Below the pieces are notes generated by a model, which saw only the letters and a list, made by a program, of their open reading frames with translations, was not told where the DNA came from and did no database searches. From the NCBI RefSeq assembly GCF_017908595.1, contig NZ_JAGKTL010000002.1, positions 62,001-126,000 on the forward strand: a DNA stretch of 64,000 nt, written 5' to 3'. Below, one piece after another: positions 1-64,000 of the stretch. The position numbers and the translations under genes are program-made. Every line of letters begins with the position of its first letter. The first letter of the stretch is position 1. The stretch is from Rhodothermus bifroesti (GTDB taxonomy: Bacteria > Bacteroidota > Rhodothermia > Rhodothermales > Rhodothermaceae).

Positions 1-1239
1 TGCTGGAAACAGAATATTGTTCAGAATTAGCCGATAGCCAGGCGAGTTTTTGTGCAGGCTCAAGTCTGTGGGCGGATCACCCACAAAGTGCTGATAGTCC
101 TCGGGGTCATGGCCTGCATAGAAGGTGAAAAATCCTCGACCGAAGGGGGCATAAATGTATTTTACCTCGTCACGTCCGGGGGCTTCAGCCAGAATAACGA
201 CTTCGGGCTTGATCAGGGCTTTGCGAAAGGCTGTTGTTTGGCCAATAAAGCCTTTAATGGTGGCCACATGGTTTTGGGTGAGCATCGTGGGGACGGGGTC
301 CCATTTGGCGCTAAACTCATGGAGGGTAAAGTAGTCTAGCGCGGGGTCCCGCAGCGGAGGAGGGGGTGGCCCGACATCGATGTCGGAATGTTCGTATTCG
401 TACGGATTAAAGATAGGCGTAAAATCTGTAAACGCTAGCGTTTGGCTGTAATCGAGTTTTTGGAGGGCATCGGGGTCAACGGGATCGCCGTCGTACTCGG
501 CAGGCACAATGTCGGTATGGTGGGCTGCTAGAGCGAGATCGAACGTGTCGGTGCCTGAGCACATCGCAAAGAGAAATCCGCCACGGCGTACGTACTCCCG
601 GATTGCTTGGGCCACAGCCAGCTTAAGCTGGCTAACTTTGCGGAAGCCGTGCCGGCGCGCCGTTTCTTCGTCTGTGCGTTGTTGCTCGATGTACCAAGGC
701 ATGTGCCGGTACTGGATAAACTTCCCATACTGGCCGGTAAAGTCTTCGTGATGCAGATGCAGCCAGTCGTATTGGCTGAGCTTGCCGCTTAGCACCTCTT
801 CGTCATAAATCCGGTCAAAGGGGACTTCGGCATAGGTGAGCGCGAGCATGACGGCATCGTCCCAGGGCAGGGTATACGAAGGTGCATAGATAGCGATGCG
901 TGGGGCTTTTTCGAGGCGAATAGCGGCTGTATTGCGGTCTTCGGCTTCGACTTCGGCCAGGATGCGTGCAGCTGTGCCTGCGTCTATGGGCTCAAAGGCA
1001 ACGCCGCGGATGCGCAGTTCTTCCTCAAGTCCTGGAAAGCTGCGCAGCAGAAAAGCCCCACCACGATAGTTCAGCAGCCAGTCGACGTCTACGCCCTGCG
1101 TAAGGGCCCAGTAAGCAATGCCGTAGGCTTTAAGGTGATCGGTTTGGGCAGCATCCATTGGGATAAGGATCTGCTGTGCTGGGGCCGGTTGGCTCCATGC
1201 TACAAGCACACCGAAAAGCATCCACAACAGAGGTCGCAT
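1..1239 (-). CDS. Conserved exported protein of Bacteroidota (legacy name asparagine synthetase B-like), 3' end missing
   Basis: I translated this frame from the minus strand: it is open from an ATG at 1239 to the window edge (413 codons, no stop), so the C-terminus is missing. The first 21 residues (MRPLLWMLFGVLVAW then a short Ala/Pro stretch ending AQ) form a signal peptide, so the protein is exported. The mature part begins with ILIPMDAAQTDHLKAYG and contains LLNYRGGAFLL, LHHEDFTGQYGKF and GGFLFAMCSGTD, which from memory are conserved in a Bacteroidota family often labelled asparagine synthetase B. I see no glutaminase Cys at the N-terminus and no synthetase ATP-binding loop, so that name is doubtful. 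The fold may resemble class I glutamine amidotransferase-like domains (inference). The start lies 4 bases after the stop of the TPR gene, so the two are probably cotranscribed. Function unknown. Confidence 0.75.
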   Translation of the reverse strand, partial: MRPLLWMLFGVLVAWSQPAPAQQILIPMDAAQTDHLKAYGIAYWALTQGVDVDWLLNYRGGAFLLRSFPGLEEELRIRGVAFEPIDAGTAARILAEVEAEDRNTAAIRLEKAPRIAIYAPSYTLPWDDAVMLALTYAEVPFDRIYDEEVLSGKLSQYDWLHLHHEDFTGQYGKFIQYRHMPWYIEQQRTDEETARRHGFRKVSQLKLAVAQAIREYVRRGGFLFAMCSGTDTFDLALAAHHTDIVPAEYDGDPVDPDALQKLDYSQTLAFTDFTPIFNPYEYEHSDIDVGPPPPPLRDPALDYFTLHEFSAKWDPVPTMLTQNHVATIKGFIGQTTAFRKALIKPEVVILAEAPGRDEVKYIYAPFGRGFFTFYAGHDPEDYQHFVGDPPTDLSLHKNSPGYRLILNNILFPA

Positions 1240-1243
1240 GACT

Positions 1244-3055
1244 TTAGGCTTCTTCTCCACGCAGTTGTCGCAAGCGCCTACGTGCTTCCGGAACGAGGGG
1301 AGAGCCTGGATGTTCGGCAAGCACACGCAAGTAAGTGCGCATGGCGGCTTCCCGCTGGCCTAAGGCTTCCTGCAGGCGAGCCGCTTCAAACAAGGCTTGA
1401 TCCCCTAGAGGGCTTTGGGGATAGCGCAGAGGAAATTCTAGCAGTAGGTTCAGCGCTTCGTTCAACTGGCCTTGCTGACGAAAGAGGCGGGCTTCCAGAA
1501 GTGCGATCTCGTCAGTAAGCGGGTGTGGACCGAGGTCGCGTTTTATATGCTGAAGGGTGTCGAGGGCTGCTTTGAGCTGATACTGTGCAGCAAGTAGCGC
1601 TGCCTGTGCGTAGCGCCGCAGGGGAGTGTCGAGGGAATCTGGGCCACGGTTTTCCTGAATCAGTACCCGAAGGCTTAGCGCATCGTTAGCAATGTCTGAA
1701 GCTGCGTCTTCGACCAAGATGTCCAGCTGAGCTAAGGCCGCATCGAATGCCCCGTCATAAAAGTCAAGCAAAGCCAGTTGGTAGCGTGCTGCTTCAGCCA
1801 AAGGACCGCTGCGACGCGCTTCAAGCAGGCGCAGAAACGCTAAGCGGGCAGCGCCGAGATGGCCGTTCTGGAGGGCCAGTTGTCCTTGTTCGAAACGCGC
1901 CTGCCAGGCTACTTCATGGTCCGGATAGTGGTTAATTAAGGTATTGAGCAGTGAGTCGGCAGCAGCGATATCATGGCGCACGTGCAATGCCAGCCGAGCC
2001 AAATGATAGCACACTTCGGGCGTGCGGGGATGGGTAGGATACGTGTTGAGCAGGGCTTGGTAGTGCTGCCAAGCAGCCTGGCCTGCTGCGGTATCTCCTT
2101 GAAGTGCTTGGGCTTCAAGGAGTCGGGCCAGCTCAAAGCGTGCTTCCCAAGCTATAGGCGTGGCTCCTTGCTCCAGTACAGCCTGGAGTGCTTGGTGCGC
2201 CACCTCGGTGGCGCCAGCATCGCTGGCCTGCAGGGCAAACTGCAAAAGCAGCTGCCCTTGGGCCTGCTCCAATCGATCGAGCGCTCGATAGACATCCAGG
2301 GCCCGGGCATAATCCCCATGGCGCAGGTAAAGCCAAGCTAAAAGTTGCCGAAAGGCGGGGTTGAGCGGCTCCTGCCGTACGGCCCGTTCAAAAACAGCAA
2401 TGCCAGCTTTGCGGACGGTGGGTGTGTCTAGTAAGGGCTCTAAACGGCTCTGTACAAAACCCAGCCGCCGCGGATCTTCTTGTAAGAAAGCCCGGTAAGC
2501 TTCGAAAGCTTCTGCGTAGCGGCCTGTGAGGCCGTAGAGATAAGCCAGCTCCAGTTGAAACAGTGCAGGGGCGTTGAGCGCACGCTGCGCACGCCTAAGG
2601 ACTTCAATCGCTTCGTCAAAGCGCCGCAGGGCCACAAGCGTCTGATATACAATGCGATAGGTGCTGCTTTGGTGAGGAGCCGTTTGCAGTGCTGCTTCCC
2701 AGGCCTGTCGGGCAGCAGCTTCGTCGCCTTTAAGGTCCAGCAGGCGCCCTTTTTCGGCCAGCCATGCAGGGTTACGCGGATCGGTTTTGCGTTGCGCCTC
2801 AACCAGGGCTAGCGCGTCGTCGTAGCGCTTGAGATTTTCGTAAGCCTGCTTAAGGCGGTCGTAAAACACATAAACCTGAGGATGGGTCCGGTAGAGCGCT
2901 TCAAGCAAGGGCACGGCCTGCGCGTATTGTCCTGCCCGCAAGAGGCTTTCAGCTGTGCGATAGCGGGCCATAAGCACACTATCGGGGTCCTGCGCGTAGC
3001 CGGCAGGCACCACGCTGAGCAGCAGCGCAACTTTGATGAGCCATCGCAGCTTCAT
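1244..3055 (-). CDS. Exported tetratricopeptide-repeat protein
   Basis: 603 residues. The ATG at 3055 is preferred to an upstream ATG at 3190 because it opens directly into a signal peptide (MKLRWLIKVALLLSVVPAGYAQ), and because the longer form would overlap the divergent dxr gene. After cleavage the protein is almost wholly alpha-helical TPR-like repeats, with recurring A/L-G-x-Y-xx-A patterns such as LRAGQYAQAVPLLEALY near residue 45 and GDYARALDVYRALDRLE further on, continuing to the charged end RRLRQLRGEEA. TPR arrays are protein-binding scaffolds. The predicted location is periplasm or outer-membrane periphery. It precedes the truncated exported gene by 4 bases, suggesting a shared job. 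The start is 111 bases from dxr on the other strand, so that gap should hold both promoters. The partner and role cannot be read from the sequence. Confidence 0.85.
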   Translation of the reverse strand: MKLRWLIKVALLLSVVPAGYAQDPDSVLMARYRTAESLLRAGQYAQAVPLLEALYRTHPQVYVFYDRLKQAYENLKRYDDALALVEAQRKTDPRNPAWLAEKGRLLDLKGDEAAARQAWEAALQTAPHQSSTYRIVYQTLVALRRFDEAIEVLRRAQRALNAPALFQLELAYLYGLTGRYAEAFEAYRAFLQEDPRRLGFVQSRLEPLLDTPTVRKAGIAVFERAVRQEPLNPAFRQLLAWLYLRHGDYARALDVYRALDRLEQAQGQLLLQFALQASDAGATEVAHQALQAVLEQGATPIAWEARFELARLLEAQALQGDTAAGQAAWQHYQALLNTYPTHPRTPEVCYHLARLALHVRHDIAAADSLLNTLINHYPDHEVAWQARFEQGQLALQNGHLGAARLAFLRLLEARRSGPLAEAARYQLALLDFYDGAFDAALAQLDILVEDAASDIANDALSLRVLIQENRGPDSLDTPLRRYAQAALLAAQYQLKAALDTLQHIKRDLGPHPLTDEIALLEARLFRQQGQLNEALNLLLEFPLRYPQSPLGDQALFEAARLQEALGQREAAMRTYLRVLAEHPGSPLVPEARRRLRQLRGEEA

Positions 3056-3166
3056 ACAGGAAAGCATATATCTGCCCCTGAACAGAAGGTTTCCCAGGCG
3101 GAAGCAAAAGCCAACGTTGATCGTACAGAAGGCGTCTAAGTTCGTTTCCATGGCTAACCAAATGCT

Positions 3167-4360
3167 ATGTCTGCAGCAAAATCCGAACATGCCGCGCCAC
3201 GCGGCTTAGCCGTTTTGGGCGCTACAGGGTCTATAGGCACGCAGACGCTAGATATTGTGCGGCTTTTTCCAGATCGGTTGAAAGTGCAGGTCTTGACGGC
3301 CCGTCGCAACGCGGCGCTTTTGCTAGAGCAGGCCTTAACGTTTCGTCCCGCCTGCGTCGTCATCGACGATCCGAAAGGATATCAGATGTTGCGTGAGGTG
3401 CTAGCCCCTAAAGGGATTACGGTGCTTCAGGGTGAAGAAGCCCTGTGCAGCTGCGTGCAGCATCCTGAAGTCGAGGTGGTGGTAGCTGCGCTGGTCGGGT
3501 TTGCCGGCTTGCGGCCCGTGCTGGCCGCACTCGAAGCCGGTAAGCAAGTGGCTTTGGCAAATAAAGAAACCCTGGTGGCGGGTGGCGCGCTGGTGCGACA
3601 AGCCCTTCGCCAGTATGGAGGAAGGCTACTGCCTGTCGATAGTGAGCACTCAGCTATTTTTCAATGCCTTGTAGGTGAGTCGCCCCAGGATATAGAAATG
3701 CTTACGCTTACCGCTTCTGGAGGACCATTTCGCACGCGCCCGTTAGATACGTTCGACCGCATTACGCCTGAGGAAGCACTTTGCCATCCAAATTGGAGCA
3801 TGGGGGCAAAAGTTACGATCGACTCGGCCACGATGATGAACAAGGGACTTGAGGTGATCGAGGCGCACTGGCTCTTTGAGCTTCCGGCCGAACGCATTCA
3901 GGTGCTGGTGCATCCGCAGTCGATTGTGCATTCCATGGTCACCTTTGTGGATGGGTCAACCAAAGCCCAGCTTGGCGTGCCCGACATGCGGCTGCCAATT
4001 CAATATGCGCTTAGCTACCCTGAACGATGGGCAGCCCCGCATGCCCGCATCGACTGGGCCGCTTTGGGCCGGCTGGATTTTGAGCCCCCAGACCCAATGC
4101 GTTTCCCTTGCCTACCTCTGGCCTACGAAGCCCTGCGCCGAGGAGGAACTGCTCCGGCCGTGCTCAATGCGGCCAATGAGCAGGCCGTTCAGCTTTTTCT
4201 GCAGGAACAGATTCGCTTTACAGACATAGCGCGCCTTGTAGAAATGGCTATGGAACACTTGGCAAAACCCGGCGAGACCCCTTCTTTCGAGCACCTGCAG
4301 GAAGCCGACCGGGAGGCACGCCAGTACGTGCTGGAACTCGCCGGTGCAGCGATCCATTGA
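3167..4360 (+). CDS. dxr: 1-deoxy-D-xylulose 5-phosphate reductoisomerase
   Basis: 397 residues, the usual family length. The enzyme converts DXP to 2-C-methyl-D-erythritol 4-phosphate with NADPH and a divalent metal, the committed step of the MEP isoprenoid pathway. The N-terminal dinucleotide fold is marked by LGATGSIGTQTL near residue 18. NKETLVAGG follows, then the metal and substrate residues in LPVDSEHSAIFQCL, LTASGGPFR and KVTIDSATMMNKGLEV, and the C-terminal LNAANEQAV. All the expected acidic ligands are visible. It heads a run of same-strand genes (rseP, uppS, bamA, two skp) and is separated from rseP by 56 bases. Upstream is a divergent TPR gene. DXR and UppS in one cluster supply and then elongate the prenyl chain used as the cell-wall lipid carrier. 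Confidence 0.97.
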   Translation: MSAAKSEHAAPRGLAVLGATGSIGTQTLDIVRLFPDRLKVQVLTARRNAALLLEQALTFRPACVVIDDPKGYQMLREVLAPKGITVLQGEEALCSCVQHPEVEVVVAALVGFAGLRPVLAALEAGKQVALANKETLVAGGALVRQALRQYGGRLLPVDSEHSAIFQCLVGESPQDIEMLTLTASGGPFRTRPLDTFDRITPEEALCHPNWSMGAKVTIDSATMMNKGLEVIEAHWLFELPAERIQVLVHPQSIVHSMVTFVDGSTKAQLGVPDMRLPIQYALSYPERWAAPHARIDWAALGRLDFEPPDPMRFPCLPLAYEALRRGGTAPAVLNAANEQAVQLFLQEQIRFTDIARLVEMAMEHLAKPGETPSFEHLQEADREARQYVLELAGAAIH

Positions 4361-4416
4361 AGGCCAATTGTTCTACCACGTAACAACCTGCCGCGACGCC
4401 TCAGCGCACACGTCCT

Positions 4417-5826
4417 ATGGAACTCGTGCTGAACGTGCTAACCTATGTGTTCTGGGTGCTGTTGGCCATCATGATCCTCGTGTTTACGCATGAGATGGGC
4501 CATTTCCTGTTTGCTAAGCTTTTTCGCATGCGGGTGGAAAAGTTTTCGATTGGCTTTCCTCCCCGCCTGTTCAGCCGACGCTGGGGCGACACCGAGTACA
4601 TCATTGGGGCAACGCCCCTAGGGGGGTATGTAAAGATCTCGGGAATGATCGATGAGAGTCTGGATACGGCCCATGTAGCACAGCCGCCGCAGCCCTGGGA
4701 GTTTCGGGCTAAACCGCTCTGGCAGCGCATGTTGGTGATTTCTGGGGGCGTGCTTTTTAACATGCTTCTGGCTGTTGGAATTCTTACTGGGCTCAAGTGG
4801 ATCTACGGCGAGGCATACATCCCCGCAGAGAACATCCGATCGGTTTATGTGGCCGAGGGCTCCTTGGCTTATGAGATGGGACTACGCACGGGAGATCAGA
4901 TCATTGCCGTCAATGGTCGGCCGCTTGTGCATTATGGGGATTTGCGCGACTTGGAGGCTTTGGTTGCTCATCCTTTTACAATCACGGTTGCGCGTGGCCG
5001 TGATACACTCACCTTTACGGGCCCACCTGATCTCATGACGCAGCTCAGCCGCAGAGGGGGCTTTTTGGGCATTTCTGTAGATCCTCCATTGGTGGGTGGG
5101 GTACTTGAAGGCTCGCCAGCAGAAAAAGCTGGGCTAAAGGCCGGAGATCGCATCGTGGCTGTGGATTCTGTGCAGGTAAACTTTTGGAATGAACTGGTCG
5201 CGCAGGTGCAAGTCCAAGGAGGGCAGCCATTGCGCCTGCGATGGCTGCGCACGGATACCCTTGCCGGCGTGCCTGAAACGACCGTAGAGGTGGCTCGGCA
5301 GCCCGAAGGCATAGTGTATGAGGCCACACTGACCCCCTACTTTGACCCGGAAACCGACCGTTACTACCTGGGCATTGCTGCCCCAACACCTGCTATGCTG
5401 ATGCAGTACTTTGGCGCAAAGCAGAGGCGTTTTGGGGCTGGTGAAGCTTTGATAGCTGGCCTGCGGGATACCTGGACGCACACCCGCGTGATCCTTACCA
5501 GTTTAGGCCGTATGATCACAGGACGAGAGAGCTTCCGAGAGAACGTGGGGGGACCGATTATGATTGCCAAAGTGACCAAAGAAGCGGCCGAAGCGGGCGC
5601 CCGGGCGTTTTGGAATATTGTGGCTTTGCTTTCAATCACGTTGGCTATCGTGAACTTTCTACCTATTCCAGCGCTTGATGGTGGACATATGGTCTTCTTG
5701 CTCTACGAGGCTGTAGCGCGACGTGAACCCTCAGTGCGTGTGCGCTTGGCTTTGCAGCAGGTAGGTATGATGCTACTGGTAGCACTCATGGCCTTTTTGA
5801 TCTTGAATGATCTCTTGCGCTTGTGA
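4417..5826 (+). CDS. rseP: Site-2 protease RseP-family zinc metalloprotease with PDZ domains
   Basis: 469 residues. This inner-membrane intramembrane protease cleaves transmembrane segments of substrates such as anti-sigma factors. The zinc site HEMGH is at residues 25-29 in the first membrane helix. A cytoplasmic or re-entrant segment contains GATPLGGYVKISG. Two PDZ domains follow (roughly 120-200 and 205-290, the second with GGVLEGSPAEKAGLKAGD). The C-terminal membrane region carries the third zinc ligand in FLPIPALDGGHMVF. The order matches the E. coli RseP topology. Its position between dxr and uppS resembles the classical envelope cluster, but cdsA, which often sits here, is absent. An ECF sigma factor lies at 26949 in this window, but no anti-sigma substrate is recognisable next to it, so its target is unknown. 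Confidence 0.95.
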   Translation: MELVLNVLTYVFWVLLAIMILVFTHEMGHFLFAKLFRMRVEKFSIGFPPRLFSRRWGDTEYIIGATPLGGYVKISGMIDESLDTAHVAQPPQPWEFRAKPLWQRMLVISGGVLFNMLLAVGILTGLKWIYGEAYIPAENIRSVYVAEGSLAYEMGLRTGDQIIAVNGRPLVHYGDLRDLEALVAHPFTITVARGRDTLTFTGPPDLMTQLSRRGGFLGISVDPPLVGGVLEGSPAEKAGLKAGDRIVAVDSVQVNFWNELVAQVQVQGGQPLRLRWLRTDTLAGVPETTVEVARQPEGIVYEATLTPYFDPETDRYYLGIAAPTPAMLMQYFGAKQRRFGAGEALIAGLRDTWTHTRVILTSLGRMITGRESFRENVGGPIMIAKVTKEAAEAGARAFWNIVALLSITLAIVNFLPIPALDGGHMVFLLYEAVARREPSVRVRLALQQVGMMLLVALMAFLILNDLLRL

Positions 5827-5854
5827 AGGGTTTAAAACAACAAAACCGGCCCTC

Positions 5855-6676
5855 ATGAACAACGGCCATTCTTCTGTGCCATCCCTGACGCTCACCGGTA
5901 CGGTGCAAACCGAAGAAGACCGAGCGTTGCAAGAAGCGCTACGGCAGCGGGGTCCGCTGCCTGTGCACATTGCCATCATTATGGACGGCAACGGCCGTTG
6001 GGCACAGCAGCAAGGTAAGCACCGCGTTGTTGGACACTATGAAGGCATCGAGTCGGTGCGAGATATTACCGAGGCTTGTGCGCAACTGGGCATCCCCTAC
6101 CTGACGCTCTACACGTTCAGCACGGAAAACTGGCAGCGGCCTGCTTCGGAAGTCAATGCCCTTATGCAACTGCTTGTGCACACCATTCGCCGAGAAAAGC
6201 AACGGCTGCTGGAAAACGGCGTTCGGCTGCAGGTAGTAGGCGACTTGGACCAACTTCCGGCAGAATGTCGCCACGAGCTAGAGCAGGCCATCCAGGAAAC
6301 GGCTCAGAACCAGCGACTGGTCCTCACACTGGCGCTGTCCTATAGCGGCCGCTGGGAAATTTTGCAGGCAGTACGTGCTTTGGCACGTCGCGTCCAAGCG
6401 GGAACGTTGCGTCCAGAGGACATCGATGAAGCGGTGTTTGCGGCAGCCCTGCCTAGTGCTTCTTTGCCGGATCCAGATTTGCTGATTCGCACCGGGGGAG
6501 AGTTTCGGGTGTCTAACTTTCTCCTCTGGCAAATTGCCTACACCGAGCTGTACATCACCGACACGTTTTGGCCGGCATTTCGCCGTCGTCAACTTTACGA
6601 GGCCATTTACAGCTATCAAAATCGAGAGCGACGCTTTGGGCGGATTCGGCCTACCGATACGAATCCACCCCGGTGA
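5855..6676 (+). CDS. uppS: Isoprenyl transferase (undecaprenyl diphosphate synthase family)
   Basis: 273 residues from the ATG at 5855. An earlier in-frame ATG at 5807 would lie inside rseP and adds a non-conserved tail. This cis-prenyltransferase condenses isopentenyl diphosphate onto farnesyl diphosphate to give the C55 carrier lipid for peptidoglycan and glycan synthesis. The catalytic Asp is D44 in IIMDGNGRWA. HRVVGHYEG, YTFSTENWQRP and the pyrophosphate-binding RTGGEFRVSNFLLWQ follow, ending in AYTELYITDTFWPAF. The N-terminus is about 30 residues longer than the minimal family core. It starts 28 bases after rseP and ends 26 bases before bamA, so it is within the same likely operon. It is the product-side partner of dxr, feeding the cell-envelope machinery encoded around it. 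Confidence 0.95.
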   Translation: MNNGHSSVPSLTLTGTVQTEEDRALQEALRQRGPLPVHIAIIMDGNGRWAQQQGKHRVVGHYEGIESVRDITEACAQLGIPYLTLYTFSTENWQRPASEVNALMQLLVHTIRREKQRLLENGVRLQVVGDLDQLPAECRHELEQAIQETAQNQRLVLTLALSYSGRWEILQAVRALARRVQAGTLRPEDIDEAVFAAALPSASLPDPDLLIRTGGEFRVSNFLLWQIAYTELYITDTFWPAFRRRQLYEAIYSYQNRERRFGRIRPTDTNPPR

Positions 6677-6702
6677 AACGTTAACCACCAGAAGCCAAAC
6701 CC

Positions 6703-9174
6703 ATGAACCTACCAGGGAGCATGCAACCCCAACGCATGTGGCCATATGGACTCAGTATGTTGCTGTGGTTGCTAGCTGCGGCCGCGCACGCCCAGACGTG
6801 GTCTGCGGCGCCGCGCCAGCTCACGCTACAAGGAATCCGCGTTGAGGGCCTAAGCAGAGAAACCACCAAAGACTTGGTGCTCCAGGCCAGCGGCCTGCGC
6901 ATTGGTCAGGAGCTCACGCTTCCTGGAGATCCCGCGTTGGCTAGCGCCATCCGCGGCATTTACCAGCTTGGCCTGTTTTCACAAGTACAAATTGTCGAAG
7001 ATCGCCGCGAGGGACAATCCGTCTACTTGACCATTCGCGTACAAGAAGAGCCGCGTCTGGCCGATTACACCTTTTCAGGCCTGAAAAAAGGAGATCAAAA
7101 AGAGCTCCGCAAAAAATTGCCCTTGTTTCGTGGCGCGCGCGTGCGCCCAGCCGACGTGGAACGCTCCGAGCAGATCATCCGAGATTACCTCAAGGAAAAA
7201 GGATACTTGTTGGCCAGCGTAGCGACACGTCGCGAAGTGAATCAGGAGGGAGAAGTAGTGCTGCACTTCGACGTCGACCGGGGCGAAAAAGTTAAGATCG
7301 GCAAGATCCTTTTTGAGGGTAACCAAGAGGTCTCCGATGGTAAACTGCGGGGTAGGATGAAGCATACCAAGCAAAAAAGCTGGTGGCGCTTCTGGCGCAA
7401 AGCGCGTTTTGATGCACAAAAGTTTGAGGAAGACCTGCAGCGCATCATTGATTACTACAACGAAAAAGGCTTTTACGATGCCCGTATTGTGCGCGATACG
7501 GTGTACCTGGCGGAAAATACTGAGGACCCGGAGCTGGTTGTCCAAGTGACTGTTCACGAAGGCCCGCGTTACTATATCCGCCGCATCGAATGGGAAGGCA
7601 ATACAGTCTATCCGGACCACGTGCTCACAGAGGCCTTAGGGCTCAGGCCTGGCGACCCCTTCAACCGGAAAAAACTGGAAGAAAATCTCTATGGGAATAA
7701 GCGCAGCTCCGATGTCACCAGCTTGCATATGAACCGGGGGTACATGCTCTTTCGGGTTGAGCCGCGCTTTCAAGTTGTGGGCGACGATTCACTCGACTTG
7801 TACTTCGACATCTACGAAGGAGACATTTTTGAGTTTGGAACGATCTCGATTGCCGGAAATACCAAAACCAAAGAGCACGTCATTCGTCGAGAGCTTTACA
7901 CCATCCCTGGAGAAACCTTCAGCCGTGACGCGATCCAGGAGTCTATTCGGCGCCTAGCCCAGCTCAACTACTTTAATCAGGAAGCCTTAGCCGCAGGGCC
8001 TGAAGTGCAAATCAATCCAGAAAAGAAAACTGTCGACTTGACCTACAAGGTCGAAGAAGTGGGTAGCGATCAGCTTGAGCTTTCGGGCACGTGGGGGCAG
8101 CTTGGATTGATCCTGATGCTGCGCTTTACAATGAACAATTTCTCAGCACAGAACATCTTCAATGGCAAAGCTTGGCGGCCGCTACCCTCAGGCGACGGCC
8201 AGCAGCTTTCGCTGAGCATTCAAACCAACGGCACTTATTATCAAAGCTACGGGATTTCGTTTACGGAGCCTTGGTTTCGGGGGCGGCCTACGCCGGTAGG
8301 TTTTGCTGTAGACTACACCCGGTTTAGTGACTATCCTTACTACAGCAATATTGGTGACCTGACTACGTTTACTAGCCGCGTCTTTTATGAGCGGCGTCTT
8401 AAGTGGCCTGACGACTACTTTAGCGGTTCGCTGGGGTTAGGCTTTCAGTATTTCAAAAACGACAACTTCACCTTTACGCTGCCACTGGGTGTAAGCCGAG
8501 AGGTCACGCTGCGAGCGGGCTTAACCCGCAACGCGCTCGACAACCCACTTTTCCCAACCTCAGGCTCGCTTGTTCGCCTGTCGCTTGACGTGGCGCTGCC
8601 GATTGCCAACTACGTGCAATACCACAAGTGGGGGCTGAAAACAAGCTGGAATATTCCCCTGGCAAGAAAGGTGTCTCTAGCCTTCGGTACAGACTTTGGC
8701 TACATTGGCTCTATCACTGGAGCGCCGGTGGCCTTCCAGCGCTTTATCGTTGGCGGATCACCCTTTGACACCCAGGGCGCCTTTGGTTACTACGGCAAAG
8801 ACATCGTCTACATGCGCGGCTATCCGCTGGGCGTACTTGGGCCGCGCCTGAACGACGAACCGGTGGGTGGACGCATCCTGAACAAGTACACTTCAGAGTT
8901 GCGTTGGCTAGCGGTGCAAACGCCGCAACTTCAGGCAGCACCTTATCTGTTTATGGATGCAGCCAACACGTGGGACCGATGGGCTACGTATAATCCGGCC
9001 CAGCTTTTCCGATCTGCCGGCTTTGGCGTGCGGCTGTTTCTGCCTATTTTGGGGATGATTGAGCTGACCTATGGTTACAACTTTGACGAATTCCAGCCCA
9101 TCTCCTCACAAAATCATGATGGCTCTCGGCGCTGGTACTTCCAATTTTCGCTGGGCCAAGGCTTTAACCAGTAA
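6703..9174 (+). CDS. bamA: Outer-membrane protein assembly factor BamA
   Basis: 823 residues. BamA is the Omp85-family core of the machine that folds beta-barrel proteins into the outer membrane. A signal peptide ends near AAAAHAQ; ATGs at 6703, 6721 and 6736 are all possible starts. A chain of POTRA domains fills roughly residues 40-460, with repeated patterns such as GLRIGQELTLPGD, KIGKILFEGNQEVSDGKL, IRRIEWEGNTVYPDHVL and FGTISIAGNTKTKEHVIRR. The C-terminal half is a 16-strand-type barrel with the loop-6 motif YMRGYPLGVLGP near residue 705 and an aromatic C-terminal strand (RRWYFQFSLGQGFNQ). It is followed 13 bases later by two Skp-type chaperone genes, the classical arrangement. No lpxD follows, unlike the proteobacterial cluster. 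Confidence 0.96.
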   Translation: MNLPGSMQPQRMWPYGLSMLLWLLAAAAHAQTWSAAPRQLTLQGIRVEGLSRETTKDLVLQASGLRIGQELTLPGDPALASAIRGIYQLGLFSQVQIVEDRREGQSVYLTIRVQEEPRLADYTFSGLKKGDQKELRKKLPLFRGARVRPADVERSEQIIRDYLKEKGYLLASVATRREVNQEGEVVLHFDVDRGEKVKIGKILFEGNQEVSDGKLRGRMKHTKQKSWWRFWRKARFDAQKFEEDLQRIIDYYNEKGFYDARIVRDTVYLAENTEDPELVVQVTVHEGPRYYIRRIEWEGNTVYPDHVLTEALGLRPGDPFNRKKLEENLYGNKRSSDVTSLHMNRGYMLFRVEPRFQVVGDDSLDLYFDIYEGDIFEFGTISIAGNTKTKEHVIRRELYTIPGETFSRDAIQESIRRLAQLNYFNQEALAAGPEVQINPEKKTVDLTYKVEEVGSDQLELSGTWGQLGLILMLRFTMNNFSAQNIFNGKAWRPLPSGDGQQLSLSIQTNGTYYQSYGISFTEPWFRGRPTPVGFAVDYTRFSDYPYYSNIGDLTTFTSRVFYERRLKWPDDYFSGSLGLGFQYFKNDNFTFTLPLGVSREVTLRAGLTRNALDNPLFPTSGSLVRLSLDVALPIANYVQYHKWGLKTSWNIPLARKVSLAFGTDFGYIGSITGAPVAFQRFIVGGSPFDTQGAFGYYGKDIVYMRGYPLGVLGPRLNDEPVGGRILNKYTSELRWLAVQTPQLQAAPYLFMDAANTWDRWATYNPAQLFRSAGFGVRLFLPILGMIELTYGYNFDEFQPISSQNHDGSRRWYFQFSLGQGFNQ

Positions 9175-9187
9175 ATCTTTCCTGCTT

Positions 9188-9724
9188 ATGAGGAGGCATG
9201 TAGGCCTGCTTACACTGCTGGGCATGCTCTGCTGGTCGAGCGCGCTTCAGGCGCAGCACCGCATCGGCTATGTCGATACCGAGTACATCTTAAGCCGGCT
9301 ACCGGAGTATCAGTCTGTGCAACAGCAACTAGACCAAATGGTGCGGGATTGGCAAAACGAGCTCGACCGACGCCGCCAGAACATCGATCAAATGTTCGAA
9401 GAATATCAGGCTCGGGAGCTACTCTACACGCAAGAAGAACGGCAGCGACGGCGTGAGGAGATCGTGCGGGCGGAAGAAGAGCTCGAGCGTTTGCGCCAGC
9501 AGTACTTTGGTCCAGAGGGCGAGCTGTTTCGCCAGCAAGAAGCCCTCTTGCGCCCTATTCAAGAGCGCGTACTTGAAGCTATCGAAGCGGTAGCGCGCGA
9601 TCGTGGATATGACTACGTGCTGGACAAAGCTGCGGCGCCAATGCTGCTGTATGCCCCACCGGAACATGACTTAAGCGATCGGGTTCTTGCCCAACTTAAC
9701 GTCAATGTAGAATCTCGCAACTGA
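9188..9724 (+). CDS. OmpH/Skp-family periplasmic chaperone (first copy)
   Basis: 178 residues from the ATG at 9188. The frame is open further upstream, but the ATG after the bamA stop begins the signal peptide (MRRHVGLLTLLGMLCWSSALQAQ). Mature Skp-type proteins are trimeric, with two long helical arms that hold unfolded outer-membrane proteins. The strand IGYVDTEYILSRLPEYQ is followed by a charged coiled coil (about residues 45-125, rich in Q, E and R), then the closing beta segment RDRGYDYVLDKAAAPMLLYA. It sits 13 bases behind bamA and 28 bases before a second homologue. Length and pattern are typical. It should feed clients to BamA. Confidence 0.9.
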   Translation: MRRHVGLLTLLGMLCWSSALQAQHRIGYVDTEYILSRLPEYQSVQQQLDQMVRDWQNELDRRRQNIDQMFEEYQARELLYTQEERQRRREEIVRAEEELERLRQQYFGPEGELFRQQEALLRPIQERVLEAIEAVARDRGYDYVLDKAAAPMLLYAPPEHDLSDRVLAQLNVNVESRN

Positions 9725-9752
9725 TGTTTTCACCCTTAGCTACGACCCTGCA

Positions 9753-10310
9753 ATGAAGGTTCGCACTCTACTCCTGCTCGGCTTGTTGTTGGGTTGGGGA
9801 GGGCTTAGTCAAGCTGCTGCGCAAACGCTGCGCATTGGCTATACCGACCCAGACGTCATCATCTTCAACATGCGTGAATACCAGCAGATTCAGCAGCAAC
9901 TCCAGCAAGAAGCGCAACGGAGCCAGCAAGCGCTGCAAGAGATGTTTAAGGAATACCAAGAGAAGTTGGAGCGCTACCAGCGGCAGCAGGCCTTGCTTTC
10001 GGAGCAGCGCCGCCAAGAACGGGAGCAAGAGCTGCTCCAGCTGCAAAACGAAATTGAGCAAGCCTCTGCTCGAAGCCAGCAGCAGCTAGCGCAACGGGAG
10101 CAGGAACTGCTGCGGCCATTGCTGGAGCGGGTGCAGCAGGTGATCGACCAGGTGGCCCAAGAGCAGCGCCTGGACGTGGTGCTACGGGCACAGGCCTTGC
10201 TTTATGTCAACGAAAGCCGGGTAGTCGATATTACGCGCGAAGTGGCTCGCCGTTTGGGCATACAGGTACCAGAGGAAGGAGCTACGGCCGGTCAGCCTCG
10301 AAATAACTAA
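9753..10310 (+). CDS. OmpH/Skp-family periplasmic chaperone (second copy)
   Basis: 185 residues with a clear signal peptide ([19 protein letters not shown]...AAAQ). The fold matches the preceding gene: [20 protein letters not shown], then a glutamine-rich coiled coil (roughly 45-130), then [26 protein letters not shown]. The two copies differ clearly in sequence, so this is an old duplication, as is common in Bacteroidota. They may form homo- or hetero-trimers (inference). The gene is the last of the envelope cluster and is followed 21 bases later by a strong intrinsic terminator. Confidence 0.9.
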
Positions 10311-10331
10311 TTTCAGCGTGTGGCTTAAGTA

Positions 10332-10363
10332 AAGCGGGCGTCGGAGCTAGACGCCCGCTTTTT
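10332..10363 (+). terminator. Rho-independent terminator ending the dxr-skp cluster
   Basis: An 11-base-pair stem, AAGCGGGCGTC paired with GACGCCCGCTT, encloses a 7-base loop and is followed by a short T run. It lies 21 bases after the second skp stop and 40 bases before panB, so it separates the envelope cluster from panB-surE-yjbQ. Confidence 0.85.
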
Positions 10364-10402
10364 CGTTGGAATACGACGCGTAGCCTACAACTGCCACGAG
10401 TC

Positions 10403-11236
10403 ATGTCGACCCCTGCTTCACCTTCGCTCACGGTCAATGCCCGGCGTGTGACCACGCAAACGTTGCAAGAAATGAAGGCCGCCCGCATTCCCATCGCGGC
10501 GCTAACAGCCTACGACTACACCCTGGCGCGCATCCTGGATGCTGCAGGCATCGACGTAATCCTGGTTGGCGATTCGGCTTCGAACGTCATGGCCGGCCAT
10601 GAAACGACGTTGCCCATTACGCTAGACCAGATGATCTACCACGCCCAGTGTGTCGTGCGGGCTGTGCGCCGGGCTTTGGTGGTGGTCGATCTGCCTTTTG
10701 GCTCTTATCAAGGCAACCCTAATGAAGCGCTGGCCTCGGCCATCCGGGTGATGAAAGAAGCCGGAGCGCACGCGGTCAAGCTTGAAGGCGGCAAGCCGGT
10801 AGTCGAAGCAGTCGAGCGTATCGTTACTGCCGGCATCCCAGTTATGGGCCACCTGGGTCTAACACCTCAGAGTATCTATCGCTTTGGCACCTACAAGGTG
10901 CGGGCTCAGGAGCCGGAAGAAGCTGAGCAGCTGCGGCGTGACGCTCGCCTTTTGGAAGAGGCTGGGTGTTTTGCCCTGGTGCTGGAAAAGATTCCTTCTG
11001 GGCTGGCACGTGAGGTGACCCAGGCATTGCGCATTCCTACCATCGGCATCGGTGCAGGTGTAGATTGCGATGGGCAAGTGCTGGTGCTGCACGACATGCT
11101 GGGCCTAACCGTTGATTTTCATCCCCGATTTGTACGCCGCTATGCCCGTTTAGCTGAGGTGATTACTGAAGCCGTGCAGCATTACGTGCTCGACGTACGC
11201 CAGCGCACGTTCCCTTCCCCAGAAGAAAGCTATTAG
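10403..11236 (+). CDS. panB: 3-methyl-2-oxobutanoate hydroxymethyltransferase
   Basis: 277 residues. PanB adds a hydroxymethyl group from 5,10-methylene-THF to 2-oxoisovalerate, giving ketopantoate, the first step of pantothenate and CoA synthesis. It is a cytosolic TIM barrel. The metal-binding and substrate motifs are visible: [32 protein letters not shown] (metal Asp), [27 protein letters not shown] and the C-terminal [18 protein letters not shown]. It starts after the terminator at 10332-10363 and is followed 9 bases later by surE. No panC or panD is in the window. Confidence 0.97.
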
Positions 11237-11245
11237 GCACCAGTC

Positions 11246-12085
11246 ATGATGAACCCGAAGCGAACCTCTGCGAATCACCGGCCGCTCATCCTGGTGTGCA
11301 ATGACGACGGTATCGATGCACCGGGGCTGGCGGCATTGGCGGAAGCGATGGATGCGCTGGGCATTGTGTACGTGGTCGCTCCGATAGAGGAACAGAGTGC
11401 CGTAGGCCATGCAATTACGGTGCGCGATCCAGTGCGGGTACGGCGATGGCCTTTCCGGCTCCCTTCGGGTGAGGTTGAAGCCTACGCCGTTAGCGGTACT
11501 CCAGCCGATTGCGTCAAACTGGCCGTTCACCAACTGCTGCCGCACAGGCCCGACCTGGTCGTCAGTGGCATTAATCGCGGTCCCAATACAGCCGTTAATG
11601 TGATTTACTCAGGAACCGTCAGTGCAGCGACCGAAGCAGCCATCTTGGGCATCGACGCGATCGCTTTTTCGCTCTGCAACTGGGAGCCCAAGGACTACCG
11701 CGCAGCAGCCTACTACGCACGCAAGATCGCTCTAGCCGTGCTGCAACGCGGCTTGCCCCCGGGCATTTTGCTGAACGTCAACATCCCCGACTTGCCCCTA
11801 GAGGCTATTCAAGGTATTGCCATTACCCGGCAGGCCCGCTCGCGTTGGGAGGAGAGTTTTACAGAACGCTTTGACCCTCATAACCAACCTTACTATTGGT
11901 TAACGGGGCGTTTTGTGAACTTGGACGAGGGTGACGATACCGATCTGGAGGCCATCGAGCAAGGCTACGTGTCCATCACGCCCCTACACCACGACCTAAC
12001 GGCTCATGCCTACCGGTCCATGCTGCGTGCTTGGGACTGGGAAGGTATAACCCTAGCGCAGGCGCATCCAACAGACCGGCCATGA
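11246..12085 (+). CDS. surE: 5'-nucleotidase SurE
   Basis: 279 residues. SurE is a metal-dependent survival-protein nucleotidase acting on nucleoside 5'- or 3'-monophosphates. The N-terminal metal motif is [14 protein letters not shown], with the paired aspartates. [14 protein letters not shown], the substrate loop [14 protein letters not shown] and [19 protein letters not shown] follow. It lies 9 bases after panB and overlaps the next gene by four bases (ATGA at 12082-12085), so translation of the two is probably coupled. ATGs at 11246 and 11249 are equivalent candidate starts. Confidence 0.96.
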
Positions 12086-12513
12086 TTGTTCATCAGGAAA
12101 CCCTCCAGTGCAGCACAACAGGACATGGAGATGTGCAGGACCTAACCCAAGCTGTGGCAGCGGTGGTGGCGCGCTCTGGCGTTGCTCGGGGTTTGGTGCA
12201 TGTGCACGTGGTAGGCAGTACAGCAGCTGTAGGCACCATTGAACTTGAGCCTGGCTTGCAGCGCGATTTGCCCGAACTCATGGATCGTTTGGTGCCCCCG
12301 CACGAGACCTATTACCACGAGCTGACCTGGCACGACGGAAATGCGCATGCCCACCTGCAAGCTACCTTACTGGGTGCCTCGGCAACGGTACCGGTGCGTG
12401 ACGGGCAGCCCGTGCTAGGCACCTGGCAGCAACTCGTACTGGTGGAATGCGACGTGCGGCCGCGCCAGCGCGAGCTGGTGGTTACCGTTCAAGGTGTTCC
12501 TAGCCAGTCCTGA
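12082..12513 (+). CDS. YjbQ/UPF0047 family protein, subfamily with the GSTAAV motif
   Basis: 143 residues from the ATG overlapping the surE stop. YjbQ-family proteins form small trimers; some have secondary thiamine-phosphate synthase activity, but their main role is unsettled. Visible family marks are [23 protein letters not shown], the paired histidines in [32 protein letters not shown] and [13 protein letters not shown]. It belongs to the subfamily with the GSTAA-type motif, unlike the copy at 41363, which has [13 protein letters not shown]. Its last 25 bases overlap the 3' end of argH on the opposite strand, so the two convergent genes share coding sequence. Confidence 0.88.
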
Positions 12514-13793
12514 AAAGCTGCAAGGCGCTTTTGCACTAGGTCGGGCCGTCCGCGCCCAGGGTAGCCGTCTACTTGGTAAGCTGCCAGCACGCGCTGTGGT
12601 TCAGGCTGGGGGAGCCTGTCGAGTTCGGCCGCAGCCTGACGGTAGGCCTCGCGAAACGGCACGCCCTCGGCCACGCGACGCAGTGCTTCGGCAGTAGCCA
12701 GCAGCGCTGGGGTGCAGGCAGCTTGCATGCAGTCACGCCGAAAGCGTAGGGAAGGCAGCAGGTTGTCCATGGCGGTCAGCATATCCTGCGCATGCAGCAC
12801 GCAGCGCACAACGGCTTCCTTGGTAAGCTGCAAGTCGCGGTGGTACCCTGAAGGCAAGTTGGCTGGAAGCGTCAGCAGTACGTTTAGCTCGGCCAGCAGC
12901 CGGTGATAACCCGCACGCACCAGTTCCAGCACGTCTGGGTTTTGCTTCTGCGGCATAATGCTACTGCCAGTACACAAGTCGGCTGGCAGGGCTACAAAGC
13001 CAAATTCCTGACTGTTGAAGAGCACCAAGTCCGAAGCCATACGGTTGAGCGTAGCCCCTACCTGCACCAGGGCATGCGCCGCATGCAGCTCTAACTTGCC
13101 GCGCGAGAGCTGCACAGCCGTCACATGAAGTTGCAGCGCGCGAAATCCTAGCTGCTGGGCTACGGCTTCCCGAGGAAGTGCTAGAAAAGGCACCCCATAG
13201 CCTGCCGCACTGCCTAAGGGCGACACATCCACCTGATCGAAAGCATGGCGCAAGGCTGCTAGATCGCTCAAAAGCAGCTCTGCATAGCCTAGTGCCCACA
13301 GGCCGGCTGTCGAAGGCATGGCCTGCTGCAGATGCGTGTAGCCAGGCATCAACGCGTCGTTATACTGAGCACCTAGCGCACACAGGTGCTCGACAATACG
13401 AGCTACTTGCCGGCCGGCCTCACGCAAACCGTCTTTTAAGAATAACCGCAATGCTGCAAGTACTTGGTCGTTACGCGAGCGACCCGCGTGGATTTTTTTG
13501 CCGATGTCTCCCAGCTGCTGCGTTAGGTACTGCTCGATGACCGTATGTGCGTCTTCATCTTCGGGGCGCACTGCGATGCGACCGGCAGCTACCTCAGCCT
13601 TTAGGGCATCCAATGCTTGGGTGATTGCCTGAAACTCAGCATCAGTAAGCACGCCGATCTGGGTCAGCCCAGCTGCATGCGCTCGTGTGCCTTCAATGTC
13701 GTAAGGTAAAAGCAGTGTGTCCCAGCGGTGGTCTTCGCCTACGGTAAACCGCTGCACCCAGCTAGCAATGGTATATCCTTTTGCCCAGAGCAT
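12489..13793 (-). CDS. argH: Argininosuccinate lyase
   Basis: 434 residues. The enzyme splits argininosuccinate into arginine and fumarate, the last step of arginine synthesis. It belongs to the fumarase/aspartase superfamily and works as a homotetramer. The start MLWAKGYT is typical. Conserved regions are EDEDAHTVIEQYL, HAGRSRNDQVLAALR, GYTHLQQAMPST, SPLGSAAGYGVPF and the signature GSSIMPQKQNPDVLE, which carries the catalytic Ser. At 434 residues it is slightly shorter than the common 455-470, with a short C-terminus. It stands alone, not in an arg operon; an M20 deacylase that could be ArgE-like lies 3 kb away. Its 3' end overlaps the convergent yjbQ gene by 25 bases. Confidence 0.95.
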   Translation of the reverse strand: MLWAKGYTIASWVQRFTVGEDHRWDTLLLPYDIEGTRAHAAGLTQIGVLTDAEFQAITQALDALKAEVAAGRIAVRPEDEDAHTVIEQYLTQQLGDIGKKIHAGRSRNDQVLAALRLFLKDGLREAGRQVARIVEHLCALGAQYNDALMPGYTHLQQAMPSTAGLWALGYAELLLSDLAALRHAFDQVDVSPLGSAAGYGVPFLALPREAVAQQLGFRALQLHVTAVQLSRGKLELHAAHALVQVGATLNRMASDLVLFNSQEFGFVALPADLCTGSSIMPQKQNPDVLELVRAGYHRLLAELNVLLTLPANLPSGYHRDLQLTKEAVVRCVLHAQDMLTAMDNLLPSLRFRRDCMQAACTPALLATAEALRRVAEGVPFREAYRQAAAELDRLPQPEPQRVLAAYQVDGYPGRGRPDLVQKRLAAFQDWLGTP

Positions 13794-13939
13794 ACCTGGA
13801 AGCGTGTAGATTATGGCTGCAAAATACAGAGTCGATCGCGCTGCGCAACGGGTCTGCGGGCAATTGGGCTAAAGTTTACACAAAGGCGGCCGATCTTTAG
13901 CCCTGTTGACTCCCCCAATCAATCACGCGACCGCTTGCC

Positions 13940-15871
13940 ATGTACGACCGTCTCAAGAACGCCTCCATCCAAACCAAGATAGTTCTGGCACTGCTTGTTC
14001 CTCAGGTTCTGGCTATTGTCCTGGCGGTATTCATCTGGTGGGGATTTCGTGGGATGAGCGAAGCCCAGCAGTGGGCGCTGCATTCACAGCAGGTTATGCA
14101 GCAAGCACAAGGCTTGTTGCTCGAACGAGCCGTGATGCAGCAAAACGCGCTGTCGTATTTATTGACGGGTGACGCTTCCTATCATACGGCATATCAGGAG
14201 GAGAAGGCGCGCTTTGAAAAGCGGATTGCAGATCTAAAGCAATTGGTAAGCGACAATCCGGAACAGGTCGAGCGCTTGGCGCAAGTAACTGCAGCGATGC
14301 AAGAGTGGATTTCCGCAACCGAAGTGCTGCTTGCTCAAAGACCCGAGGTTGATATGGGCCAGCTCCGCATGAGCGAACTGGCTGCTAGCGTAGTTGCCCA
14401 TAAGGCCACGCATGCAGCGCTTTGGGAAAAGATAGAGCGGGAACTGCAGGACTTTCTAGATGCGGAGCAGCAGCTTAACGAAGCACGCTTGACCTGGATG
14501 AAGCGGCAGCAACGGTTCTTGATTTGGGAGATTGTGGGTGCTTTATTGGTAATAGCTCTGGGAATTGGTCTGGCCTTCCGCGTACTGCGAGGCTCGGTTG
14601 TTCGGCCCATTCAGGAACTAGAGGCTGCTGCCCAGAAGATTGCCGAAGGCCAGTTGGATGTAGCAATTACGGCAACCACCCAGGATGAAGTGGGGTCGCT
14701 GGCACGGGCCTTTAACCAGATGGTAGCCAGCGTGCGGCAAGCGCTTGATGCGTTGCAAGCCGAAAAGGAGAGCGTAGAGCAAAAGGTGCGTGAAGCGGTT
14801 GCAGCTTCTGAGGCCCAGCAGCAGTACTTGGCACGCAGCGTGGAACGCATGCTAGCCCAGATGGAGCGGTTTGCTGCTGGCGACCTGACAGTGCATCTGG
14901 AAGCGGAGCGTGACGATGAAATCCGGCGTCTTTACGAGGGCTTTAACCGGGCTGTAGCCAATATCCGGCAGATGATTGTGCGGGTCACCGAGGCAGTGGC
15001 CTCGACCGCCAGCTCGGCAGCACAAATCAGCGCCTCGAGTGAAGAGCTGGCTGCAACAGCCCAGCAGCAGTCTGGCCAAGCTAACGAAGTGGCTGCAGCG
15101 ATCGAAGAGATGGTGCGTACGATCATCGAGAACGCCCGAAACGCTACGGAAACCGCTGAGGTAGCCCAGGAGAATGGCGCCCAGGCACAACAAGGCGAAC
15201 AAGTCGTACGCGAAACGGTCGAAAAAATCCGTCAGATTGCGCAAGTTGTTGGGGAGTCGGCGCGGACTGTCGAGCGCTTGGGGGCTTCCAGTGAGCGCAT
15301 TGGCGAGATCGTTCAGGTCATCAATGAAATTGCTGAACAGACCAACTTGCTAGCGCTGAATGCAGCAATTGAAGCAGCGCGGGCAGGTGAGCATGGTCGA
15401 GGCTTTGCCGTAGTGGCCGATGAGGTGCGCAAGCTGGCAGAGCGGACAGCTCAGGCGACCAAAGAGATTGCCAAAATGATCGAGGGCATTCGCAGTGAGA
15501 CGCGCGAGGCGGTAAAGGCTATTCAGCGCGGGAGTCAAGAAGTCGAGGAAGGTATTCGCCTGGCCGATCAGACAGGTACGGCGCTGACCCAAATTGTCCA
15601 GGGTGCGCAACGCGTGCTGGATCGCGTTTCGCAAATTGCTGCCGCCAGCGAGGAGCAATCGACCACCAGTGAACAAATTAGTCGGAGTGTTGAGCTGATC
15701 TCGCGCCTGTCTCACGAATCGGCCCGCGGGGTGGAGCAGATCGCTCGGGCCGCTGAAGGGCTTAGCCGGCTCACCGATGAACTTAATCAAATGATCCGGC
15801 AGTTTCAGGTTGGTCGTGATCTGCAAAGTCGGCTAGTGCCTGACGGTGCTGGCCGCTTAACCCAGGTCTAG
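13940..15871 (+). CDS. Methyl-accepting chemotaxis protein with two HAMP domains
   Basis: 643 residues. This is a transmembrane receptor that controls a CheA kinase. TM1 lies at about residues 15-33 ([19 protein letters not shown]). A helical periplasmic sensor of about 160 residues follows, rich in Q and A and of four-helix-bundle character. TM2 lies near 196-217. The first HAMP contains [21 protein letters not shown] second HAMP-like unit starts near residue 300 ([20 protein letters not shown]). The long cytoplasmic coiled coil has the conserved hairpin tip [20 protein letters not shown], near residue 460. No cheA, cheW, cheR, cheB or flagellar or pilus gene is nearby, so it is an orphan receptor here. 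The ligand cannot be inferred. A GC hairpin follows the gene. Confidence 0.93.
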
Positions 15872-15912
15872 AAGGTTTTTTTCTGAGGTTTCTTCTGATT
15901 GTACGGCAAGTC

Positions 15913-15939
15913 GGGGCAAGCCTTTCTTAGGCTTGCCCC
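15913..15939 (+). terminator. Likely terminator hairpin after the chemoreceptor
   Basis: GGGGCAAGCC and GGCTTGCCCC form a perfect 10-base-pair stem around a 7-base loop, 42 bases after the chemoreceptor stop. The T tract that follows is weak, so termination may be partial. Confidence 0.6.
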
Positions 15940-16018
15940 TGCAGCTTTAAAAGGGCTTGTTTCCTAAAGTTGGTATGCATACCATATGGCCATGGAGTAG
16001 CTACAAGTAAGATGCGCT

Positions 16019-16774
16019 ATGCGTATATTGACCGCTGGTTTATTGGGACTGTTTTGGGGTAGCCTTGGCCTTTCTGCGATGGCACAGGTAGACACAAGCT
16101 GGGCGATTCACGACCTAAATCGGCCGCGACCACCCGTAGTGACGCCAGCCCCCTTTGCACAGCACACGGCTCCGCCTTCTGATGCCATCGTGCTGTTTGA
16201 TGGTACCGATTTGTCGGCCTGGGAACGCGTAGGGGGAGGAGAGGCTGCCTGGCGGGTTGTCGATGGCTACATGGAAGTCGTTCCTGGAAGTGGAAACATC
16301 CAAACGCGCCAGGGCTTTGGCGACGTGCAGCTTCACCTGGAGTGGTCTGTTCCAGAAGAGGTGACTGGTGAAGGGCAGGGCCGGGGGAACAGTGGCGTTT
16401 TTCTTATGGGGCGCTACGAGGTGCAGGTGCTTGACTCCTACCAGAACGATACCTATCCGGACGGTCAAGCAGGGGCTATTTATGGTCAGTATCCACCTTT
16501 GGTGAACGCCATGCGGCCTCCGGGCCAATGGCAGACCTATGATATTGTTTTTCGACGTCCGCGTTTTGATGCCGAAGGGAAACTGGTGCAACCGGCGCGC
16601 ATAACCGTCTTGCACAACGGCATTCTTGTGCAGGACTGCGCCGTGCTTACTGGCCCGACAGCCCACCGCGCGCGACCGCCTTACGAGCCGCACCCGGATC
16701 GATTGCCGCTCATGCTTCAGGATCACGGCGACCGGGTACGCTTCCGCAACATCTGGGTTCGACCCCTCGAGTAA
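16019..16774 (+). CDS. DUF1080 / 3-keto-disaccharide hydrolase domain protein, exported
   Basis: 251 residues. A signal peptide (MRILTAGLLGLFWGSLGLSAMAQ) directs export. The mature protein is one concanavalin-like jelly roll of the DUF1080 family: AIVLFDGTDLSAWERVGG, WRVVDGYMEVVPGSG, GNSGVFLMGRYEVQVLDSYQ and the end VRFRNIWVRPLE. The family is linked to hydrolysis of 3-keto-glycosides and is often exported in Bacteroidota and Planctomycetota. No sugar-oxidising partner gene is adjacent. An out-of-frame ATG lies 7 bases upstream; the start used here gives the signal peptide. The convergent M20 gene ends only 6 bases after this stop. Confidence 0.88.
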   Translation: MRILTAGLLGLFWGSLGLSAMAQVDTSWAIHDLNRPRPPVVTPAPFAQHTAPPSDAIVLFDGTDLSAWERVGGGEAAWRVVDGYMEVVPGSGNIQTRQGFGDVQLHLEWSVPEEVTGEGQGRGNSGVFLMGRYEVQVLDSYQNDTYPDGQAGAIYGQYPPLVNAMRPPGQWQTYDIVFRRPRFDAEGKLVQPARITVLHNGILVQDCAVLTGPTAHRARPPYEPHPDRLPLMLQDHGDRVRFRNIWVRPLE

Positions 16775-16780
16775 GTTTGC

Positions 16781-17884
16781 TCAGCAGCCGTTGGGCTTTA
16801 GCGCGTAGTAGTAGCGAATGATGTTGCGATAGACCTCGACAGCGCGCGTGAGCTCTTCTAGTTCGATGTGTTCACCGCCGGTATGTGAGCGTTCGCTAGG
16901 TCCCGGGCCAAGCTTGACCGTAGGAATGTCGTGTAGAAAGATCCAGTCGGAAGCGGTTGGAGAGCCAAAGGGACGGCCAGTGGGGTTGGCACGCAGGCAG
17001 GCTTGCACGATACGCGCTGATACTGGGGTAGAAACAGGAATAAAGCGGTCGCTGTGCACTTCGATCTCGGATTCCACAACGCTGGACAGAAGCTGCACGA
17101 TCTCAGCATGCGTGTAGGCTGGTGTGGTGCGGATGTCAAGTGTAAACGAACAGCGCTCAGGCACCACGTTGTGGGCTGTGCCTCCCTGGATCGTGGTGAC
17201 CGTCAGCGTGGGCATGCCCAGAAACGGATCAGCCTTCTCGAAGCGAAACTGACTCAGCCGTTGGATATCGCGTGTGGCCCGTAGAATGGCATTGTCGCCT
17301 AAGTGCGGCCGGGCTGCGTGCGCGGTGCGACCGCGAGCATGGAGTTTTAAAATCAGCAACCCTTTCTGCGCTACGCAAGGCTCAAGCCGTGTTGGTTCGC
17401 CAACAACGGCTGCCTGTAAGGGTGGAAGGTGCGGACGTAGCGCTTCAAGGCCGTTGTAGCCTCCTCCCGTTTCCTCACAGGCCGTCAACGCTACAATGAC
17501 CTGTCCTTGAGGTGGACGCCAGCCTTCGCGAGCCAGCGAGAGCAAGGCCGTGGTCATGGCTGCAACGCTAGCTTTGGCATCCACTGTGCCTCGGCCGTAA
17601 AGTTTACCGTCGAGCTCGACAGGCTCAAAAGGATCAAATGGATGGTCGGCCGAAGGGGGCACAACATCCAGATGAGAATTCAACAATAACCGATCTTCGC
17701 CTTCCCCCAGCCAAAAATACACATTGTTGTCTAGACGCTGCACCGGTAAGCCGGCGCGACGCACGTAGTGTTCTATAAAGTCTGCAATGTCGGCTTCTTG
17801 ATGGCTGAGGGAAGGAAAACGTACGAGCGCCTTGAGCAGCTCGACAACTTTGGCGTTTGAGGCTGGAGTAACCGAACCTGACAT
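16781..17884 (-). CDS. M20-family metallo-deacylase (ArgE/DapE-like)
   Basis: 367 residues from the ATG at 17884. An upstream ATG at 17977 would add a poorly conserved tail and overlap rluD. M20 enzymes hydrolyse N-acyl amino acids with two zinc ions. The ligand set is visible in order: LLNSHLDVVPP (His and Asp), GRGTVDAKASVAA (bridging Asp), ACEETGGGYNG (catalytic Glu pair), VGEPTRLEP and the final His in ERSHTGGEHIE. The dimerisation lid is in the middle (HARGRTAHAARPHLGDNAI). The closest relatives by motif are acetylornithine deacetylase and succinyl-diaminopimelate desuccinylase; with argH 3 kb away an arginine role is plausible but unproven. A 70-base gap separates its start from the divergent rluD. 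Confidence 0.85.
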   Translation of the reverse strand: MSGSVTPASNAKVVELLKALVRFPSLSHQEADIADFIEHYVRRAGLPVQRLDNNVYFWLGEGEDRLLLNSHLDVVPPSADHPFDPFEPVELDGKLYGRGTVDAKASVAAMTTALLSLAREGWRPPQGQVIVALTACEETGGGYNGLEALRPHLPPLQAAVVGEPTRLEPCVAQKGLLILKLHARGRTAHAARPHLGDNAILRATRDIQRLSQFRFEKADPFLGMPTLTVTTIQGGTAHNVVPERCSFTLDIRTTPAYTHAEIVQLLSSVVESEIEVHSDRFIPVSTPVSARIVQACLRANPTGRPFGSPTASDWIFLHDIPTVKLGPGPSERSHTGGEHIELEELTRAVEVYRNIIRYYYALKPNGC

Positions 17885-17954
17885 GGATCCGCACATTAAA
17901 GGGATGGCGTGCAGCAAATGAACCGATCGGTCGCTTTGTTTCCACCAAGGTGCG

Positions 17955-19022
17955 ATGGAGCTGCAGGAAGTATGCATTCAGCTTGAAGTACCGCTAGGCT
18001 ACCGGGAAGGTGGTCGTCTAGATACCTACTTGGCGCGTTTTCTTTCGCCAACCTCACGTACTAAAATTCAGCAAGGCATCCGCGAAGGCCGTGTTACGGT
18101 CAACGGAGTGATCGTGCAAAAACCGGCCTACACGGTACAGGCAGGTGATGTGATCACTTTACGGCTGCTTCGAAAGCCGCCTGTAGAGCTGCGACCTGAA
18201 CCGATACCGTTAGAGGTTGTCTATGAAGATCCCTATCTCTTGGTCGTGAACAAGCAGGCTGGATTGGTGGTCCACCCAGCCCGGGGTAACCGTAGTGGTA
18301 CGCTGGTCAATGCTTTGCTGCACCACATCGGTAGCGGTCCCGTCTGCTTTGAGGAAGAAGAGGAGTTGCCCGACGATGAGACGGTTGGGCTTTCCATGGT
18401 GAGTACTGGGCCCACCGAAACACGCCTGGAAGCGCCTAGGCCAGGGATTGTGCATCGCTTAGATAAAGACACCACAGGGTTGATGGTTGTGGCTAAGGAC
18501 GATGAGACACATGCCGGACTCGCCCGGCAATTTGAGCAGCGAACGATCGCCCGTACGTATTTGGCCCTCGTTTGGGGGGTTCCGAACCCTGCCCAGGGGC
18601 GCATTGAGGCACCTATCGGTCGTGATCCACGTAACCGCCAACGCATGGCTGTTGTCCCCGAAGACAAAGGCAAGCGTGCTGTCACGCATTACGAAGTGCT
18701 CGAAGCCTTACCTGCAGCAGCCTTGGTGCAATTCCGGCTAGAGACTGGACGCACGCATCAAATTCGGGTGCATGCCCAGCATATCCGGCATCCTGTAGTG
18801 GGCGATCCGATCTATGGGGGACGGGCCATTCGCTATGGACCGGTGACCGCTGCTCGTAAAGCATTCTATGAACAACTTTTTTCCCGACTTTCTCGCCAAG
18901 CCTTGCATGCCCACACGCTGGGCTTTAGGCATCCTCGAACAGGCGAGTGGTTGCATTTTTCGGCACCATTGCCGGATGATATGGCCTGGGCACTGGAAAA
19001 GCTGCGATGCGATCCTTTGTAA
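17955..19022 (+). CDS. rluD: RluA/RluD-family 23S rRNA pseudouridine synthase
   Basis: 355 residues. An N-terminal S4 RNA-binding domain (about 20-75, GRLDTYLARFLSPTSRTKIQ and VTVNG) is followed by the RluA catalytic domain. The catalytic Asp is D170 in IVHRLDKDTTGLMVVAK. Other family marks are YLLVVNKQAGLVVHPARG, RTYLALVWG and LETGRTHQIRVHAQHIRHPVVGD (two overlapping motifs). An acidic insert (EEEEELPDDE, residues 133-142) sits between the first strand block and the active site and looks lineage-specific. The exact rRNA target cannot be set from sequence; RluD is the best guess because of the S4 plus catalytic layout. It is followed by 140 bases before the EIIA gene. Confidence 0.9.
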   Translation: MELQEVCIQLEVPLGYREGGRLDTYLARFLSPTSRTKIQQGIREGRVTVNGVIVQKPAYTVQAGDVITLRLLRKPPVELRPEPIPLEVVYEDPYLLVVNKQAGLVVHPARGNRSGTLVNALLHHIGSGPVCFEEEEELPDDETVGLSMVSTGPTETRLEAPRPGIVHRLDKDTTGLMVVAKDDETHAGLARQFEQRTIARTYLALVWGVPNPAQGRIEAPIGRDPRNRQRMAVVPEDKGKRAVTHYEVLEALPAAALVQFRLETGRTHQIRVHAQHIRHPVVGDPIYGGRAIRYGPVTAARKAFYEQLFSRLSRQALHAHTLGFRHPRTGEWLHFSAPLPDDMAWALEKLRCDPL

Positions 19023-19162
19023 AAGTGGGTGAACAAGCCGCCTGCTGGTTCGTTCTACGGCGTTCAGAGTCCTTAGCGTGAACCATTATGATCGCGTTTC
19101 GTAAGCCTTCGCAAGCCCGTGAAGGCGAAACTTTAGGCGCTAAATTTCGAACCGAATTTTCG

Positions 19163-19648
19163 ATGCAAACCACGACCTATCAAATTCATCAACTGCTTTC
19201 ACCGGAAACCATTCAGGTTGGGTTGCCCGGGCGTACCAAAGAAGAGGTGCTCAACCGGCTAATTGATCTGCTGCGCGGACATCCGGCGGTGCGCGATCTG
19301 GAGGCCCTACGACAAGCTGTTTGGGTCCGCGAGCAGATGATGTCTACTGGTGTAGGCAAAGGGCTTGGGCTGCCCCACGCCAAAACATCGGCCGTTACAG
19401 GCACCGTAGCCGCGTTTGCGATTACGGCAGAACCCGTGGATTTCGAGGCTATCGATCAGCAACCAGTACGGATACTTTTTTTACTGGTTGGACCTGAAAC
19501 GGCCAAATCGCAACACATTAAGCTACTTAGTCGCATTTCCCGCCTCATGAACCGGGACAGTTTCCGGCTGCGTTTGCTGGAAGCACGAACCCCTGAAGAA
19601 GTGCTGCACTTGTTTGAAGAAGGCGAGTCGCAACTGGTAGATTCATGA
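19163..19648 (+). CDS. PTS EIIA domain protein, PtsN-like
   Basis: 161 residues from the ATG at 19163. An upstream ATG at 19088 adds 25 residues of unlike character. It is a single fructose/mannitol-type EIIA domain. The phosphorylated histidine is H72 in GLGLPHAKTSAV; VREQMMSTGVGKG precedes it, and VRILFLLVGPE and HIKLLSRISRLM follow. There is no membrane EIIC or EIIB and no HPr gene nearby, so it is likely a regulatory EIIA-Ntr type protein rather than a sugar importer (inference). Its stop overlaps the hisS start (ATGA at 19645-19648), suggesting coupled translation with histidyl-tRNA synthetase. Confidence 0.88.
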   Translation: MQTTTYQIHQLLSPETIQVGLPGRTKEEVLNRLIDLLRGHPAVRDLEALRQAVWVREQMMSTGVGKGLGLPHAKTSAVTGTVAAFAITAEPVDFEAIDQQPVRILFLLVGPETAKSQHIKLLSRISRLMNRDSFRLRLLEARTPEEVLHLFEEGESQLVDS

Positions 19649-20958
19649 GTCTCGATCCAACACTTCGCAATATCCGAGGCACGTTCGATATTCTGCCGCA
19701 GGCTGCCGCCAGCGAGGGGGCGCATGAAGTCCCTAGTTGCGCTTGGCAACACGTTGAACAGGTGATTCGGGAGGTGCTGGAACGGTTTAATTTTCGTGAG
19801 ATTCGCACGCCCATTCTCGAGCCTACACCACTGATTGCTCGGGGCGTAGGCCAGCTTACCGACATTGTGGCCAAAGAAATGTTCGCCTTTCGTCGGGGAG
19901 AAACCGACTACGTACTGCGCCCCGAGTTGACGGCCCCGGTCATGCGTGCTTATCTCCAACACCGACTAGACCAGCAAGGTAGCGTACAAAAACTCTATTA
20001 CTTGGGGCCGTGTTTTCGGGCCGAAAATCCGCAAAAAGGGCGCTACCGGCAGTTCCACCAGTTCGGTGTCGAGGTGATCGGCGCAGAGACACCTGAGGCC
20101 GACGCGGAAGTCATTGCAGCAATGATGGCTGTTTACGAAGCCTTTGGGCTGCGTAAGCTACGTCTTCGGCTTAACGCTCTCGGCGATGCCGACACGCGGC
20201 CCCGCTACAAGGCCGCGCTTCAAGCCTACCTAGAGCCTTACGCCGAGCAGCTTTCAGCCATCAGCCGCAAACGGCTGGAGACCAACCCTCTCCGCATTCT
20301 GGATACCAAAGATGCACGTGAGCGTCGATTGCTTGAAAATGCGCCACGCATCCTCGACTTTCTTAGCCCATCAGCCCGTGCGCACTATGAAGCCGTCAAG
20401 GCACATCTCCAGGAGCTGGGTATTGCCTTCGTAGAAGATCCGTTCCTTGTGCGGGGGCTAGATTATTACACGCATACTACGTTCGAACTGGAAAGCCCTG
20501 ACCTTGGCGCCCAAAGCGCTCTGGCCGGTGGCGGGCGCTACGATTTGCTTGCCCAAGAGCTGGGTCACGAGGCAGCAGTACCAGCAATTGGCTTTGCTGC
20601 GGGTATTGAACGGCTTTTGATTGCGCTGCAGGCGCAGCATTATGCTTTCCCGGAAGACCCGGGGCTGGATGTTTTCCTCGTAGCGTTGGGACAAAACGCG
20701 GCACGTTGGTCATTGTGCCAAGCCCAGCAGCTACGGCGTGAAGGGTTGCGTGTAGACTTGGATTTAAAAGGCCGCTCCATGAAAGCGCAAATGCGTGAAG
20801 CCAACCGTCAGCAAGCCCGCTATGCGGTTATTGTTGGAGAAGAAGAGCTGCTACGCAAGCAGGCTCGCGTCCGTGATATGCGCACAGGGCAGCAGCACGA
20901 CGTCGCTTTCGATGAACTGAGCGACTTTCTCAAAGGTACTGTGGTTCGCCTCACCTAA
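19645..20958 (+). CDS. hisS: Histidyl-tRNA synthetase
   Basis: 437 residues. This class II synthetase charges tRNA-His. Motif 1 is in FNFREIRTPILEPT. Motif 2 contains LYYLGPCFRAENPQKGRYRQ (residues near 115-135). The histidine-specific loop is LVRGLDYYTHTTFEL. Motif 3 is in AIGFAAGIERLL, preceded by ALAGGGRYDLL. The C-terminal anticodon-binding domain starts near residue 345 (DVFLVALGQNAARW) and includes DLKGRSMKAQMREANR. It overlaps the EIIA gene by four bases and precedes lgt by 12 bases. Confidence 0.97.
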   Translation: MSLDPTLRNIRGTFDILPQAAASEGAHEVPSCAWQHVEQVIREVLERFNFREIRTPILEPTPLIARGVGQLTDIVAKEMFAFRRGETDYVLRPELTAPVMRAYLQHRLDQQGSVQKLYYLGPCFRAENPQKGRYRQFHQFGVEVIGAETPEADAEVIAAMMAVYEAFGLRKLRLRLNALGDADTRPRYKAALQAYLEPYAEQLSAISRKRLETNPLRILDTKDARERRLLENAPRILDFLSPSARAHYEAVKAHLQELGIAFVEDPFLVRGLDYYTHTTFELESPDLGAQSALAGGGRYDLLAQELGHEAAVPAIGFAAGIERLLIALQAQHYAFPEDPGLDVFLVALGQNAARWSLCQAQQLRREGLRVDLDLKGRSMKAQMREANRQQARYAVIVGEEELLRKQARVRDMRTGQQHDVAFDELSDFLKGTVVRLT

Positions 20959-20970
20959 CGCTACAACGCC

Positions 20971-21894
20971 ATGTATCCGCGCTTGAGCGATCTTTTTGAG
21001 GATCTGTTTGGCTTTGCATTGCCTTTGCCGATCTATTCGTTCGGTGCTATGGTCGCTGTGGCCGTTTTAGTGGCCACCTGGCTTACCGCTCGGGAACTAG
21101 ACCGACGCTACAAGGCAGGAATGCTCTCGAGCGTGTCGATACGAGAGCGCGACAGTCGAGGGCGTTATCAGACACGTAAGGCCAGTCCGGCAACCCTGAT
21201 TGGGACAATGACGCTCGTTGCTGTTGGGGCTGGTTTCGTTGGGGCTAAAATTTTCCATATCCTGGAAAACCTCGATACGTTTGTGCTCGACCCCCTGGGC
21301 ATGATCTTCTCCACAGGCGGATTTACCTTCTACGGTGGACTCATTTTTGGAGCGTTGGGCGTGATCCTTTATGCGCGTCAGAAAGGCATCCCCATACCCC
21401 AGCTGGCGGATGCCGCAGCGCCTGGGTTAATGCTGGCCTATGGCATTGGGCGCATTGGATGCCATTTGGCTGGCGACGGCGATTGGGGTATTGCCGCAAA
21501 CGTAGCAGCTAAGCCCGATTGGCTGCCTATGTGGCTTTGGGCCGAAAGCTATCCCCGCGCGATTATCGGACCACCGCCTGCACCGGTTTACCCAACGCCG
21601 CTATACGAATTTGCCATGGCAACCCTGTTTTTTGGGGTGCTCTGGGCATTACGTCGGCATGCGTTTCTTCCAGGATGGCTTTTTTCGCTCTATCTCGTGC
21701 TCAATGGGCTAGAGCGGTTTCTCATCGAACAAATCCGCGTGAATAACCACTTTATGCTTTGGGGACTTCGGGTAACCCAGGCCGAGGTAATCGCCGTGCT
21801 ACTGATGATCGGGGGTGCGGTGGGGTTGGTTTTAACGTCACGGCGCGTAGGGGTGCATCGTCAGGCTGCTGCACCGGAAGTTTCAGGTTCTTGA
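20971..21894 (+). CDS. lgt: Prolipoprotein diacylglyceryl transferase
   Basis: 307 residues with several membrane helices. Lgt moves a diacylglyceryl group from phosphatidylglycerol onto the lipobox cysteine of lipoprotein precursors in the inner membrane. Conserved segments are FTFYGGLIFGALGVI, AYGIGRIGCHLAGDGDWG (essential Arg and Gly residues), YPTPLYEFAMA and the C-terminal NGLERFLIEQIRVNN. A charged loop (ELDRRYKAGMLSS to SRGRYQTRKAS, about residues 35-70) follows the first helix. It fits a genome region that encodes several lipoproteins (28939, 29526, 31176, 51418). It is 12 bases after hisS. A 271-base stretch to the next gene shows no clear gene. Confidence 0.95.
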   Translation: MYPRLSDLFEDLFGFALPLPIYSFGAMVAVAVLVATWLTARELDRRYKAGMLSSVSIRERDSRGRYQTRKASPATLIGTMTLVAVGAGFVGAKIFHILENLDTFVLDPLGMIFSTGGFTFYGGLIFGALGVILYARQKGIPIPQLADAAAPGLMLAYGIGRIGCHLAGDGDWGIAANVAAKPDWLPMWLWAESYPRAIIGPPPAPVYPTPLYEFAMATLFFGVLWALRRHAFLPGWLFSLYLVLNGLERFLIEQIRVNNHFMLWGLRVTQAEVIAVLLMIGGAVGLVLTSRRVGVHRQAAAPEVSGS

Positions 21895-22165
21895 GGTCGT
21901 TCAGCCCTGGGCGCCAAGATGAATGCAAAGTCCACGTAAGGTGCCTGATAAAAACCCCAAGCTAACTGTAAACGGCCTGAGCTAGGGCTGGGTGGTTGCA
22001 GTGAGTCGAAGGTCCCTTAGCGGCCTTTGGTGCGCAGCCGAGATGCCCACAGATGGCCTCCAGCTGCAGCAAGTGTACGTGCGCTAAAAAACACCCTTGC
22101 TTCTGTGGTGCAGAGCATTGTATTTCTGGAACAACGGCATCACGTAGGGCAGCTCAACATCCAAC

Positions 22166-24070
22166 ATGACAACGTCGACGATTCTGGAGCGCTTGCAGAC
22201 ATTGCTACGCAACACGCCCCCCTTCGACCAGCTTGCGCCCGAGTTGTTGCAAGACGTGCTAGCGGATTTGACGCTGGAATATTTTGAGCCTGGCGAAGTG
22301 ATTATCGAACAGGGCAGCACAGCGCACAAAGGGTTATATGTGGTCGAGTCAGGGATGGTCCGCCTGATGGACGTGCCGCGCCAGCGATTGATTGATAAAT
22401 GCGGTGAAGGCGATACCTTTGGCGCGTTTGGCTTAATCAAAGGAGGGGCTGCCCCTTATGAAGCGCGTGCAGTGGCTCCAACAGTATGCATTCGGTTGAG
22501 GCCAGAGCGATTCCTTAAGCTATATGAGCAAAATGCAGCATTTGCCGCGTTTTTCGACAGAGAAATCAAGCACTACCTTACGCGGCAGGACGTAGAGCTG
22601 GACGTAACCGGAGCGCGCCAACTTTTTAGCCGGCGCTTACGGCAGCTTGCCTATCGGCGGCTTGTGAGCTGCGACCCTGAGGCTTCGGCACGCGATGTAG
22701 CACGGCAAATGATCCGGCGTGGAGTAAGTTCCGTGGTGGTGCTACGCAACGGTCGTTTGGCCGGCATTGTAACCGGAGCAGATCTTCGCCGCTTGGTGGC
22801 CCGGCGCGGCTCACCAGAAACGCCGATACGCCGCTTGATGAGTACTCCCGTACATACAATCAAAGCCGATGCCTCGCTTTTCGAAGCCATGATGCAGATG
22901 CTGCTCCATGGGGTACATCGGCTGGTCGTCGTCGATGAAAAAGAACATCCCCTGGGCGTGTTAACTGACCGAGATATTGCCCATTGGCGCGGTCAAGATC
23001 CGCTGGCTACGATTAACCGCATCGAAAGCATTAGCAACGAAGCGGAATTAACCAATATTCGCGAAGAGATTCATGATCAGCTACTGCGTCTCCAACGGCA
23101 GGGGGCAACGCCTGAGGCCTTAGGACGCTTACTTTCCGTCATGAGCGATCGTATTGCCCGGCGGGTTATTCGTTTGGTGGAGCGTGGGCTGCGAGCCCGT
23201 GAAGAAGCCTTGCGGACGGACTTGCCTTGGGCGTGGCTGCGGCTAGGAGGTACAGGGCGACAGGAAATGACCCTGACTACGGCACAGCAAAACGCGCTGG
23301 TTTACGCAAATCCAGGAGAAGCGGCTGAAAAAGCTGAAGCATGGTTTAGCCGCTTGGCCGAGCAAGTCAATAGCGCGCTGGAAAAGTGTGGTTTTCCAAC
23401 AAGCGCTACGATAGCCCGTGAACCGCAGTGGCGGCAGCCGCTCGACCAGTGGCGGCAGACTATCCGTTACTGGATTCTTCAGGCAACGCCTGAAGCGCTG
23501 GCTCAGGCGTTGCCCTTTTTTGACATGCGGCCGCTTTGCGGTGAAGCTGAACTGATGCAGGTGCTCTGGCAAGAAATTGAGGATGCCTTGAACGTACAGG
23601 CCTTGGATCGAGAACGCAATGTGCTCCAAGTGCTTGCGGCCTTGGCGCTCGAGCAGCGCCCTCCCTTAGCGCCTCTAGGACGCTGGGCGACGGAACGAAG
23701 CGGCCCCTATAAAAAACGCATCGACCTTAACGGCCGTGGCATTCGGTTGGTGGTAGATGCTGCCCGAATACTGGCGCTTGATTTGCGCTACTTCCAATCA
23801 ACCAATACCTTCGATCGTCTCAGGGCTGCAGCCGATGCGTTTCCTGAGTTGGAAACTGTGCTGCACGATGCCTTAGAGGCTTATCACTACTTGACTGACG
23901 TACAGCTGGAACATCAGTTGCGCCAGGTTGAGGCTGGCGAACTGCCCAATGATTACCTGGATCCTGAAGCCTTGTCACGAGTGCAGCAAAAGCTGTTGCG
24001 CGAGGCGTTGGAGACTGTAGGCGCTTTGCAACAGGCTTTGGCGCGTCGCTATGGCGTTGAGCTGGCCTAA
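22166..24070 (+). CDS. Cyclic-nucleotide/CBS/DUF294 regulatory protein with degenerate nucleotidyltransferase site
   Basis: 634 residues. The N-terminal cyclic-nucleotide-binding fold (about 17-130) includes FEPGEVIIEQGSTAHKGLYVV and GDTFGAFGLIKGG. A pair of CBS domains (about 170-285) contains SSVVVLRNGRLAGIVTGADL and HRLVVVDEKEHPLGVLTDRD. A DUF294 nucleotidyltransferase-like domain starts near 350, and a helical DUF294 C-terminal domain runs to the end. In the family the active site reads roughly GSxGRxEQTLxTDQDNAL. Here it is GGTGRQEMTLTTAQQNAL (residues 361-378), so both catalytic aspartates are replaced by Ala and Gln. The domain is probably catalytically dead and regulatory (inference). 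The usual exonuclease or symporter partners are not adjacent. Its stop interlocks with that of the convergent GNAT-C39 gene. Confidence 0.9.
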   Translation: MTTSTILERLQTLLRNTPPFDQLAPELLQDVLADLTLEYFEPGEVIIEQGSTAHKGLYVVESGMVRLMDVPRQRLIDKCGEGDTFGAFGLIKGGAAPYEARAVAPTVCIRLRPERFLKLYEQNAAFAAFFDREIKHYLTRQDVELDVTGARQLFSRRLRQLAYRRLVSCDPEASARDVARQMIRRGVSSVVVLRNGRLAGIVTGADLRRLVARRGSPETPIRRLMSTPVHTIKADASLFEAMMQMLLHGVHRLVVVDEKEHPLGVLTDRDIAHWRGQDPLATINRIESISNEAELTNIREEIHDQLLRLQRQGATPEALGRLLSVMSDRIARRVIRLVERGLRAREEALRTDLPWAWLRLGGTGRQEMTLTTAQQNALVYANPGEAAEKAEAWFSRLAEQVNSALEKCGFPTSATIAREPQWRQPLDQWRQTIRYWILQATPEALAQALPFFDMRPLCGEAELMQVLWQEIEDALNVQALDRERNVLQVLAALALEQRPPLAPLGRWATERSGPYKKRIDLNGRGIRLVVDAARILALDLRYFQSTNTFDRLRAAADAFPELETVLHDALEAYHYLTDVQLEHQLRQVEAGELPNDYLDPEALSRVQQKLLREALETVGALQQALARRYGVELA

Positions 24071-25188
24071 CCGTGCCAGGCTCTTAGACGGTCGCCTTGG
24101 TCACTTAAGAGTACCATCATGCGGCTGCCGGCACGGCCGTAACGATTAAGGCGCAAAAAGTCCTGCTCATGAATAGGCACGTGCTGCCCATCGAAGAAGG
24201 GCATCTCCTCGGGAATGTAGGGATCATGGATGTAGATGAAATGTTCATCGTATCCCGTGACCACTACCCAATGGGGGACTTTCTCGCCATAGAGGCGATA
24301 GCCGCTGACGAGCAAAATAGGCACCAAGCCCTCATCAATGGCCATCAAGATGTCCTTGCGATCAAAGAGGGTATAGCGTGGAGGATAACCGGCTGCATGA
24401 AGACGTGCCAGAAAGGATTCGTGCACAAGGCGTAACACTTCTTTTTTTAAGGGTGAGCGTACGGTATCGATAAAGGGAATGCGCACATCGTTGGTCAGCA
24501 CTAGGGCATGCAGGCCATGATGAAGGGCCGCAACGGCCAAGCCTTCGGCACTGCATCCCCCAATGCCACTGGTCATAAAAATCGTGGTTGCCTGGCGCCA
24601 GAGTTCCAGTTCCAGCCCGCGGTTAAGCGACAGTTCTGGGCGAAAGTACTTTAAGGCCATCATCAGACAGGCTGGTCCGCAAGTGAAGTCTAGCGTTTGG
24701 CTGTAGTACGGAATAGGCAGGTAGTTTGGGGGACGTTGATTAGGGACGAGGACGCGCTCGTAGCGACGGGCAGGTGCTCCGTCGGCATAATATGCAGGCA
24801 ATAGGCCTGTAGGCCGAAATCCCAACGCTTCGTAAAGGCGGATGGCTTCGGTATTATCGATGCGAACCTCCAGGCGTAGCACAAGCCGGTTGCGTTCCAG
24901 CGCGGCTTTTTCGGCAGCCTGAACAAGCAAGCGACCAATGCCTTGGCGACGACATGCAGGATCGACAGCCAAAGAGTACAACCGTGCCGCCGCCAGTCCC
25001 TGACGGAAAAGCAGTACCGCACTGCCGCACACGCGGCCTTCTTGCTCGGCCACCAGTACCTGAGCACTTTCACTCCGCAGTAGCCTGCGATAGCTTTGGC
25101 GCGAAAGCTGATCTCCATCGAAGCTGACAGCCTCGAGGTGCACCAGCGCGTCTAGGTCGGCTAACGTAGCTGGGCGAATAGAAATCAT
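24067..25188 (-). CDS. GNAT acetyltransferase fused to a C39-like cysteine peptidase
   Basis: 373 residues, two domains. Residues 1-148 are a GNAT N-acetyltransferase with the acetyl-CoA loop DPACRRQGIGRLLV (77-90) and the RimI-like EAIRLYEALGFRP. Residues 155-373 are a papain-like C39 peptidase: Q164 (oxyanion), C170 in DFTCGPACLMM, H306 in KVPHWVVVTGYD and D322 in YIHDPYIP give a full catalytic set. This fusion is known from RimK-associated operons described in comparative genomics of ATP-grasp amidoligases. It is the last gene of a three-gene minus-strand cassette, overlapping the ATP-grasp stop by four bases (25185-25188). No transmembrane or ABC transporter part is present, so it is not a classical bacteriocin exporter. 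Predicted cytosolic; the substrate is unknown. Confidence 0.88.
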   Translation of the reverse strand: MISIRPATLADLDALVHLEAVSFDGDQLSRQSYRRLLRSESAQVLVAEQEGRVCGSAVLLFRQGLAAARLYSLAVDPACRRQGIGRLLVQAAEKAALERNRLVLRLEVRIDNTEAIRLYEALGFRPTGLLPAYYADGAPARRYERVLVPNQRPPNYLPIPYYSQTLDFTCGPACLMMALKYFRPELSLNRGLELELWRQATTIFMTSGIGGCSAEGLAVAALHHGLHALVLTNDVRIPFIDTVRSPLKKEVLRLVHESFLARLHAAGYPPRYTLFDRKDILMAIDEGLVPILLVSGYRLYGEKVPHWVVVTGYDEHFIYIHDPYIPEEMPFFDGQHVPIHEQDFLRLNRYGRAGSRMMVLLSDQGDRLRAWHG

Positions 25189-26081
25189 GAAGACTTGCCC
25201 TCCAAAAGATGGGAAACAATGCGGGTGTAAACGTCGGGTGCTTGCTGATCTTCCTCCCCCGCATTGATGGTGGGATTATCGTTGACTTCGATGACCACGA
25301 CCTGACCTGTTTCGGTAACCTTGAGATCGACGCCGTAGAGTCCCTGCCCGATGGCTGCTGCGGCCTTGAGCGCTGCTTGGGCTACAGCCTCAGGCAGCGC
25401 TTCTAAAGGAACGCCTTCGACGCGTGCATATGCCCGGCGACCGTCAATAATGGCTTCAATCTTAAAGGTTTTGGCTGGAATGAGATAACGGCAAGCATAC
25501 AGCAACTGGCCTCCCAGCACGCCTACGCGCCAGTCAAACGGGCTAGGGATAAACTGCTGCACAATAAGCCGGTCAGAGTGATAGAAGAAACGCCTCCCGG
25601 TGCGCAAAAACGCTTCAACTGTTTCTACGCGTTCGACATGCGACGAAAAGGCACTCTGCGGTGCTTTGAGCACCAATGGTGCACCCAGCTCGGCAAATAA
25701 CCGATCCGCTTGTGTGGGCGTTAGCATTGGTCGCGTGAGCAAGCGGGTGGGCGGCACGCTTACGCCAGCTTGCTCGAGCCGGCGGTACATGTGCACCTTG
25801 TCGCAGCAAATACGGATCGAACGGCTGTCATCGATGACAGGCTTGCCGTGCAATTCAGCTAGGCGGGCAGCCACATAACTGGCATTTAAGGGGTGGGTAA
25901 GCGCGCGGATAAAGAGTGCGTCGTAGCGCGGAATTTTGTGCAGTTCATTGCGAAACAAAAAATGCACTTCGTGCCCCAGCGCTTCGGCGGCATCACGGTA
26001 GCGGAGCAGCGCGGCATGCTCCTCGCGACGAGCAATCGTATAGCGCTCGACGTAAATCGCCAACCTACCCACGGCGTGCAC
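25185..26081 (-). CDS. RimK-like ATP-grasp peptide/amino-acid ligase
   Basis: 298 residues. ATP-grasp ligases join a carboxylate to an amine through an acyl-phosphate; RimK relatives add amino acids to proteins or peptides. The pre-ATP-grasp region contains HKIPRYDALFIRALTHPLN and GKPVIDDSRSIRICCDKVHM. The ATP-binding core has LGAPLVLKAPQSAFSSHV and LIVQQFIPSPFDWRVGVLGG, and the metal site is VVIEVNDNPTINAGEED near the C-terminus. In proteobacterial homologues this part is fused behind an RLAN domain; here the RLAN domain is a separate upstream gene. No ATG is available near the N-terminus: the start must be GTG, at 26081 (17-base overlap with the RLAN gene) or 26072 (8-base overlap). This suggests re-initiation coupled to the upstream gene. 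The stop overlaps the GNAT-C39 start. Confidence 0.88.
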   Translation of the reverse strand: MHAVGRLAIYVERYTIARREEHAALLRYRDAAEALGHEVHFLFRNELHKIPRYDALFIRALTHPLNASYVAARLAELHGKPVIDDSRSIRICCDKVHMYRRLEQAGVSVPPTRLLTRPMLTPTQADRLFAELGAPLVLKAPQSAFSSHVERVETVEAFLRTGRRFFYHSDRLIVQQFIPSPFDWRVGVLGGQLLYACRYLIPAKTFKIEAIIDGRRAYARVEGVPLEALPEAVAQAALKAAAAIGQGLYGVDLKVTETGQVVVIEVNDNPTINAGEEDQQAPDVYTRIVSHLLEGKSS

Positions 26082-26688
26082 AAAAGGCTTGAAGCCGCTC
26101 TTGCAAAAGCTTTCGGCTTTTGGTTGAAAGCCGGCTGCGCGGCAAGCGTTCTAAAGCACTAAAGAAGGTCTGCCCATCGGGCGTTTCGATCAGACGCAGC
26201 TTGGCTAGCGGTAGATGAAACAGCCCATAGAGCTGCTCGGCCCACCATGCATACGCTGTCTCTGGCGTGCGATCCAGGATAAGCTCCACTTCGATTAGCC
26301 TTGCGTGGACCGGCAGGCGCTGATAGCACAGCAGATATTTACCCTGCCGCGAGAGCTGGCGAGCAGCGATCCAGGCCTCCTGTGGCTCGTAGACCACGCG
26401 AAACGCACGGGCAAAAGGATGCACGCCATAAATCACGGCAGGCGGCTTCACCGTATCGTTGGTCAGATACCATTCGGGAACAGGTAGACCTGCTTGGCGG
26501 ACGCGCTCCAGCGCTACAGGGACGTTGTAGGCGTCGAGCACATCGGCGCAGGAAGGTAGAGCCGTCAGACCGTGCAATTCAACTTCTACAGCGGCGTAAT
26601 ACCCCTCGCTAAGGTATTCGTAGTCGCCGTGGAGCAAGAAAACACCTGCACTACAGGTAAGCTGCAGCGGAAGAGGATCCGAAGGCAT
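26065..26688 (-). CDS. Stand-alone RLAN (RimK-like ATP-grasp N-terminal) domain protein
   Basis: 207 residues. The N-terminal segment DYEYLSEGYYAAVEVELHG (residues 22-40) matches the characteristic YLSEGYY region of the RLAN domain, which normally precedes the ATP-grasp domain in the same polypeptide. The rest (CYQRLPVHARLIEVELILDR, WAEQLYGLFHLPLAKLRLIE) also fits that domain. The protein stops with TAG at 26065, just inside the ATP-grasp gene, so the usual one-chain enzyme is encoded here as two overlapping genes. This gene heads the cassette. Its ATG at 26688 lies 105 bases from a divergent 34-codon ORF. Role: probably recognition or capping of the ligase substrate (inference). Confidence 0.75.
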   Translation of the reverse strand: MPSDPLPLQLTCSAGVFLLHGDYEYLSEGYYAAVEVELHGLTALPSCADVLDAYNVPVALERVRQAGLPVPEWYLTNDTVKPPAVIYGVHPFARAFRVVYEPQEAWIAARQLSRQGKYLLCYQRLPVHARLIEVELILDRTPETAYAWWAEQLYGLFHLPLAKLRLIETPDGQTFFSALERLPRSRLSTKSRKLLQERLQAFCARRG

Positions 26689-26793
26689 AGAAATCTAAGC
26701 AGCAGATAGCGGTTTTACGCAAGCAGAGCCTTTGCGTTCAACGCAGAAATCGCTGATATTAAAGGGCAGTGCGCAACCTGACCTGAGCGCGTT

Positions 26794-26898
26794 ATGGCAC
26801 TACTCAGTCGTCGGCGGCGCCGTGAGCTGTTTGTTGCAATAGGCATTTTGCTAGGGTTTGCCGCGCTCATGATTCTGCTGGCCTACCTGATGGGGTAA
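26794..26898 (+). CDS. Possible 34-residue single-span membrane peptide
   Basis: The frame ATG to TAA at 26794-26898 encodes MALLSRRRRR followed by ELFVAIGILLG and FAALMILLAYLMG. It has a strongly basic N-terminus and one hydrophobic helix of about 22 residues, a positive-inside layout typical of small membrane proteins. It sits alone in the gap between the divergent RLAN gene and the convergent sigma-factor gene. Its stop abuts the A-rich side of the sigma terminator. I know no family for it. It could be chance, but the length, charge pattern and position argue for a real small gene. Confidence 0.5.
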   Translation: MALLSRRRRRELFVAIGILLGFAALMILLAYLMG

Positions 26899-26931
26899 AA
26901 AACAAAGGCGGTGCGCTTTGTACGCACCGCC
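26899..26931 (-). terminator. Terminator of the ECF sigma-factor gene (minus strand)
   Basis: GGCGGTGCG and CGCACCGCC form a 9-base-pair stem around a 7-base loop at 26907-26931. Read on the minus strand it is followed by TTTGTTTTTTA, a good T tract. It lies 17 bases beyond the sigma-gene stop. Confidence 0.75.
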
Positions 26932-26948
26932 CTACGATTCGTTCAGCT

Positions 26949-27614
26949 TTAGACTTCTTCAGGCGCGTAGATGTCTTTTAACAGCGCCTGCAGCTTGGTA
27001 CGCCCACGGTTAATCCGACTTTTCACCGTACCCATCGGTAAGCCGGTGATTTGGGCGATTTCTTCATAGGTAAGCTGCTGCACGTCACGCAACACTACCA
27101 CCTCACGAAAGTCTGCCGGGATGCTCCGCAGCGCCTCCTGAATGTATTTGTCCTGAATCGTGCTCTCGGCATGCTTGTCCGGCAAGAAAGTCTCGTCAGG
27201 CAGCGCAATTTCGTACTCCTCGTCATCGCGATTAACCGATTGAATGGAGTACACGCGCCGGCGTTTGCGTTTCCGGTACTCGGAGCGCGCCAGGTTCCCA
27301 GCAATCGTGTACAGCCAGGTGGAGAACTTCGCAATCCGCTGGTAAGAATGCCGGTTGCGGTAGACGCGCAGGAAAGTCTCCTGAAGAAGGTCTTCACAGC
27401 GTCGGGCATCGCCCAAAAAGCCATACAAGTAGTGCATCAAGCGCTCGGAATAGCGTTCCACCAGAATGTTGAACGCCTCAACCGTGCCTGCCTGAAACTG
27501 CTCCATGAGGTCTTCATCACTCATCTGCTGGAGCAGCGATAGACGATCCTGCGCGGCGCTTTCTTCGCCTCGCGAACGCGACGTTTTTTGAACAATCCGG
27601 GTTCTATGCAACAC
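26949..27614 (-). CDS. ECF-type RNA polymerase sigma factor
   Basis: 221 residues if translation starts at GTG 27614; an ATG at 27524 would give 191 residues beginning MSDEDLMEQF, the classical ECF start. Region 2 is in AFNILVERYSERLMHYLYGF and CEDLLQETFLRVYRNRHSYQ, including the core-binding and -10 recognition helix (STWLYTIAGNLARSEYRKRK). Region 4 has RSIPADFREVVVLRDVQQLT and a helix-turn-helix in YEEIAQITGLPMGTVKSRI. The linker between regions 2 and 4 is longer than usual and acidic (DDEEYEIALPDETFLPD). No anti-sigma gene is adjacent on either side, which is unusual for ECF factors. A TATATTTG box at 27656-27663 upstream favours the longer or GTG-proximal start. Confidence 0.9.
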   Translation of the reverse strand: MLHRTRIVQKTSRSRGEESAAQDRLSLLQQMSDEDLMEQFQAGTVEAFNILVERYSERLMHYLYGFLGDARRCEDLLQETFLRVYRNRHSYQRIAKFSTWLYTIAGNLARSEYRKRKRRRVYSIQSVNRDDEEYEIALPDETFLPDKHAESTIQDKYIQEALRSIPADFREVVVLRDVQQLTYEEIAQITGLPMGTVKSRINRGRTKLQALLKDIYAPEEV

Positions 27615-27655
27615 CTTTCTGCTTAGCTTAAGTTTGGTTACACGATGTAGAATCA

Positions 27656-27681
27656 CAAATATATACGATATCCGCCCCAAA
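27656..27681 (-). promoter_or_regulatory. Possible Bacteroidota-type promoter of the sigma-factor gene
   Basis: On the minus strand TATATTTG (27663-27656) matches the TAnnTTTG -7 box known from Bacteroidota. A TTTG at 27681-27678 could be the -33 element, but the spacing of 14 is shorter than the usual 17-20. It lies about 40 bases before the GTG at 27614. Confidence 0.35.
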
Positions 27682-27774
27682 AAGGTGCGGAATTTTTGTG
27701 AAAGGTTAGGAACCCTTACTTACCTTGGGCATCAAGCGTAAGTTTACGTTAGATCCCAAACTGATAGTGTAACG

Positions 27775-28827
27775 ATGCGGTACGCAAATTCGTATGTTTG
27801 GCACTTTTTGCAGAAGTTCCATCGAAAGCTTGTGCTGCTCATGGCGTTAGGCTTTTCGGGCGTCTTTGGTCTCGTCCAGCTGGCCCAGGCGCAGCCTGAT
27901 ACGGTGCGTATTGTGCTGGCCATTCATGGAGGGGCAGGAACGATCACGCGGGCGCAGATGACGCCAGAGCGCGAGCAGCAATATCGCGAAGCGTTGCGTC
28001 AAGCCCTTCAGGAAGGCTATGCTGTCTTGCAGGCTGGGGGCAGTAGCTTAGACGCGGTAGTGGCAGCTATCCGCGTGTTGGAAGATTCCCCACTTTTTAA
28101 TGCGGGCCGTGGTGCTGTGCTGAACCGCGACGGGGTGGCTGAGCTAGATGCCACAATTATGGACGGGCGTACCCTTAAAGCGGGTGCCGTGGCCGGCGTG
28201 CAAACCGTCAAAAATCCTATTTTACTAGCACGGCGCGTCATGGAAGCCACGCCACACGTACTGCTCATTGGACGTGCTGCCGAGGCTTTTGCCCAGGAGC
28301 AAGGACTGGAGATAGTCCCCAATGAGTATTTTATTGTGCCCGAAAGACGCTTGCAGCTTCAGCGGCTGCGCGAACAAGGCATAGGCATTGTACCGGAAGA
28401 GGCCTCGTCGACCTATGGAACCGTAGGGGCCGTAGCCCTGGATCGAAGAGGGAATTTGGCTGCCGGCACCTCAACGGGTGGGCTTATGGGTAAACTGCCC
28501 GGGCGTGTGGGCGACTCAGCCATTATCGGCGCTGGCACGTATGCGGATAATGCCACATGCGCTGTTTCGACAACAGGTCAGGGCGAGTATTTCATTCGGG
28601 GTGTGGTTGCGCACGAAATTGCCGCCCTGATGAAGTACGCTAGCCTATCGGTCCAGCAGGCAGCTTCTGCAGCCATCTACGGTACCTTGGCTGGCCTGGG
28701 TGGGCAAGGCGGTGTGATTGCTCTAGACCGCAACGGTCAGCTGGCCGTGGTCTTTAACACCGAAGGCATGTATCGCGGCTACGTGGACGAACACGGCCAC
28801 ATCACCATCCAGATCTATCGCGACTAA
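27775..28827 (+). CDS. Exported isoaspartyl peptidase / L-asparaginase (Ntn hydrolase)
   Basis: 350 residues. The N-terminus is a long signal peptide with hydrophobic core LVLLMALGFSGVFGLVQL, ending AQAQ near residue 40. The Ntn-hydrolase fold follows: LAIHGGAGTI, LEDSPLFNAGRGAVLNRDG and ELDATIMDG. Autocleavage should occur before T216 in SSTYGTVGAVALD, making T216 the N-terminal nucleophile of the beta chain; GTSTGGLMGKLPGRVGDS and the substrate-binding GTYADN follow. The enzyme removes isoaspartyl dipeptide bonds and hydrolyses asparagine; the signal peptide predicts periplasmic action. It starts 160 bases from the divergent sigma gene. Confidence 0.93.
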   Translation: MRYANSYVWHFLQKFHRKLVLLMALGFSGVFGLVQLAQAQPDTVRIVLAIHGGAGTITRAQMTPEREQQYREALRQALQEGYAVLQAGGSSLDAVVAAIRVLEDSPLFNAGRGAVLNRDGVAELDATIMDGRTLKAGAVAGVQTVKNPILLARRVMEATPHVLLIGRAAEAFAQEQGLEIVPNEYFIVPERRLQLQRLREQGIGIVPEEASSTYGTVGAVALDRRGNLAAGTSTGGLMGKLPGRVGDSAIIGAGTYADNATCAVSTTGQGEYFIRGVVAHEIAALMKYASLSVQQAASAAIYGTLAGLGGQGGVIALDRNGQLAVVFNTEGMYRGYVDEHGHITIQIYRD

Positions 28828-28938
28828 ACGCCGGCCGTCTACAAAAAAAGACAGGGGGCGCAAAAGTAGCCTACCCAAAGCCAATGGTATAGCCTTTGGG
28901 GGTGGAGGGTACATCTCCCACCGATGCCCTAAAGTGCT

Positions 28939-29451
28939 ATGCAGCGTGTTTTCTTCTGGCTTTTGGCCATTTTAGGCATGAGCCCGTTGGCTTGCGAAGG
29001 CCCGGCAGGACCTCCTGGTCCGCCAGGTAATGCAAATGTGGTTTCGTTTACGTTTACGCTCCTTCCTGAAAGGCTGCGCTACAACGGTCCGGTAGCCTCG
29101 GTTGGATATGAGGTGCCGGAGATCTCGGCTAGCGTCGTTGAGGGCGGGGCTGTACTTGTGTATTTCTACGAGCAAGGTACCTGGACAGCCTTACCCTATA
29201 CCTTTGCCTATGAGTCGTCTGAGCTGCCGGCTGTAGATTTCACGGTGACGCTGGGCTATGCTTTTGAAGTAGGATTTTTGGAGATCTTCTACGAAGCCTC
29301 AACCGAGGCGGTCGATCTACGTCGCCTGGGTCTGGTCCAAACTCCTCGTAGGCTTAAGGTAGTGATTATTGACGGTTTTCCGCTAGCGAAGATGCCTGTA
29401 GACGTACGTAACTACGAGGCCGTACGTGCGTATTTTGGACTTTCCGATTAG
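28939..29451 (+). CDS. Putative lipoprotein with a short collagen-like segment
   Basis: 170 residues of unknown function. The N-terminus ends in a lipobox (MSPLAC, Cys19), so it should be acylated by Lgt. Straight after the Cys comes GPAGPPGPPG, a three-triplet collagen-like stretch often seen after lipoprotein cysteines in Bacteroidota. The mature part is mainly beta and rich in aromatic residues (GGAVLVYFYEQGTWTALPY, VGFLEIFYEAS) and ends in a segment with PVDVRNYEAVRAYFGL. Its upstream 111-base gap shows no convincing terminator for the asparaginase gene. It lies 74 bases before the Cu/Zn SOD gene, also a lipoprotein. Confidence 0.75.
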   Translation: MQRVFFWLLAILGMSPLACEGPAGPPGPPGNANVVSFTFTLLPERLRYNGPVASVGYEVPEISASVVEGGAVLVYFYEQGTWTALPYTFAYESSELPAVDFTVTLGYAFEVGFLEIFYEASTEAVDLRRLGLVQTPRRLKVVIIDGFPLAKMPVDVRNYEAVRAYFGLSD

Positions 29452-29525
29452 CAGATCCTCAGGGCTTTTAAACCTGCATCCCAAGGCTAAGGGGGTTATA
29501 TTTATTCAATCCGTAAACCAACCTT

Positions 29526-30080
29526 ATGGTCTACAAAATGCGCTGGTTAATTTTGGCAGCTGGTTTGGGGCTGAGTGCCTGCCAAACTGCAACACCACCG
29601 GCCGAGATGGCCGAGCCAGAAATTGCTCATGCAGTGGCTGTGCTCTACCCTACAGCCGGGAATCAAACCCACGGCATCGTACACTTTACGCAGACGTCCG
29701 AGGGGATTCAGGTAACAGCTGAAGTCCATGGGTTGGCTCCTGGAGTGCACGGTTTTCATATTCACGAGTGGGGGGATTGCAGTGCACCGGATGCGACTTC
29801 CGCTGGGGGTCATTTTAACCCCACCCAGCAGCCTCATGGGTCGCCAGATAGCCCGCAGCGACATGTAGGCGACCTAGGTAACTTGGAAGTAGGTGCCGAC
29901 AGCACAGCTCGCTATAGTCGCTTGGACACCCTGCTTGCCTTCACGGGGCCGCGTTCGATTATCGGTCGGGCTGTGGTTGTGCATGCTTCGGCTGATGATC
30001 TGACGTCGCAACCTGCAGGTAATGCGGGCGGCCGCCTGGCTTGTGGCGTGATTGGTGTGGCGCAGGCGGCTGCTGAATAA
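29526..30080 (+). CDS. sodC: Cu/Zn superoxide dismutase, predicted lipoprotein
   Basis: 184 residues from ATG 29526 (ATG 29538 is an equally good start). The lipobox GLSAC places Cys19 at the mature end, so this SOD is membrane-anchored in the periplasm. It converts superoxide to peroxide and oxygen. Metal ligands are visible: [11 protein letters not shown] (two Cu His and the first disulfide Cys), SAGGHFNPT (bridging His), [10 protein letters not shown] (Zn His and Asp) and [10 protein letters not shown] (Cu His), with the second disulfide Cys in [10 protein letters not shown]. The protein is complete and looks active. An unknown 148-residue gene follows 21 bases later and may be cotranscribed. 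Confidence 0.94.
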
Positions 30081-30101
30081 GCCGAGCGTGTAAACAATCG
30101 A

Positions 30102-30548
30102 ATGTCCACAGCAGCAGCGCTGCCGTTGCGGCGATGTTATTTGGTTGCAGCACGCGTGCGTGCTGACCGCCTTGCGCGGCTTAGTGAGCTAAGCGAGCGA
30201 CTTTTTTTGCGCCGGGCATTCTTGTACCTCTCTGCAGCCGATCAGCAGTGGCAGCGCCCAGAGCTGGTTCAACTTCTGCGGCGTCTGAGTACGCTCTATT
30301 GCCAGTGCAGCACGCCCTTTGATGGGCCGATGCTATTTGCCTTGGGATACTTTCGCGTTCATGACGGTGTGCTAGAGCCCGTAGCCGACCGCATCCCCAT
30401 CGATAATCCTGAGTTGCTGGCATGGGTACTGAGTGAATTTTTGGAGCCTGGAGCTCAAGTATGGGTGGAAATGGATGCAGGGTGGTGTGGATGGCATATT
30501 GAAGGAGAGGGACAGGTGCATCCCCTTGCAACCAATGGAAATGCTTAG
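30102..30548 (+). CDS. Protein of unknown function following sodC
   Basis: 148 residues, no signal peptide or membrane helix, predicted cytosolic. Notable are an Arg/Leu-rich amphipathic N-terminal half (VRADRLARLSELSERLFLRR), a short cysteine pair YCQCSTPF near residue 67, and a tryptophan-rich end (VWVEMDAGWCGWHIEGEG). I do not recognise a family. It lies 21 bases behind sodC. Its TAG stop interlocks with the TAA stop of the convergent gene (TTAG at 30545-30548). Gap-free codon use like the neighbours supports a real gene. Confidence 0.65.
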   Translation: MSTAAALPLRRCYLVAARVRADRLARLSELSERLFLRRAFLYLSAADQQWQRPELVQLLRRLSTLYCQCSTPFDGPMLFALGYFRVHDGVLEPVADRIPIDNPELLAWVLSEFLEPGAQVWVEMDAGWCGWHIEGEGQVHPLATNGNA

Positions 30549-31198
30549 GTTGTGGCCCAGTAGCGGTGCAAGCGGTGTAAGGCAACCTCTGGCGTAAGTT
30601 CACTAGACGGCGGTTGATCGGGCAAGAGGAGCTGGACCGTGCGCTTCAGGCCCTCAGGGGTGCTGTGCTCAAGCAATCGTAGTGCAGGGCAGCGGCCTTG
30701 GTAGGCCACAAGGGCCGTAACCATATGTGGCCTCCGTGGATAGGGCACGTCGGGGGGAAGCCATGCAGCTATGCGGTTAAACACCTGCTCCAAGGCCGAA
30801 AGTGTAGCTGCTGGCAGGCGCAAAAACAAGTCGACCGTGTAGTCTCGGCCAAAGTCAATGACTACTGTGCTCAGCTGAGGGGCGTCGTCTCTCCAGATCA
30901 GGCGCAAGTGGCCACAGCCTTCGGTAACTTCATGGACAGCCGCCACAAGTTCGGGAAAGGTTCGCTCTAGTTCTTGCTGGAGGCGATCGTAGCAAGCCGC
31001 CCACCCTGCAGGATCGTCGGCCGTACTTAGCGTCATTGCTGCGGCAAAGGCCGCCTGTTGCAACCAGCTTTGCAGCGCAGCATCCTGCGACAATAGGGCG
31101 TGTACTTCACGCAGTGGCTTTTCTAAAGCGCCCTCCAATAGGGCTACCCATTCGGCACGAGAGCGCACATCCTTGTTAAGAAACAGGAGAAGGTTCAT
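30545..31198 (-). CDS. Protein of unknown function following the TlpA-like gene
   Basis: 217 residues without signal peptide. The N-terminal half is helical and acidic (LLEGALEKPLREVHALLSQD, AACYDRLQQELERTFPELV). The middle has a beta-rich stretch (HLRLIWRDDAPQLSTVVIDF, YTVDLFLRLP). No family recognised. Its start overlaps the end of the TlpA-like gene by 23 bases, so the two are probably translated together. Its stop interlocks with that of the convergent 148-residue gene. It could be a cytosolic factor of the same pathway as the exported thioredoxin, but nothing in the sequence shows this. Confidence 0.65.
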   Translation of the reverse strand: MNLLLFLNKDVRSRAEWVALLEGALEKPLREVHALLSQDAALQSWLQQAAFAAAMTLSTADDPAGWAACYDRLQQELERTFPELVAAVHEVTEGCGHLRLIWRDDAPQLSTVVIDFGRDYTVDLFLRLPAATLSALEQVFNRIAAWLPPDVPYPRRPHMVTALVAYQGRCPALRLLEHSTPEGLKRTVQLLLPDQPPSSELTPEVALHRLHRYWATT

Positions 31199-31775
31199 CC
31201 AGCAAGGCTTCCAAATGGGGGCGCATTTTTTGCGTGGGAAAGAGCCCCAGCACTTGGTAGCGGATGCGTCCGCTTCGATCTACGACTACCGTGGTTGGCA
31301 GGGCAAAAACTCCACCATAAGCATCGGCGATGGTCTCATTGCCTAGCACGATCGGATAGTTGATATTAAAATTTTGCGCAAAAGGCGTCACGACCGTGGT
31401 GCCTTCTTCGTCCAGTGAAATGCCCACCACAAGCAGCCCACGGTCTCCCAGGTCACGCTGCAGGGCGATCAGATCGGGAATTTCTTCGCGGCACGGGGGG
31501 CACCAGGTAGCCCAGAAATTCAGCACCAACACCGAACCCCGGTGTGCACTGAGTTGGAAGGAGCTGCCGTCAATTTGGGGGGCTGTAAAGTCGGGGGCTG
31601 GTTGAGGAGGATCGACCACTTCCACGCCTGCTAGTGGGGCTAGCGACGAAGCTTCATGGGTTGGTTGGGCCTGTTGCCTTTGACAGCCGGTAAAGCTTAT
31701 GCAAAGCAAGAATGCTATGCCAACACTGTGCAGCTTCCGATAGCGTAGCGTAGGTGATGGCATCATGGAAAGCAT
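31176..31775 (-). CDS. TlpA/ResA-like thioredoxin lipoprotein
   Basis: 199 residues from ATG 31775; ATGs at 31766 and 31763 are also possible. An N-terminal hydrophobic stretch ends in a lipobox (ISFTGC, Cys31), so it is a periplasmic lipoprotein. The thioredoxin fold of the AhpC/TSA-TlpA type follows: APDFTAPQIDGSSFQLSAH, VLNFWATWCPPCREEIPDL with the redox pair CPPC, GISLDEEG and the cis-Pro region FALPTTVVVDRSGRI. Such proteins reduce periplasmic disulfides, for example in cytochrome c maturation. The first 120 bases overlap the end of a YtxJ-like reading frame on the same strand, and the end overlaps the next unknown gene by 23 bases. Confidence 0.9.
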   Translation of the reverse strand: MLSMMPSPTLRYRKLHSVGIAFLLCISFTGCQRQQAQPTHEASSLAPLAGVEVVDPPQPAPDFTAPQIDGSSFQLSAHRGSVLVLNFWATWCPPCREEIPDLIALQRDLGDRGLLVVGISLDEEGTTVVTPFAQNFNINYPIVLGNETIADAYGGVFALPTTVVVDRSGRIRYQVLGLFPTQKMRPHLEALLDEPSPVS

Positions 31776-32073
31776 AGATGTATTTACAATACCCTTGAGG
31801 CAAGGCGTGCGCGGTGCCCAACCGCTGCCCAATAGCATCGGATAGCGGCCGAGCTATTTGCACGTTGTAGATAGGAAACGAACCTGCAGCAGCGAATTGT
31901 TCCACTTCGCGTCGTGCATAGTGGTTTATACTACACAGGCAGCTGGGTTTGAAGACTACCACCGGCTGCTGCACCAGCACGGCTTCCGAAGTCGTCAGAC
32001 TTTTCCTGTGGTGTAAGCGAAAACTTCTGTTTTGCTGGAGGCCTTGCGTAAAAACTTTGCACGTAATCGGCAA
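31654..32073 (-). pseudogene. YtxJ/BrxC-like bacilliredoxin remnant, or non-AUG small redoxin gene
   Basis: The frame encodes VVVFKPSCLCSINHYARREV, then IARPLSDAIGQRLGTAHALPQ and HDAITYATL. This follows the order of YtxJ-type monothiol bacilliredoxins (FKHSTxCxIS, ARPLSN.IA, GVxHESPQ, HxSHxxIT). Three things suggest decay. There is no ATG: the open frame begins only with TTG at 32073. About five residues are missing between the PQ and the HxxIT parts compared with the B. subtilis protein as I recall it. The C-terminal third lies inside the TlpA-like gene. The active-site Cys is still present, with CLCS in place of the usual CxxS. It could also be a live gene translated from GTG or TTG. It occupies an otherwise gene-free 386-base stretch between the TlpA and pepF starts. 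Confidence 0.5.
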
Positions 32074-32161
32074 AAATGTTATAGGCCAAAACTGGAGAAG
32101 GTAAGGTAAAATAGGTACCTTAGATAAGTCTACTGTAAGGTTGTTTTAATAAACGCGAGAA

Positions 32162-33961
32162 ATGCTGATGACGGGTGCCGAACACGTACGCTGGGATTTG
32201 CGCGACCTATACCCCGACGAGACAGCGTTGCAGCAAGACTTGGCACAGGGGCTCGCGCAGGCTGAGGCCTTTTACGCACGTTATCATAGCAAGATTGCGT
32301 CTCTAGATGCCGAAGCGTTGGCTGAGGCGTTGCGTCAGTACGAAGCCATTTTAGATCGGCTGGGCAGAGCCTACACCTATGCCTACCTCAACTGGGCCAC
32401 GCAAACCGAAGATCCAGCTTGTGGCGCGCTGCTCCAACAGGTGCGGGAAGCTTATGCACAAGCCACCAAGCATCTACTCTTTCTGGAGTTGGAATGGGCG
32501 CAGCTGGAGGCCGAGCGTGCCCAAGAGCTTTTGGCAGCGGAGGTACTCCGACCCTTTCGGCATTATCTAGAGCTGCAGCAGCGCTTGCGGCCGCACCTGC
32601 TCAGCGAGCCTGAAGAGAAAATCCTGGCCGAAAAACGGGTGACAGGCCGTGATGCCTGGGTGCGCTTTTTTGATGAACTGCTTGGGGCCATGCGCTTTTC
32701 GCTCGACGGGCAGCTGTTGACCGAGCAAGAGGTGCTGGCTAAGCTGTACGATCCAGATCGCGAAGTGCGGCGGCAGGCGGCTTTAGCGCTTACTGAAGGT
32801 TTGAAGACCCGCCTTCGGGAGCTGACCTATGTGTTCAATATCGTGCTAGCCGATAAGGCTGCTGAAGACCGCTTGCGGGGATACCGAAGCTGGATTGAGA
32901 GCCGCAACCTGGCTAATGAGGTCAGTGACGAGATGGTCGAGGCGCTCATTCAGGCCGTCACTGAACGCTACGAGCTTGTGGCTCGCTTCTACGAGCTCAA
33001 GCGACGGTTGCTGGGATACGCGGAGCTCTACGATTATGATCGCTACGCGCCAATCGGCCAGGCCAGCACGCGCTATTCCTGGGAAGAGGCACGCCAATTG
33101 GTTCAAAGCGCCTACGACGCTTTTCATCCCCGTTTAGGGCGCATTGTGGCCGAATTTTTCGAGCGGCGTTGGATCGATGCAGCCCTTGTGCCCGGCAAGC
33201 GCAGTGGGGCGTTTAGCCACGGTGCAGTGCCTAGTGCCCATCCGTACATTTTGCTCAATTACACCGGTACCATTCGGGATGTGCAGACGCTGGCGCATGA
33301 GCTAGGGCATGGCGTGCATCAGTACCTGTCGCGCAAGCAAGGGGTGCTGCAGGCCGATACGCCGCTAACTATGGCCGAGACGGCCTCCGTCTTTGGAGAA
33401 ATGCTGGTTTTTGAGCGCCTGATGGCAGCAGAAACGGATGCGGCCAATCGGCTAGCCATGTTGATGGGCAAAATCGACGATACGATCGCCACCGTCTTTC
33501 GACAAGTAGCCATGAATCGTTTCGAAGATCGCATCCATGTGGCCCGCCGAACCCAGGGGGAGCTCCCACCGGAAGCTTTCTGCGCATACTGGATGGAAAC
33601 GCAACAGGCTATGTTCCAAGGGAGCGTGACGCTCGGGGAGCACTATCGCTACTGGTGGAGCTACATTCCGCACTTTGTGCATACACCTGGCTACGTCTAT
33701 GCATATGCGTTTGGAGAGCTATTGGTGCTGGCACTTTTTGCCCGCTACCGGGAAGAAGGAGATACTTTTGCAGAACGCTATCTGGCCTTGCTAGAAGCTG
33801 GTGGATCCGACTGGCCGCATGTTTTGGTTGGGCGGCTGGGCGTTGATCTGAAGGACACTACCTTTTGGCACCAGGGGCTAACTGCTATTGAAGCGCTTAT
33901 TGAACAAGCCGAAGCGCTGGCCGAGCAGGTACTGGGCTCGACCAATGCCCAGGCCGCCTAA
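32162..33961 (+). CDS. pepF: Oligoendopeptidase F (M3B metallopeptidase)
   Basis: 599 residues, standard length. This cytosolic zinc peptidase degrades oligopeptides of about 7-17 residues. The zinc motif HELGH is at residues 379-383 in TLAHELGHGVHQYL, with the third ligand Glu in MAETASVFGEMLVF about 25 residues later. The N-terminal segment WDLRDLYPDE and the helical prolyl-oligopeptidase-like lid are typical, and the C-terminal WWSYIPHFVHTPGYVYAYAF matches the family. ATGs at 32162 and 32168 are both possible. It is followed 30 bases later by the secreted T9SS protein, but a functional tie is not evident. Confidence 0.95.
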   Translation: MLMTGAEHVRWDLRDLYPDETALQQDLAQGLAQAEAFYARYHSKIASLDAEALAEALRQYEAILDRLGRAYTYAYLNWATQTEDPACGALLQQVREAYAQATKHLLFLELEWAQLEAERAQELLAAEVLRPFRHYLELQQRLRPHLLSEPEEKILAEKRVTGRDAWVRFFDELLGAMRFSLDGQLLTEQEVLAKLYDPDREVRRQAALALTEGLKTRLRELTYVFNIVLADKAAEDRLRGYRSWIESRNLANEVSDEMVEALIQAVTERYELVARFYELKRRLLGYAELYDYDRYAPIGQASTRYSWEEARQLVQSAYDAFHPRLGRIVAEFFERRWIDAALVPGKRSGAFSHGAVPSAHPYILLNYTGTIRDVQTLAHELGHGVHQYLSRKQGVLQADTPLTMAETASVFGEMLVFERLMAAETDAANRLAMLMGKIDDTIATVFRQVAMNRFEDRIHVARRTQGELPPEAFCAYWMETQQAMFQGSVTLGEHYRYWWSYIPHFVHTPGYVYAYAFGELLVLALFARYREEGDTFAERYLALLEAGGSDWPHVLVGRLGVDLKDTTFWHQGLTAIEALIEQAEALAEQVLGSTNAQAA

Positions 33962-33990
33962 ATATGGATTCACCAACCCGTGAGGGAGCC

Positions 33991-35808
33991 ATGCGTTACT
34001 TATCCTATCGTATCACTGGTGCTGGTCTTTTGTTCTGGCTTTTAGCTAGCATGGCTCAAGCCCAGATGCCTACTTGGGAAGTGGTCGCAACCACACCCTC
34101 CCCTGGAGCAACAAACGTAGCCGCGCAGACTACCGTTTCGTTTACGTTTTCGCTCCCTTTGTCTTTACCCCAGGTTGATACGTTGCCTTTCGATGTATCT
34201 GTTGCACCTTGCACCGCCCTCCGCATTGCTGGTGCTTCCCCTTGCAGCCAGAGGCCCCAAAGCACGTTGAGTGAGGATGGCCGCACGCTTTTGTTTGCGG
34301 TCGAGCATCTGGCGCGAACGACCTATACCTGGAGTGTACCAGAAATTGTGGCAACCGAGACCGATCTGACGTTTCGCCTGTTCTTCTTAACCTATGCCAC
34401 TGCCGATGTATTGGCTGGTGCTACCGTGCAGGGTACGGTTCAGCTTGCAGGCTATACCGGTGGTCTAGCGCGCGTAGCATCGCCTCCTTTAACGCTTTCA
34501 CCGCTTGGCCAGAGGCTGCGCGCTTGGGTACGGCCCCAGCTTGTGGGTTTAGCGTTGCCCTCACTTTTGGATCCGCTGGTTCAACGGGTTCATGACTCTG
34601 TGGCCACTAAGCAGTCGGCAGCGAGCTTTGAGCAGATGAATCCTGAAGGGATGGTGGTTGTGCTGGTGGATGCTTATGGCAATGTGGCTGGAGGCGCTAC
34701 AGTAGCTTTGGATGGCACGTTCGCGATTGCACATGTACCCGAGGGTCGCTATGCGCTCGAAGGGCTGTTGCTCCATTATAATCGCCAAAGCGGTACCTTA
34801 CGGCTGGGCTATGCGATGTTGGATGCCGATCAGGATGGCGAGGCCGATTCCATTCAGGTGAGCGGTGAAAACATATCTGGGCTTATTTTGACCGGTTCTG
34901 GCCTGGAACTGACCCGCATTACAGCAGCAGCGCAGCAGGCCGCAGCCGACCAGATGGCAGCGATAGTGCTGGAAGGTACAGCTACGCTCAGCGGTATCGC
35001 TGCGGCTTCGGTACCCTTGATAGAGGGGATGCCCGATGGCAAAGCGCTGCTGTGGGTATATCTCTACGGGAGCAGTGATGCAGATCCACAGGTCCTTGCG
35101 TTGGTTCAAGGCTCATCAGGAACATTGCTTCCATTGCTCTTGGGCTCGGCCTCGCAGCTTGGCCTTCCGGTGCCGCTGCCGCCGCTGCCTACGCCTTTTG
35201 TCGATAGCGACGTAGCCGTTGCAGCAGCAGAAGCAAGTGGGGGAGCTGACTTTCGGCTTGCCGTTAGTAATGCAGTGCTCGTCGCCATGCTGGCCGGGCT
35301 GTTTGCCCCCCTGGCGAATCAGCCCGAATTTGTCTATGAAGACCCGGCGCTTCCGGTCTGGACAATCGCCTATCTGCAGCTGGATTACTGGATCGACACA
35401 CTTGAAGTCCCTATCATGGCCAAAACACTTGAAGAAGTTGGGCAAGTCTACTACGTGCACTTGCAGCAAGGAACGGTCCTAGGAAGTCGTTCCATGATGC
35501 GCGAGCGGGCCACAAGCGTTACGCCGCTACCAAGCGGGTCTCCTGAGGCATGGTCGCTGGAGCCTAACTATCCTAATCCGTTTCGAACAGCGACCGTGAT
35601 TCCTTTCCGGTTAGCTGAAAGTAGCGCGGTGGTGCTGGAGGTCATCAATCCTTTAGGACAGCGGGTGACGACGCTGCTTGAAGGCACGTTGCCTGCGGGA
35701 CGTTATGAGGTCCGTTGGGAAGCGGGGCATCAAGCGGCTGGTTTGTATCTGGTGCGCTTGCGGGCAGGTGCTTACCAGAAAACCCAGCTCATGGTGTTGC
35801 AACGATAA
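33991..35808 (+). CDS. Secreted protein with C-terminal type IX sorting domain
   Basis: 605 residues from ATG 33991, which directly opens a signal peptide (MRYLSYRITGAGLLFWLLAS, AQAQ) and has AGGGAG just upstream; ATG 33964 is the alternative. After the signal comes an Ig-like domain (TTPSPGATNVAAQTTVSFTF, about 30-150) of the SbsA/Big type. A middle region contains GNVAGGATVALDGTFAIAHV (a carboxypeptidase-regulatory-like beta fold) and an acidic DADQDGEADS calcium-like loop. The last 75-80 residues are a type A T9SS sorting domain: LEPNYPNPFRTATVIPFRL, NPLGQRVTTLLEG and GLYLVRLRAG. It should cross the outer membrane by the T9SS and be surface-attached or released. No T9SS component is in the window. 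Its substrate is unknown. Confidence 0.85.
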   Translation: MRYLSYRITGAGLLFWLLASMAQAQMPTWEVVATTPSPGATNVAAQTTVSFTFSLPLSLPQVDTLPFDVSVAPCTALRIAGASPCSQRPQSTLSEDGRTLLFAVEHLARTTYTWSVPEIVATETDLTFRLFFLTYATADVLAGATVQGTVQLAGYTGGLARVASPPLTLSPLGQRLRAWVRPQLVGLALPSLLDPLVQRVHDSVATKQSAASFEQMNPEGMVVVLVDAYGNVAGGATVALDGTFAIAHVPEGRYALEGLLLHYNRQSGTLRLGYAMLDADQDGEADSIQVSGENISGLILTGSGLELTRITAAAQQAAADQMAAIVLEGTATLSGIAAASVPLIEGMPDGKALLWVYLYGSSDADPQVLALVQGSSGTLLPLLLGSASQLGLPVPLPPLPTPFVDSDVAVAAAEASGGADFRLAVSNAVLVAMLAGLFAPLANQPEFVYEDPALPVWTIAYLQLDYWIDTLEVPIMAKTLEEVGQVYYVHLQQGTVLGSRSMMRERATSVTPLPSGSPEAWSLEPNYPNPFRTATVIPFRLAESSAVVLEVINPLGQRVTTLLEGTLPAGRYEVRWEAGHQAAGLYLVRLRAGAYQKTQLMVLQR

Positions 35809-35834
35809 GCCTATCTGGGCGTTAACGCGATGCG

Positions 35835-35867
35835 AAGGGCGATCCTGCCAAGAAGGGGATCGCCTTT
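35835..35867 (+). terminator. Likely terminator after the T9SS-sorted protein
   Basis: AAGGGCGATCC and GGATCGCCTTT pair over 11 positions (one G-T pair) around an 11-base loop, followed by CGTATCTTT. It lies 27 bases after the stop and 35 bases before the RubisCO-like gene. Confidence 0.6.
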
Positions 35868-35901
35868 CGTATCTTTAAAGGCCTGGTTTAAAAGTCCCAT
35901 C

Positions 35902-37020
35902 ATGAACAGCTACTTGGAGGTAACCTATCGGCTACGGGTCCCGTTGGAGGTGCAGGGGACCTTTGCGCGTGCTGTGCTCTTGGAACAGACTGTTGAAACC
36001 CCGGAAGAGGTAGCCTTGCGGGTGCCTCGGGTGCGCCATGAACTTATGGGCGAGATTGTTGCCCTAGAGCCTCAGGAAGATGGTAGTGCTCGGTTGGTGC
36101 TGCACTTGCCCACACTGACTGCTGCCATCGATCCGGCCCAGTTTCTGAATGTGCTTTTTGGCAACGTTTCGCTGCACGATGAGGTAGAGTTGGAAGATTT
36201 TGAGTTGCCTCCGGAGATGCAGCATCGGTTTCCCGGGCCGCGATGGGGTATTGCTGGAGTGCGTAAGCTACTTGGCGTTGAGGATCGACCGCTAACGGCT
36301 TCGGCAATCAAGCCCGTAGGACTTTCTGTAGAGGAGCTTGTGGCGTTGTGCCGCAGCCTTGCCGAAGGTGGCATTGATCTAATAAAGGACGATCACTACT
36401 GGGCTGATCATCCATTTGCACCCTTTGAGCAGCGTGTGCGCCGCTGCCATGAAGCAGTGGCCGAGGTTGCAGCCCGCACGGGGCGGCGCATTCTTTATGC
36501 GCCCAGTTTGTCGGGTACGCCTTCTGAAGTGTTGCGCCAAGCTGAGCAAGCCCAGGCATGGGGCGTAGAAGCGGTGCTTATCGCACCGATGTTGCTGGGG
36601 CTTCCGTTCTTCTACGAGCTAGTCACGCGCCATCTTTCGGTACCTGTGATGGCCCATCCGAGCTTTGGCGGTGCCGGACGCATCCGTCCGGAGGCGCTTC
36701 TGGGCAAAGTGTTCCGACTCTATGGAGCAGACATGATCATCTTTCCCAGTTTTGGCGGCCGCTTTAGCTATAGTCGGGCAACCTGTCGGGCGCTGGCCGA
36801 TCGGATGCGGAGTCGCTGGGGGTCTTACCTTCCTGCACTGCCGGTTCCTGCCGGCGGAATGCAGGTGGAGCGCGCGCGCGAGCTGGTAGAGTTTTTTGGT
36901 CGTGACGTGATGCTACTCATTGGGGGCAGCTTGCTGCGGGCTTTGCCTGGAGCAGAGTTGACGGCGCGCACGCGCGCTTTGGTCGACAGCGTGCTTGAAG
37001 CAACGGCCGCGTTGCCTTAG
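35902..37020 (+). CDS. RubisCO-like protein (form IV)
   Basis: 372 residues from ATG 35902; an earlier frame start at 35830 lies in the terminator and is rejected. The RubisCO large-chain N-terminal domain (about 1-120) and barrel (about 125-372) are both present. Lysines matching RubisCO K175 and K201 are kept (K137 in ASAIKPVGLS, K162 in GGIDLIKDDHYWAD). The metal ligand after KDD is His165 instead of Glu, and the loop-6 Lys334 position is replaced (FPSFGGRFSYS). The phosphate sites PAGGMQV and LIGGSLL are largely preserved. Form IV proteins act as enolases, isomerases or decarboxylases in methionine salvage or sugar-acid routes. MAHPSFGG and the GRFSYSR segment recall the non-photosynthetic group, but I cannot assign a subclass. 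No Calvin-cycle or salvage genes are nearby. The stop interlocks with the convergent M24 peptidase. Confidence 0.9.
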   Translation: MNSYLEVTYRLRVPLEVQGTFARAVLLEQTVETPEEVALRVPRVRHELMGEIVALEPQEDGSARLVLHLPTLTAAIDPAQFLNVLFGNVSLHDEVELEDFELPPEMQHRFPGPRWGIAGVRKLLGVEDRPLTASAIKPVGLSVEELVALCRSLAEGGIDLIKDDHYWADHPFAPFEQRVRRCHEAVAEVAARTGRRILYAPSLSGTPSEVLRQAEQAQAWGVEAVLIAPMLLGLPFFYELVTRHLSVPVMAHPSFGGAGRIRPEALLGKVFRLYGADMIIFPSFGGRFSYSRATCRALADRMRSRWGSYLPALPVPAGGMQVERARELVEFFGRDVMLLIGGSLLRALPGAELTARTRALVDSVLEATAALP

Positions 37021-38126
37021 TCTAGCTGTCGCAAGGCGCGAGGGTAGGGGCTAAGCGTTTCGGCGCCGTTTTCTGTAACAAGCACATCGTCTTCGATGCG
37101 GGCCCCACCCCGGCCCGTCAGATAAATGCCAGGCTCGACCGTAAAGACCATACCAGGGCGTAGCGGGACCGTGTTGTCGGACCGCAGATAAGGCGGTTCG
37201 TGGACTTCCAAGCCTAGCCCATGTCCGGTACGGTGCACAAAGTAAGGACCATAACCTGCTTGCGTAATCACCTGACGTGCGGCTTCATCGATGGTCCTCG
37301 CCGGGACATTAGGCGCAACCCGAGCGCGAGCAGCCTCGTTAGCCGCCAGTACGATTTCGGTAATCCGCATAAGCTCGCTTTCGACCGAGCCGATAGCAAA
37401 CATGCGGGTCAGGTCGGCACAGTACCCTTCGACGCGTGCACCCCAGTCGATCAAAATCAGCGCAGGCGGCTTGAGCGGTCGGTCGCCGGGTACCGCATGC
37501 GGATTGGCACTAGAAGGGCCAAAAGCTACAATCGGAGAAAAGGGAAGTTCGGGGTCGCTACCGGCACGCAAAAGTTGTAGCGTAAGCTCTGCGGCTACTT
37601 CACGTTCGGTAATGTCGGGTCGGATAACTGGCAACGTAGCCTCCAGGGCTTGCCAGGCCACGGCCAGCGCGCGGCGTATGGCTGCCACTTCCGCCGCATC
37701 TTTTTGCGCCCGTAACTGGGCCAGCACAGCCTCGGCAGGCAAAAGGCGCACCTCAAGGGCTGCTTGCTCAAGAAGCTGCAACTCTAAAAAACGGAACCAT
37801 TGCGGCTCCACTCCAATGCGAGCGCGCGCTAAGCGACAAGCCTGCAGAGCTGCTTGTACCGCTTTAGGCCAATCGGCAGGATTTTCGCCATAAGGGAATG
37901 CCTCTACGGTAAAAGGGAGGAGGGAAAGTTTTCCAGCCTCTAATTCGGGCAGCACCAACGCTGGATTCCCATTTGCTGGAAAGATCCCTAGTACGGGACG
38001 CTCCGAAAGGTGCACGTGCAATCCAGTTAGGTACGTCAGGCTAGGGCTTGCATTGAGCACAACAGCATCGAGGGTGTGTGCCGCAAGCAGGGCCTGCAAG
38101 CGCTGAAGTCGAACGTTTAGGGTCAT
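37017..38126 (-). CDS. M24-family Xaa-Pro peptidase
   Basis: 369 residues from ATG 38126; a TTG at 38138 is rejected as the start. The N-terminal creatinase-like domain (about 1-130) contains VVLNASPSLTYLTGLHVH. The pita-bread catalytic domain has all five metal ligands: Asp and Asp in LILIDWGARVEGYCADLTRM, His in HRTGHGLGLEVHEPPYL, Glu in FTVEPGIYL and Glu in GARIEDDVLV. It removes N-terminal residues before proline, or cleaves X-Pro dipeptides. The length fits PepQ/PepP types; the exact specificity is open. It is cytosolic. With PepF at 32162 it forms a peptide-turnover pair in this region, though the genes are not in one operon. Confidence 0.93.
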   Translation of the reverse strand: MTLNVRLQRLQALLAAHTLDAVVLNASPSLTYLTGLHVHLSERPVLGIFPANGNPALVLPELEAGKLSLLPFTVEAFPYGENPADWPKAVQAALQACRLARARIGVEPQWFRFLELQLLEQAALEVRLLPAEAVLAQLRAQKDAAEVAAIRRALAVAWQALEATLPVIRPDITEREVAAELTLQLLRAGSDPELPFSPIVAFGPSSANPHAVPGDRPLKPPALILIDWGARVEGYCADLTRMFAIGSVESELMRITEIVLAANEAARARVAPNVPARTIDEAARQVITQAGYGPYFVHRTGHGLGLEVHEPPYLRSDNTVPLRPGMVFTVEPGIYLTGRGGARIEDDVLVTENGAETLSPYPRALRQLD

Positions 38127-38303
38127 TGCGAGTCTCAATGGGTAGGCCGTCTTAAAAATAACCTGGACTTCGAAAGGTCGCCACCGCTTTTTTAGCGTTT
38201 CTCTGAAGTTTAAGAAGGAGGATTTTTTAGGGATTCACGAACTCTGGAGCAATTTATCCGTATTTTGTTTGTTACGTAAAGTGAACGTGTTTTGCTTGCA
38301 GGC

Positions 38304-39689
38304 ATGCAGGGATTTCATGCGCTGGGACTAAATCACGAGACGGCACCGGTAGCTGTTCGTGAAGCGTTTGCGCTTTCGGATGCAGACAAACGTGCCCTGT
38401 ACGCACAGTGGTTGGCAGCAAGTTCGGGCGAGCTGGTGCTGATTTCGACCTGTAATCGGACAGAAGCTTACGTATTCGGTACTGCCTCTGAGGTCGCGTT
38501 AGCACGCACGCTCCTGAGTCAACATGCAGGTCAATGCTGGCCTGAAGAAGCAAGCTTTCACGTTCAAGATGAAGCAGCGCTCCGCCATGTGTTGGAGGTG
38601 ACTTGTGGCCTGCGCTCGCAGGTTTTAGGGGATGCACAGATTTTTCATCAGGTTAAGGCGGACTATCGGCTGGCCGTAGAAGCTGGTGTAGTCGGCACGG
38701 TGATGCACCGGCTACTGCACAGTGCATTCCGGGCAGCTAAGCGCGTTGCTGCCGAGACGGCACTGCACCGAGGCACGGTGTCGGTCGCAGGCGCTGCAAT
38801 CCAAACGGTGCATCGCTATTTTGCTCGGCGTGGGCACCCTAAGTTGCAGGGATTGCGTGTGCTGGTGTTAGGGGCTGGTGAGATGGCACGCCTGGCGTTG
38901 GAGGCCCTTCGGGCTTTGGCGCCTGCGCAGCTGTTGCTCGCCAACCGGACGCAAGTCCGTGCCGAAGCGCTGGCGCAGCCTGGAGAACAGGTCGTCCCGT
39001 GGCCTCAGCGATACCAAGCCCTGGCCCAGGTAGACCTGGTCATTGTGGCCACCAGTGCTCCTGCGCCGGTGTTGGTGGCCGATGCGCTTCCCCCTCGGTG
39101 CCAAGATCATCCTTTACTGCTCGTGGATTTAGCCCTTCCGCGCAACGTTGATCCAGCCATTGACCACCTTCCTGGTCATCACGTGCTGGACCTGGACGCG
39201 CTCAAAGCCCAACAGGCTGCGGTTGAAAAGCGTCGCCAGGAGGCTGCCCAGCAAGCACGTCAAATTTGCCAGGAAGTATTGCATGAGTTTGTAACCTGGT
39301 ACTTTCACCAGCAAGCGCTCCAACCGGCCATTCAAGCCCTCCGCGATGCCTTTGAAACCATTCGCCGACAAGAGATTGAACGTCACCACCGGCGGTTTTC
39401 GGAAATCGACCGTGCCGAGCTGGACCGGCTGACGCGTTCGATCATGCAAAAACTCCTGGCTATTCCGGTTGTGCGGCTCAAAAGCATTGATCCCGAAAGC
39501 ATTGATTTCGTGCGGGGCATTCAGCTGCTGGCCCAGCTTTTTGCTCGTCCGGCTTGTGAGGAAGACCTAACAGCCGTTTCGCTGCCAGATCCCTCCCGTC
39601 TTCTGGAACGCTTACGCGTGCAGGGCACCTGCCCGGTTACTGGATTTTCAAGCATTTTGACCGAGCGTTTGCCTGAGGGTGATGCTTGA
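38304..39689 (+). CDS. hemA: Glutamyl-tRNA reductase
   Basis: 461 residues from ATG 38304; the TTG at 38292 is a weaker start. The enzyme reduces glutamyl-tRNA to glutamate-1-semialdehyde with NADPH, the first step of tetrapyrrole synthesis by the C5 route. The catalytic Cys is C50 in LVLISTCNRTEAYV. FHALGLNHETAPVAVRE opens the protein. LRSQVLGDAQIFHQVK and the NADPH fold LRVLVLGAGEMARLAL follow, then IVATSAPAPVL and VDLALPRNVDPAI. The C-terminal dimerisation helices carry RSIMQKLLAIPVVRLK. It starts the hemA-hemC-hemD run; hemC overlaps it by 8 bases. A 177-base leader region upstream has no obvious riboswitch. Confidence 0.96.
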   Translation: MQGFHALGLNHETAPVAVREAFALSDADKRALYAQWLAASSGELVLISTCNRTEAYVFGTASEVALARTLLSQHAGQCWPEEASFHVQDEAALRHVLEVTCGLRSQVLGDAQIFHQVKADYRLAVEAGVVGTVMHRLLHSAFRAAKRVAAETALHRGTVSVAGAAIQTVHRYFARRGHPKLQGLRVLVLGAGEMARLALEALRALAPAQLLLANRTQVRAEALAQPGEQVVPWPQRYQALAQVDLVIVATSAPAPVLVADALPPRCQDHPLLLVDLALPRNVDPAIDHLPGHHVLDLDALKAQQAAVEKRRQEAAQQARQICQEVLHEFVTWYFHQQALQPAIQALRDAFETIRRQEIERHHRRFSEIDRAELDRLTRSIMQKLLAIPVVRLKSIDPESIDFVRGIQLLAQLFARPACEEDLTAVSLPDPSRLLERLRVQGTCPVTGFSSILTERLPEGDA

Positions 39690-40635
39690 GCTTACAGTAA
39701 GGCTGGGGACGCGGGGTAGTCTGCTCGCCCGCCAGCAGGCGCTTTCGATCTGTGCTTTTCTGGAAGCCCAAGGGGTTCGAGTGCAAGTGGTCATTATCCA
39801 AACCACAGGCGATCAGATACAAGAAGTGCCGCTGGCACAAATGGGTAGCAAAGGACTGTTTACTAAGGAGCTGGATCAGGCATTGCTGGAAGGCCGCATC
39901 GACCTGGCTGTTCACTCTTTGAAAGATCTCCCCACCGAGCTACCCAAAGGACTGGTGCTGGCCGCTATACCTGAGCGGGCCTCGCCTTGGGATGTATTTG
40001 TGGCACATCCGTCGTTTAGCGGCACCTTAGCCGACTTGCCAACAGGGGCTGTGCTGGCTACCTCGTCGCTTAGAAGGCAAGCGCAGTTGCGGGCTTGGCG
40101 CGCTGATGTGCAGGTTGTATCGGTCCGTGGTAACGTCGATACGCGTTTGCGTAGGCTTCAGGAAAAGGGCTGGCATGGACTGATTCTAGCGGAGGCTGGA
40201 CTAATGCGCTTGGGACGATCCGAGGTGATCCGAGAGCGGGTGCCTCCAGAAGTTATGCTGCCTGCTGTAGGGCAAGGCGCTTTGGGGGTGGTGTGTAACG
40301 CCGACAACGAGCGGGTATGCCGGCTGCTTGAAGCTATGCATCATCCTCCTACGGCGGCAGCCGTACGCGCGGAGCGTGCGTTTTTGCGTGCCCTTGAAGG
40401 GGGGTGCCAGGTCCCCGTGGCCGCGTTGGGTAAGGTCGAAGGGTCAGCACTGGTACTGCGCGGGCGTGTGGTGTCGCTGGATGGGCGTTGGGTCATAGAA
40501 GGAAGTCGCCAGGGATCGATAGCGGCTCCAGAAGCCCTGGGGGAAGCCCTGGCCGCTGAGCTGCTTACCAAAGGAGCGCGTGCAATCCTGGAAGAGATTC
40601 GAGGGGCGGCACCAGGGCAAAACGCAGAAGACTGA
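39682..40635 (+). CDS. hemC: Hydroxymethylbilane synthase (porphobilinogen deaminase)
   Basis: 317 residues from ATG 39682; the preceding GTG codon at 39679 is less likely. HemC polymerises four porphobilinogens on a dipyrromethane cofactor. RLGTRGSLLARQQA binds substrate; the catalytic Asp is D82 in VHSLKDLPTELP. ATSSLRRQAQL and VSVRGNVDTRLRRL follow, and the cofactor attaches to C242 in EGGCQVPVAAL. The start lies within the last codons of hemA (8-base overlap), so the two are translationally linked. The stop is 4 bases before hemD. Confidence 0.97.
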   Translation: MLELTVRLGTRGSLLARQQALSICAFLEAQGVRVQVVIIQTTGDQIQEVPLAQMGSKGLFTKELDQALLEGRIDLAVHSLKDLPTELPKGLVLAAIPERASPWDVFVAHPSFSGTLADLPTGAVLATSSLRRQAQLRAWRADVQVVSVRGNVDTRLRRLQEKGWHGLILAEAGLMRLGRSEVIRERVPPEVMLPAVGQGALGVVCNADNERVCRLLEAMHHPPTAAAVRAERAFLRALEGGCQVPVAALGKVEGSALVLRGRVVSLDGRWVIEGSRQGSIAAPEALGEALAAELLTKGARAILEEIRGAAPGQNAED

Positions 40636-40639
40636 GCAC

Positions 40640-41353
40640 ATGGGCAGCGTAGTATTTTTGCTACGAACGGAAGCGGACGCTGAGGACCCTTTTGCCGCTG
40701 TGCTCCATGCGGCTGGATACCAACCCTTTGTGCTTGGGGTACAGGAGGTGGTATGGGTTGATCCAGAACAACTGCAGCGAGTGCTTGCGCATCCGGAAGC
40801 CTACGGTGGATTGATCCTGACCAGCCCTCGCGCGGTCGAAGCAGTGCGCCGATTAGGCCAGCTGCTTGAAGCCTGGCGCACGCACCCTGTCTATGCTGTG
40901 GGTCCCCGTACAGCCGAAGCGGCGCGGGCGTTAGGTTTACGCCCCTGTGGACAAGAAAGCGGTACAGGGATCAACTTGGCCCACTTTATCCTGACGCAGC
41001 CGCGACCCAAACGCCCACTGCTGTTTCTCTGTGGAGCACGGCGAAGCGAGGAACTACCAGTGCTGCTGCGTCAGCAGGGCATACCTTTGGAAGAATGCGT
41101 TGTTTACGATACGCGTCCAATCATACCCGACGTGCCCACAGCGGCTCCCCTACCTGACTGGGTAGTACTGTTCAGCCCTTCGGCCTGGGAAAGTGCGCGC
41201 CAGCTAAGTCTAGACTGGTCCAGAGTGCGCATCGCTGCTATTGGTCCAACCACAGCCCAAGCGCTAAGGCAGCAACAGGTGCGTGTGGATGCCGTAGCGG
41301 CTAAGCCAACGCCTGAAGGCCTGCTCCAGGCCCTTTCGGCTGTATCGGTCTAG
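40640..41353 (+). CDS. hemD: Uroporphyrinogen-III synthase
   Basis: 237 residues from ATG 40640; upstream in-frame starts lie inside hemC. HemD cyclises hydroxymethylbilane with inversion of ring D. This family diverges fast; recognition rests on the two-domain pattern GLILTSPRAVEAVRRLG, YAVGPRTAEAARALG, PLLFLCGARRSEELPVLL, CVVYDTRP, WVVLFSPSAWESAR and AAIGPTTAQALRQ, and on its place straight after hemC. Length is normal. hemB and hemL are not in the window. Confidence 0.92.
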   Translation: MGSVVFLLRTEADAEDPFAAVLHAAGYQPFVLGVQEVVWVDPEQLQRVLAHPEAYGGLILTSPRAVEAVRRLGQLLEAWRTHPVYAVGPRTAEAARALGLRPCGQESGTGINLAHFILTQPRPKRPLLFLCGARRSEELPVLLRQQGIPLEECVVYDTRPIIPDVPTAAPLPDWVVLFSPSAWESARQLSLDWSRVRIAAIGPTTAQALRQQQVRVDAVAAKPTPEGLLQALSAVSV

Positions 41354-41362
41354 AGGTTTGCC

Positions 41363-41785
41363 ATGTGGTTACAACGCATCATCACGCTTAAGCCGCGTCC
41401 ACGCGGCTTCCACCTGATTACCGACGAAGTACTGGCACAGCTTCCCGAGCTCCGATCAGTACGCATCGGCTTGCTGCATGTGTTTATTCAGCACACTTCG
41501 GCCAGCTTAACGCTCAACGAAAACGCTAGTCCAGAAGTGCGGGCCGACTTTGAGCGGTATTTTAGCCGCGCTGTACCCGATGGTGCTCCTTATTTTGCCC
41601 ATACCCTTGAAGGCCCCGATGACATGCCAGCGCACATCAAAGCTTCGCTGCTCGGTAGCAGTCTCCTACTGCCGGTGCGCGACGGCCGACTGGCCGTAGG
41701 CACCTGGCAGGGCATTTACCTCTGCGAACATCGCCACAATGGCGGTGCCCGCCGACTGGTACTGACGCTTTGGGGTGAGCCCTAA
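41363..41785 (+). CDS. YjbQ/UPF0047 family protein, canonical subfamily
   Basis: 140 residues. Classical YjbQ marks are [18 protein letters not shown] (residues 34-51), [20 protein letters not shown] with the conserved His residues, [20 protein letters not shown] and CEHRHNGG. Family members can complement a thiamine-phosphate synthase defect, but the natural role is uncertain. It lies 9 bases behind hemD and so is probably in the hem operon. It is the second YjbQ-type gene in the window; the copy at 12082 belongs to a different subfamily. The convergent manC gene ends 6 bases away. Confidence 0.93.
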
Positions 41786-41791
41786 AAATCC

Positions 41792-42868
41792 TTACAGGTA
41801 AGCATCCAACCGATGGGTTTGCAGGTATTCGACAATGTTTTTTACCTGCTGGGTGCTTTCCAGATGGCAAATCAGCAGGGCATCCTCAGTGTCGATAACG
41901 GCCGTGTCATGGATGCCTACCAGTACCACCAGGCGCCGTTCTGCATCGACGTAATTGCGGCTGGCATTGTGCACAATGACGTGGCCCTGGAGGGCATTGC
42001 CCAAGGCGTCTTTTTCGCTTAGGTCGTAGACGGCCCGCCAATCACCTACATCGTTCCACTCGAAGTTGCCAGGCACAACCCACACGTTTTCGGCCCTTTC
42101 CATGACGCCATAGTCAATGGAAATGCTGGGACAAACCTGGTAGGCTTCTTCGAGCAGATGCGGCTCTTTAGGGGTACCCAAAGCTTGCCGAAGCGGTTCA
42201 AAGGCTTCGTAAAGATCGGGTAAGTAACGTTGGATGGCGTTCAGAATGGTATCCGCACGCCAAATGAACATGCCACTGTTCCAGAGAAAATCGCCCGAGT
42301 CTAAGAAGCGCTCGGCCGTGGCTAGGTCAGGCTTTTCCGCAAAGGTACGTACGCGGTAGGGGCGGGGCTCATCGAACAAGTGTTCGGTTGAGCCTTCAAA
42401 TTGAATATAACCATAACCTGTGGCAGGGTAAGTCGGATTCAAGCCTATGGTAACCAGAGCGCCAGGCTGGCGGGCTTTTTCAATAGCTACCTGGAGTGTC
42501 TGATGGAAGGCGCGCACATTACGAATGACATGATCAGCCGGAAGCACCACCATGAGCGCTTCAGGATCCCGGGACAGGAGTTTCAAAGCTGCGTACGTAA
42601 TGCAAGGTGCCGTATTGCGCCCTAAGGGTTCGGCCAAGATATTCTCTAAAGGCAAGGCAGGCAGTTGCTCTTGGGTTTTATCGACGTAGCGTCGATGCGT
42701 GACGATGTAGCAATGTTCAAGAGGAATCAAGCCTTGCAGGCGGGCCACTGTATTTTGCAGCAGGGTGGCTTCGCCAAAAACTTTTAAAAATTGCTTGGGA
42801 TGGCTCATGCGGCTTTTGGGCCAAAAGCGGCTGCCAATGCCGCCTGCCATAATTACAGCATAAAGCAT
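41792..42868 (-). CDS. manC: Mannose-1-phosphate guanylyltransferase
   Basis: 358 residues from ATG 42868; the upstream frame start at 42916 is rejected for lack of conservation. The enzyme makes GDP-mannose from mannose 1-phosphate and GTP. The nucleotide-binding signature is AVIMAGGIGSRFWPKSR (residues 5-21). PKQFLKVFGEATLL, EPLGRNTAPCI, VVLPADHVI, the substrate motif FAEKPD, and WNSGMFIWRAD and EWNDVGDW follow. There is no C-terminal cupin (isomerase) domain, so it is the monofunctional short form. It supplies mannose, fucose or rhamnose-type sugars for glycans or compatible solutes such as mannosylglycerate (inference). Confidence 0.94.
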   Translation of the reverse strand: MLYAVIMAGGIGSRFWPKSRMSHPKQFLKVFGEATLLQNTVARLQGLIPLEHCYIVTHRRYVDKTQEQLPALPLENILAEPLGRNTAPCITYAALKLLSRDPEALMVVLPADHVIRNVRAFHQTLQVAIEKARQPGALVTIGLNPTYPATGYGYIQFEGSTEHLFDEPRPYRVRTFAEKPDLATAERFLDSGDFLWNSGMFIWRADTILNAIQRYLPDLYEAFEPLRQALGTPKEPHLLEEAYQVCPSISIDYGVMERAENVWVVPGNFEWNDVGDWRAVYDLSEKDALGNALQGHVIVHNASRNYVDAERRLVVLVGIHDTAVIDTEDALLICHLESTQQVKNIVEYLQTHRLDAYL

Positions 42869-43006
42869 AGGTTTATGGCCAAGGGTTAGGTTAGATGAAC
42901 ACGCCGTGATGCGCAAACATCTGGCTCTGGTTGCCTGGAAAAAGGCATACTGCTAAAAGATACGGCATAGAGCTTGTTAAAAGGCAAGAAGGCAGGAAAA
43001 GAACGT

Positions 43007-43444
43007 ATGAGCACGCGTGCCGTTTGGTTTGCTCGAAATGCGCAGGCAGAAGCCTTAGAGCGTTCCGGCCGCAAGCAAGAAGCGCTGGCCCTCTACGAGG
43101 CCAATGCGCAGGAGGGGTGTGACTTGAGCTTTACGTATGAGCGGCTAGGAGTACTCTATGAAGAACAAGGAGCATTGGAAAAAGCTTTAGCAGCGTTTGA
43201 GAAGGCGCGGCAGATTGAGCGTAAGCGAGGGCCAAGCCGAAGGTTAGTTCGACTGGAGCGCCACATAGGATCTCTGCAGCAGCGCATGCAGGAAACGCCG
43301 CCCCGAAGCAAGCCTTTGGAAGGCCGATCGGCTGTAGAAGGCAAGGGGTCCAGTAGACCAGTTGGTGCCGTCGCAGAAAAGCGCAGTGGGTGCTTAGGTA
43401 TATTTATCGTGGGCCTCTGGTTGGGATGGAAGCTGTGGGGATAA
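43007..43444 (+). CDS. Small TPR protein with a C-terminal hydrophobic anchor
   Basis: 145 residues from ATG 43007, preceded by AGGAAAAGAA; a TTG at 42974 is the rejected longer start. Two TPR-like helical pairs (AEALERSGRKQEALALYEAN; YEEQGALEKALAAFEKARQI) occupy residues 10-80. A basic, Ser/Pro-rich linker (about 90-125) leads to a short hydrophobic C-terminus (CLGIFIVGLWLGWKLWG) that could anchor it in the membrane. No function assigned. It stands alone between divergent manC (138 bases away) and ugd (222 bases away). Confidence 0.72.
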   Translation: MSTRAVWFARNAQAEALERSGRKQEALALYEANAQEGCDLSFTYERLGVLYEEQGALEKALAAFEKARQIERKRGPSRRLVRLERHIGSLQQRMQETPPRSKPLEGRSAVEGKGSSRPVGAVAEKRSGCLGIFIVGLWLGWKLWG

Positions 43445-43666
43445 GCGGCAAAAATTTCTCCTTGTAGGCAAGAAAACGATGAAAAGCTGCCTAAAACCGC
43501 CTTGAACGCTGAGAAGGCTTCATTCAGGGTGCTCCTACACCGTAATTTTCGCTAAAGCTGCACATGCATCAGGCTAAAAGCTAAGTTGCTCGTTTACTAT
43601 TGGCGCATGCGAGGACCCTTGTTTGCGCTTTTCTTAGGACGCGTCTAAACCCAGAGAGCAAGTGCA

Positions 43667-45061
43667 ATGAAGCTGGCAATTATTGGAACAGGCTACGTTG
43701 GTCTTGTGACCGGGACATGCTTTGCCGAAATGGGCAACGAGGTGGTTTGCGTTGATATCGATGCCCAAAAAGTTGATAAGCTAAAAAACGGGAAGCTTCC
43801 TATTTTTGAGCCTGGCCTAGAGATCTTTTATGAGCGTAACCGCCGAGAAGGGCGTCTGCATTTTACCACTTCTTTGGAAGAAGCCTTGCCGGAAAGTGAA
43901 GTGATTTTTTTGGCGCTTCCCACGCCGCCTGGAGAAGATGGCTCCGCTGATCTATCGTACGTGCTTGGTGTAGCCCAGCAGATTGCCGCTTGGATGGCCG
44001 CACATCCTGAAGCGGGCTACAAAATTATTGTCAACAAAAGCACGGTGCCTGTGGGAACGGCTGACCGCGTGCGAGAAATTTTTGAATCCTATGGTCTGAG
44101 GGCAAGTGAGCAGTTTGACGTCGTTTCCAATCCTGAATTTTTGCGCGAAGGCGTGGCTGTAGAGGATTTTATGAAGCCCGAGCGCGTGATTATCGGTACG
44201 CGGAGTCCACGGGCAGCAGAAGTGATGACGCTGCTCTACGAACCGTTCGTCCGCCAAGGAAACCCTATTCTTGTCATGGACGAGCGGAGTTCGGAGATGA
44301 CGAAATACGCGGCTAATGCGTTTCTAGCCACCAAGATTACCTTCATGAACGAGATAGCCAACCTATGCGAGCGTGTGGGCGCCAATGTCGACGATGTGCG
44401 TCGTGGCATTGGGCTCGACAGCCGTATCGGCAAGCAGTTTCTCTATGCAGGCATAGGCTTTGGCGGTAGCTGCTTCCCGAAAGACGTTAAGGCCTTGGCC
44501 CATACCGCTGCTTCGCACGGATATCACTTTCAGATTCTCCAAGCAGTACTGGAAGTGAACGAACGTCAGCGTCGGGTTTTGGTCGAGCGCGTGGCGCACT
44601 ACTTTAATCAGCAGCTTCAGGGGCGGCGGCTGGCCATCTGGGGATTGGCCTTTAAGCCGAATACCGACGATGTGCGTGAAGCGCCGGCGCACGTTATTAT
44701 TCGTGGACTTCTTGACTACGGCGCTGAGCTGAGCGTTTTTGATCCTGAGGCAATGGAAAACACCCGGGCCGTTTTTGGCGATGCAATTCGTTATGCTTCT
44801 GGAATGTATGAGGCCCTTGAAGGTGCCGAGGCGCTTTTGATCTGTACGGAGTGGAACGAGTTTCGACGCCCAGACTTTCAACGCATGCGCCAGCTTTTGG
44901 CTCGGCCGCTGATTTTTGATGGGCGCAATCTCTATCACCCGGAGCGGATGGCCCAAATGGGTTTTGAATACTACTCGATTGGCCGGCCACACTATCCGCC
45001 TCACGTAAACCCAAGCCTAGACCTACTGGAAAATATCACCGACGGAAAAGTAGACGCATGA
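43667..45061 (+). CDS. ugd: UDP-glucose 6-dehydrogenase
   Basis: 464 residues. It oxidises UDP-glucose twice with NAD to UDP-glucuronate. The NAD fold starts [53 protein letters not shown] and [20 protein letters not shown] follow. The catalytic Cys is C269 in [14 protein letters not shown], and the UDP domain contains [18 protein letters not shown]. It overlaps uxs by four bases (ATGA at 45058), and uxs uses its product. A 222-base upstream gap should contain the promoter. Confidence 0.96.
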
Positions 45062-46020
45062 GTCGTTCACCCCGTACGCTGATTACTGGAGGGGCCGGAT
45101 TTATCGGCTCGCACCTATGCGAACGGCTGCTGGCCGAAGGCCACGAAGTGATCTGCATGGATAACTTCATCACCGGCTCTCCAGATAATATTGCGCACCT
45201 GATCGGTCATGAGCGGTTCCATTTTATTCACCACGATGTGACGAACTTTATCTATGTGGAGGGGCCCCTCGACTACGTGCTGCACTTTGCCAGTCCAGCC
45301 TCGCCCGTAGATTACCTCAAGTATCCGATCCAGACGCTCAAAGTAGGGGCCTTAGGAACACATAAGGCACTGGGACTGGCCAAAGCCAAAGGTGCACGCT
45401 TTCTGCTGGCCTCGACCAGTGAGGTTTACGGCGATCCGCTGATTCACCCCCAACCGGAGACCTACTGGGGAAACGTCAATCCGGTTGGATTGCGAGGCGT
45501 GTATGATGAGGCCAAACGTTTTGCCGAAGCGATGACCATGGCCTATCATCGCTACCATGGTGTTGACGTACGCATTGTGCGCATTTTTAATACCTATGGC
45601 CCGCGCATGCGGCTCGACGATGGGCGGGCACTGCCAACGTTTATGACCCAGGCGCTTAAAGGTGAGCCGCTCACAGTGTATGGCGACGGAAGCCAAACGC
45701 GATCGTTTCAATACATTGACGACTTGGTTGAGGGCATCTATCGCCTTTTGATGAGTGACTATGTGGGGCCAGTAAACATTGGGAATCCCGAAGAAATCTC
45801 GATTCTGGAATTTGCCAAAGAAATCATTGAACTAACGGGCAGCAACAGCGAGATCATCTTTAAACCCCTTCCGGCCGACGATCCTAAGATTCGTCAGCCC
45901 GATATTACGTTAGCGCGTCAGGTGCTAGGATGGGAACCTAAAGTCAGCCGACGCGAAGGATTGCGACGGACATTAGCGTACTTCAAACAACGCTTGGGTG
46001 TTGCCACAACAGTTGGGTAA
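45058..46020 (+). CDS. uxs: UDP-glucuronate decarboxylase (UDP-xylose synthase)
   Basis: 320 residues, extended short-chain dehydrogenase. It decarboxylates UDP-glucuronate to UDP-xylose through a 4-keto intermediate with bound [23 protein letters not shown] is the dinucleotide site. [19 protein letters not shown] is a family hallmark. The catalytic triad is in [12 protein letters not shown] and [13 protein letters not shown] (Tyr-x3-Lys). [10 protein letters not shown] and [12 protein letters not shown] follow. There is no N-terminal membrane anchor, as in other bacterial forms. Its start overlaps the ugd stop, giving a two-step UDP-glucose to UDP-xylose module. Confidence 0.95.
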
Positions 46021-46047
46021 ACCTATGGGCTGTCAAGGCAGGCTATT

Positions 46048-47823
46048 ATGGAGACCTTGGGATGGCAGGCTTGGGTTACGCTTGCCGCTATCATTGCGAT
46101 GGTGGTGGCCTTGGTGCGTGAGGTGGCGCGCCCGGATCTCATCTTTTTGGGTACGCTTGGACTTTTGCTGCTCTCCGGCGTGTTGACGCCCAAGGAAGCT
46201 TTCGCTGGCTTTTCCAATGAGGCTGTACTGACGGTAGCTGCGCTGTTTGTAGTGGCTGCGGGTTTACAACGCACCGAGGCGCTGGCTTTTCTGGATCGCT
46301 TACTCTTTCCCCGCAAACCCACTGTAGGGCGAACCATTCTCCGGATGGGTTCGCTGGTAGCAGCGCTTTCGGGCTTTTTAAACAATACACCCATCGTCGC
46401 CATGCTCATGCCGCGTGTGCAGCGGTGGGCCGAGCGGCATGATATTGCTCCCTCAAAGCTGCTTATCCCCCTTTCGTACGTCACTGTTGCTGGGGGCATG
46501 ATCACACTGATTGGCACCTCGACCAACCTGGTCGTTTCGGGTTTGTTGATGCAGGCCGGACTGCCCGGACTGCGCTTGTTTGATTTGACATGGGTGGGGT
46601 TACCCGTAGCTGTGGTGGTTGTACTCTTTTTAGGGCTTTTCGGTCATCGCCTGCTCCCCAATCGAAAGCGAGACAGGGTGCCGTTTGACGAAGGACTGCG
46701 CGAGTGCCTTTTTGAGCTGCGTGTGACGCCTGGAGGACGCTTAGAAGGTAAAACGATCGAGGAAGCAGGTTTGCGTGCTTTGGGGGAAGCTTACCTGGTG
46801 CATATTCGCCGAAGTGGCCGCGTTATTCCGGCTGCCCCTGAGCAAGTGCTTCAGGGCGGCGACATTTTGGTGTTTGTTGGCGCTGCCCAGATGATCGATC
46901 GGCTGTTGGAGCGGGAAGGACTGGAACGCGCCCTAGCTTCGGTTGAGGAAAATCCCAAGCAGGCACTTCCCCTTTTTGAGGCCGTAGTGGCGCCCTCTTC
47001 AAACCTGGTAGGGAAAACGCTCCGGGAGGTGCAGTTTCGAGAACACTATGGTGGGGTAGTCCTAGGGATTCAGCGCCAGGGTCAGCGTATTATGGGTTCG
47101 CTGGGACGCATCCCGATCCAAGCCGGGGATTTGCTTTTGATTGAAGCCCGAAACGGATTTGATCGGCGCTGGAATGCCCGTCGGGACGAGTTTTACCTGG
47201 TGGCTCCTCGGCGCGGTGAGCGCCCGCGTCCGCGTCCACGGCATGCCCCGGTTGCGCTAGCTGTCTTTGTCGGAATGGTGCTCCTGGCTGGCGTCTTTGG
47301 AGTTCCTCTGGTTACAGCTGCATTTACGGCAGCCTTAGGAATGATTGCGACGCGTTGCCTCTCCGGTAGTGAAGCCCGTCAAGCTTTGGATATGCAGGTG
47401 CTGGTGGTCATTGCTGCAGCGTTAGGGCTTGGTCAGGCCGTTAGCCGCTCAGGCTTGGCCGATTTTGTAGGCCATGGCCTGGTGGTGTTGACCGCCAGTT
47501 TGGGTCCGCTTGCTGCCGTAGGAGGCATTTTGCTGGCAACTATGCTCCTTACCGAACTACTGGCCAACAATGCAGCTGCTGCCTTGATGGTACCTATTGC
47601 CCTTTCCGTGGCCGGCGAGTTAGGACTCGAGCCGCGAATGCTGGCCATCGTGGTTGCCATAGGAGCTTCAGCAGGTTTTATGACCCCCTTTGGCTACCAG
47701 ACCAACCTTATGGTCATGTCGGCAGGGGGATATCGCTTTATGGACTACGTTAAGGCCGGAGCTCCAGTCTCCATGCTGGTCTTCCTGGTCAGCTTGATCA
47801 TCATCGCTTTACGATGGCTATAA
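46048..47823 (+). CDS. SLC13-type anion permease with two TrkA-C domains, probable sulfate transporter
   Basis: 591 residues, about 11 membrane helices in two blocks. The first block (1-210) carries NNTPIVAMLMPRVQ and the GTSTNLVVSGLL motif of the SLC13/DASS family. A cytosolic middle (about 215-395) holds two TrkA-C domains (GKTIEEAGLRALGEAYLVHI; GKTLREVQFREHYGGVVLGI). The second block has LLTELLANNAAAALMVPIAL and TPFGYQTNLMVMSAGGY. Members with this layout import sulfate or related anions with sodium. The adjacent sat/cysC gene, 29 bases downstream, makes sulfate the best guess (inference). It starts 27 bases after uxs. Confidence 0.88.
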   Translation: METLGWQAWVTLAAIIAMVVALVREVARPDLIFLGTLGLLLLSGVLTPKEAFAGFSNEAVLTVAALFVVAAGLQRTEALAFLDRLLFPRKPTVGRTILRMGSLVAALSGFLNNTPIVAMLMPRVQRWAERHDIAPSKLLIPLSYVTVAGGMITLIGTSTNLVVSGLLMQAGLPGLRLFDLTWVGLPVAVVVVLFLGLFGHRLLPNRKRDRVPFDEGLRECLFELRVTPGGRLEGKTIEEAGLRALGEAYLVHIRRSGRVIPAAPEQVLQGGDILVFVGAAQMIDRLLEREGLERALASVEENPKQALPLFEAVVAPSSNLVGKTLREVQFREHYGGVVLGIQRQGQRIMGSLGRIPIQAGDLLLIEARNGFDRRWNARRDEFYLVAPRRGERPRPRPRHAPVALAVFVGMVLLAGVFGVPLVTAAFTAALGMIATRCLSGSEARQALDMQVLVVIAAALGLGQAVSRSGLADFVGHGLVVLTASLGPLAAVGGILLATMLLTELLANNAAAALMVPIALSVAGELGLEPRMLAIVVAIGASAGFMTPFGYQTNLMVMSAGGYRFMDYVKAGAPVSMLVFLVSLIIIALRWL

Positions 47824-47852
47824 AACCCATGCATTAACCTAAGTGAGGAGAC

Positions 47853-49592
47853 ATGCCTACAGTAACGCTCATTGAACCCCATGGAGGGACGCTCTGCGAA
47901 CTGATTGTCCCGAAGTCTCGGCAAGAAGTACTAAAAGAAAAAGCACTTACGCTGCCTTCGCTGACGCTTACACCCCGCCAGCTCTGCGACCTGGAGTTGC
48001 TACTCAATGGGGGTTTTTCGCCACTGCGTGGCTTTTTAACCCGAGGGGATTACGATCGGGTTGTTGAAGAGATGCGGCTTCAAAACGGACTGCTGTGGCC
48101 TATTCCAGTAACGCTGGACGTTTCGGAAGCCGTAGCCCGTACGCTTAATCCTGGCGATGAAGTAGCCTTGCGTGATCCAACTGGCTTGCTACTGGCTGTC
48201 TTACACGTTGAAGACGTCTGGAAACCTGACAAGTTGCGAGAAGCCCAGCAGGTCTTTGGCACCACAAGCACGGAACATCCAGCTGTAGCCTACCTGATGC
48301 ACGAAGCGGGCGACTATTACGTGGGGGGGACGCTCGAAGGCGTGCAACTTCCGGTACATTACGATTTTAAGGAACTACGACATACCCCAGCACAGCTTCG
48401 GGCCATATTCGAAGCGCGGGGATGGGAACGGGTGGTGGCTTTCCAGACACGTAACCCCATGCACCGGGCACATAAGGAGCTGACCGATCGCGCAGCCGAA
48501 GAGGTCGGCGGCCACCTGCTCATCCATCCTGTTGTGGGCATGACCAAGCCTGGGGATATTGACTACTACACCCGCGTGCGCTGCTATCGCAAACTGCTCA
48601 AGTACTATCCCCAAGATCGGGCTATGCTCAGCCTCTTGCCCCTAGCCATGCGCATGGGTGGCCCACGTGAGGCCCTCTGGCACGCCATCATTCGGAAAAA
48701 CTATGGCTGCACGCACCTAATCGTCGGTCGCGACCATGCCGGTCCAGGTGTCGATAGCAGCGGCAAGCCTTTCTATGGACCTTACGATGCACAAGAGCTC
48801 TTACAAGCCCATCAGGAAGAACTGGGTATTGGGGTGATTCCCTTCAAGATGATGGTCTACGTGCCCGACGAAGACCGCTATAAACCCATCGACGAGGTCC
48901 GAGAAGGAGAGCGCACGCTGGATATTTCTGGTACTGAATTGCGACGGCGTTTGACTTCAGGTGAAGATATCCCTGCGTGGTTCTCGTATCCTGAGGTGGT
49001 AGCCGAGCTGCGTCGTACCCATCCTCCACGCCATCAACAAGGCTTTACCGTATTTTTTACTGGTCTTTCCGGATCGGGCAAATCGACCATTGCCAACGCG
49101 CTCATGACGCGCCTATTGGAGCTAACGGGAAGGCCTGTTACGCTGCTTGATGGTGATGTGGTGCGTACGCACTTAAGCAAAGGCTTAGGCTTTTCTAAAG
49201 AGGATCGCTCTACTAATGTGCGGCGCATCGGCTACGTAGCCAGTGAAATCACCAAGCATCGGGGCATCGCAATTTGTGCGCCTATTGCACCCTACGAAGC
49301 CGATCGTCAGTACAACCGAAAGCTCATTAGCAGCTTCGGCGGGTATATTGAGGTATATGTAGATACGCCGATTGAGGTTTGCGAGCAGCGCGATGTTAAG
49401 GGGCTTTATGCAAAAGCCAGAGCAGGATTGATTACGGGCTTTACTGGCATTGACGACCCTTACGAGCCGCCCCGTAATCCTGAAATTATCTGCCGCACGG
49501 CCGAAGAGTCGGTCGAGCAGTGCGTTGAAAAAATCCTTGAGTACCTATATCGAGAAGGATACCTACGCAAAGAGGAAAACAACGCTTTGTAA
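47853..49592 (+). CDS. Bifunctional sulfate adenylyltransferase / adenylylsulfate kinase
   Basis: 579 residues. Residues 1-395 are an ATP sulfurylase: VAFQTRNPMHRAHKELTDRA, HPVVGMTKPGDIDYYTRVR and THLIVGRDHAGPGVDSSGKP, the last containing the second catalytic motif. From about residue 400 comes an APS kinase: FFTGLSGSGKSTIANALM (P-loop), LLDGDVVRTHLSKGLGFSKE, APYEADRQYNRKL and the end DDPYEPPRNPEI. It converts sulfate to APS and then PAPS. The sulfurylase-first order resembles the fused form seen in several thermophiles. No APS or PAPS reductase is adjacent, so the PAPS may serve sulfotransferases as well as assimilation (inference). A strong terminator follows. Confidence 0.95.
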   Translation: MPTVTLIEPHGGTLCELIVPKSRQEVLKEKALTLPSLTLTPRQLCDLELLLNGGFSPLRGFLTRGDYDRVVEEMRLQNGLLWPIPVTLDVSEAVARTLNPGDEVALRDPTGLLLAVLHVEDVWKPDKLREAQQVFGTTSTEHPAVAYLMHEAGDYYVGGTLEGVQLPVHYDFKELRHTPAQLRAIFEARGWERVVAFQTRNPMHRAHKELTDRAAEEVGGHLLIHPVVGMTKPGDIDYYTRVRCYRKLLKYYPQDRAMLSLLPLAMRMGGPREALWHAIIRKNYGCTHLIVGRDHAGPGVDSSGKPFYGPYDAQELLQAHQEELGIGVIPFKMMVYVPDEDRYKPIDEVREGERTLDISGTELRRRLTSGEDIPAWFSYPEVVAELRRTHPPRHQQGFTVFFTGLSGSGKSTIANALMTRLLELTGRPVTLLDGDVVRTHLSKGLGFSKEDRSTNVRRIGYVASEITKHRGIAICAPIAPYEADRQYNRKLISSFGGYIEVYVDTPIEVCEQRDVKGLYAKARAGLITGFTGIDDPYEPPRNPEIICRTAEESVEQCVEKILEYLYREGYLRKEENNAL

Positions 49593-49598
49593 CGCAGC

Positions 49599-49624
49599 GC
49601 CCCGGCCCCAGGCCGGGGCTTTTT
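49599..49624 (+). terminator. Rho-independent terminator after sat/cysC
   Basis: GCCCCGGCC and GGCCGGGGC form a 9-base-pair GC stem around a CCA loop, followed by TTTTT. It closes the ugd-uxs-permease-sat/cysC run and lies between two convergent genes. Confidence 0.92.
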
Positions 49625-49626
49625 AA

Positions 49627-50142
49627 TCACTGCCTGCGCGCAAACTCCTCGAAGCTCTGCTTTTGGTAAGCCCCAGAGCCAATGAAGCGTAGCACCTGAA
49701 GGAATGTGTCGGTAGGCACAAATCCAGGCACACGGGTGATATAGGTCCCGTCTGGCTCTAGGAAAACGGTGGTGGGGTATCCCGTTAGACCCAACGCCTG
49801 CGCCAGTTCAGCCTCTGTGAGCTCGTACCCTAAGAATTTGAGCTTGCGGGCAGTGTCTTCGCCGTTTAAGCGGGCAAACTCGAAGTGCGCTTTCAGGTAG
49901 CTCGCTACAGCCGAGTCGGTATACACCTCATGCTGCATGCGACGGCACCAAGGGCACCATGGTGCTGAAATATCGATAAGCACCCTTTTGCCGCTTTTGG
50001 CGGCAGCGGCCATGGCTTCCTCGACACGCTTCCAGCCAATAGGGGCCGTGATGGCAGGGTCGAAAAGCGAAGACTGAGCCTGAGCCGTTAGGAAAGGCAA
50101 CAGCATTAGGCTCAGTAAGCCGAGGCATTTTACGTAGCGCAT
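49627..50142 (-). CDS. Exported thioredoxin-fold protein with CPWC motif
   Basis: 171 residues. A signal peptide (MRYVKCLGLLSLMLLPFLTAQAQ) precedes a thioredoxin-like domain of the DsbD-gamma/SoxW type. The motif ISAPWCPWCRRMQHEVYTD holds the redox pair at about residues 63-66, and the cis-Pro region is GYPTTVFLEPDG. Such proteins reduce periplasmic disulfides or relay electrons from DsbD-like proteins. The N-terminal region GWKRVEEAMAAAAKSGKRVL is typical of thioredoxin_7-type domains. It overlaps the upstream glycosyltransferase by 13 bases, so the two are cotranscribed although their jobs look unrelated. Confidence 0.87.
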   Translation of the reverse strand: MRYVKCLGLLSLMLLPFLTAQAQSSLFDPAITAPIGWKRVEEAMAAAAKSGKRVLIDISAPWCPWCRRMQHEVYTDSAVASYLKAHFEFARLNGEDTARKLKFLGYELTEAELAQALGLTGYPTTVFLEPDGTYITRVPGFVPTDTFLQVLRFIGSGAYQKQSFEEFARRQ

Positions 50143-51269
50143 AGCAATTTTCGGTAAGCTTCTTGAAAACGGAGAGCCCCTTGGGCCCAGCTATGGGCTG
50201 CAAATGCTGTGCCCGTGTTGATGGCCAACTGACGCCGCAGCGCCACATCTTCAACCAGGCGCCTCATGGCTGCAGCAAGCGCATCAGCATTTCGGGGATC
50301 AACGATGCAGCCTACCTGATAGGTTTCCACCACACGGCGCAATTCTGGCAAGTTGCTGGCCAGTACAGGCACACCAGCAGCTAGGTATTCGAACAGCTTA
50401 TTGGGCAACGACAGCCGCAGGTTGAGACATACATCTTCTAACAGGACTAACCCTACGTCGGCCGAAGCCGTAACGGATAGTAAAGCGTCTGGCAAAACAG
50501 GAGGAAGTACATGGACTCGGTCGGCCACGCCCAAAGCCAGGGCACGCTGGCGAATGACTGGCGCTAATGGACCGTCGCCTAAGTAGACCAGTACGGCACG
50601 GGGCACTTGAGGTAACACTTCGAGCGGAAGCAAACAGCCCCGACCAGGTCGAAGATTCCCCTGAAACAAAAAGAGCACGACCTGATCCGGAAGTTGCAAC
50701 CGGCGCCGCAGGGAAACTTCAGGGTCAGGACGAGCCGCCTCAGCAGGGGCATTATGCAAAACAAGCGGTGGCGCAATGCCATAATCGCGCACCAAGTGGA
50801 TAGCCAAGCCTTCGCTTACCGTAAGCACTAGATCGACTTGCCGGATGTAATGGGCTTCAAGCGCACGCCAAAACCTTTGGGCCCAAGGACGACCTATCGT
50901 GCCCGGTGTATATGGATAACGCTCACGCGCATCAAAAACCAGCCGGCCTTGATGTTGGCGAGCCACTTTAGCTAAGGCGGGAAGCACAAACAGATCACTG
51001 GCATGGTACACGCGGGCACGACAGGCACGCACGGCCTGAAATACGGCGCGATGCGCTTTCCAAAAAAAACGCGGTCCCCGACCTGGGGGCAGCGGCAAGG
51101 GATAGTAATGAGCTTGCGTACGCAAATCGATAGGCAGCTCGGCTGGTGGAGCTACCGCATAAACCTCAACGTGCAAACCCATCGCTACCAAAGCCCTCAG
51201 CTGCCGCAGCGCCCGACTGTTGTGCGGCACTGACCCAATGAGGGCAAAGCATACGTCACAGCCCACCAT
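50130..51269 (-). CDS. GT4-family glycosyltransferase
   Basis: 379 residues with two Rossmann halves (GT-B). The N-terminal half includes SVPHNSRALRQLRALVAMG, YHASDLFVLPALAKVA and VFDARERYPYTPGTIG. The C-terminal half has FLFQGNLRPGRGCLLPLEVL, VYLGDGPLAPVIRQRA and the nucleotide-sugar motif SLPNKLFEYLAAGVPVLASN, with the retained Glu of the E-x7-E type. The donor and acceptor cannot be set. It is probably cytosolic and acts on envelope or exopolysaccharide glycans; manC, ugd and uxs nearby could supply donors (inference). The start is 149 bases from the small lipoprotein gene on the same strand, with a terminator between. Confidence 0.85.
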   Translation of the reverse strand: MVGCDVCFALIGSVPHNSRALRQLRALVAMGLHVEVYAVAPPAELPIDLRTQAHYYPLPLPPGRGPRFFWKAHRAVFQAVRACRARVYHASDLFVLPALAKVARQHQGRLVFDARERYPYTPGTIGRPWAQRFWRALEAHYIRQVDLVLTVSEGLAIHLVRDYGIAPPLVLHNAPAEAARPDPEVSLRRRLQLPDQVVLFLFQGNLRPGRGCLLPLEVLPQVPRAVLVYLGDGPLAPVIRQRALALGVADRVHVLPPVLPDALLSVTASADVGLVLLEDVCLNLRLSLPNKLFEYLAAGVPVLASNLPELRRVVETYQVGCIVDPRNADALAAAMRRLVEDVALRRQLAINTGTAFAAHSWAQGALRFQEAYRKLLCAT

Positions 51270-51326
51270 GCACCACTATTTACTAAAAATCACTAAAGCC
51301 TCTAGAAAATAGCACTTTCCCCCAAC

Positions 51327-51360
51327 ATAAAAAATAAAACCCGGCCCTAAAGCCGGGTTT
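51327..51360 (-). terminator. Terminator of the small lipoprotein gene (minus strand)
   Basis: AAACCCGGC and GCCGGGTTT pair over 9 positions around a 6-base loop. On the minus strand the hairpin is followed by TATTTTTTATG. It lies 58 bases beyond the lipoprotein stop and upstream of the GT4 gene, so it isolates the two. Confidence 0.75.
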
Positions 51361-51417
51361 ATACCCCGAGTAGAGCATACTACTCAGTTTTGATAACTAT
51401 ACCGCCTGATTGTCGGT

Positions 51418-51672
51418 TTATTCGTTATGGCCTGCTCCGGTTTTGGTCGAGCCCGTCCCATTATTACTCCCATTATTACTGGTGTATTCATTATGGCCTG
51501 CTCCGGTTTTGGTCGAGCCCGTCCCATTATTACTCCCATTACTTCCTCCACTTTCTGCAGATACGACAGGACCCGTTAGGGCATCGGCACTGCAGCCGCT
51601 GAGCGTGAGCGAACCGGTCATCATCAGGGTCGGAACGGCTAACAGTGCTAGGAGCTTCAGAAACTTTTTCAT
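51418..51672 (-). CDS. Small lipoprotein with an internal 22-residue tandem duplication
   Basis: 84 residues from ATG 51672; an upstream frame start at 51750 is rejected because the lipoprotein signal begins at 51672. The signal ends in lipobox TLSGC (Cys27). The mature part is short, hydrophilic and low-complexity: a first GSNNGTGSTKTGAGHNE block is followed by a near-identical second block ending exactly at the stop, spaced 22 residues. Asn, Gly, Ser and Thr dominate, with no predicted fold. No family recognised. It is flanked by AT-rich intergenic DNA and by the divergent sensor kinase gene. It could be a surface or periplasmic spacer. Confidence 0.65.
   Translation of the reverse strand: MKKFLKLLALLAVPTLMMTGSLTLSGCSADALTGPVVSAESGGSNGSNNGTGSTKTGAGHNEYTSNNGSNNGTGSTKTGAGHNE
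51420..51551 (+). repeat. Two-copy tandem repeat, 66-base unit
   Basis: Copies begin at 51420 and 51486. The first 56 positions match with a single difference (G or A at the fifth base), then diverge. The period of 66 keeps the lipoprotein frame. Inside the first copy CCCATTATTACT is itself repeated twice. The near-identity implies a recent slipped-strand or unequal-exchange event. Confidence 0.9.
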
Positions 51673-51883
51673 GGCACACGCACATTTAGGATCATGTGGA
51701 TAAGAGCGCATGCCCAAAAACCCAGAATCAGAAGGTAAGAACAGGTCCATATCGGCGCATGGAGCATAAGATCTATGACAGAAGATTGGACCTCCAAAGA
51801 GAGAAGAAACTAACTTGAGAGCGGGTTATTTGGATGAATCCTCTATCCTATTTGGAATAGCTCTATAACCCCTTGAGTTCACT

Positions 51884-51913
51884 TTTGACTTTCCCGATAC
51901 TTGTATACACTTG
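51884..51913 (+). promoter_or_regulatory. Possible Bacteroidota-type promoter of the sensor kinase gene
   Basis: TTTG at 51884-51887 and TACACTTG at 51906-51913 are 18 bases apart. This fits the Bacteroidota -33/-7 pattern (TTTG and TAnnTTTG) with one mismatch. It would place the transcript start near 51920, just ahead of the ATG at 51932. Confidence 0.4.
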
Positions 51914-51931
51914 CGCAACGCTCAAGCTCAC

Positions 51932-54900
51932 ATGACGCCTACGACTGCACGGTGTGGACTGCTGGGATGGGGAAAGCTGCTCGGACGCAGCTTCAGCTTA
52001 TGGATGCTCTTAACCTTTTCCGGGAGTGTGGGGACGCTCTATGCCCAGGAGGGACTATATCAACTGCATGCTGGCTTTCCGCTACACCTGGTGCATTATG
52101 GCCCAGAGACGTACGGGCAGTTCCCGCAAAATTGGGCAGTGGTACAGGATCACCGTGGCGTGATCTACGTGGCCAACTATGATGGCATTCTGGAATTCGA
52201 CGGTGTGCGCTGGCGCTTACTGCCAGTCTTGTCTCGCACGGTGGTACGCTCGTTAGACGTGGACGCTTCCGGAAGGCTTTATGTGGGCGCACAGGGGGAG
52301 TTTGGCTATGTGTGGACCGATTCTTTAGGCACGCTGCGGTACACTTCGCTGGTGCAAGCTATTGCCGACTCAGTAGACCGTGACTTTTGGGACGTCTGGA
52401 GCGTGCGGGTTACGCCAGAGGGCGTGTACTTTCAGACGCATAAGCGGCTTTTTCTGTGGGATGGGAGTGCGCTCCGCGTCTGGCGTGCCTCCACCCGCTT
52501 TCATACGGCTTTTGCAGTACGGGGACGGTTTTATGTGCGGCAAGACAGCATTGGGCTGCAGACCATCAAGCAGGGTAGACTACACCTGGTGCCTAGGGGT
52601 GAGCACTTTGCCCATCGGCGTATTTATGCCATGATGCCTTACGGTACCGATCAAATTTTGATTGCAACGCGCGAAGATGGGCTTTGGCTGTATGATGGAC
52701 AAACGTTGCAGCCCTTTCCAAGCGAGGCCGACCCCTTGCTTCGGTCCTATCCGCTCTACCACGGCTGTGCTATGCCTGGAGGATTTTATGCGCTCGCTAC
52801 ACTAGGGGGAGGAGTAGTAGTGATCGACCGACAAGGACGGCTCATGCAGGTTATTAACGAAACAGCGGGCCTTCCAGATGGCTGGGTAAACTATGTGTAT
52901 ACCGATCGTCAAGGAAGCCTATGGATGGCGCTGAACAGTCGTGGCCTTGCCCGTGCCGACGCAGTGCCCTATCTGTCGGTGTTCGATAAACGACTAGGGC
53001 TAGAGGGGTTTATGTATCAAATTACGTATAAGGACGATACTTTATATGCTGCCACAAGTACAGGGCTCTTTTATCGTCCGATGCATCAACGGAGGTTTGA
53101 GAAGATAGACGGTATTGGGTCTCAAGTTTTTGGTATTCTGTATATTGGTGATCAAATGATTATAGCCACAGGAGAGGGTTTAAGGACTTACAAAAGACCT
53201 TCCTTATTAAGGAAAATATCTTCAGGCTTGACCTATTCATTAAGTGATTTGAATCATTTTATTGCAGTAGGCTCAAGTAGTGGGTTACTTATTTTTAGAT
53301 ATAATTCTGATACTAGCTTTTGGTATAGCGACCTTATAAAAAAAATTTCTTTACGTAGAGAAGTACTCAGAGTTGTTCAGGAAAATCATACCCTTTGGCT
53401 AAGTTTGCGAGGGGGGCGGGTGGCCCAGCTGCAGTTTCCACAGGGATGGGAAAGTGAGCCCATTATTACAGAGTATGGGCTGGAAGATGGGCTGCCGGGA
53501 AGCGAAGTGCAGCTGGCTTTGTTGGGTGAGAGGGTGCTTTTTTTTACCAAAGAGGGGATTTTTCGCTTTAATCCAGATCAAAAGCCGGCTTTTCAGCCTT
53601 ACGAAGCGTTGATGGCTCCAGGGCATGAGGGTCATGAAGAACTACTTGCCTTGGTTGTGGATTTTGAGCGGAAGGTCTGGCTTGTTTTTCCAACGCACGT
53701 TGACATTGCACGGCTGCAGCCGGACGGCAGCTATCGTTTTGAGACGCCTTTGGTGCTGCATTACCCTTCATGGGGGTGGCCGGTACAGATTTTTGTAGAT
53801 CGCGAAGGGATTGTCTGGATTGGCAACCGAGATCAGCTGATTCGCTATGATCCACGTTTGCCCCTCCCAGAAGGAGTAGCGCTTGAACCGCCGTCGGTAC
53901 TTATTCGGCGCATTACTTCGGGCGACCGGGTGCTGTTTGGCGGAACCTTTGTGGGATCAGACGGGCGCCTTTCGGCACAGCCGCCGCCTGAGTTTGTGCT
54001 TGAAGTCCCTTATGCCTTTAACGATCTGCATTTTGAATTTGCGCTACCTAGTTTTATTCGAGCCGAAGAAAACCGGTATCAGTTTCGTCTGGAAGGAGTA
54101 GACGAAGGGTGGTCGGATTGGACAGCGGCTACGCAGCGGCTGTATCCCAATCTTTGGGAAGGGACGTATCGCTTTCATGTGCGGGCGCGCAACGCCTGGG
54201 GATTTACCACGCCAGTAGCCACTATTGTGATCCGGGTATTGCCCCCCTGGTACCGTACTTGGTGGGCCTATATGGCTTATGTGCTACTAACTGTTACCAC
54301 CATCGGGCTAGCATGGCGGCACTACCGGGTGCAGCAGGCAGCCCAGCGGATTCAGCAGTCGTTGATTTCTGAAGATCGGATCAACTACCTCACGTGGCGT
54401 GTGCAGGAGCTCAGTCGCCAGCTTAGAGATGCCAACGCGGCCAAGGAGACGTTGCTTTCAACCACTTCGCACGAGCTGCGCACGCCGCTTTCGTCTATTC
54501 TGGGATTTGCTGCTGTGCTAAAAGAGGAAACCGATAAGCCCCATCACCACGAATTTTTAGAATTGATCGAAGAAAGTGGGCAGCGCTTACTAGAAACAAT
54601 CAATGCCATTTTAGATTTGGCTCAGCTCCGTGCAGGAGCCATGATGCTGCATCGGGTGCCCGTCGACGTAGGAGAAAAGGTGCAGGAAGTGCATCGGCTC
54701 ATGAGCGCCCTGGCCCAAAAGAAAGGGTTAACCTTTACCGTAAAGCTGCCAGAGACGCCTGTGTACGCGATGCTGGATCCCAAAGCGCTAGAACGCGTGC
54801 TCATTAACTTGGTCAGTAATGCGATCAAGTTTACAGAAGCTGGATCGGTAGAGATTGTCGTTGATGCTTCACCAACCCAGGTAGCCATTGCGGTGCGGGA

Positions 54901-55162
54901 TACCGGTGTTGGCATTGCAGAGGAATTTATGCCGCACCTGTTTGAGGAGTTTCGCCAAGAGTCGTCAGGATTGGATCGGGCGTATGAAGGCAGCGGATTG
55001 GGTTTGGCCATTGTGGCCCAGTTAGTGCGGCTGATGGAAGGTACGGTGACGGTGCAGAGTAAAAAAGGTGAAGGTAGTACGTTTACGGTAACGTTTGCCC
55101 GGGTAGCAGTGCCTACAACGCAATCGGATCCCAAAGCGCGCGCGTACATTTCAACCTCATGA
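51932..55162 (+). CDS. Large sensor histidine kinase with periplasmic beta-propeller and Y_Y_Y domain
   Basis: 1076 residues from ATG 51932; TTG 51911 lies in the likely promoter. An N-terminal signal or anchor is followed by a propeller sensor of about 640 residues built from Reg_prop-like blades (WAVVQDHRGVIYVANYDGI, DGWVNYVYTDRQGSLWMAL, WPVQIFVDREGIVWIGNRDQ). A Y_Y_Y domain (about 690-770, NRYQFRLEGVDEGWSDWTAA) and one membrane helix (about 777-797) come next. A coiled coil, a HisKA domain with phospho-acceptor H847 in TTSHELRTPLSSILGF, and a HATPase domain (VLINLVSNAIKFTEAG; DTGVGIAEEF; GSGLGLAIV) complete it. It resembles the sensor half of a hybrid two-component system but has no receiver or output domain, and no response regulator is adjacent. 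Codons from about 53100 to 53400 are strikingly AT-rich. It overlaps plsC by four bases. Confidence 0.92.
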   Translation: MTPTTARCGLLGWGKLLGRSFSLWMLLTFSGSVGTLYAQEGLYQLHAGFPLHLVHYGPETYGQFPQNWAVVQDHRGVIYVANYDGILEFDGVRWRLLPVLSRTVVRSLDVDASGRLYVGAQGEFGYVWTDSLGTLRYTSLVQAIADSVDRDFWDVWSVRVTPEGVYFQTHKRLFLWDGSALRVWRASTRFHTAFAVRGRFYVRQDSIGLQTIKQGRLHLVPRGEHFAHRRIYAMMPYGTDQILIATREDGLWLYDGQTLQPFPSEADPLLRSYPLYHGCAMPGGFYALATLGGGVVVIDRQGRLMQVINETAGLPDGWVNYVYTDRQGSLWMALNSRGLARADAVPYLSVFDKRLGLEGFMYQITYKDDTLYAATSTGLFYRPMHQRRFEKIDGIGSQVFGILYIGDQMIIATGEGLRTYKRPSLLRKISSGLTYSLSDLNHFIAVGSSSGLLIFRYNSDTSFWYSDLIKKISLRREVLRVVQENHTLWLSLRGGRVAQLQFPQGWESEPIITEYGLEDGLPGSEVQLALLGERVLFFTKEGIFRFNPDQKPAFQPYEALMAPGHEGHEELLALVVDFERKVWLVFPTHVDIARLQPDGSYRFETPLVLHYPSWGWPVQIFVDREGIVWIGNRDQLIRYDPRLPLPEGVALEPPSVLIRRITSGDRVLFGGTFVGSDGRLSAQPPPEFVLEVPYAFNDLHFEFALPSFIRAEENRYQFRLEGVDEGWSDWTAATQRLYPNLWEGTYRFHVRARNAWGFTTPVATIVIRVLPPWYRTWWAYMAYVLLTVTTIGLAWRHYRVQQAAQRIQQSLISEDRINYLTWRVQELSRQLRDANAAKETLLSTTSHELRTPLSSILGFAAVLKEETDKPHHHEFLELIEESGQRLLETINAILDLAQLRAGAMMLHRVPVDVGEKVQEVHRLMSALAQKKGLTFTVKLPETPVYAMLDPKALERVLINLVSNAIKFTEAGSVEIVVDASPTQVAIAVRDTGVGIAEEFMPHLFEEFRQESSGLDRAYEGSGLGLAIVAQLVRLMEGTVTVQSKKGEGSTFTVTFARVAVPTTQSDPKARAYISTS

Positions 55163-56067
55163 GTGTATTCCGAAGCGTGCAGGCATGGGGGCGACTTTTA
55201 GGGCGCCTGCCGAAGCTGCTCTATATTGCGCTGCGCTATACCATAGCGACCAATCGGCAAGCGCGGCGCTTGCCATCGGAGGCTCAGCCGTTGTTTCGGG
55301 CGCAGCGGCAGCAGGAAGGATGCCGCTTTTTGTGCCGGATCATGGGGTTGGAGGTGGACGCCTCCAATGCGGCACTGCCGACGGGTACGCCCGGACTTTT
55401 GGTGGCCAATCACTTGGGCGCCTTAGATCCAATTGTTCTGGCTACGTGCTGGCCAGTAGCGTTTGTCGGCAAGGCAGAGCTGAGGCGGTGGCCATTGATT
55501 GGTTGGCTTTGCCGTAGCTACGGTGTGTTGTTTGTCGCCCGTGAGCGCCGGACGCAATCAGCCCATTTTGTGCAACAAGTGCGGGCGCGGTTGCAGGCCG
55601 GAGTGCCCGTGTTGGTTTTCCCAGAGGGAACTACCAGCAGGGGGGATGCGGTGCAGCCGTTTAAAACGGGCGCATTTGAGGCGGTTGCCGGTATGCCTCA
55701 AAGTTGGGTTTTACCGGTAAGCCTTTGCATCCAGGAAGTCGACGGCAAACCGGCTTCAGGCAGGGAACGCCAATGGCTAGCTTGGCATGCGCAGGTGTCG
55801 TTTGTGCGGCATTTAAGTCGTTGGCTGCGCCTTCGTCGGGCTCGGCTCCAGGTGCGCGTAGGTCGGCCTATTTCTACCCTTCATAAAACGCGTAAACAGC
55901 TGGCACAGGAAGCCTTTGAAGTGGTACAAGGATTGTATGAGGCAATGCTTAAGGCAACGGTTGATACAGCTGGGCCGATGCAAAAAATTCCTGCTTCAAC
56001 GGCGAAACAATCCGCTTCAGCTGCGGTCTCTGAAAGCAGTTCATCCGAACGTTGGGGTAATAGCTAA
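55159..56067 (+). CDS. plsC: 1-acyl-sn-glycerol-3-phosphate acyltransferase-like protein
   Basis: 302 residues. PlsC adds the second acyl chain to lysophosphatidate in phospholipid synthesis. The catalytic His and Asp of the H-x4-D motif are in VANHLGALDPIVLA; acceptor-binding parts are YGVLFVARER and VFPEGTTSRGDAVQPFKTG, and VLPVSLCIQ follows. A hydrophobic N-terminus suggests membrane association. The C-terminal 35 residues are Ser/Ala-rich and probably disordered. The exact acceptor (glycerolipid, ornithine lipid or other) is not fixed by sequence. Its start overlaps the sensor kinase stop and its end is 2 bases from htrA, so the three are probably one transcription unit. Confidence 0.9.
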   Translation: MSVFRSVQAWGRLLGRLPKLLYIALRYTIATNRQARRLPSEAQPLFRAQRQQEGCRFLCRIMGLEVDASNAALPTGTPGLLVANHLGALDPIVLATCWPVAFVGKAELRRWPLIGWLCRSYGVLFVARERRTQSAHFVQQVRARLQAGVPVLVFPEGTTSRGDAVQPFKTGAFEAVAGMPQSWVLPVSLCIQEVDGKPASGRERQWLAWHAQVSFVRHLSRWLRLRRARLQVRVGRPISTLHKTRKQLAQEAFEVVQGLYEAMLKATVDTAGPMQKIPASTAKQSASAAVSESSSSERWGNS

Positions 56068-56069
56068 AT

Positions 56070-57680
56070 ATGGCCAGTAGGGCAGGTCGGCGTATTCTTT
56101 GGATCGTCAGCGCCTTGGGGTTGCTGCTTGTGGGACTATTGGGTGGAGGGTTATGGACTACATGGCGCATGCAGCGCTATCAAGTTCCGGCTGAGCCGGT
56201 CCGCATCGTGGAGCGTGTGCAGCTGGGAGGCGGTGAGACGGTAGGTGCGGTGACGTTGCCAGGGCGAAACGGTGCGCAGATAACCGTAGATCCCGTGGTG
56301 CTCAATCAGGTGTTTCGAGAGGTAGCCCAGCGCGTAACGCCTGCGGTGGTCTACATCGAAGTGCGCGTTGGGCGCGCTGGAGGAGAAAAGTGGTTACGGC
56401 AAATGGATCCGAATCAGGAGCCATTTTTCCAGGAGTTTACACCACGCCAAAGCGTAGGCAGTGGCGTACTGGTTAGCCGGGATGGATACATTGTGACCAA
56501 CTATCATGTAGTCCAGAACGCTGCGGAAATTCTGGTCACCCTAGCCGACAAGCGACAATATCAGGGCCGGTTGATCGGATTTGATCGCTCCACAGACCTG
56601 GCAGTACTAAAGATCACGCCACGCTCAGGCGAAACTTTTCCGGTTGTTGCTTTTGGAAATTCAGACGAGCTGCAAGTGGGCGAATGGGTGCTGGCCATCG
56701 GTAATCCGTTTCGGCTGACCTCTACAGTCACGGCAGGGATTGTGAGTGCGCTGGGGCGACAGGTGAACATTATCGAAGATTTTTTCCGCGTAGAAGATTT
56801 TATCCAGACCGACGCCGCGATTAATCCAGGCAATTCAGGAGGGGCATTGGTCAATCTACGCGGCGAGCTGGTCGGTATCAACACAGCTATTGCTACCGAA
56901 AGTGGGGCCTATGAAGGTTACGGCTTTGCCGTGCCGGTTAATCTGGTAGCCCGTGTTGTGGAAGATCTGATTGCCTATGGGGAAGTGCAGCGTGGCTATT
57001 TAGGCGTATCGATTCAGGAAATCGATGCGCGCCAGGCGCGTCTTCTGGGATTGCCCGGCGTGCAGGGCGTGTTGATTACCGAAGTGCGCAAAGGCAGTGC
57101 AGCCGACCAGGCCGGATTGCAAAGTGGTGATGTGGTACTAGCTGTCAATGGGCGCGCGGTCAACGCACCCAATGAGCTGCAAAGCGTGGTGGCACGCTAT
57201 CGTCCAGGAGATCGGATTGATTTAGAAGTGTGGCGTAATGCGCAGCGCCTGCATTTGCAGGCCCAGCTTATGGGCAGAGAGACCTCGGCCTATCAAGAGT
57301 GGTTCAGCGAGCTGACCCAGCAGGCTCCAGCGCTTCCGGAATCACCTCAAGAGCCAGCACCTGACAGTGTGTTTAACTTGGAAAACTGGGGCTTGGGACT
57401 GCGCGATCTGAGTGATCAGGAGTATAAGACCTTTAAGGTGAACTCGGGCGTTTATATAGCTTACGTAGCTCGGGGTAGTGTGGCTGATGAAGCAGGTTTG
57501 CCACGTGATGTGGTGATCCTGCAAATCGAAGGTTTTGAGGTTGCTGCACTGGAGGATGTGCTGGCTTTGCTCGAAGAATTCGAGGCGACCGAAGCCGTAC
57601 TCTTTCGGGTAAAGAAACGCGATGGTACGATTGCCTTTTACGAGGTGCTTGTACCCGAACCTATATCGGTTCAGCGCTAA
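56070..57680 (+). CDS. HtrA/DegP-family periplasmic serine protease with two PDZ domains
   Basis: 536 residues. An N-terminal membrane anchor (ILWIVSALGLLLVGLLGGGL) is followed by a trypsin-like domain with the triad H146 (IVTNYHVVQ), D176 (RSTDLAVLKI) and S256 (NPGNSGGALVN). PDZ1 lies at about 305-395 (GVQGVLITEVRKGSAADQAG) and PDZ2 at about 440-530 (NSGVYIAYVARGSVADEAG). It degrades or refolds damaged envelope proteins. A basic-to-acidic insert (GGEKWLRQMDPNQEPFF) sits in the LA-loop region. It starts 2 bases after plsC and ends 45 bases before aroC. Confidence 0.94.
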   Translation: MASRAGRRILWIVSALGLLLVGLLGGGLWTTWRMQRYQVPAEPVRIVERVQLGGGETVGAVTLPGRNGAQITVDPVVLNQVFREVAQRVTPAVVYIEVRVGRAGGEKWLRQMDPNQEPFFQEFTPRQSVGSGVLVSRDGYIVTNYHVVQNAAEILVTLADKRQYQGRLIGFDRSTDLAVLKITPRSGETFPVVAFGNSDELQVGEWVLAIGNPFRLTSTVTAGIVSALGRQVNIIEDFFRVEDFIQTDAAINPGNSGGALVNLRGELVGINTAIATESGAYEGYGFAVPVNLVARVVEDLIAYGEVQRGYLGVSIQEIDARQARLLGLPGVQGVLITEVRKGSAADQAGLQSGDVVLAVNGRAVNAPNELQSVVARYRPGDRIDLEVWRNAQRLHLQAQLMGRETSAYQEWFSELTQQAPALPESPQEPAPDSVFNLENWGLGLRDLSDQEYKTFKVNSGVYIAYVARGSVADEAGLPRDVVILQIEGFEVAALEDVLALLEEFEATEAVLFRVKKRDGTIAFYEVLVPEPISVQR

Positions 57681-57725
57681 GAGCCTTCTGGATATACCAC
57701 TCAATCTTAAGCATTTGGGCGTTGC

Positions 57726-58940
57726 ATGCTGCGCTATCTGACAGCCGGTGAGTCGCACGGCGAAGCATTGATCGGTATTGTGGAAGGCATGCCCGCGGGC
57801 GTGCCGTTAACAGCTGAGGTAATCAACGAACAACTGGCCCGCCGATGGCAAGGTTATGGACGGGGAGGACGGGCGAAGATCGAAGAAGACCGGGTACACA
57901 TTTATTCTGGGGTTCGTTTTTCAAAGACGATTGGTAGCCCTATTGCACTGCGCATCGATAACGCGGCCTATCATAAAGACCGGGCCCATTGGCCTGAGGT
58001 AATGGCTACCGAGGGAAGTGGCGAAGGCATCGAAAAGATCACGCTGCCGCGCCCAGGGCATGCCGATTTGGTCGGCGCGCAAAAATACGGGTTTGACGAC
58101 CTAAGGCCTGTGATCGACCGTGCCAGTGCACGGGAGACGGCTATGCGGGTTGCCTGCTGCACGATAGCGCGGCAGTTGCTACGCCAGTTTGGCATCCAGA
58201 TTGGCAGTCACGTGTTGCGTATCGGCCAAGTAGGCTATGAGCGTTCTGAGGATTGGCAGGCGCGCGTTTCAGCGCTTTTGTCCGAAGGTGCTGAGGCGCT
58301 CTACCGTGCAGCCGATCAAAGCCCGGTGCGCATGCTGGATCCAGAACTGACGGAGCGCGCCATTGAACATATCCAGGAAACCAAAAAGCAGGGAGACTCG
58401 CTGGGAGGTATTTATGAGGTCATCGTTACTGGTGTGCCGCCGGGGTTAGGTTCCTACGTGCACTGGGATCGGCGGCTGGACGGGTTACTGGCGCAGGCCA
58501 TTCTTTCGATTCAGGCCCAAAAAGCCGTGGAAATTGGCGATGGGGTGGCTGCTGCATCGCTGCCAGGCTCTCAAGTGCACGATCCCATTGTCTTTGAAAA
58601 CGGTGTGTTTCGGCGCCGCTCAAACCATGCTGGTGGCCTCGAAGGAGGCGTGACAACCGGCATGCCGATCGTGGTGCGCGGTTACATGAAACCTATTCCT
58701 ACGCTCATTAAGCCGCTGGATACCGTCGATATCGCGACCAAGGAAGCGCAGCCGACGCGCTACGAGCGTAGCGACGTGACGAGTGTGCCGGCAGCTTCGG
58801 TAGTGGCCGAAGCAGTGGTGGCTTTTGTAATTGCGAATGCCTTTTTAGAAAAGTTCGGTGGCGACAGCCTCGAAGAAATCCACCATCGCTACGAACAAGA
58901 AGTGACCTGTCGGTCGTCTAACGCCCTGCATAAAGTCTAA
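57726..58940 (+). CDS. aroC: Chorismate synthase
   Basis: 404 residues. It converts EPSP to chorismate using reduced FMN, the last step of the shikimate route. Signatures are YLTAGESHGEALIGIVEG, GRGGRAKIEEDRVHIYSGVR (20 residues), LPRPGHADLVGAQKYG, DRASARETAMRVA and NHAGGLEGGVTTGMPI. The length is slightly above the common 360-390, with a longer middle. It is the last plus-strand gene before the DUF4175 gene; its TAA interlocks with that gene's TAG (CTAA at 58937-58940). No other aro genes are in the window. Confidence 0.97.
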   Translation: MLRYLTAGESHGEALIGIVEGMPAGVPLTAEVINEQLARRWQGYGRGGRAKIEEDRVHIYSGVRFSKTIGSPIALRIDNAAYHKDRAHWPEVMATEGSGEGIEKITLPRPGHADLVGAQKYGFDDLRPVIDRASARETAMRVACCTIARQLLRQFGIQIGSHVLRIGQVGYERSEDWQARVSALLSEGAEALYRAADQSPVRMLDPELTERAIEHIQETKKQGDSLGGIYEVIVTGVPPGLGSYVHWDRRLDGLLAQAILSIQAQKAVEIGDGVAAASLPGSQVHDPIVFENGVFRRRSNHAGGLEGGVTTGMPIVVRGYMKPIPTLIKPLDTVDIATKEAQPTRYERSDVTSVPAASVVAEAVVAFVIANAFLEKFGGDSLEEIHHRYEQEVTCRSSNALHKV

Positions 58941-61900
58941 GGCGTTTGAGGTGCTGGCTGTTGTAAGCGTTCGAGCAGTTCAAAGTAGCGACGGATGAGT
59001 GCTTCGTAGTCGGGAGCGTAGCCGCTTTCAAGGGCTTCGATAAGCGCGCGCCGCAACCGATCAAGTTCTTGCTGAGGCGTAAGCTCGGGTGGGCTTTCCC
59101 GAACTACGTCTTCGCCCGAACGGCTTTGGCGGCGGGGTTCTTCATCTTGCTCTCGAATGGAATGCTGGGCTTCAAGCAAGCGAGTGAGAATTTGGCGCTG
59201 GCGCTCAAGGGTACGGCGGTCGAGCTGACCCTGTTGGAGTTCTTGAACGGTTTCTTCCATCTGGCGGGCTAAAGCGTCTAAGTCGCCTAGCAGACGGCGC
59301 CGGGCTTCGCGGTCGCGGGCCAACTGGTGAAGCTGGCGACGAATGGCCTCCTGCTGCCTGGCCAGTTGGCGCATGCGTTCAAGCTGATCCGTGACCAAGC
59401 GCGTTCCCTGGATGTCGTTTAGAAGTTGCTGGATCTGATCGTTGAGTTGCTGCTGCTCGCCAGCCATTTGCTGAAGCTGCTGAATCATCTGCGCGAGCGA
59501 CATGCCGCCAGCGCTTTGTCGCTGCAACTGCTCAAGTAAGTCTGCCAGCATACGCGCCAGTTCATTTAGGTGCATCATTGCCAGGGTTTGGTTGCTACTG
59601 GCCAGGCGCGCTGTACCTTCGGCCATGCCCGATACAGAAGCCTCCATGGCCCGAAGGGCTTCGCTGGCGGTTTGCTGCACGGCACGCTCCATTTGAGGAA
59701 TACGGCGCGCCAGTTGCCGAAGGGAGTCGGTAACTGTTCGGGTACCTTGGATGAGTCCTTCCTGGCGGCGCGCTAGCGTTGCTGGGGGACGGTCTGTGCG
59801 CAGGGCTTGGAGCTCGTTGCGTAGCGTTTCTTGAGCTTCTGAAAGCAGGAGTACGTGCCGAAGGGCCTGGCGCAGACCAGCAACGTTAAGCTGAAGTTGC
59901 CCCCCTTCCATGTGTTGCCGCAGCTGGCTCAGGCGGGCAGCTAGTCCTTCCAGTTGCTGCTGCATTTGCTGCTGCTCCTGCTGCGCTCCAGAAAAGTCTC
60001 CTTGGCGAAGCTGCTGCGCGTTTTGCTGCATGCGCTCAGGCAAGGAAAGCCTGCGCAGGCTTTGTTGCAATGAGTCCATTGCTTGGCGGGGGGTGCCTCG
60101 CAGGGTTTCCATCTGACGGCGCGTTTCTTCGAGGAGTTGTTCAAGCTGCTGCGCTTCTTGGCTGGCTGCTTCTTGCTGACGCGCAAGCGCTTCGGGAGTG
60201 GGCATTGTGGCTGTATCCTGGGCAGCGGTCTGTTGCTGAAGTTGCTGTGTCTGTTCAGCCAGGCGTTCTTCGGTACGGGCCAATGCTTCAGCAAGGCGAG
60301 CAGCTTCTTCAAGCTGCTGCTGCGTGCGTAGCCGTTTAAAAAGTTCCAAGGCACGCTCGATTCGCTCCCGGAACTGGGCTTCGTTGAAGCGGACGTGCTC
60401 CAGGTTTTCCAGCATGCGTGGAAGGTCTAGGGCGCGTAGGGCTTCTTGAAGCTGCTCAAGGGCTTGGCGCAGTTCAGGTGAACGGATTTCTTCCACAACG
60501 CGCTGCAGCTCTTGGTACCGCTCGAGCGTCTCTTCACTAACGAGCTGGTTGACTTGCATCTCACGGGCGAGATGTTCGAGCTGCTTGGCCAAGGCATCGA
60601 CCTGCTCCTCTAAGGCTTCCTGTTGCTGGCGGAGCTGCTCGGCCTGTTGTTGCTCGTTCCATCCAGCCTGTTGGGTGCGCCGGATGGTTTCTTGGAGTTC
60701 CTGAAACGTGCTTTGCAGCTGCTCGGCTTGCTCGCGCAGTGATTCTAAACCCTGGGCGATATTGTCTTGCGCGGCATCCAAGGCTTCATAGCGCTCAGCC
60801 AGTGAGGGCAAACGCAACTGTTGTATGGGAGTGCGGGTAGCTTTAGGGCCTGAAACGCGATCATTGTCCCACACTTCGAGGTAGTATTCGAGTACGTCGC
60901 CCGGTACCAGCTCCAGGCCGTCGGCGCGCAGCTCCCAGCGATATTCGATTTCCTGGTCGAGCGGCCTAGGGATCGTCAGTGGCAAAGTGCGGTAGCTGAA
61001 CTCAGCTTCTACGGGCCGAAAGCTGCTTTGAGCTAAGCGCCAGTAAAGCCGAAGCCCTGTAAACCCAAAGTCGTCATGCACGCGCACCAGCAAAGGTGCC
61101 TCAAGGGCATCATCCAGGGTATAGGCTGCCTCGGGCCGAAGGAGGGTGATGATTGGAGCTTCGTCGGGTAAGAGTTTAAGTTGGTAGCGAATGGGGTCTA
61201 CGTTGGTTAGCCCATCGGCCGTTTGCAGCTCAATCCAGTAAGTACCTTCCTGAAGCAGGACAAAGCTACCTTGGGCAAGACTGTCCTGGAGCCTTAGCGG
61301 CACTATAGCGCCATTATCGAAGCGGAGGGCCGCTTGGGCTACGGGGGCACCGGCCGTGAGGAATTGAAGGTATACCTGCGTGCCGGGCAGTGCTGTGACA
61401 TGACCTACGTCGAGGGGCAGCGTTTGCGCAGGCAGACCGGTATAGGCCGGATAATGCAACGTAAGCTGCAAGCCTCGGGCTATAGGGCGCTCCTGAAGCG
61501 TCACTGTATGCCAGGGAGTAGCTGCAGGTAAGGCTTCGAGGCGATAGTGAAGCGGTCGTTGTAAGTTGGGGAGGGTAAACTGCGCACGGCCGAGGCTGTC
61601 GGGGATCAGGGTAAAGGTTTCTGGCTGCAACTCACCCGCATACCGCAGCGCCAGCGTAAGTTGCTTGGGAAAGTGCGTGCCTTGCAAGGTGGCCGTAATC
61701 CGTAGCGTATCACCGCGGGCTAATGTGGTATCTCCGGGCGTCACGATTAACATGAAGGGGAGGGGGCGTTCAAACGTGCGCCCAGGAGAGAAAAGGCGGG
61801 TGGCTGCGGCCTTGAATGCCCCAGGTGCTACCAGAAAACCCAAGCCCAAAAGGATGAGCGGTCCTAATCCGATACCGAGGAGTCGGTGTGAAGGGCGCAG

Positions 61901-62347
61901 CGCAGCTAGCTGCTCGAACGGTACCGGCATAATCTGCGTGGCGAGTTCCTGCTGGGCGCGCTTAACGAGTGCTGCAGCTGCCGAGCTGCAGCGGCCACGC
62001 TCGAGTTGCAAGAGCGTCAGCAGCCGGTCGGCGATTTCAGGAAATTGACGACCGATCTGACGCGCCAGATGCTCCTCATCCAGGCGCCAGAAGGCCCGCA
62101 GCCACTGGCCAAGATGCCACACAATTAGCGCGAGCGAACCCAGCACAAGCCCCAAAAGCAGCACAGTACGCCACGTAGCTGGCAGCCAAAATAGAACTTC
62201 CAGCAGCAAAGCCACTCCCCAGAGGAGTCCTAAAGCCCCTGCAAGCCGCAATAAAGCCATGGTTAGCTGCGCAGCGATCCAGCGCCGCCGCGTCTGGGCC
62301 AAGCGTTTTTGCAGTAATGCAATGGATGGGTGAGGGGCTTCGGTCAT
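58937..62347 (-). CDS. DUF4175-like giant membrane protein with a long glutamine-rich coiled coil
   Basis: 1136 residues from ATG 62347 (ATG 62377 adds ten residues). Two or three membrane helices lie near the N-terminus (ALLRLAGALGLLWGVALLLE, VLLLGLVLGSLALIVWHLG), with another near residue 170 (LLGIGLGPLILLGLGFLVAP). Two or more beta domains cover about 195-520 (LPFMLIVTPGDTTLARGDTL; VLEYYLEVWDNDRVSGP). The second half is one continuous Gln/Glu/Leu-rich coiled coil (about 530-1090) with many QQ pairs. In Bacteroidota such proteins lie near aerotolerance-type or MoxR/vWA genes, but none is present here. Function unknown; the C-terminus (YFELLERLQQPAPQTP) is intact. Overlaps aroC by three bases. 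Confidence 0.8.
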   Translation of the reverse strand: MTEAPHPSIALLQKRLAQTRRRWIAAQLTMALLRLAGALGLLWGVALLLEVLFWLPATWRTVLLLGLVLGSLALIVWHLGQWLRAFWRLDEEHLARQIGRQFPEIADRLLTLLQLERGRCSSAAAALVKRAQQELATQIMPVPFEQLAALRPSHRLLGIGLGPLILLGLGFLVAPGAFKAAATRLFSPGRTFERPLPFMLIVTPGDTTLARGDTLRITATLQGTHFPKQLTLALRYAGELQPETFTLIPDSLGRAQFTLPNLQRPLHYRLEALPAATPWHTVTLQERPIARGLQLTLHYPAYTGLPAQTLPLDVGHVTALPGTQVYLQFLTAGAPVAQAALRFDNGAIVPLRLQDSLAQGSFVLLQEGTYWIELQTADGLTNVDPIRYQLKLLPDEAPIITLLRPEAAYTLDDALEAPLLVRVHDDFGFTGLRLYWRLAQSSFRPVEAEFSYRTLPLTIPRPLDQEIEYRWELRADGLELVPGDVLEYYLEVWDNDRVSGPKATRTPIQQLRLPSLAERYEALDAAQDNIAQGLESLREQAEQLQSTFQELQETIRRTQQAGWNEQQQAEQLRQQQEALEEQVDALAKQLEHLAREMQVNQLVSEETLERYQELQRVVEEIRSPELRQALEQLQEALRALDLPRMLENLEHVRFNEAQFRERIERALELFKRLRTQQQLEEAARLAEALARTEERLAEQTQQLQQQTAAQDTATMPTPEALARQQEAASQEAQQLEQLLEETRRQMETLRGTPRQAMDSLQQSLRRLSLPERMQQNAQQLRQGDFSGAQQEQQQMQQQLEGLAARLSQLRQHMEGGQLQLNVAGLRQALRHVLLLSEAQETLRNELQALRTDRPPATLARRQEGLIQGTRTVTDSLRQLARRIPQMERAVQQTASEALRAMEASVSGMAEGTARLASSNQTLAMMHLNELARMLADLLEQLQRQSAGGMSLAQMIQQLQQMAGEQQQLNDQIQQLLNDIQGTRLVTDQLERMRQLARQQEAIRRQLHQLARDREARRRLLGDLDALARQMEETVQELQQGQLDRRTLERQRQILTRLLEAQHSIREQDEEPRRQSRSGEDVVRESPPELTPQQELDRLRRALIEALESGYAPDYEALIRRYFELLERLQQPAPQTP

Positions 62348-62494
62348 GCCTGCAAGCCTTGGGCGCTTTTGCAGCATGTACCCAGGGCACCAAGTCGGGT
62401 TTCAGGGGCACGTAACAAAGTTTTTGTATTCTCTGGCGCGATTCTGACGGTGAATGATGTATTTTTAAGAAAAGTGCTTTTGGTGGTTGCCTTT

Positions 62495-63967
62495 ATGGAT
62501 ATTCTCCATGTAGCCTTTGAGTGTGCACCTATTGCCAAAGTTGGGGGGCTTGGCGACGTGCTGGGAGCACTGCCAAAGTTTTTAAACCGGAGAGGGGTGA
62601 ACTCAGCCGTGTTTATGCCCCGCTTTGGGGATGCGCATGTCGATCCTGCAAGCTTAACATTGGTGCATGAGGGCCGCTTGCGGTACCGTGGCCGGGTGTT
62701 GCACTATCGCCTCTGGCAACAGGCAGCCCATGTGCTGGGATTCCCGGTGTACCTGTGGGAGGAGCCTGTGCACTTCGAGCGGCCAGGCATTTACCAAGAT
62801 CCTGCTACCGGCCGAGACTTCCCCGATCAGGGGGATCGGTTTTTTGTGTTTCAACAGGGATTATTGACGATACTCAAAGCCCAGGTGCTTAAACCTGATC
62901 TGCTGCATTTGCATGACCACCATGCAGCCTTGATTCCGGTTTGGCTGCGTGAGGACCCTGCCTATCAGGACTGGGCTACGTTACCGCTAGTGCTGACAGT
63001 ACACAATGCAGAACATCAGGGGCGCTATGACTGGTCGATATGGAAAGAAATCGGGGTGCCTGTTGCGCGACCAGAGGATCTGCAACATCATGGCCAACTC
63101 AATGCACTCAAAGCCGGTATGCTTTGGGCCGATGCCGTAACGACGGTCAGTCCTGGATATGCCCGAGAGCTGCAGGAGCGGGACGATATGGCTGCTGGAC
63201 TGCGCGAGGTGTTTCAGCGTGTGGCCTTCAAAATGCGCGGTATTTTAAATGGCATCGATCCGGAAGTTTGGAATCCAGCTACCGATCCACTGCTCTTTGC
63301 TCCATATACCGCAGAGACGCTAGAAGGTAAGCAACAAAACAAACAAGCCCTGTGTCGGGCATTAGGCCTTGATCCTACGCAGCCGCTGGTGATTTTTATC
63401 GGGCGTCTCATGCGAGAAAAAGGAATAGACCTGCTTGTGCGTGGATTAGAACGCTTTCTGCCAAGGCATCCAGACGTTTCTGTCGTTGTATTGGGCACGG
63501 GCTTGCCCGAATATCATGCCGCATTAGAAACCTTAAAGCAGCGCTTGGAAAACTTCGACGCAGTCCATCGGCTGGTGCTGCGTTTTGAATTTAACAATAC
63601 CCTGGCCCACCAGCTCTATGCAGCGGCCGATATACTGCTGATGCCTTCTCGGGTAGAGCCTTGCGGGCTCAACCAGCTGTATGCGATGACCTATGGGACT
63701 GTACCCGTAGTGCATGCTGTAGGTGGGCTGCGCGATACCGTGATGCCTTGGAATCCACATACCCAGACCGGTACGGGGTTCCGATTTGAATCCTTTACGC
63801 CCAAAGCGATGCTACAGGCCCTGCAGCAGGCACTGCTAACCTATCGACAGCCGAAGCTGTGGCAGCAATTGCAGCGTAACGGCATGCAGCAAGACTGGTC
63901 ATGGGACCGATCGGCTCAGGAATATATTGCTTTGTATCAAAGCCTCATTCCAGTAACCTCTAAATGA
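62495..63967 (+). CDS. glgA: Glycogen synthase (GT5)
   Basis: 490 residues from ATG 62495; the open frame to 62330 is not part of the protein because MDILHVAFECAPIAKVGGLG is the typical GT5 start. It transfers glucose from ADP- or UDP-glucose to growing alpha-1,4-glucan. The substrate-binding K-x-G-G-L is at residues 14-18. LVLTVHNAEHQGRYDW and ADAVTTVSPGYARELQ follow. The C-terminal half has RGILNGIDPEVWNPATD, FIGRLMREKGIDLLVRG and MPSRVEPCGLNQLYAMTYGT, with the conserved Glu. Its last bases overlap a further start codon (ATGA at 63964), suggesting another gene of the same operon beyond the edge. Confidence 0.95.
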   Translation: MDILHVAFECAPIAKVGGLGDVLGALPKFLNRRGVNSAVFMPRFGDAHVDPASLTLVHEGRLRYRGRVLHYRLWQQAAHVLGFPVYLWEEPVHFERPGIYQDPATGRDFPDQGDRFFVFQQGLLTILKAQVLKPDLLHLHDHHAALIPVWLREDPAYQDWATLPLVLTVHNAEHQGRYDWSIWKEIGVPVARPEDLQHHGQLNALKAGMLWADAVTTVSPGYARELQERDDMAAGLREVFQRVAFKMRGILNGIDPEVWNPATDPLLFAPYTAETLEGKQQNKQALCRALGLDPTQPLVIFIGRLMREKGIDLLVRGLERFLPRHPDVSVVVLGTGLPEYHAALETLKQRLENFDAVHRLVLRFEFNNTLAHQLYAAADILLMPSRVEPCGLNQLYAMTYGTVPVVHAVGGLRDTVMPWNPHTQTGTGFRFESFTPKAMLQALQQALLTYRQPKLWQQLQRNGMQQDWSWDRSAQEYIALYQSLIPVTSK

Positions 63968-64000
63968 ATAGAACCATGCAACAGGCGTTTTCTGCTTCGT
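63964..64000 (+). CDS. Start of a further gene overlapping glgA, cut by the window edge
   Basis: An ATG at 63964 overlaps the glgA stop, and a second in-frame ATG lies at 63976. Only about 12 codons (MNRTMQQAFSAS) are visible, so no function can be given. The 4-base overlap pattern recurs in this window (12082, 19645, 25185, 45058, 55159), which supports a real start. Confidence 0.4.
   Translation, partial: MNRTMQQAFSAS

Follow-up and report, generated by a model that had tools for sequence, protein, structure and literature searches.

Fused proteins in which an RLAN domain and a RimK-like ATP-grasp ligase form a single chain have reportedly been described in a genomic context with GNAT-C39 neighbours. 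Among better known enzymes, RimI acetylates S18, RimK adds residues to S6 and ArgX and LysX act on LysW, while in N-acetylglutaminylglutamine synthetase (TIGR03103) a GNAT and an ATP-grasp domain within one chain make an N-acetylated dipeptide. We know of no dead paralogous partner for RimK, LysX or ArgX. A literature search retrieved no paper on RLAN, on the function of GNAT-C39 proteins or on a dead ATP-grasp of this kind.

The window (the whole stretch of 64 000 nucleotides from Rhodothermus bifroesti that was analysed) contains a cassette of three minus-strand genes that overlap each other; the coordinates and overlaps given in an earlier note on this DNA were exact on rechecking. The gene for the RLAN protein (26065–26688, ORF 26688–26065, minus strand) encodes 207 amino acids between an ATG start and a TAG stop. 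It is followed by the gene for an ATP-grasp ligase of the RimK/LysX/ArgX type (25185–26072, minus strand), for which the GTG at 26072 was chosen by alignment as the probable start; at its full extent this ORF runs from 26081 to 25185 and comprises 298 amino acids counted from the first GTG. The GNAT-C39 gene (24067–25188, ORF 25188–24067, minus strand) encodes 373 amino acids and shares four bases, ATGA, with the ligase gene (25185–25188, minus strand); the corresponding two genes likewise touch or overlap in the loci L067 and L068. The RLAN and ligase genes overlap by eight bases (26065–26072, minus strand), or by 17 if the first GTG is used. Both values had been proposed, and eight is the likelier because relatives start at the residue that matches the second GTG (window 'VGRLAIYV' versus 'MSRLGIFV').

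No promoter-like site for the cassette was found in the scan. A strong terminator-like hairpin (26905–26933, minus strand; 12 pairs and then a T run, a pattern match only) lies behind the upstream ECF sigma gene and sets that gene apart from the cassette. Two genomes of the same genus have an empty site at this position and the cassette is an insertion; its base composition gave no sign of foreign origin. No GCS2 (glutamate-cysteine-ligase-like) gene was found in the window's own genome.

The middle gene was confirmed as encoding a RimK-like ATP-grasp ligase. The RimK, Dala_Dala_lig_C and ATP-grasp_3 profiles all scored above their cut-offs (PF08443, 28 bits; cut-off 21) and the catalytic residues K95, K139, D252, E265 and N267 are kept in all homologues from loci with separate RLAN and ligase genes (split loci) that cover those positions. 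Profile comparison placed this active chain in the ArgX/RimK family; with TIGR00768 (RimK family alpha-L-glutamate ligase) it scored 69.7 bits, below the cut-off of 143.4.

The third protein consists of a GNAT part (approximately residues 1–150; PF00583, 70.3 bits) and a C39-like cysteine peptidase part, DUF3335 (Peptidase_C39-like; residues 159–361; PF11814, 241.8 bits). All 23 homologues share C170 and H306, and 22 of them also have an aspartate at the position of D322; the profiles and the conservation of the catalytic Cys-His-Asp residues thus agree on the GNAT-C39 fusion that had been read from the sequence. Its identity to the GNAT-C39 proteins of loci with a fused RLAN-ligase gene reaches 48%. 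A borrowing of the window protein from such fused-type loci was considered and is unsupported, the window protein grouping, weakly (82/79), with those of L067 and L068. Against TIGR03103 (cut-off 569 bits) the ATP-grasp chain scored 19.7 bits and the GNAT-C39 protein 38.1 bits, both below the level required for that synthetase.

The exclusivity of the partner genes, a feature that the earlier note did not have, is more informative on chemistry than the gene split. Across 80 loci, a GNAT was present in 37 and a GCS2 in 37, with neither in six and both in none, and at least five switches between GNAT and GCS2 were counted on the ligase tree. This mutual exclusion suggests that GNAT and GCS2 are two interchangeable N-acylation steps and, therefore, that a small N-acylated peptide is the probable product. 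A concrete prediction follows, namely that the initial N-acylation is carried out by either GNAT or GCS2, with the same ligase downstream of both.

The same parts could also be assembled into a protein-modifying system, in which a target protein would be N-terminally acetylated by the GNAT and extended by the ATP-grasp pair at its C-terminus or on a side chain, with the peptidase removing the tag. We regard this as unlikely, albeit deserving of serious attention. The active chain is nearest to ArgX, LysX and RimK, enzymes that work on proteins, and the GNAT resembles RimI (TIGR01575, S18 N-acetyltransferase; 76.7 bits, below the cut-off of 86.4); the peptidase could be an eraser, as RimB is for RimK (PMC12239564). 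However, half of the loci replace the GNAT by GCS2, an enzyme family with free amino acids as substrates, and no recurrent gene for a target protein was found among the clustered neighbours of the split loci.

The 207-residue protein was placed in the RLAN family by the profile PF14401 (33.1 bits; cut-off 25), as the earlier note had claimed, and this profile matched 24 of 24 split homologues. A description of RLAN as the N-terminal part of a RimK-like ATP-grasp chain does not fit, since in the window (stop at 26065) and in 23 relatives it is a separate ORF. The AF2 model (pLDDT 93, pTM 0.89) predicts a complete ATP-grasp fold for this protein, with an order of helices and strands that agrees with both ATP-grasp lobes and a resemblance to ArgX, LysX and RimK across the whole length. 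A Foldseek search of the PDB with this model gave 373 matches at E ≤ 1e-3 (best value 3.4e-8), and each of the best 50 of these is an ATP-grasp-fold protein, mostly a ligase. Comparison with VIA gave Z = 12.7 for ArgX (3vpc; 196 of 207 residues aligned) and Z = 12.0 for RimK (7qys); models that lack a clear counterpart typically reach 7–8.

The residues that define an active enzyme, the ATP-binding lysine and the Mg2+ ligands (D/E/N), appear to be missing from this predicted fold. With equivalent positions taken from the sequence register and not from superposed coordinates, the position of the ATP lysine is Y, F or D in 24 of 24 split RLANs, and their C-lobe strands show no conserved acid that could serve as a Mg ligand. 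By sequence alone the homology of RLAN to ATP-grasp is weak: profile–profile comparison with hhalign related split RLAN to fused RLAN (3.7e-16) and to the fused-type ATP-grasp (P = 7e-4 across 96 collinear columns), and its value for split RLAN against the split ligase (P = 0.008) is to be read beside that of a C39 control (0.005 over 28 columns). This weakness, together with the fact that a sequence search found no solved RLAN structure, is what would favour the RLAN protein being an alpha/beta domain of separate origin that serves the ligase in substrate binding, its ATP-grasp-like shape a product of chance or model bias. The confidence of the model, the Z score against ArgX, the near-complete alignment, the uniform fold of the listed matches and the fit to both lobes make that explanation very improbable. 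For the RLAN protein, a pseudo-ATP-grasp subunit is the best reading, in preference to a small N-terminal domain, because the whole modelled chain has the ATP-grasp fold without the catalytic residues and because approximately 70 residues that are extra relative to fused RLANs are kept; a hitherto uncharacterized domain thereby gains a testable identity as a dead ATP-grasp partner.

In the Foldseek search the RLAN model matched the graspetide ligase PsnB best, and C39 peptidases of other systems cut leader peptides. Both points are consistent with a secreted antimicrobial or signal peptide, i.e. a short ribosomal precursor that the C39-like peptidase cleaves and that the ligase and the GNAT modify in a graspetide-like manner. 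This is nevertheless very improbable, as no recurrent small precursor ORF (of at least 60 amino acids) was found among the clustered neighbours of the split loci, the GNAT-C39 protein showed no transporter domain in a profile search and GCS2 is ill-suited to a ribosomal precursor.

A separate RLAN gene overlapping the ligase gene was found in all 23 of the nearest ligase relatives (Calditrichota, Zixibacteria and 21 archaeal loci); the overlap is 4–26 bases in 22 of them and in the remaining one depends on the choice of start. In the ligase tree the split loci form a single clade (SH-aLRT 100) with 58 fused loci outside it. The split type was met once in 394 in its own phylum, in the window genome, and all other RLAN genes of the phylum sample are long fused frames. 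That these are all fused, and that the two frames of the window overlap by more than 80 bases, might point to an ordinary fused gene having recently been broken up by fission or a frameshift, or to a sequencing error behind the TAG at 26065, which had been named as a possible objection; fused relatives do exist, but the 23 split relatives, their monophyly and their different RLAN subtype refute this explanation, which we consider practically discounted. Of the earlier proposal of a split-gene variant, the genuine two-chain form therefore stands, whereas a fused enzyme simply cut in two does not. Split RLAN is a distinct subtype, and the ATP-binding lobe seems to be kept in split RLANs and lost in fused ones.

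For fused RLAN, the fold is assigned from the order of helices and strands. In the predicted structure of a fused natural homologue (pTM 0.64) the domains are confident but the placement of RLAN on the ligase is uncertain, and a fold search with this model covers the ATP-grasp half only. Natural fusions of the types GNAT-RLAN-ATP-grasp and RLAN-ATP-grasp-GCS2 (L109, 952 amino acids) also occur. The two-gene form is an old, mainly archaeal lineage that spans archaea and bacteria, and it is the fused bacterial type that looks derived.

Taken together, we somewhat favour a two-chain amide ligase in which an active RimK/ArgX-like subunit and a dead paralogous ATP-grasp, RLAN, are co-translated and make an N-acetylated small product. 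The two chains would be translated together from their overlapping genes and would form an obligate complex, the dead chain taking the place of one protomer of RimK-like oligomers and holding or orienting the substrate, while the active chain would couple a carboxylate, activated as acyl phosphate, to an amine. The GNAT would cap the amino group of one substrate with acetyl, the job performed in the other half of the loci by GCS2 with gamma-glutamyl, and the C39-like peptidase, sharing its substrate with the acetylase, would serve to trim that compound or recycle it. Such a pathway would yield, independently of the ribosome, a small peptide or amino-acid amide bearing an N-acetyl group. A heterodimer of this kind, with one ATP-grasp chain active and the other dead, would be an unusual design. 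On a broader scale, and with the balance of probability even, the RLAN family may comprise pseudo-ATP-grasps descended from a duplicated RimK/ArgX-like ligase, with the split lineage found here and in archaea representing the ancestral pair of full dead and active chains and the fused bacterial lineage having lost the dead ATP-binding lobe; with their mutually exclusive GNAT or GCS2, these systems would form a broad class of non-ribosomal N-acyl-peptide synthetases common to bacteria and archaea.

Among known systems, N-acetylglutaminylglutamine synthetase resembles the cassette, as interpreted here, in the cooperation of GNAT and ATP-grasp and differs in having neither RLAN nor a C39 peptidase. 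The RimK, LysX and ArgX ligases (3vpb, 7qyr and 5zk6) have the ATP-grasp fold and the catalytic residues in common with the active chain, and their known substrates are S6 or LysW. The proteobacterial fused RLAN-RimK-like systems (PF14401, PF11814) have the same families, RLAN, ATP-grasp and GNAT-C39, and the same adjacency as the window; that fused RLAN-ATP-grasp genes adjoin GNAT-C39 genes in proteobacteria, as the earlier note had stated, was seen in the locus survey. There, GNAT-C39 is found upstream of a single polypeptide with a shrunken RLAN that seems to lack the ATP-binding lobe, whereas the window has two overlapping genes, a full-length RLAN predicted to be a pseudo-ATP-grasp and GNAT-C39 downstream. 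The archaeal split RLAN/ATP-grasp pairs (Methanomicrobiales and Bathyarchaeota) have overlapping genes like those of the window and an ATP-grasp chain that is 41–53% identical, but carry GCS2, often with a CxxCxxCC protein, where the window has GNAT-C39.

The three genes of the cassette lie on the minus strand. The first (26688-26065) encodes an RLAN protein of 207 residues (PF14401, 33.1 bits against a cut-off of 25), the second (26081-25185) an ATP-grasp ligase of 298 residues counted from the first GTG (RimK, Dala_Dala_lig_C and ATP-grasp_3 profiles above cut-off) and the third (25188-24067) a GNAT domain and a C39-like peptidase in one chain of 373 residues (DUF3335, 241.8 bits). The profile searches agree with the families assigned in the earlier note; no specific function was attained for the cassette proteins with NCBIfam profiles. 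The peptidase residues C170, H306 and D322, previously described as intact, were conserved among 23 homologues (C170 and H306 invariant, D322 an aspartate in 22). The overlap of the RLAN and ligase genes had been put at 17 or 8 bases; because the ligases of relatives begin in the alignment at the residue matching the second GTG (26072), 8 bases is the likelier value and 17 the less likely.

Sequencing error at the TAG at 26065 had to be weighed, since all other sampled RLAN genes of the phylum (RLAN was present in 35 of 296 genomes) sit in long fused frames (480-730 residues versus 209 in the Rhodothermus bifroesti cassette); in another genome of the order, G012, the ligase part continues in a second frame. 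This two-frame match (G012:C1:2376562-2377409) may represent a frameshift, an error or decay. A ligase alignment was used to scan 84,980 species genomes. A separate RLAN-like gene was found at 23/23 of the nearest ligase loci (identity 41-54%; one each from Calditrichota, Zixibacteria and Thermoplasmata, the remainder from Methanomicrobiales and Bathyarchaeota), and at 22 of them it shares 4-26 bases with the ligase gene; the remaining 57 loci (identity 35-43%) were almost all fused. Sequencing error is thereby excluded, and the split-gene form proposed in the earlier note is real. In the ligase tree the split sequences form one side of a branch (SH-aLRT 100), and the cassette ligase is one of 13 in a starred group that also takes in Calditrichota, Zixibacteria and Methanomicrobiales; the root is a distant RimK outgroup, so the tree does not fix the order of the split and fused lineages.

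The model of the cassette RLAN (mean pLDDT 93, pTM 0.89, built with 24 split sequences) gave 373 Foldseek matches at E ≤ 1e-3 (best 3.4e-8), and the best 50 of these all had the ATP-grasp fold; in the VIA comparison it matched ArgX (3vpc) with Z 12.7 at 4.1 Å over 196/207 residues. Sequence support for this kinship is weak but collinear: the split RLAN profile aligned with fused-type ligases at P 7e-4 and with split ligases at P 0.008, controls being mostly >0.2 with a C39 control at 0.005 over a short stretch. Split RLANs carry about 70 extra residues mid-chain compared with fused RLANs, and in a model of the fused homologue L092 the helix and strand order of the RLAN part is that of the same fold minus the ATP-binding lobe. 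Judged by sequence register, the position of the ATP-binding lysine (VLK strand) appears to be Y, F or D in 24/24 split RLANs, with apparently no conserved acid in any strand bearing Mg ligands in ligases; the partner ligase keeps the lysine and all Mg ligands. The whole-length model match, the apparently missing lysine and acids and the lobe-less order in L092 together make a dead ATP-grasp the best reading of RLAN, with the complete form in split-lineage proteins and a shrunken form in fused ones. If both are homologous by duplication, the complete form would be ancestral, since the lobe must have existed first.

In two same-genus genomes the CBS/DUF294 protein gene (77% identical) adjoins the ECF sigma factor gene (95%) with about 250 bases between, and relative to these the cassette is an insertion. 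RLAN was absent from the other four same-genus genomes searched, and the split type occurred only in this genome among 394 of the phylum; acquisition by this lineage is more probable than a long series of losses. Nothing stood out in the base composition of the cassette. The plus-strand cNMP-binding/CBS/DUF294 gene (22166-24070) converges with the last cassette gene, its stop lying in a 4-base overlap of the two 3' ends; it has a second paralogue at G000:C3:192404 in the same genome. Beside the sigma factor gene, the gap holds an ORF for a 34-residue membrane-type peptide (26794-26898, plus strand; MALLSRRRRRELFVAIGILLGFAALMILLAYLMG), which predates the cassette because a close copy is present in two same-genus genomes.

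Among 80 ligase loci, GNAT (with or without fused C39) lay beside 37, GCS2 beside 37, both beside 0 and neither beside 6, several of the last ending at a contig edge. The Fisher p of 8e-17 exaggerates the strength of this exclusivity, because relatives are not independent; at least five switches are needed on the ligase tree. GCS2 was absent from the R. bifroesti genome in an own-genome search, in agreement with its GNAT type. A separate C39-like peptidase gene accompanied 17 of the 20 GCS2-bearing fused loci of bacteria. GNAT is also found naturally fused to RLAN-ATP-grasp in one chain; a Gemmatimonadetes gene (L109:3826-6681) encodes RLAN, ATP-grasp and GCS2 in 952 residues. A gene for a CxxCxxCC (PF03692) metal-chelating protein adjoins GCS2 in 11 archaeal split loci (downstream of the ligase in L071, L072, L074 and L082, divergent in L080 and L084), and the ligase pair of several Bathyarchaeota loci (L080:5966-8679; L083, L085, L088) has two genes resembling deoxyhypusine synthase next to it.

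On the simplest reading, a single amide ligase has its substrate N-acylated in equivalent ways by GNAT (acetyl) or GCS2 (gamma-glutamyl), and the cysteine peptidase acts on the same compound. GNAT would acetylate an amine; the active ATP-grasp chain, from its residues and fold, would form an acyl phosphate and then an amide bond. The dead RLAN chain may pair with it as a pseudo-protomer and aid substrate binding, as conserved gene coupling and natural fusion suggest, and the C39-like domain, its catalytic residues in place, would hydrolyse precursor or product. No description of RLAN as an ATP-grasp, of the split clade or of the GNAT/GCS2 exclusivity was found in the searchable literature; a 2009 comparative-genomics study, which may cover GCS2 links or split forms, reportedly described RLAN-ATP-grasp fusions adjoining GNAT-C39.
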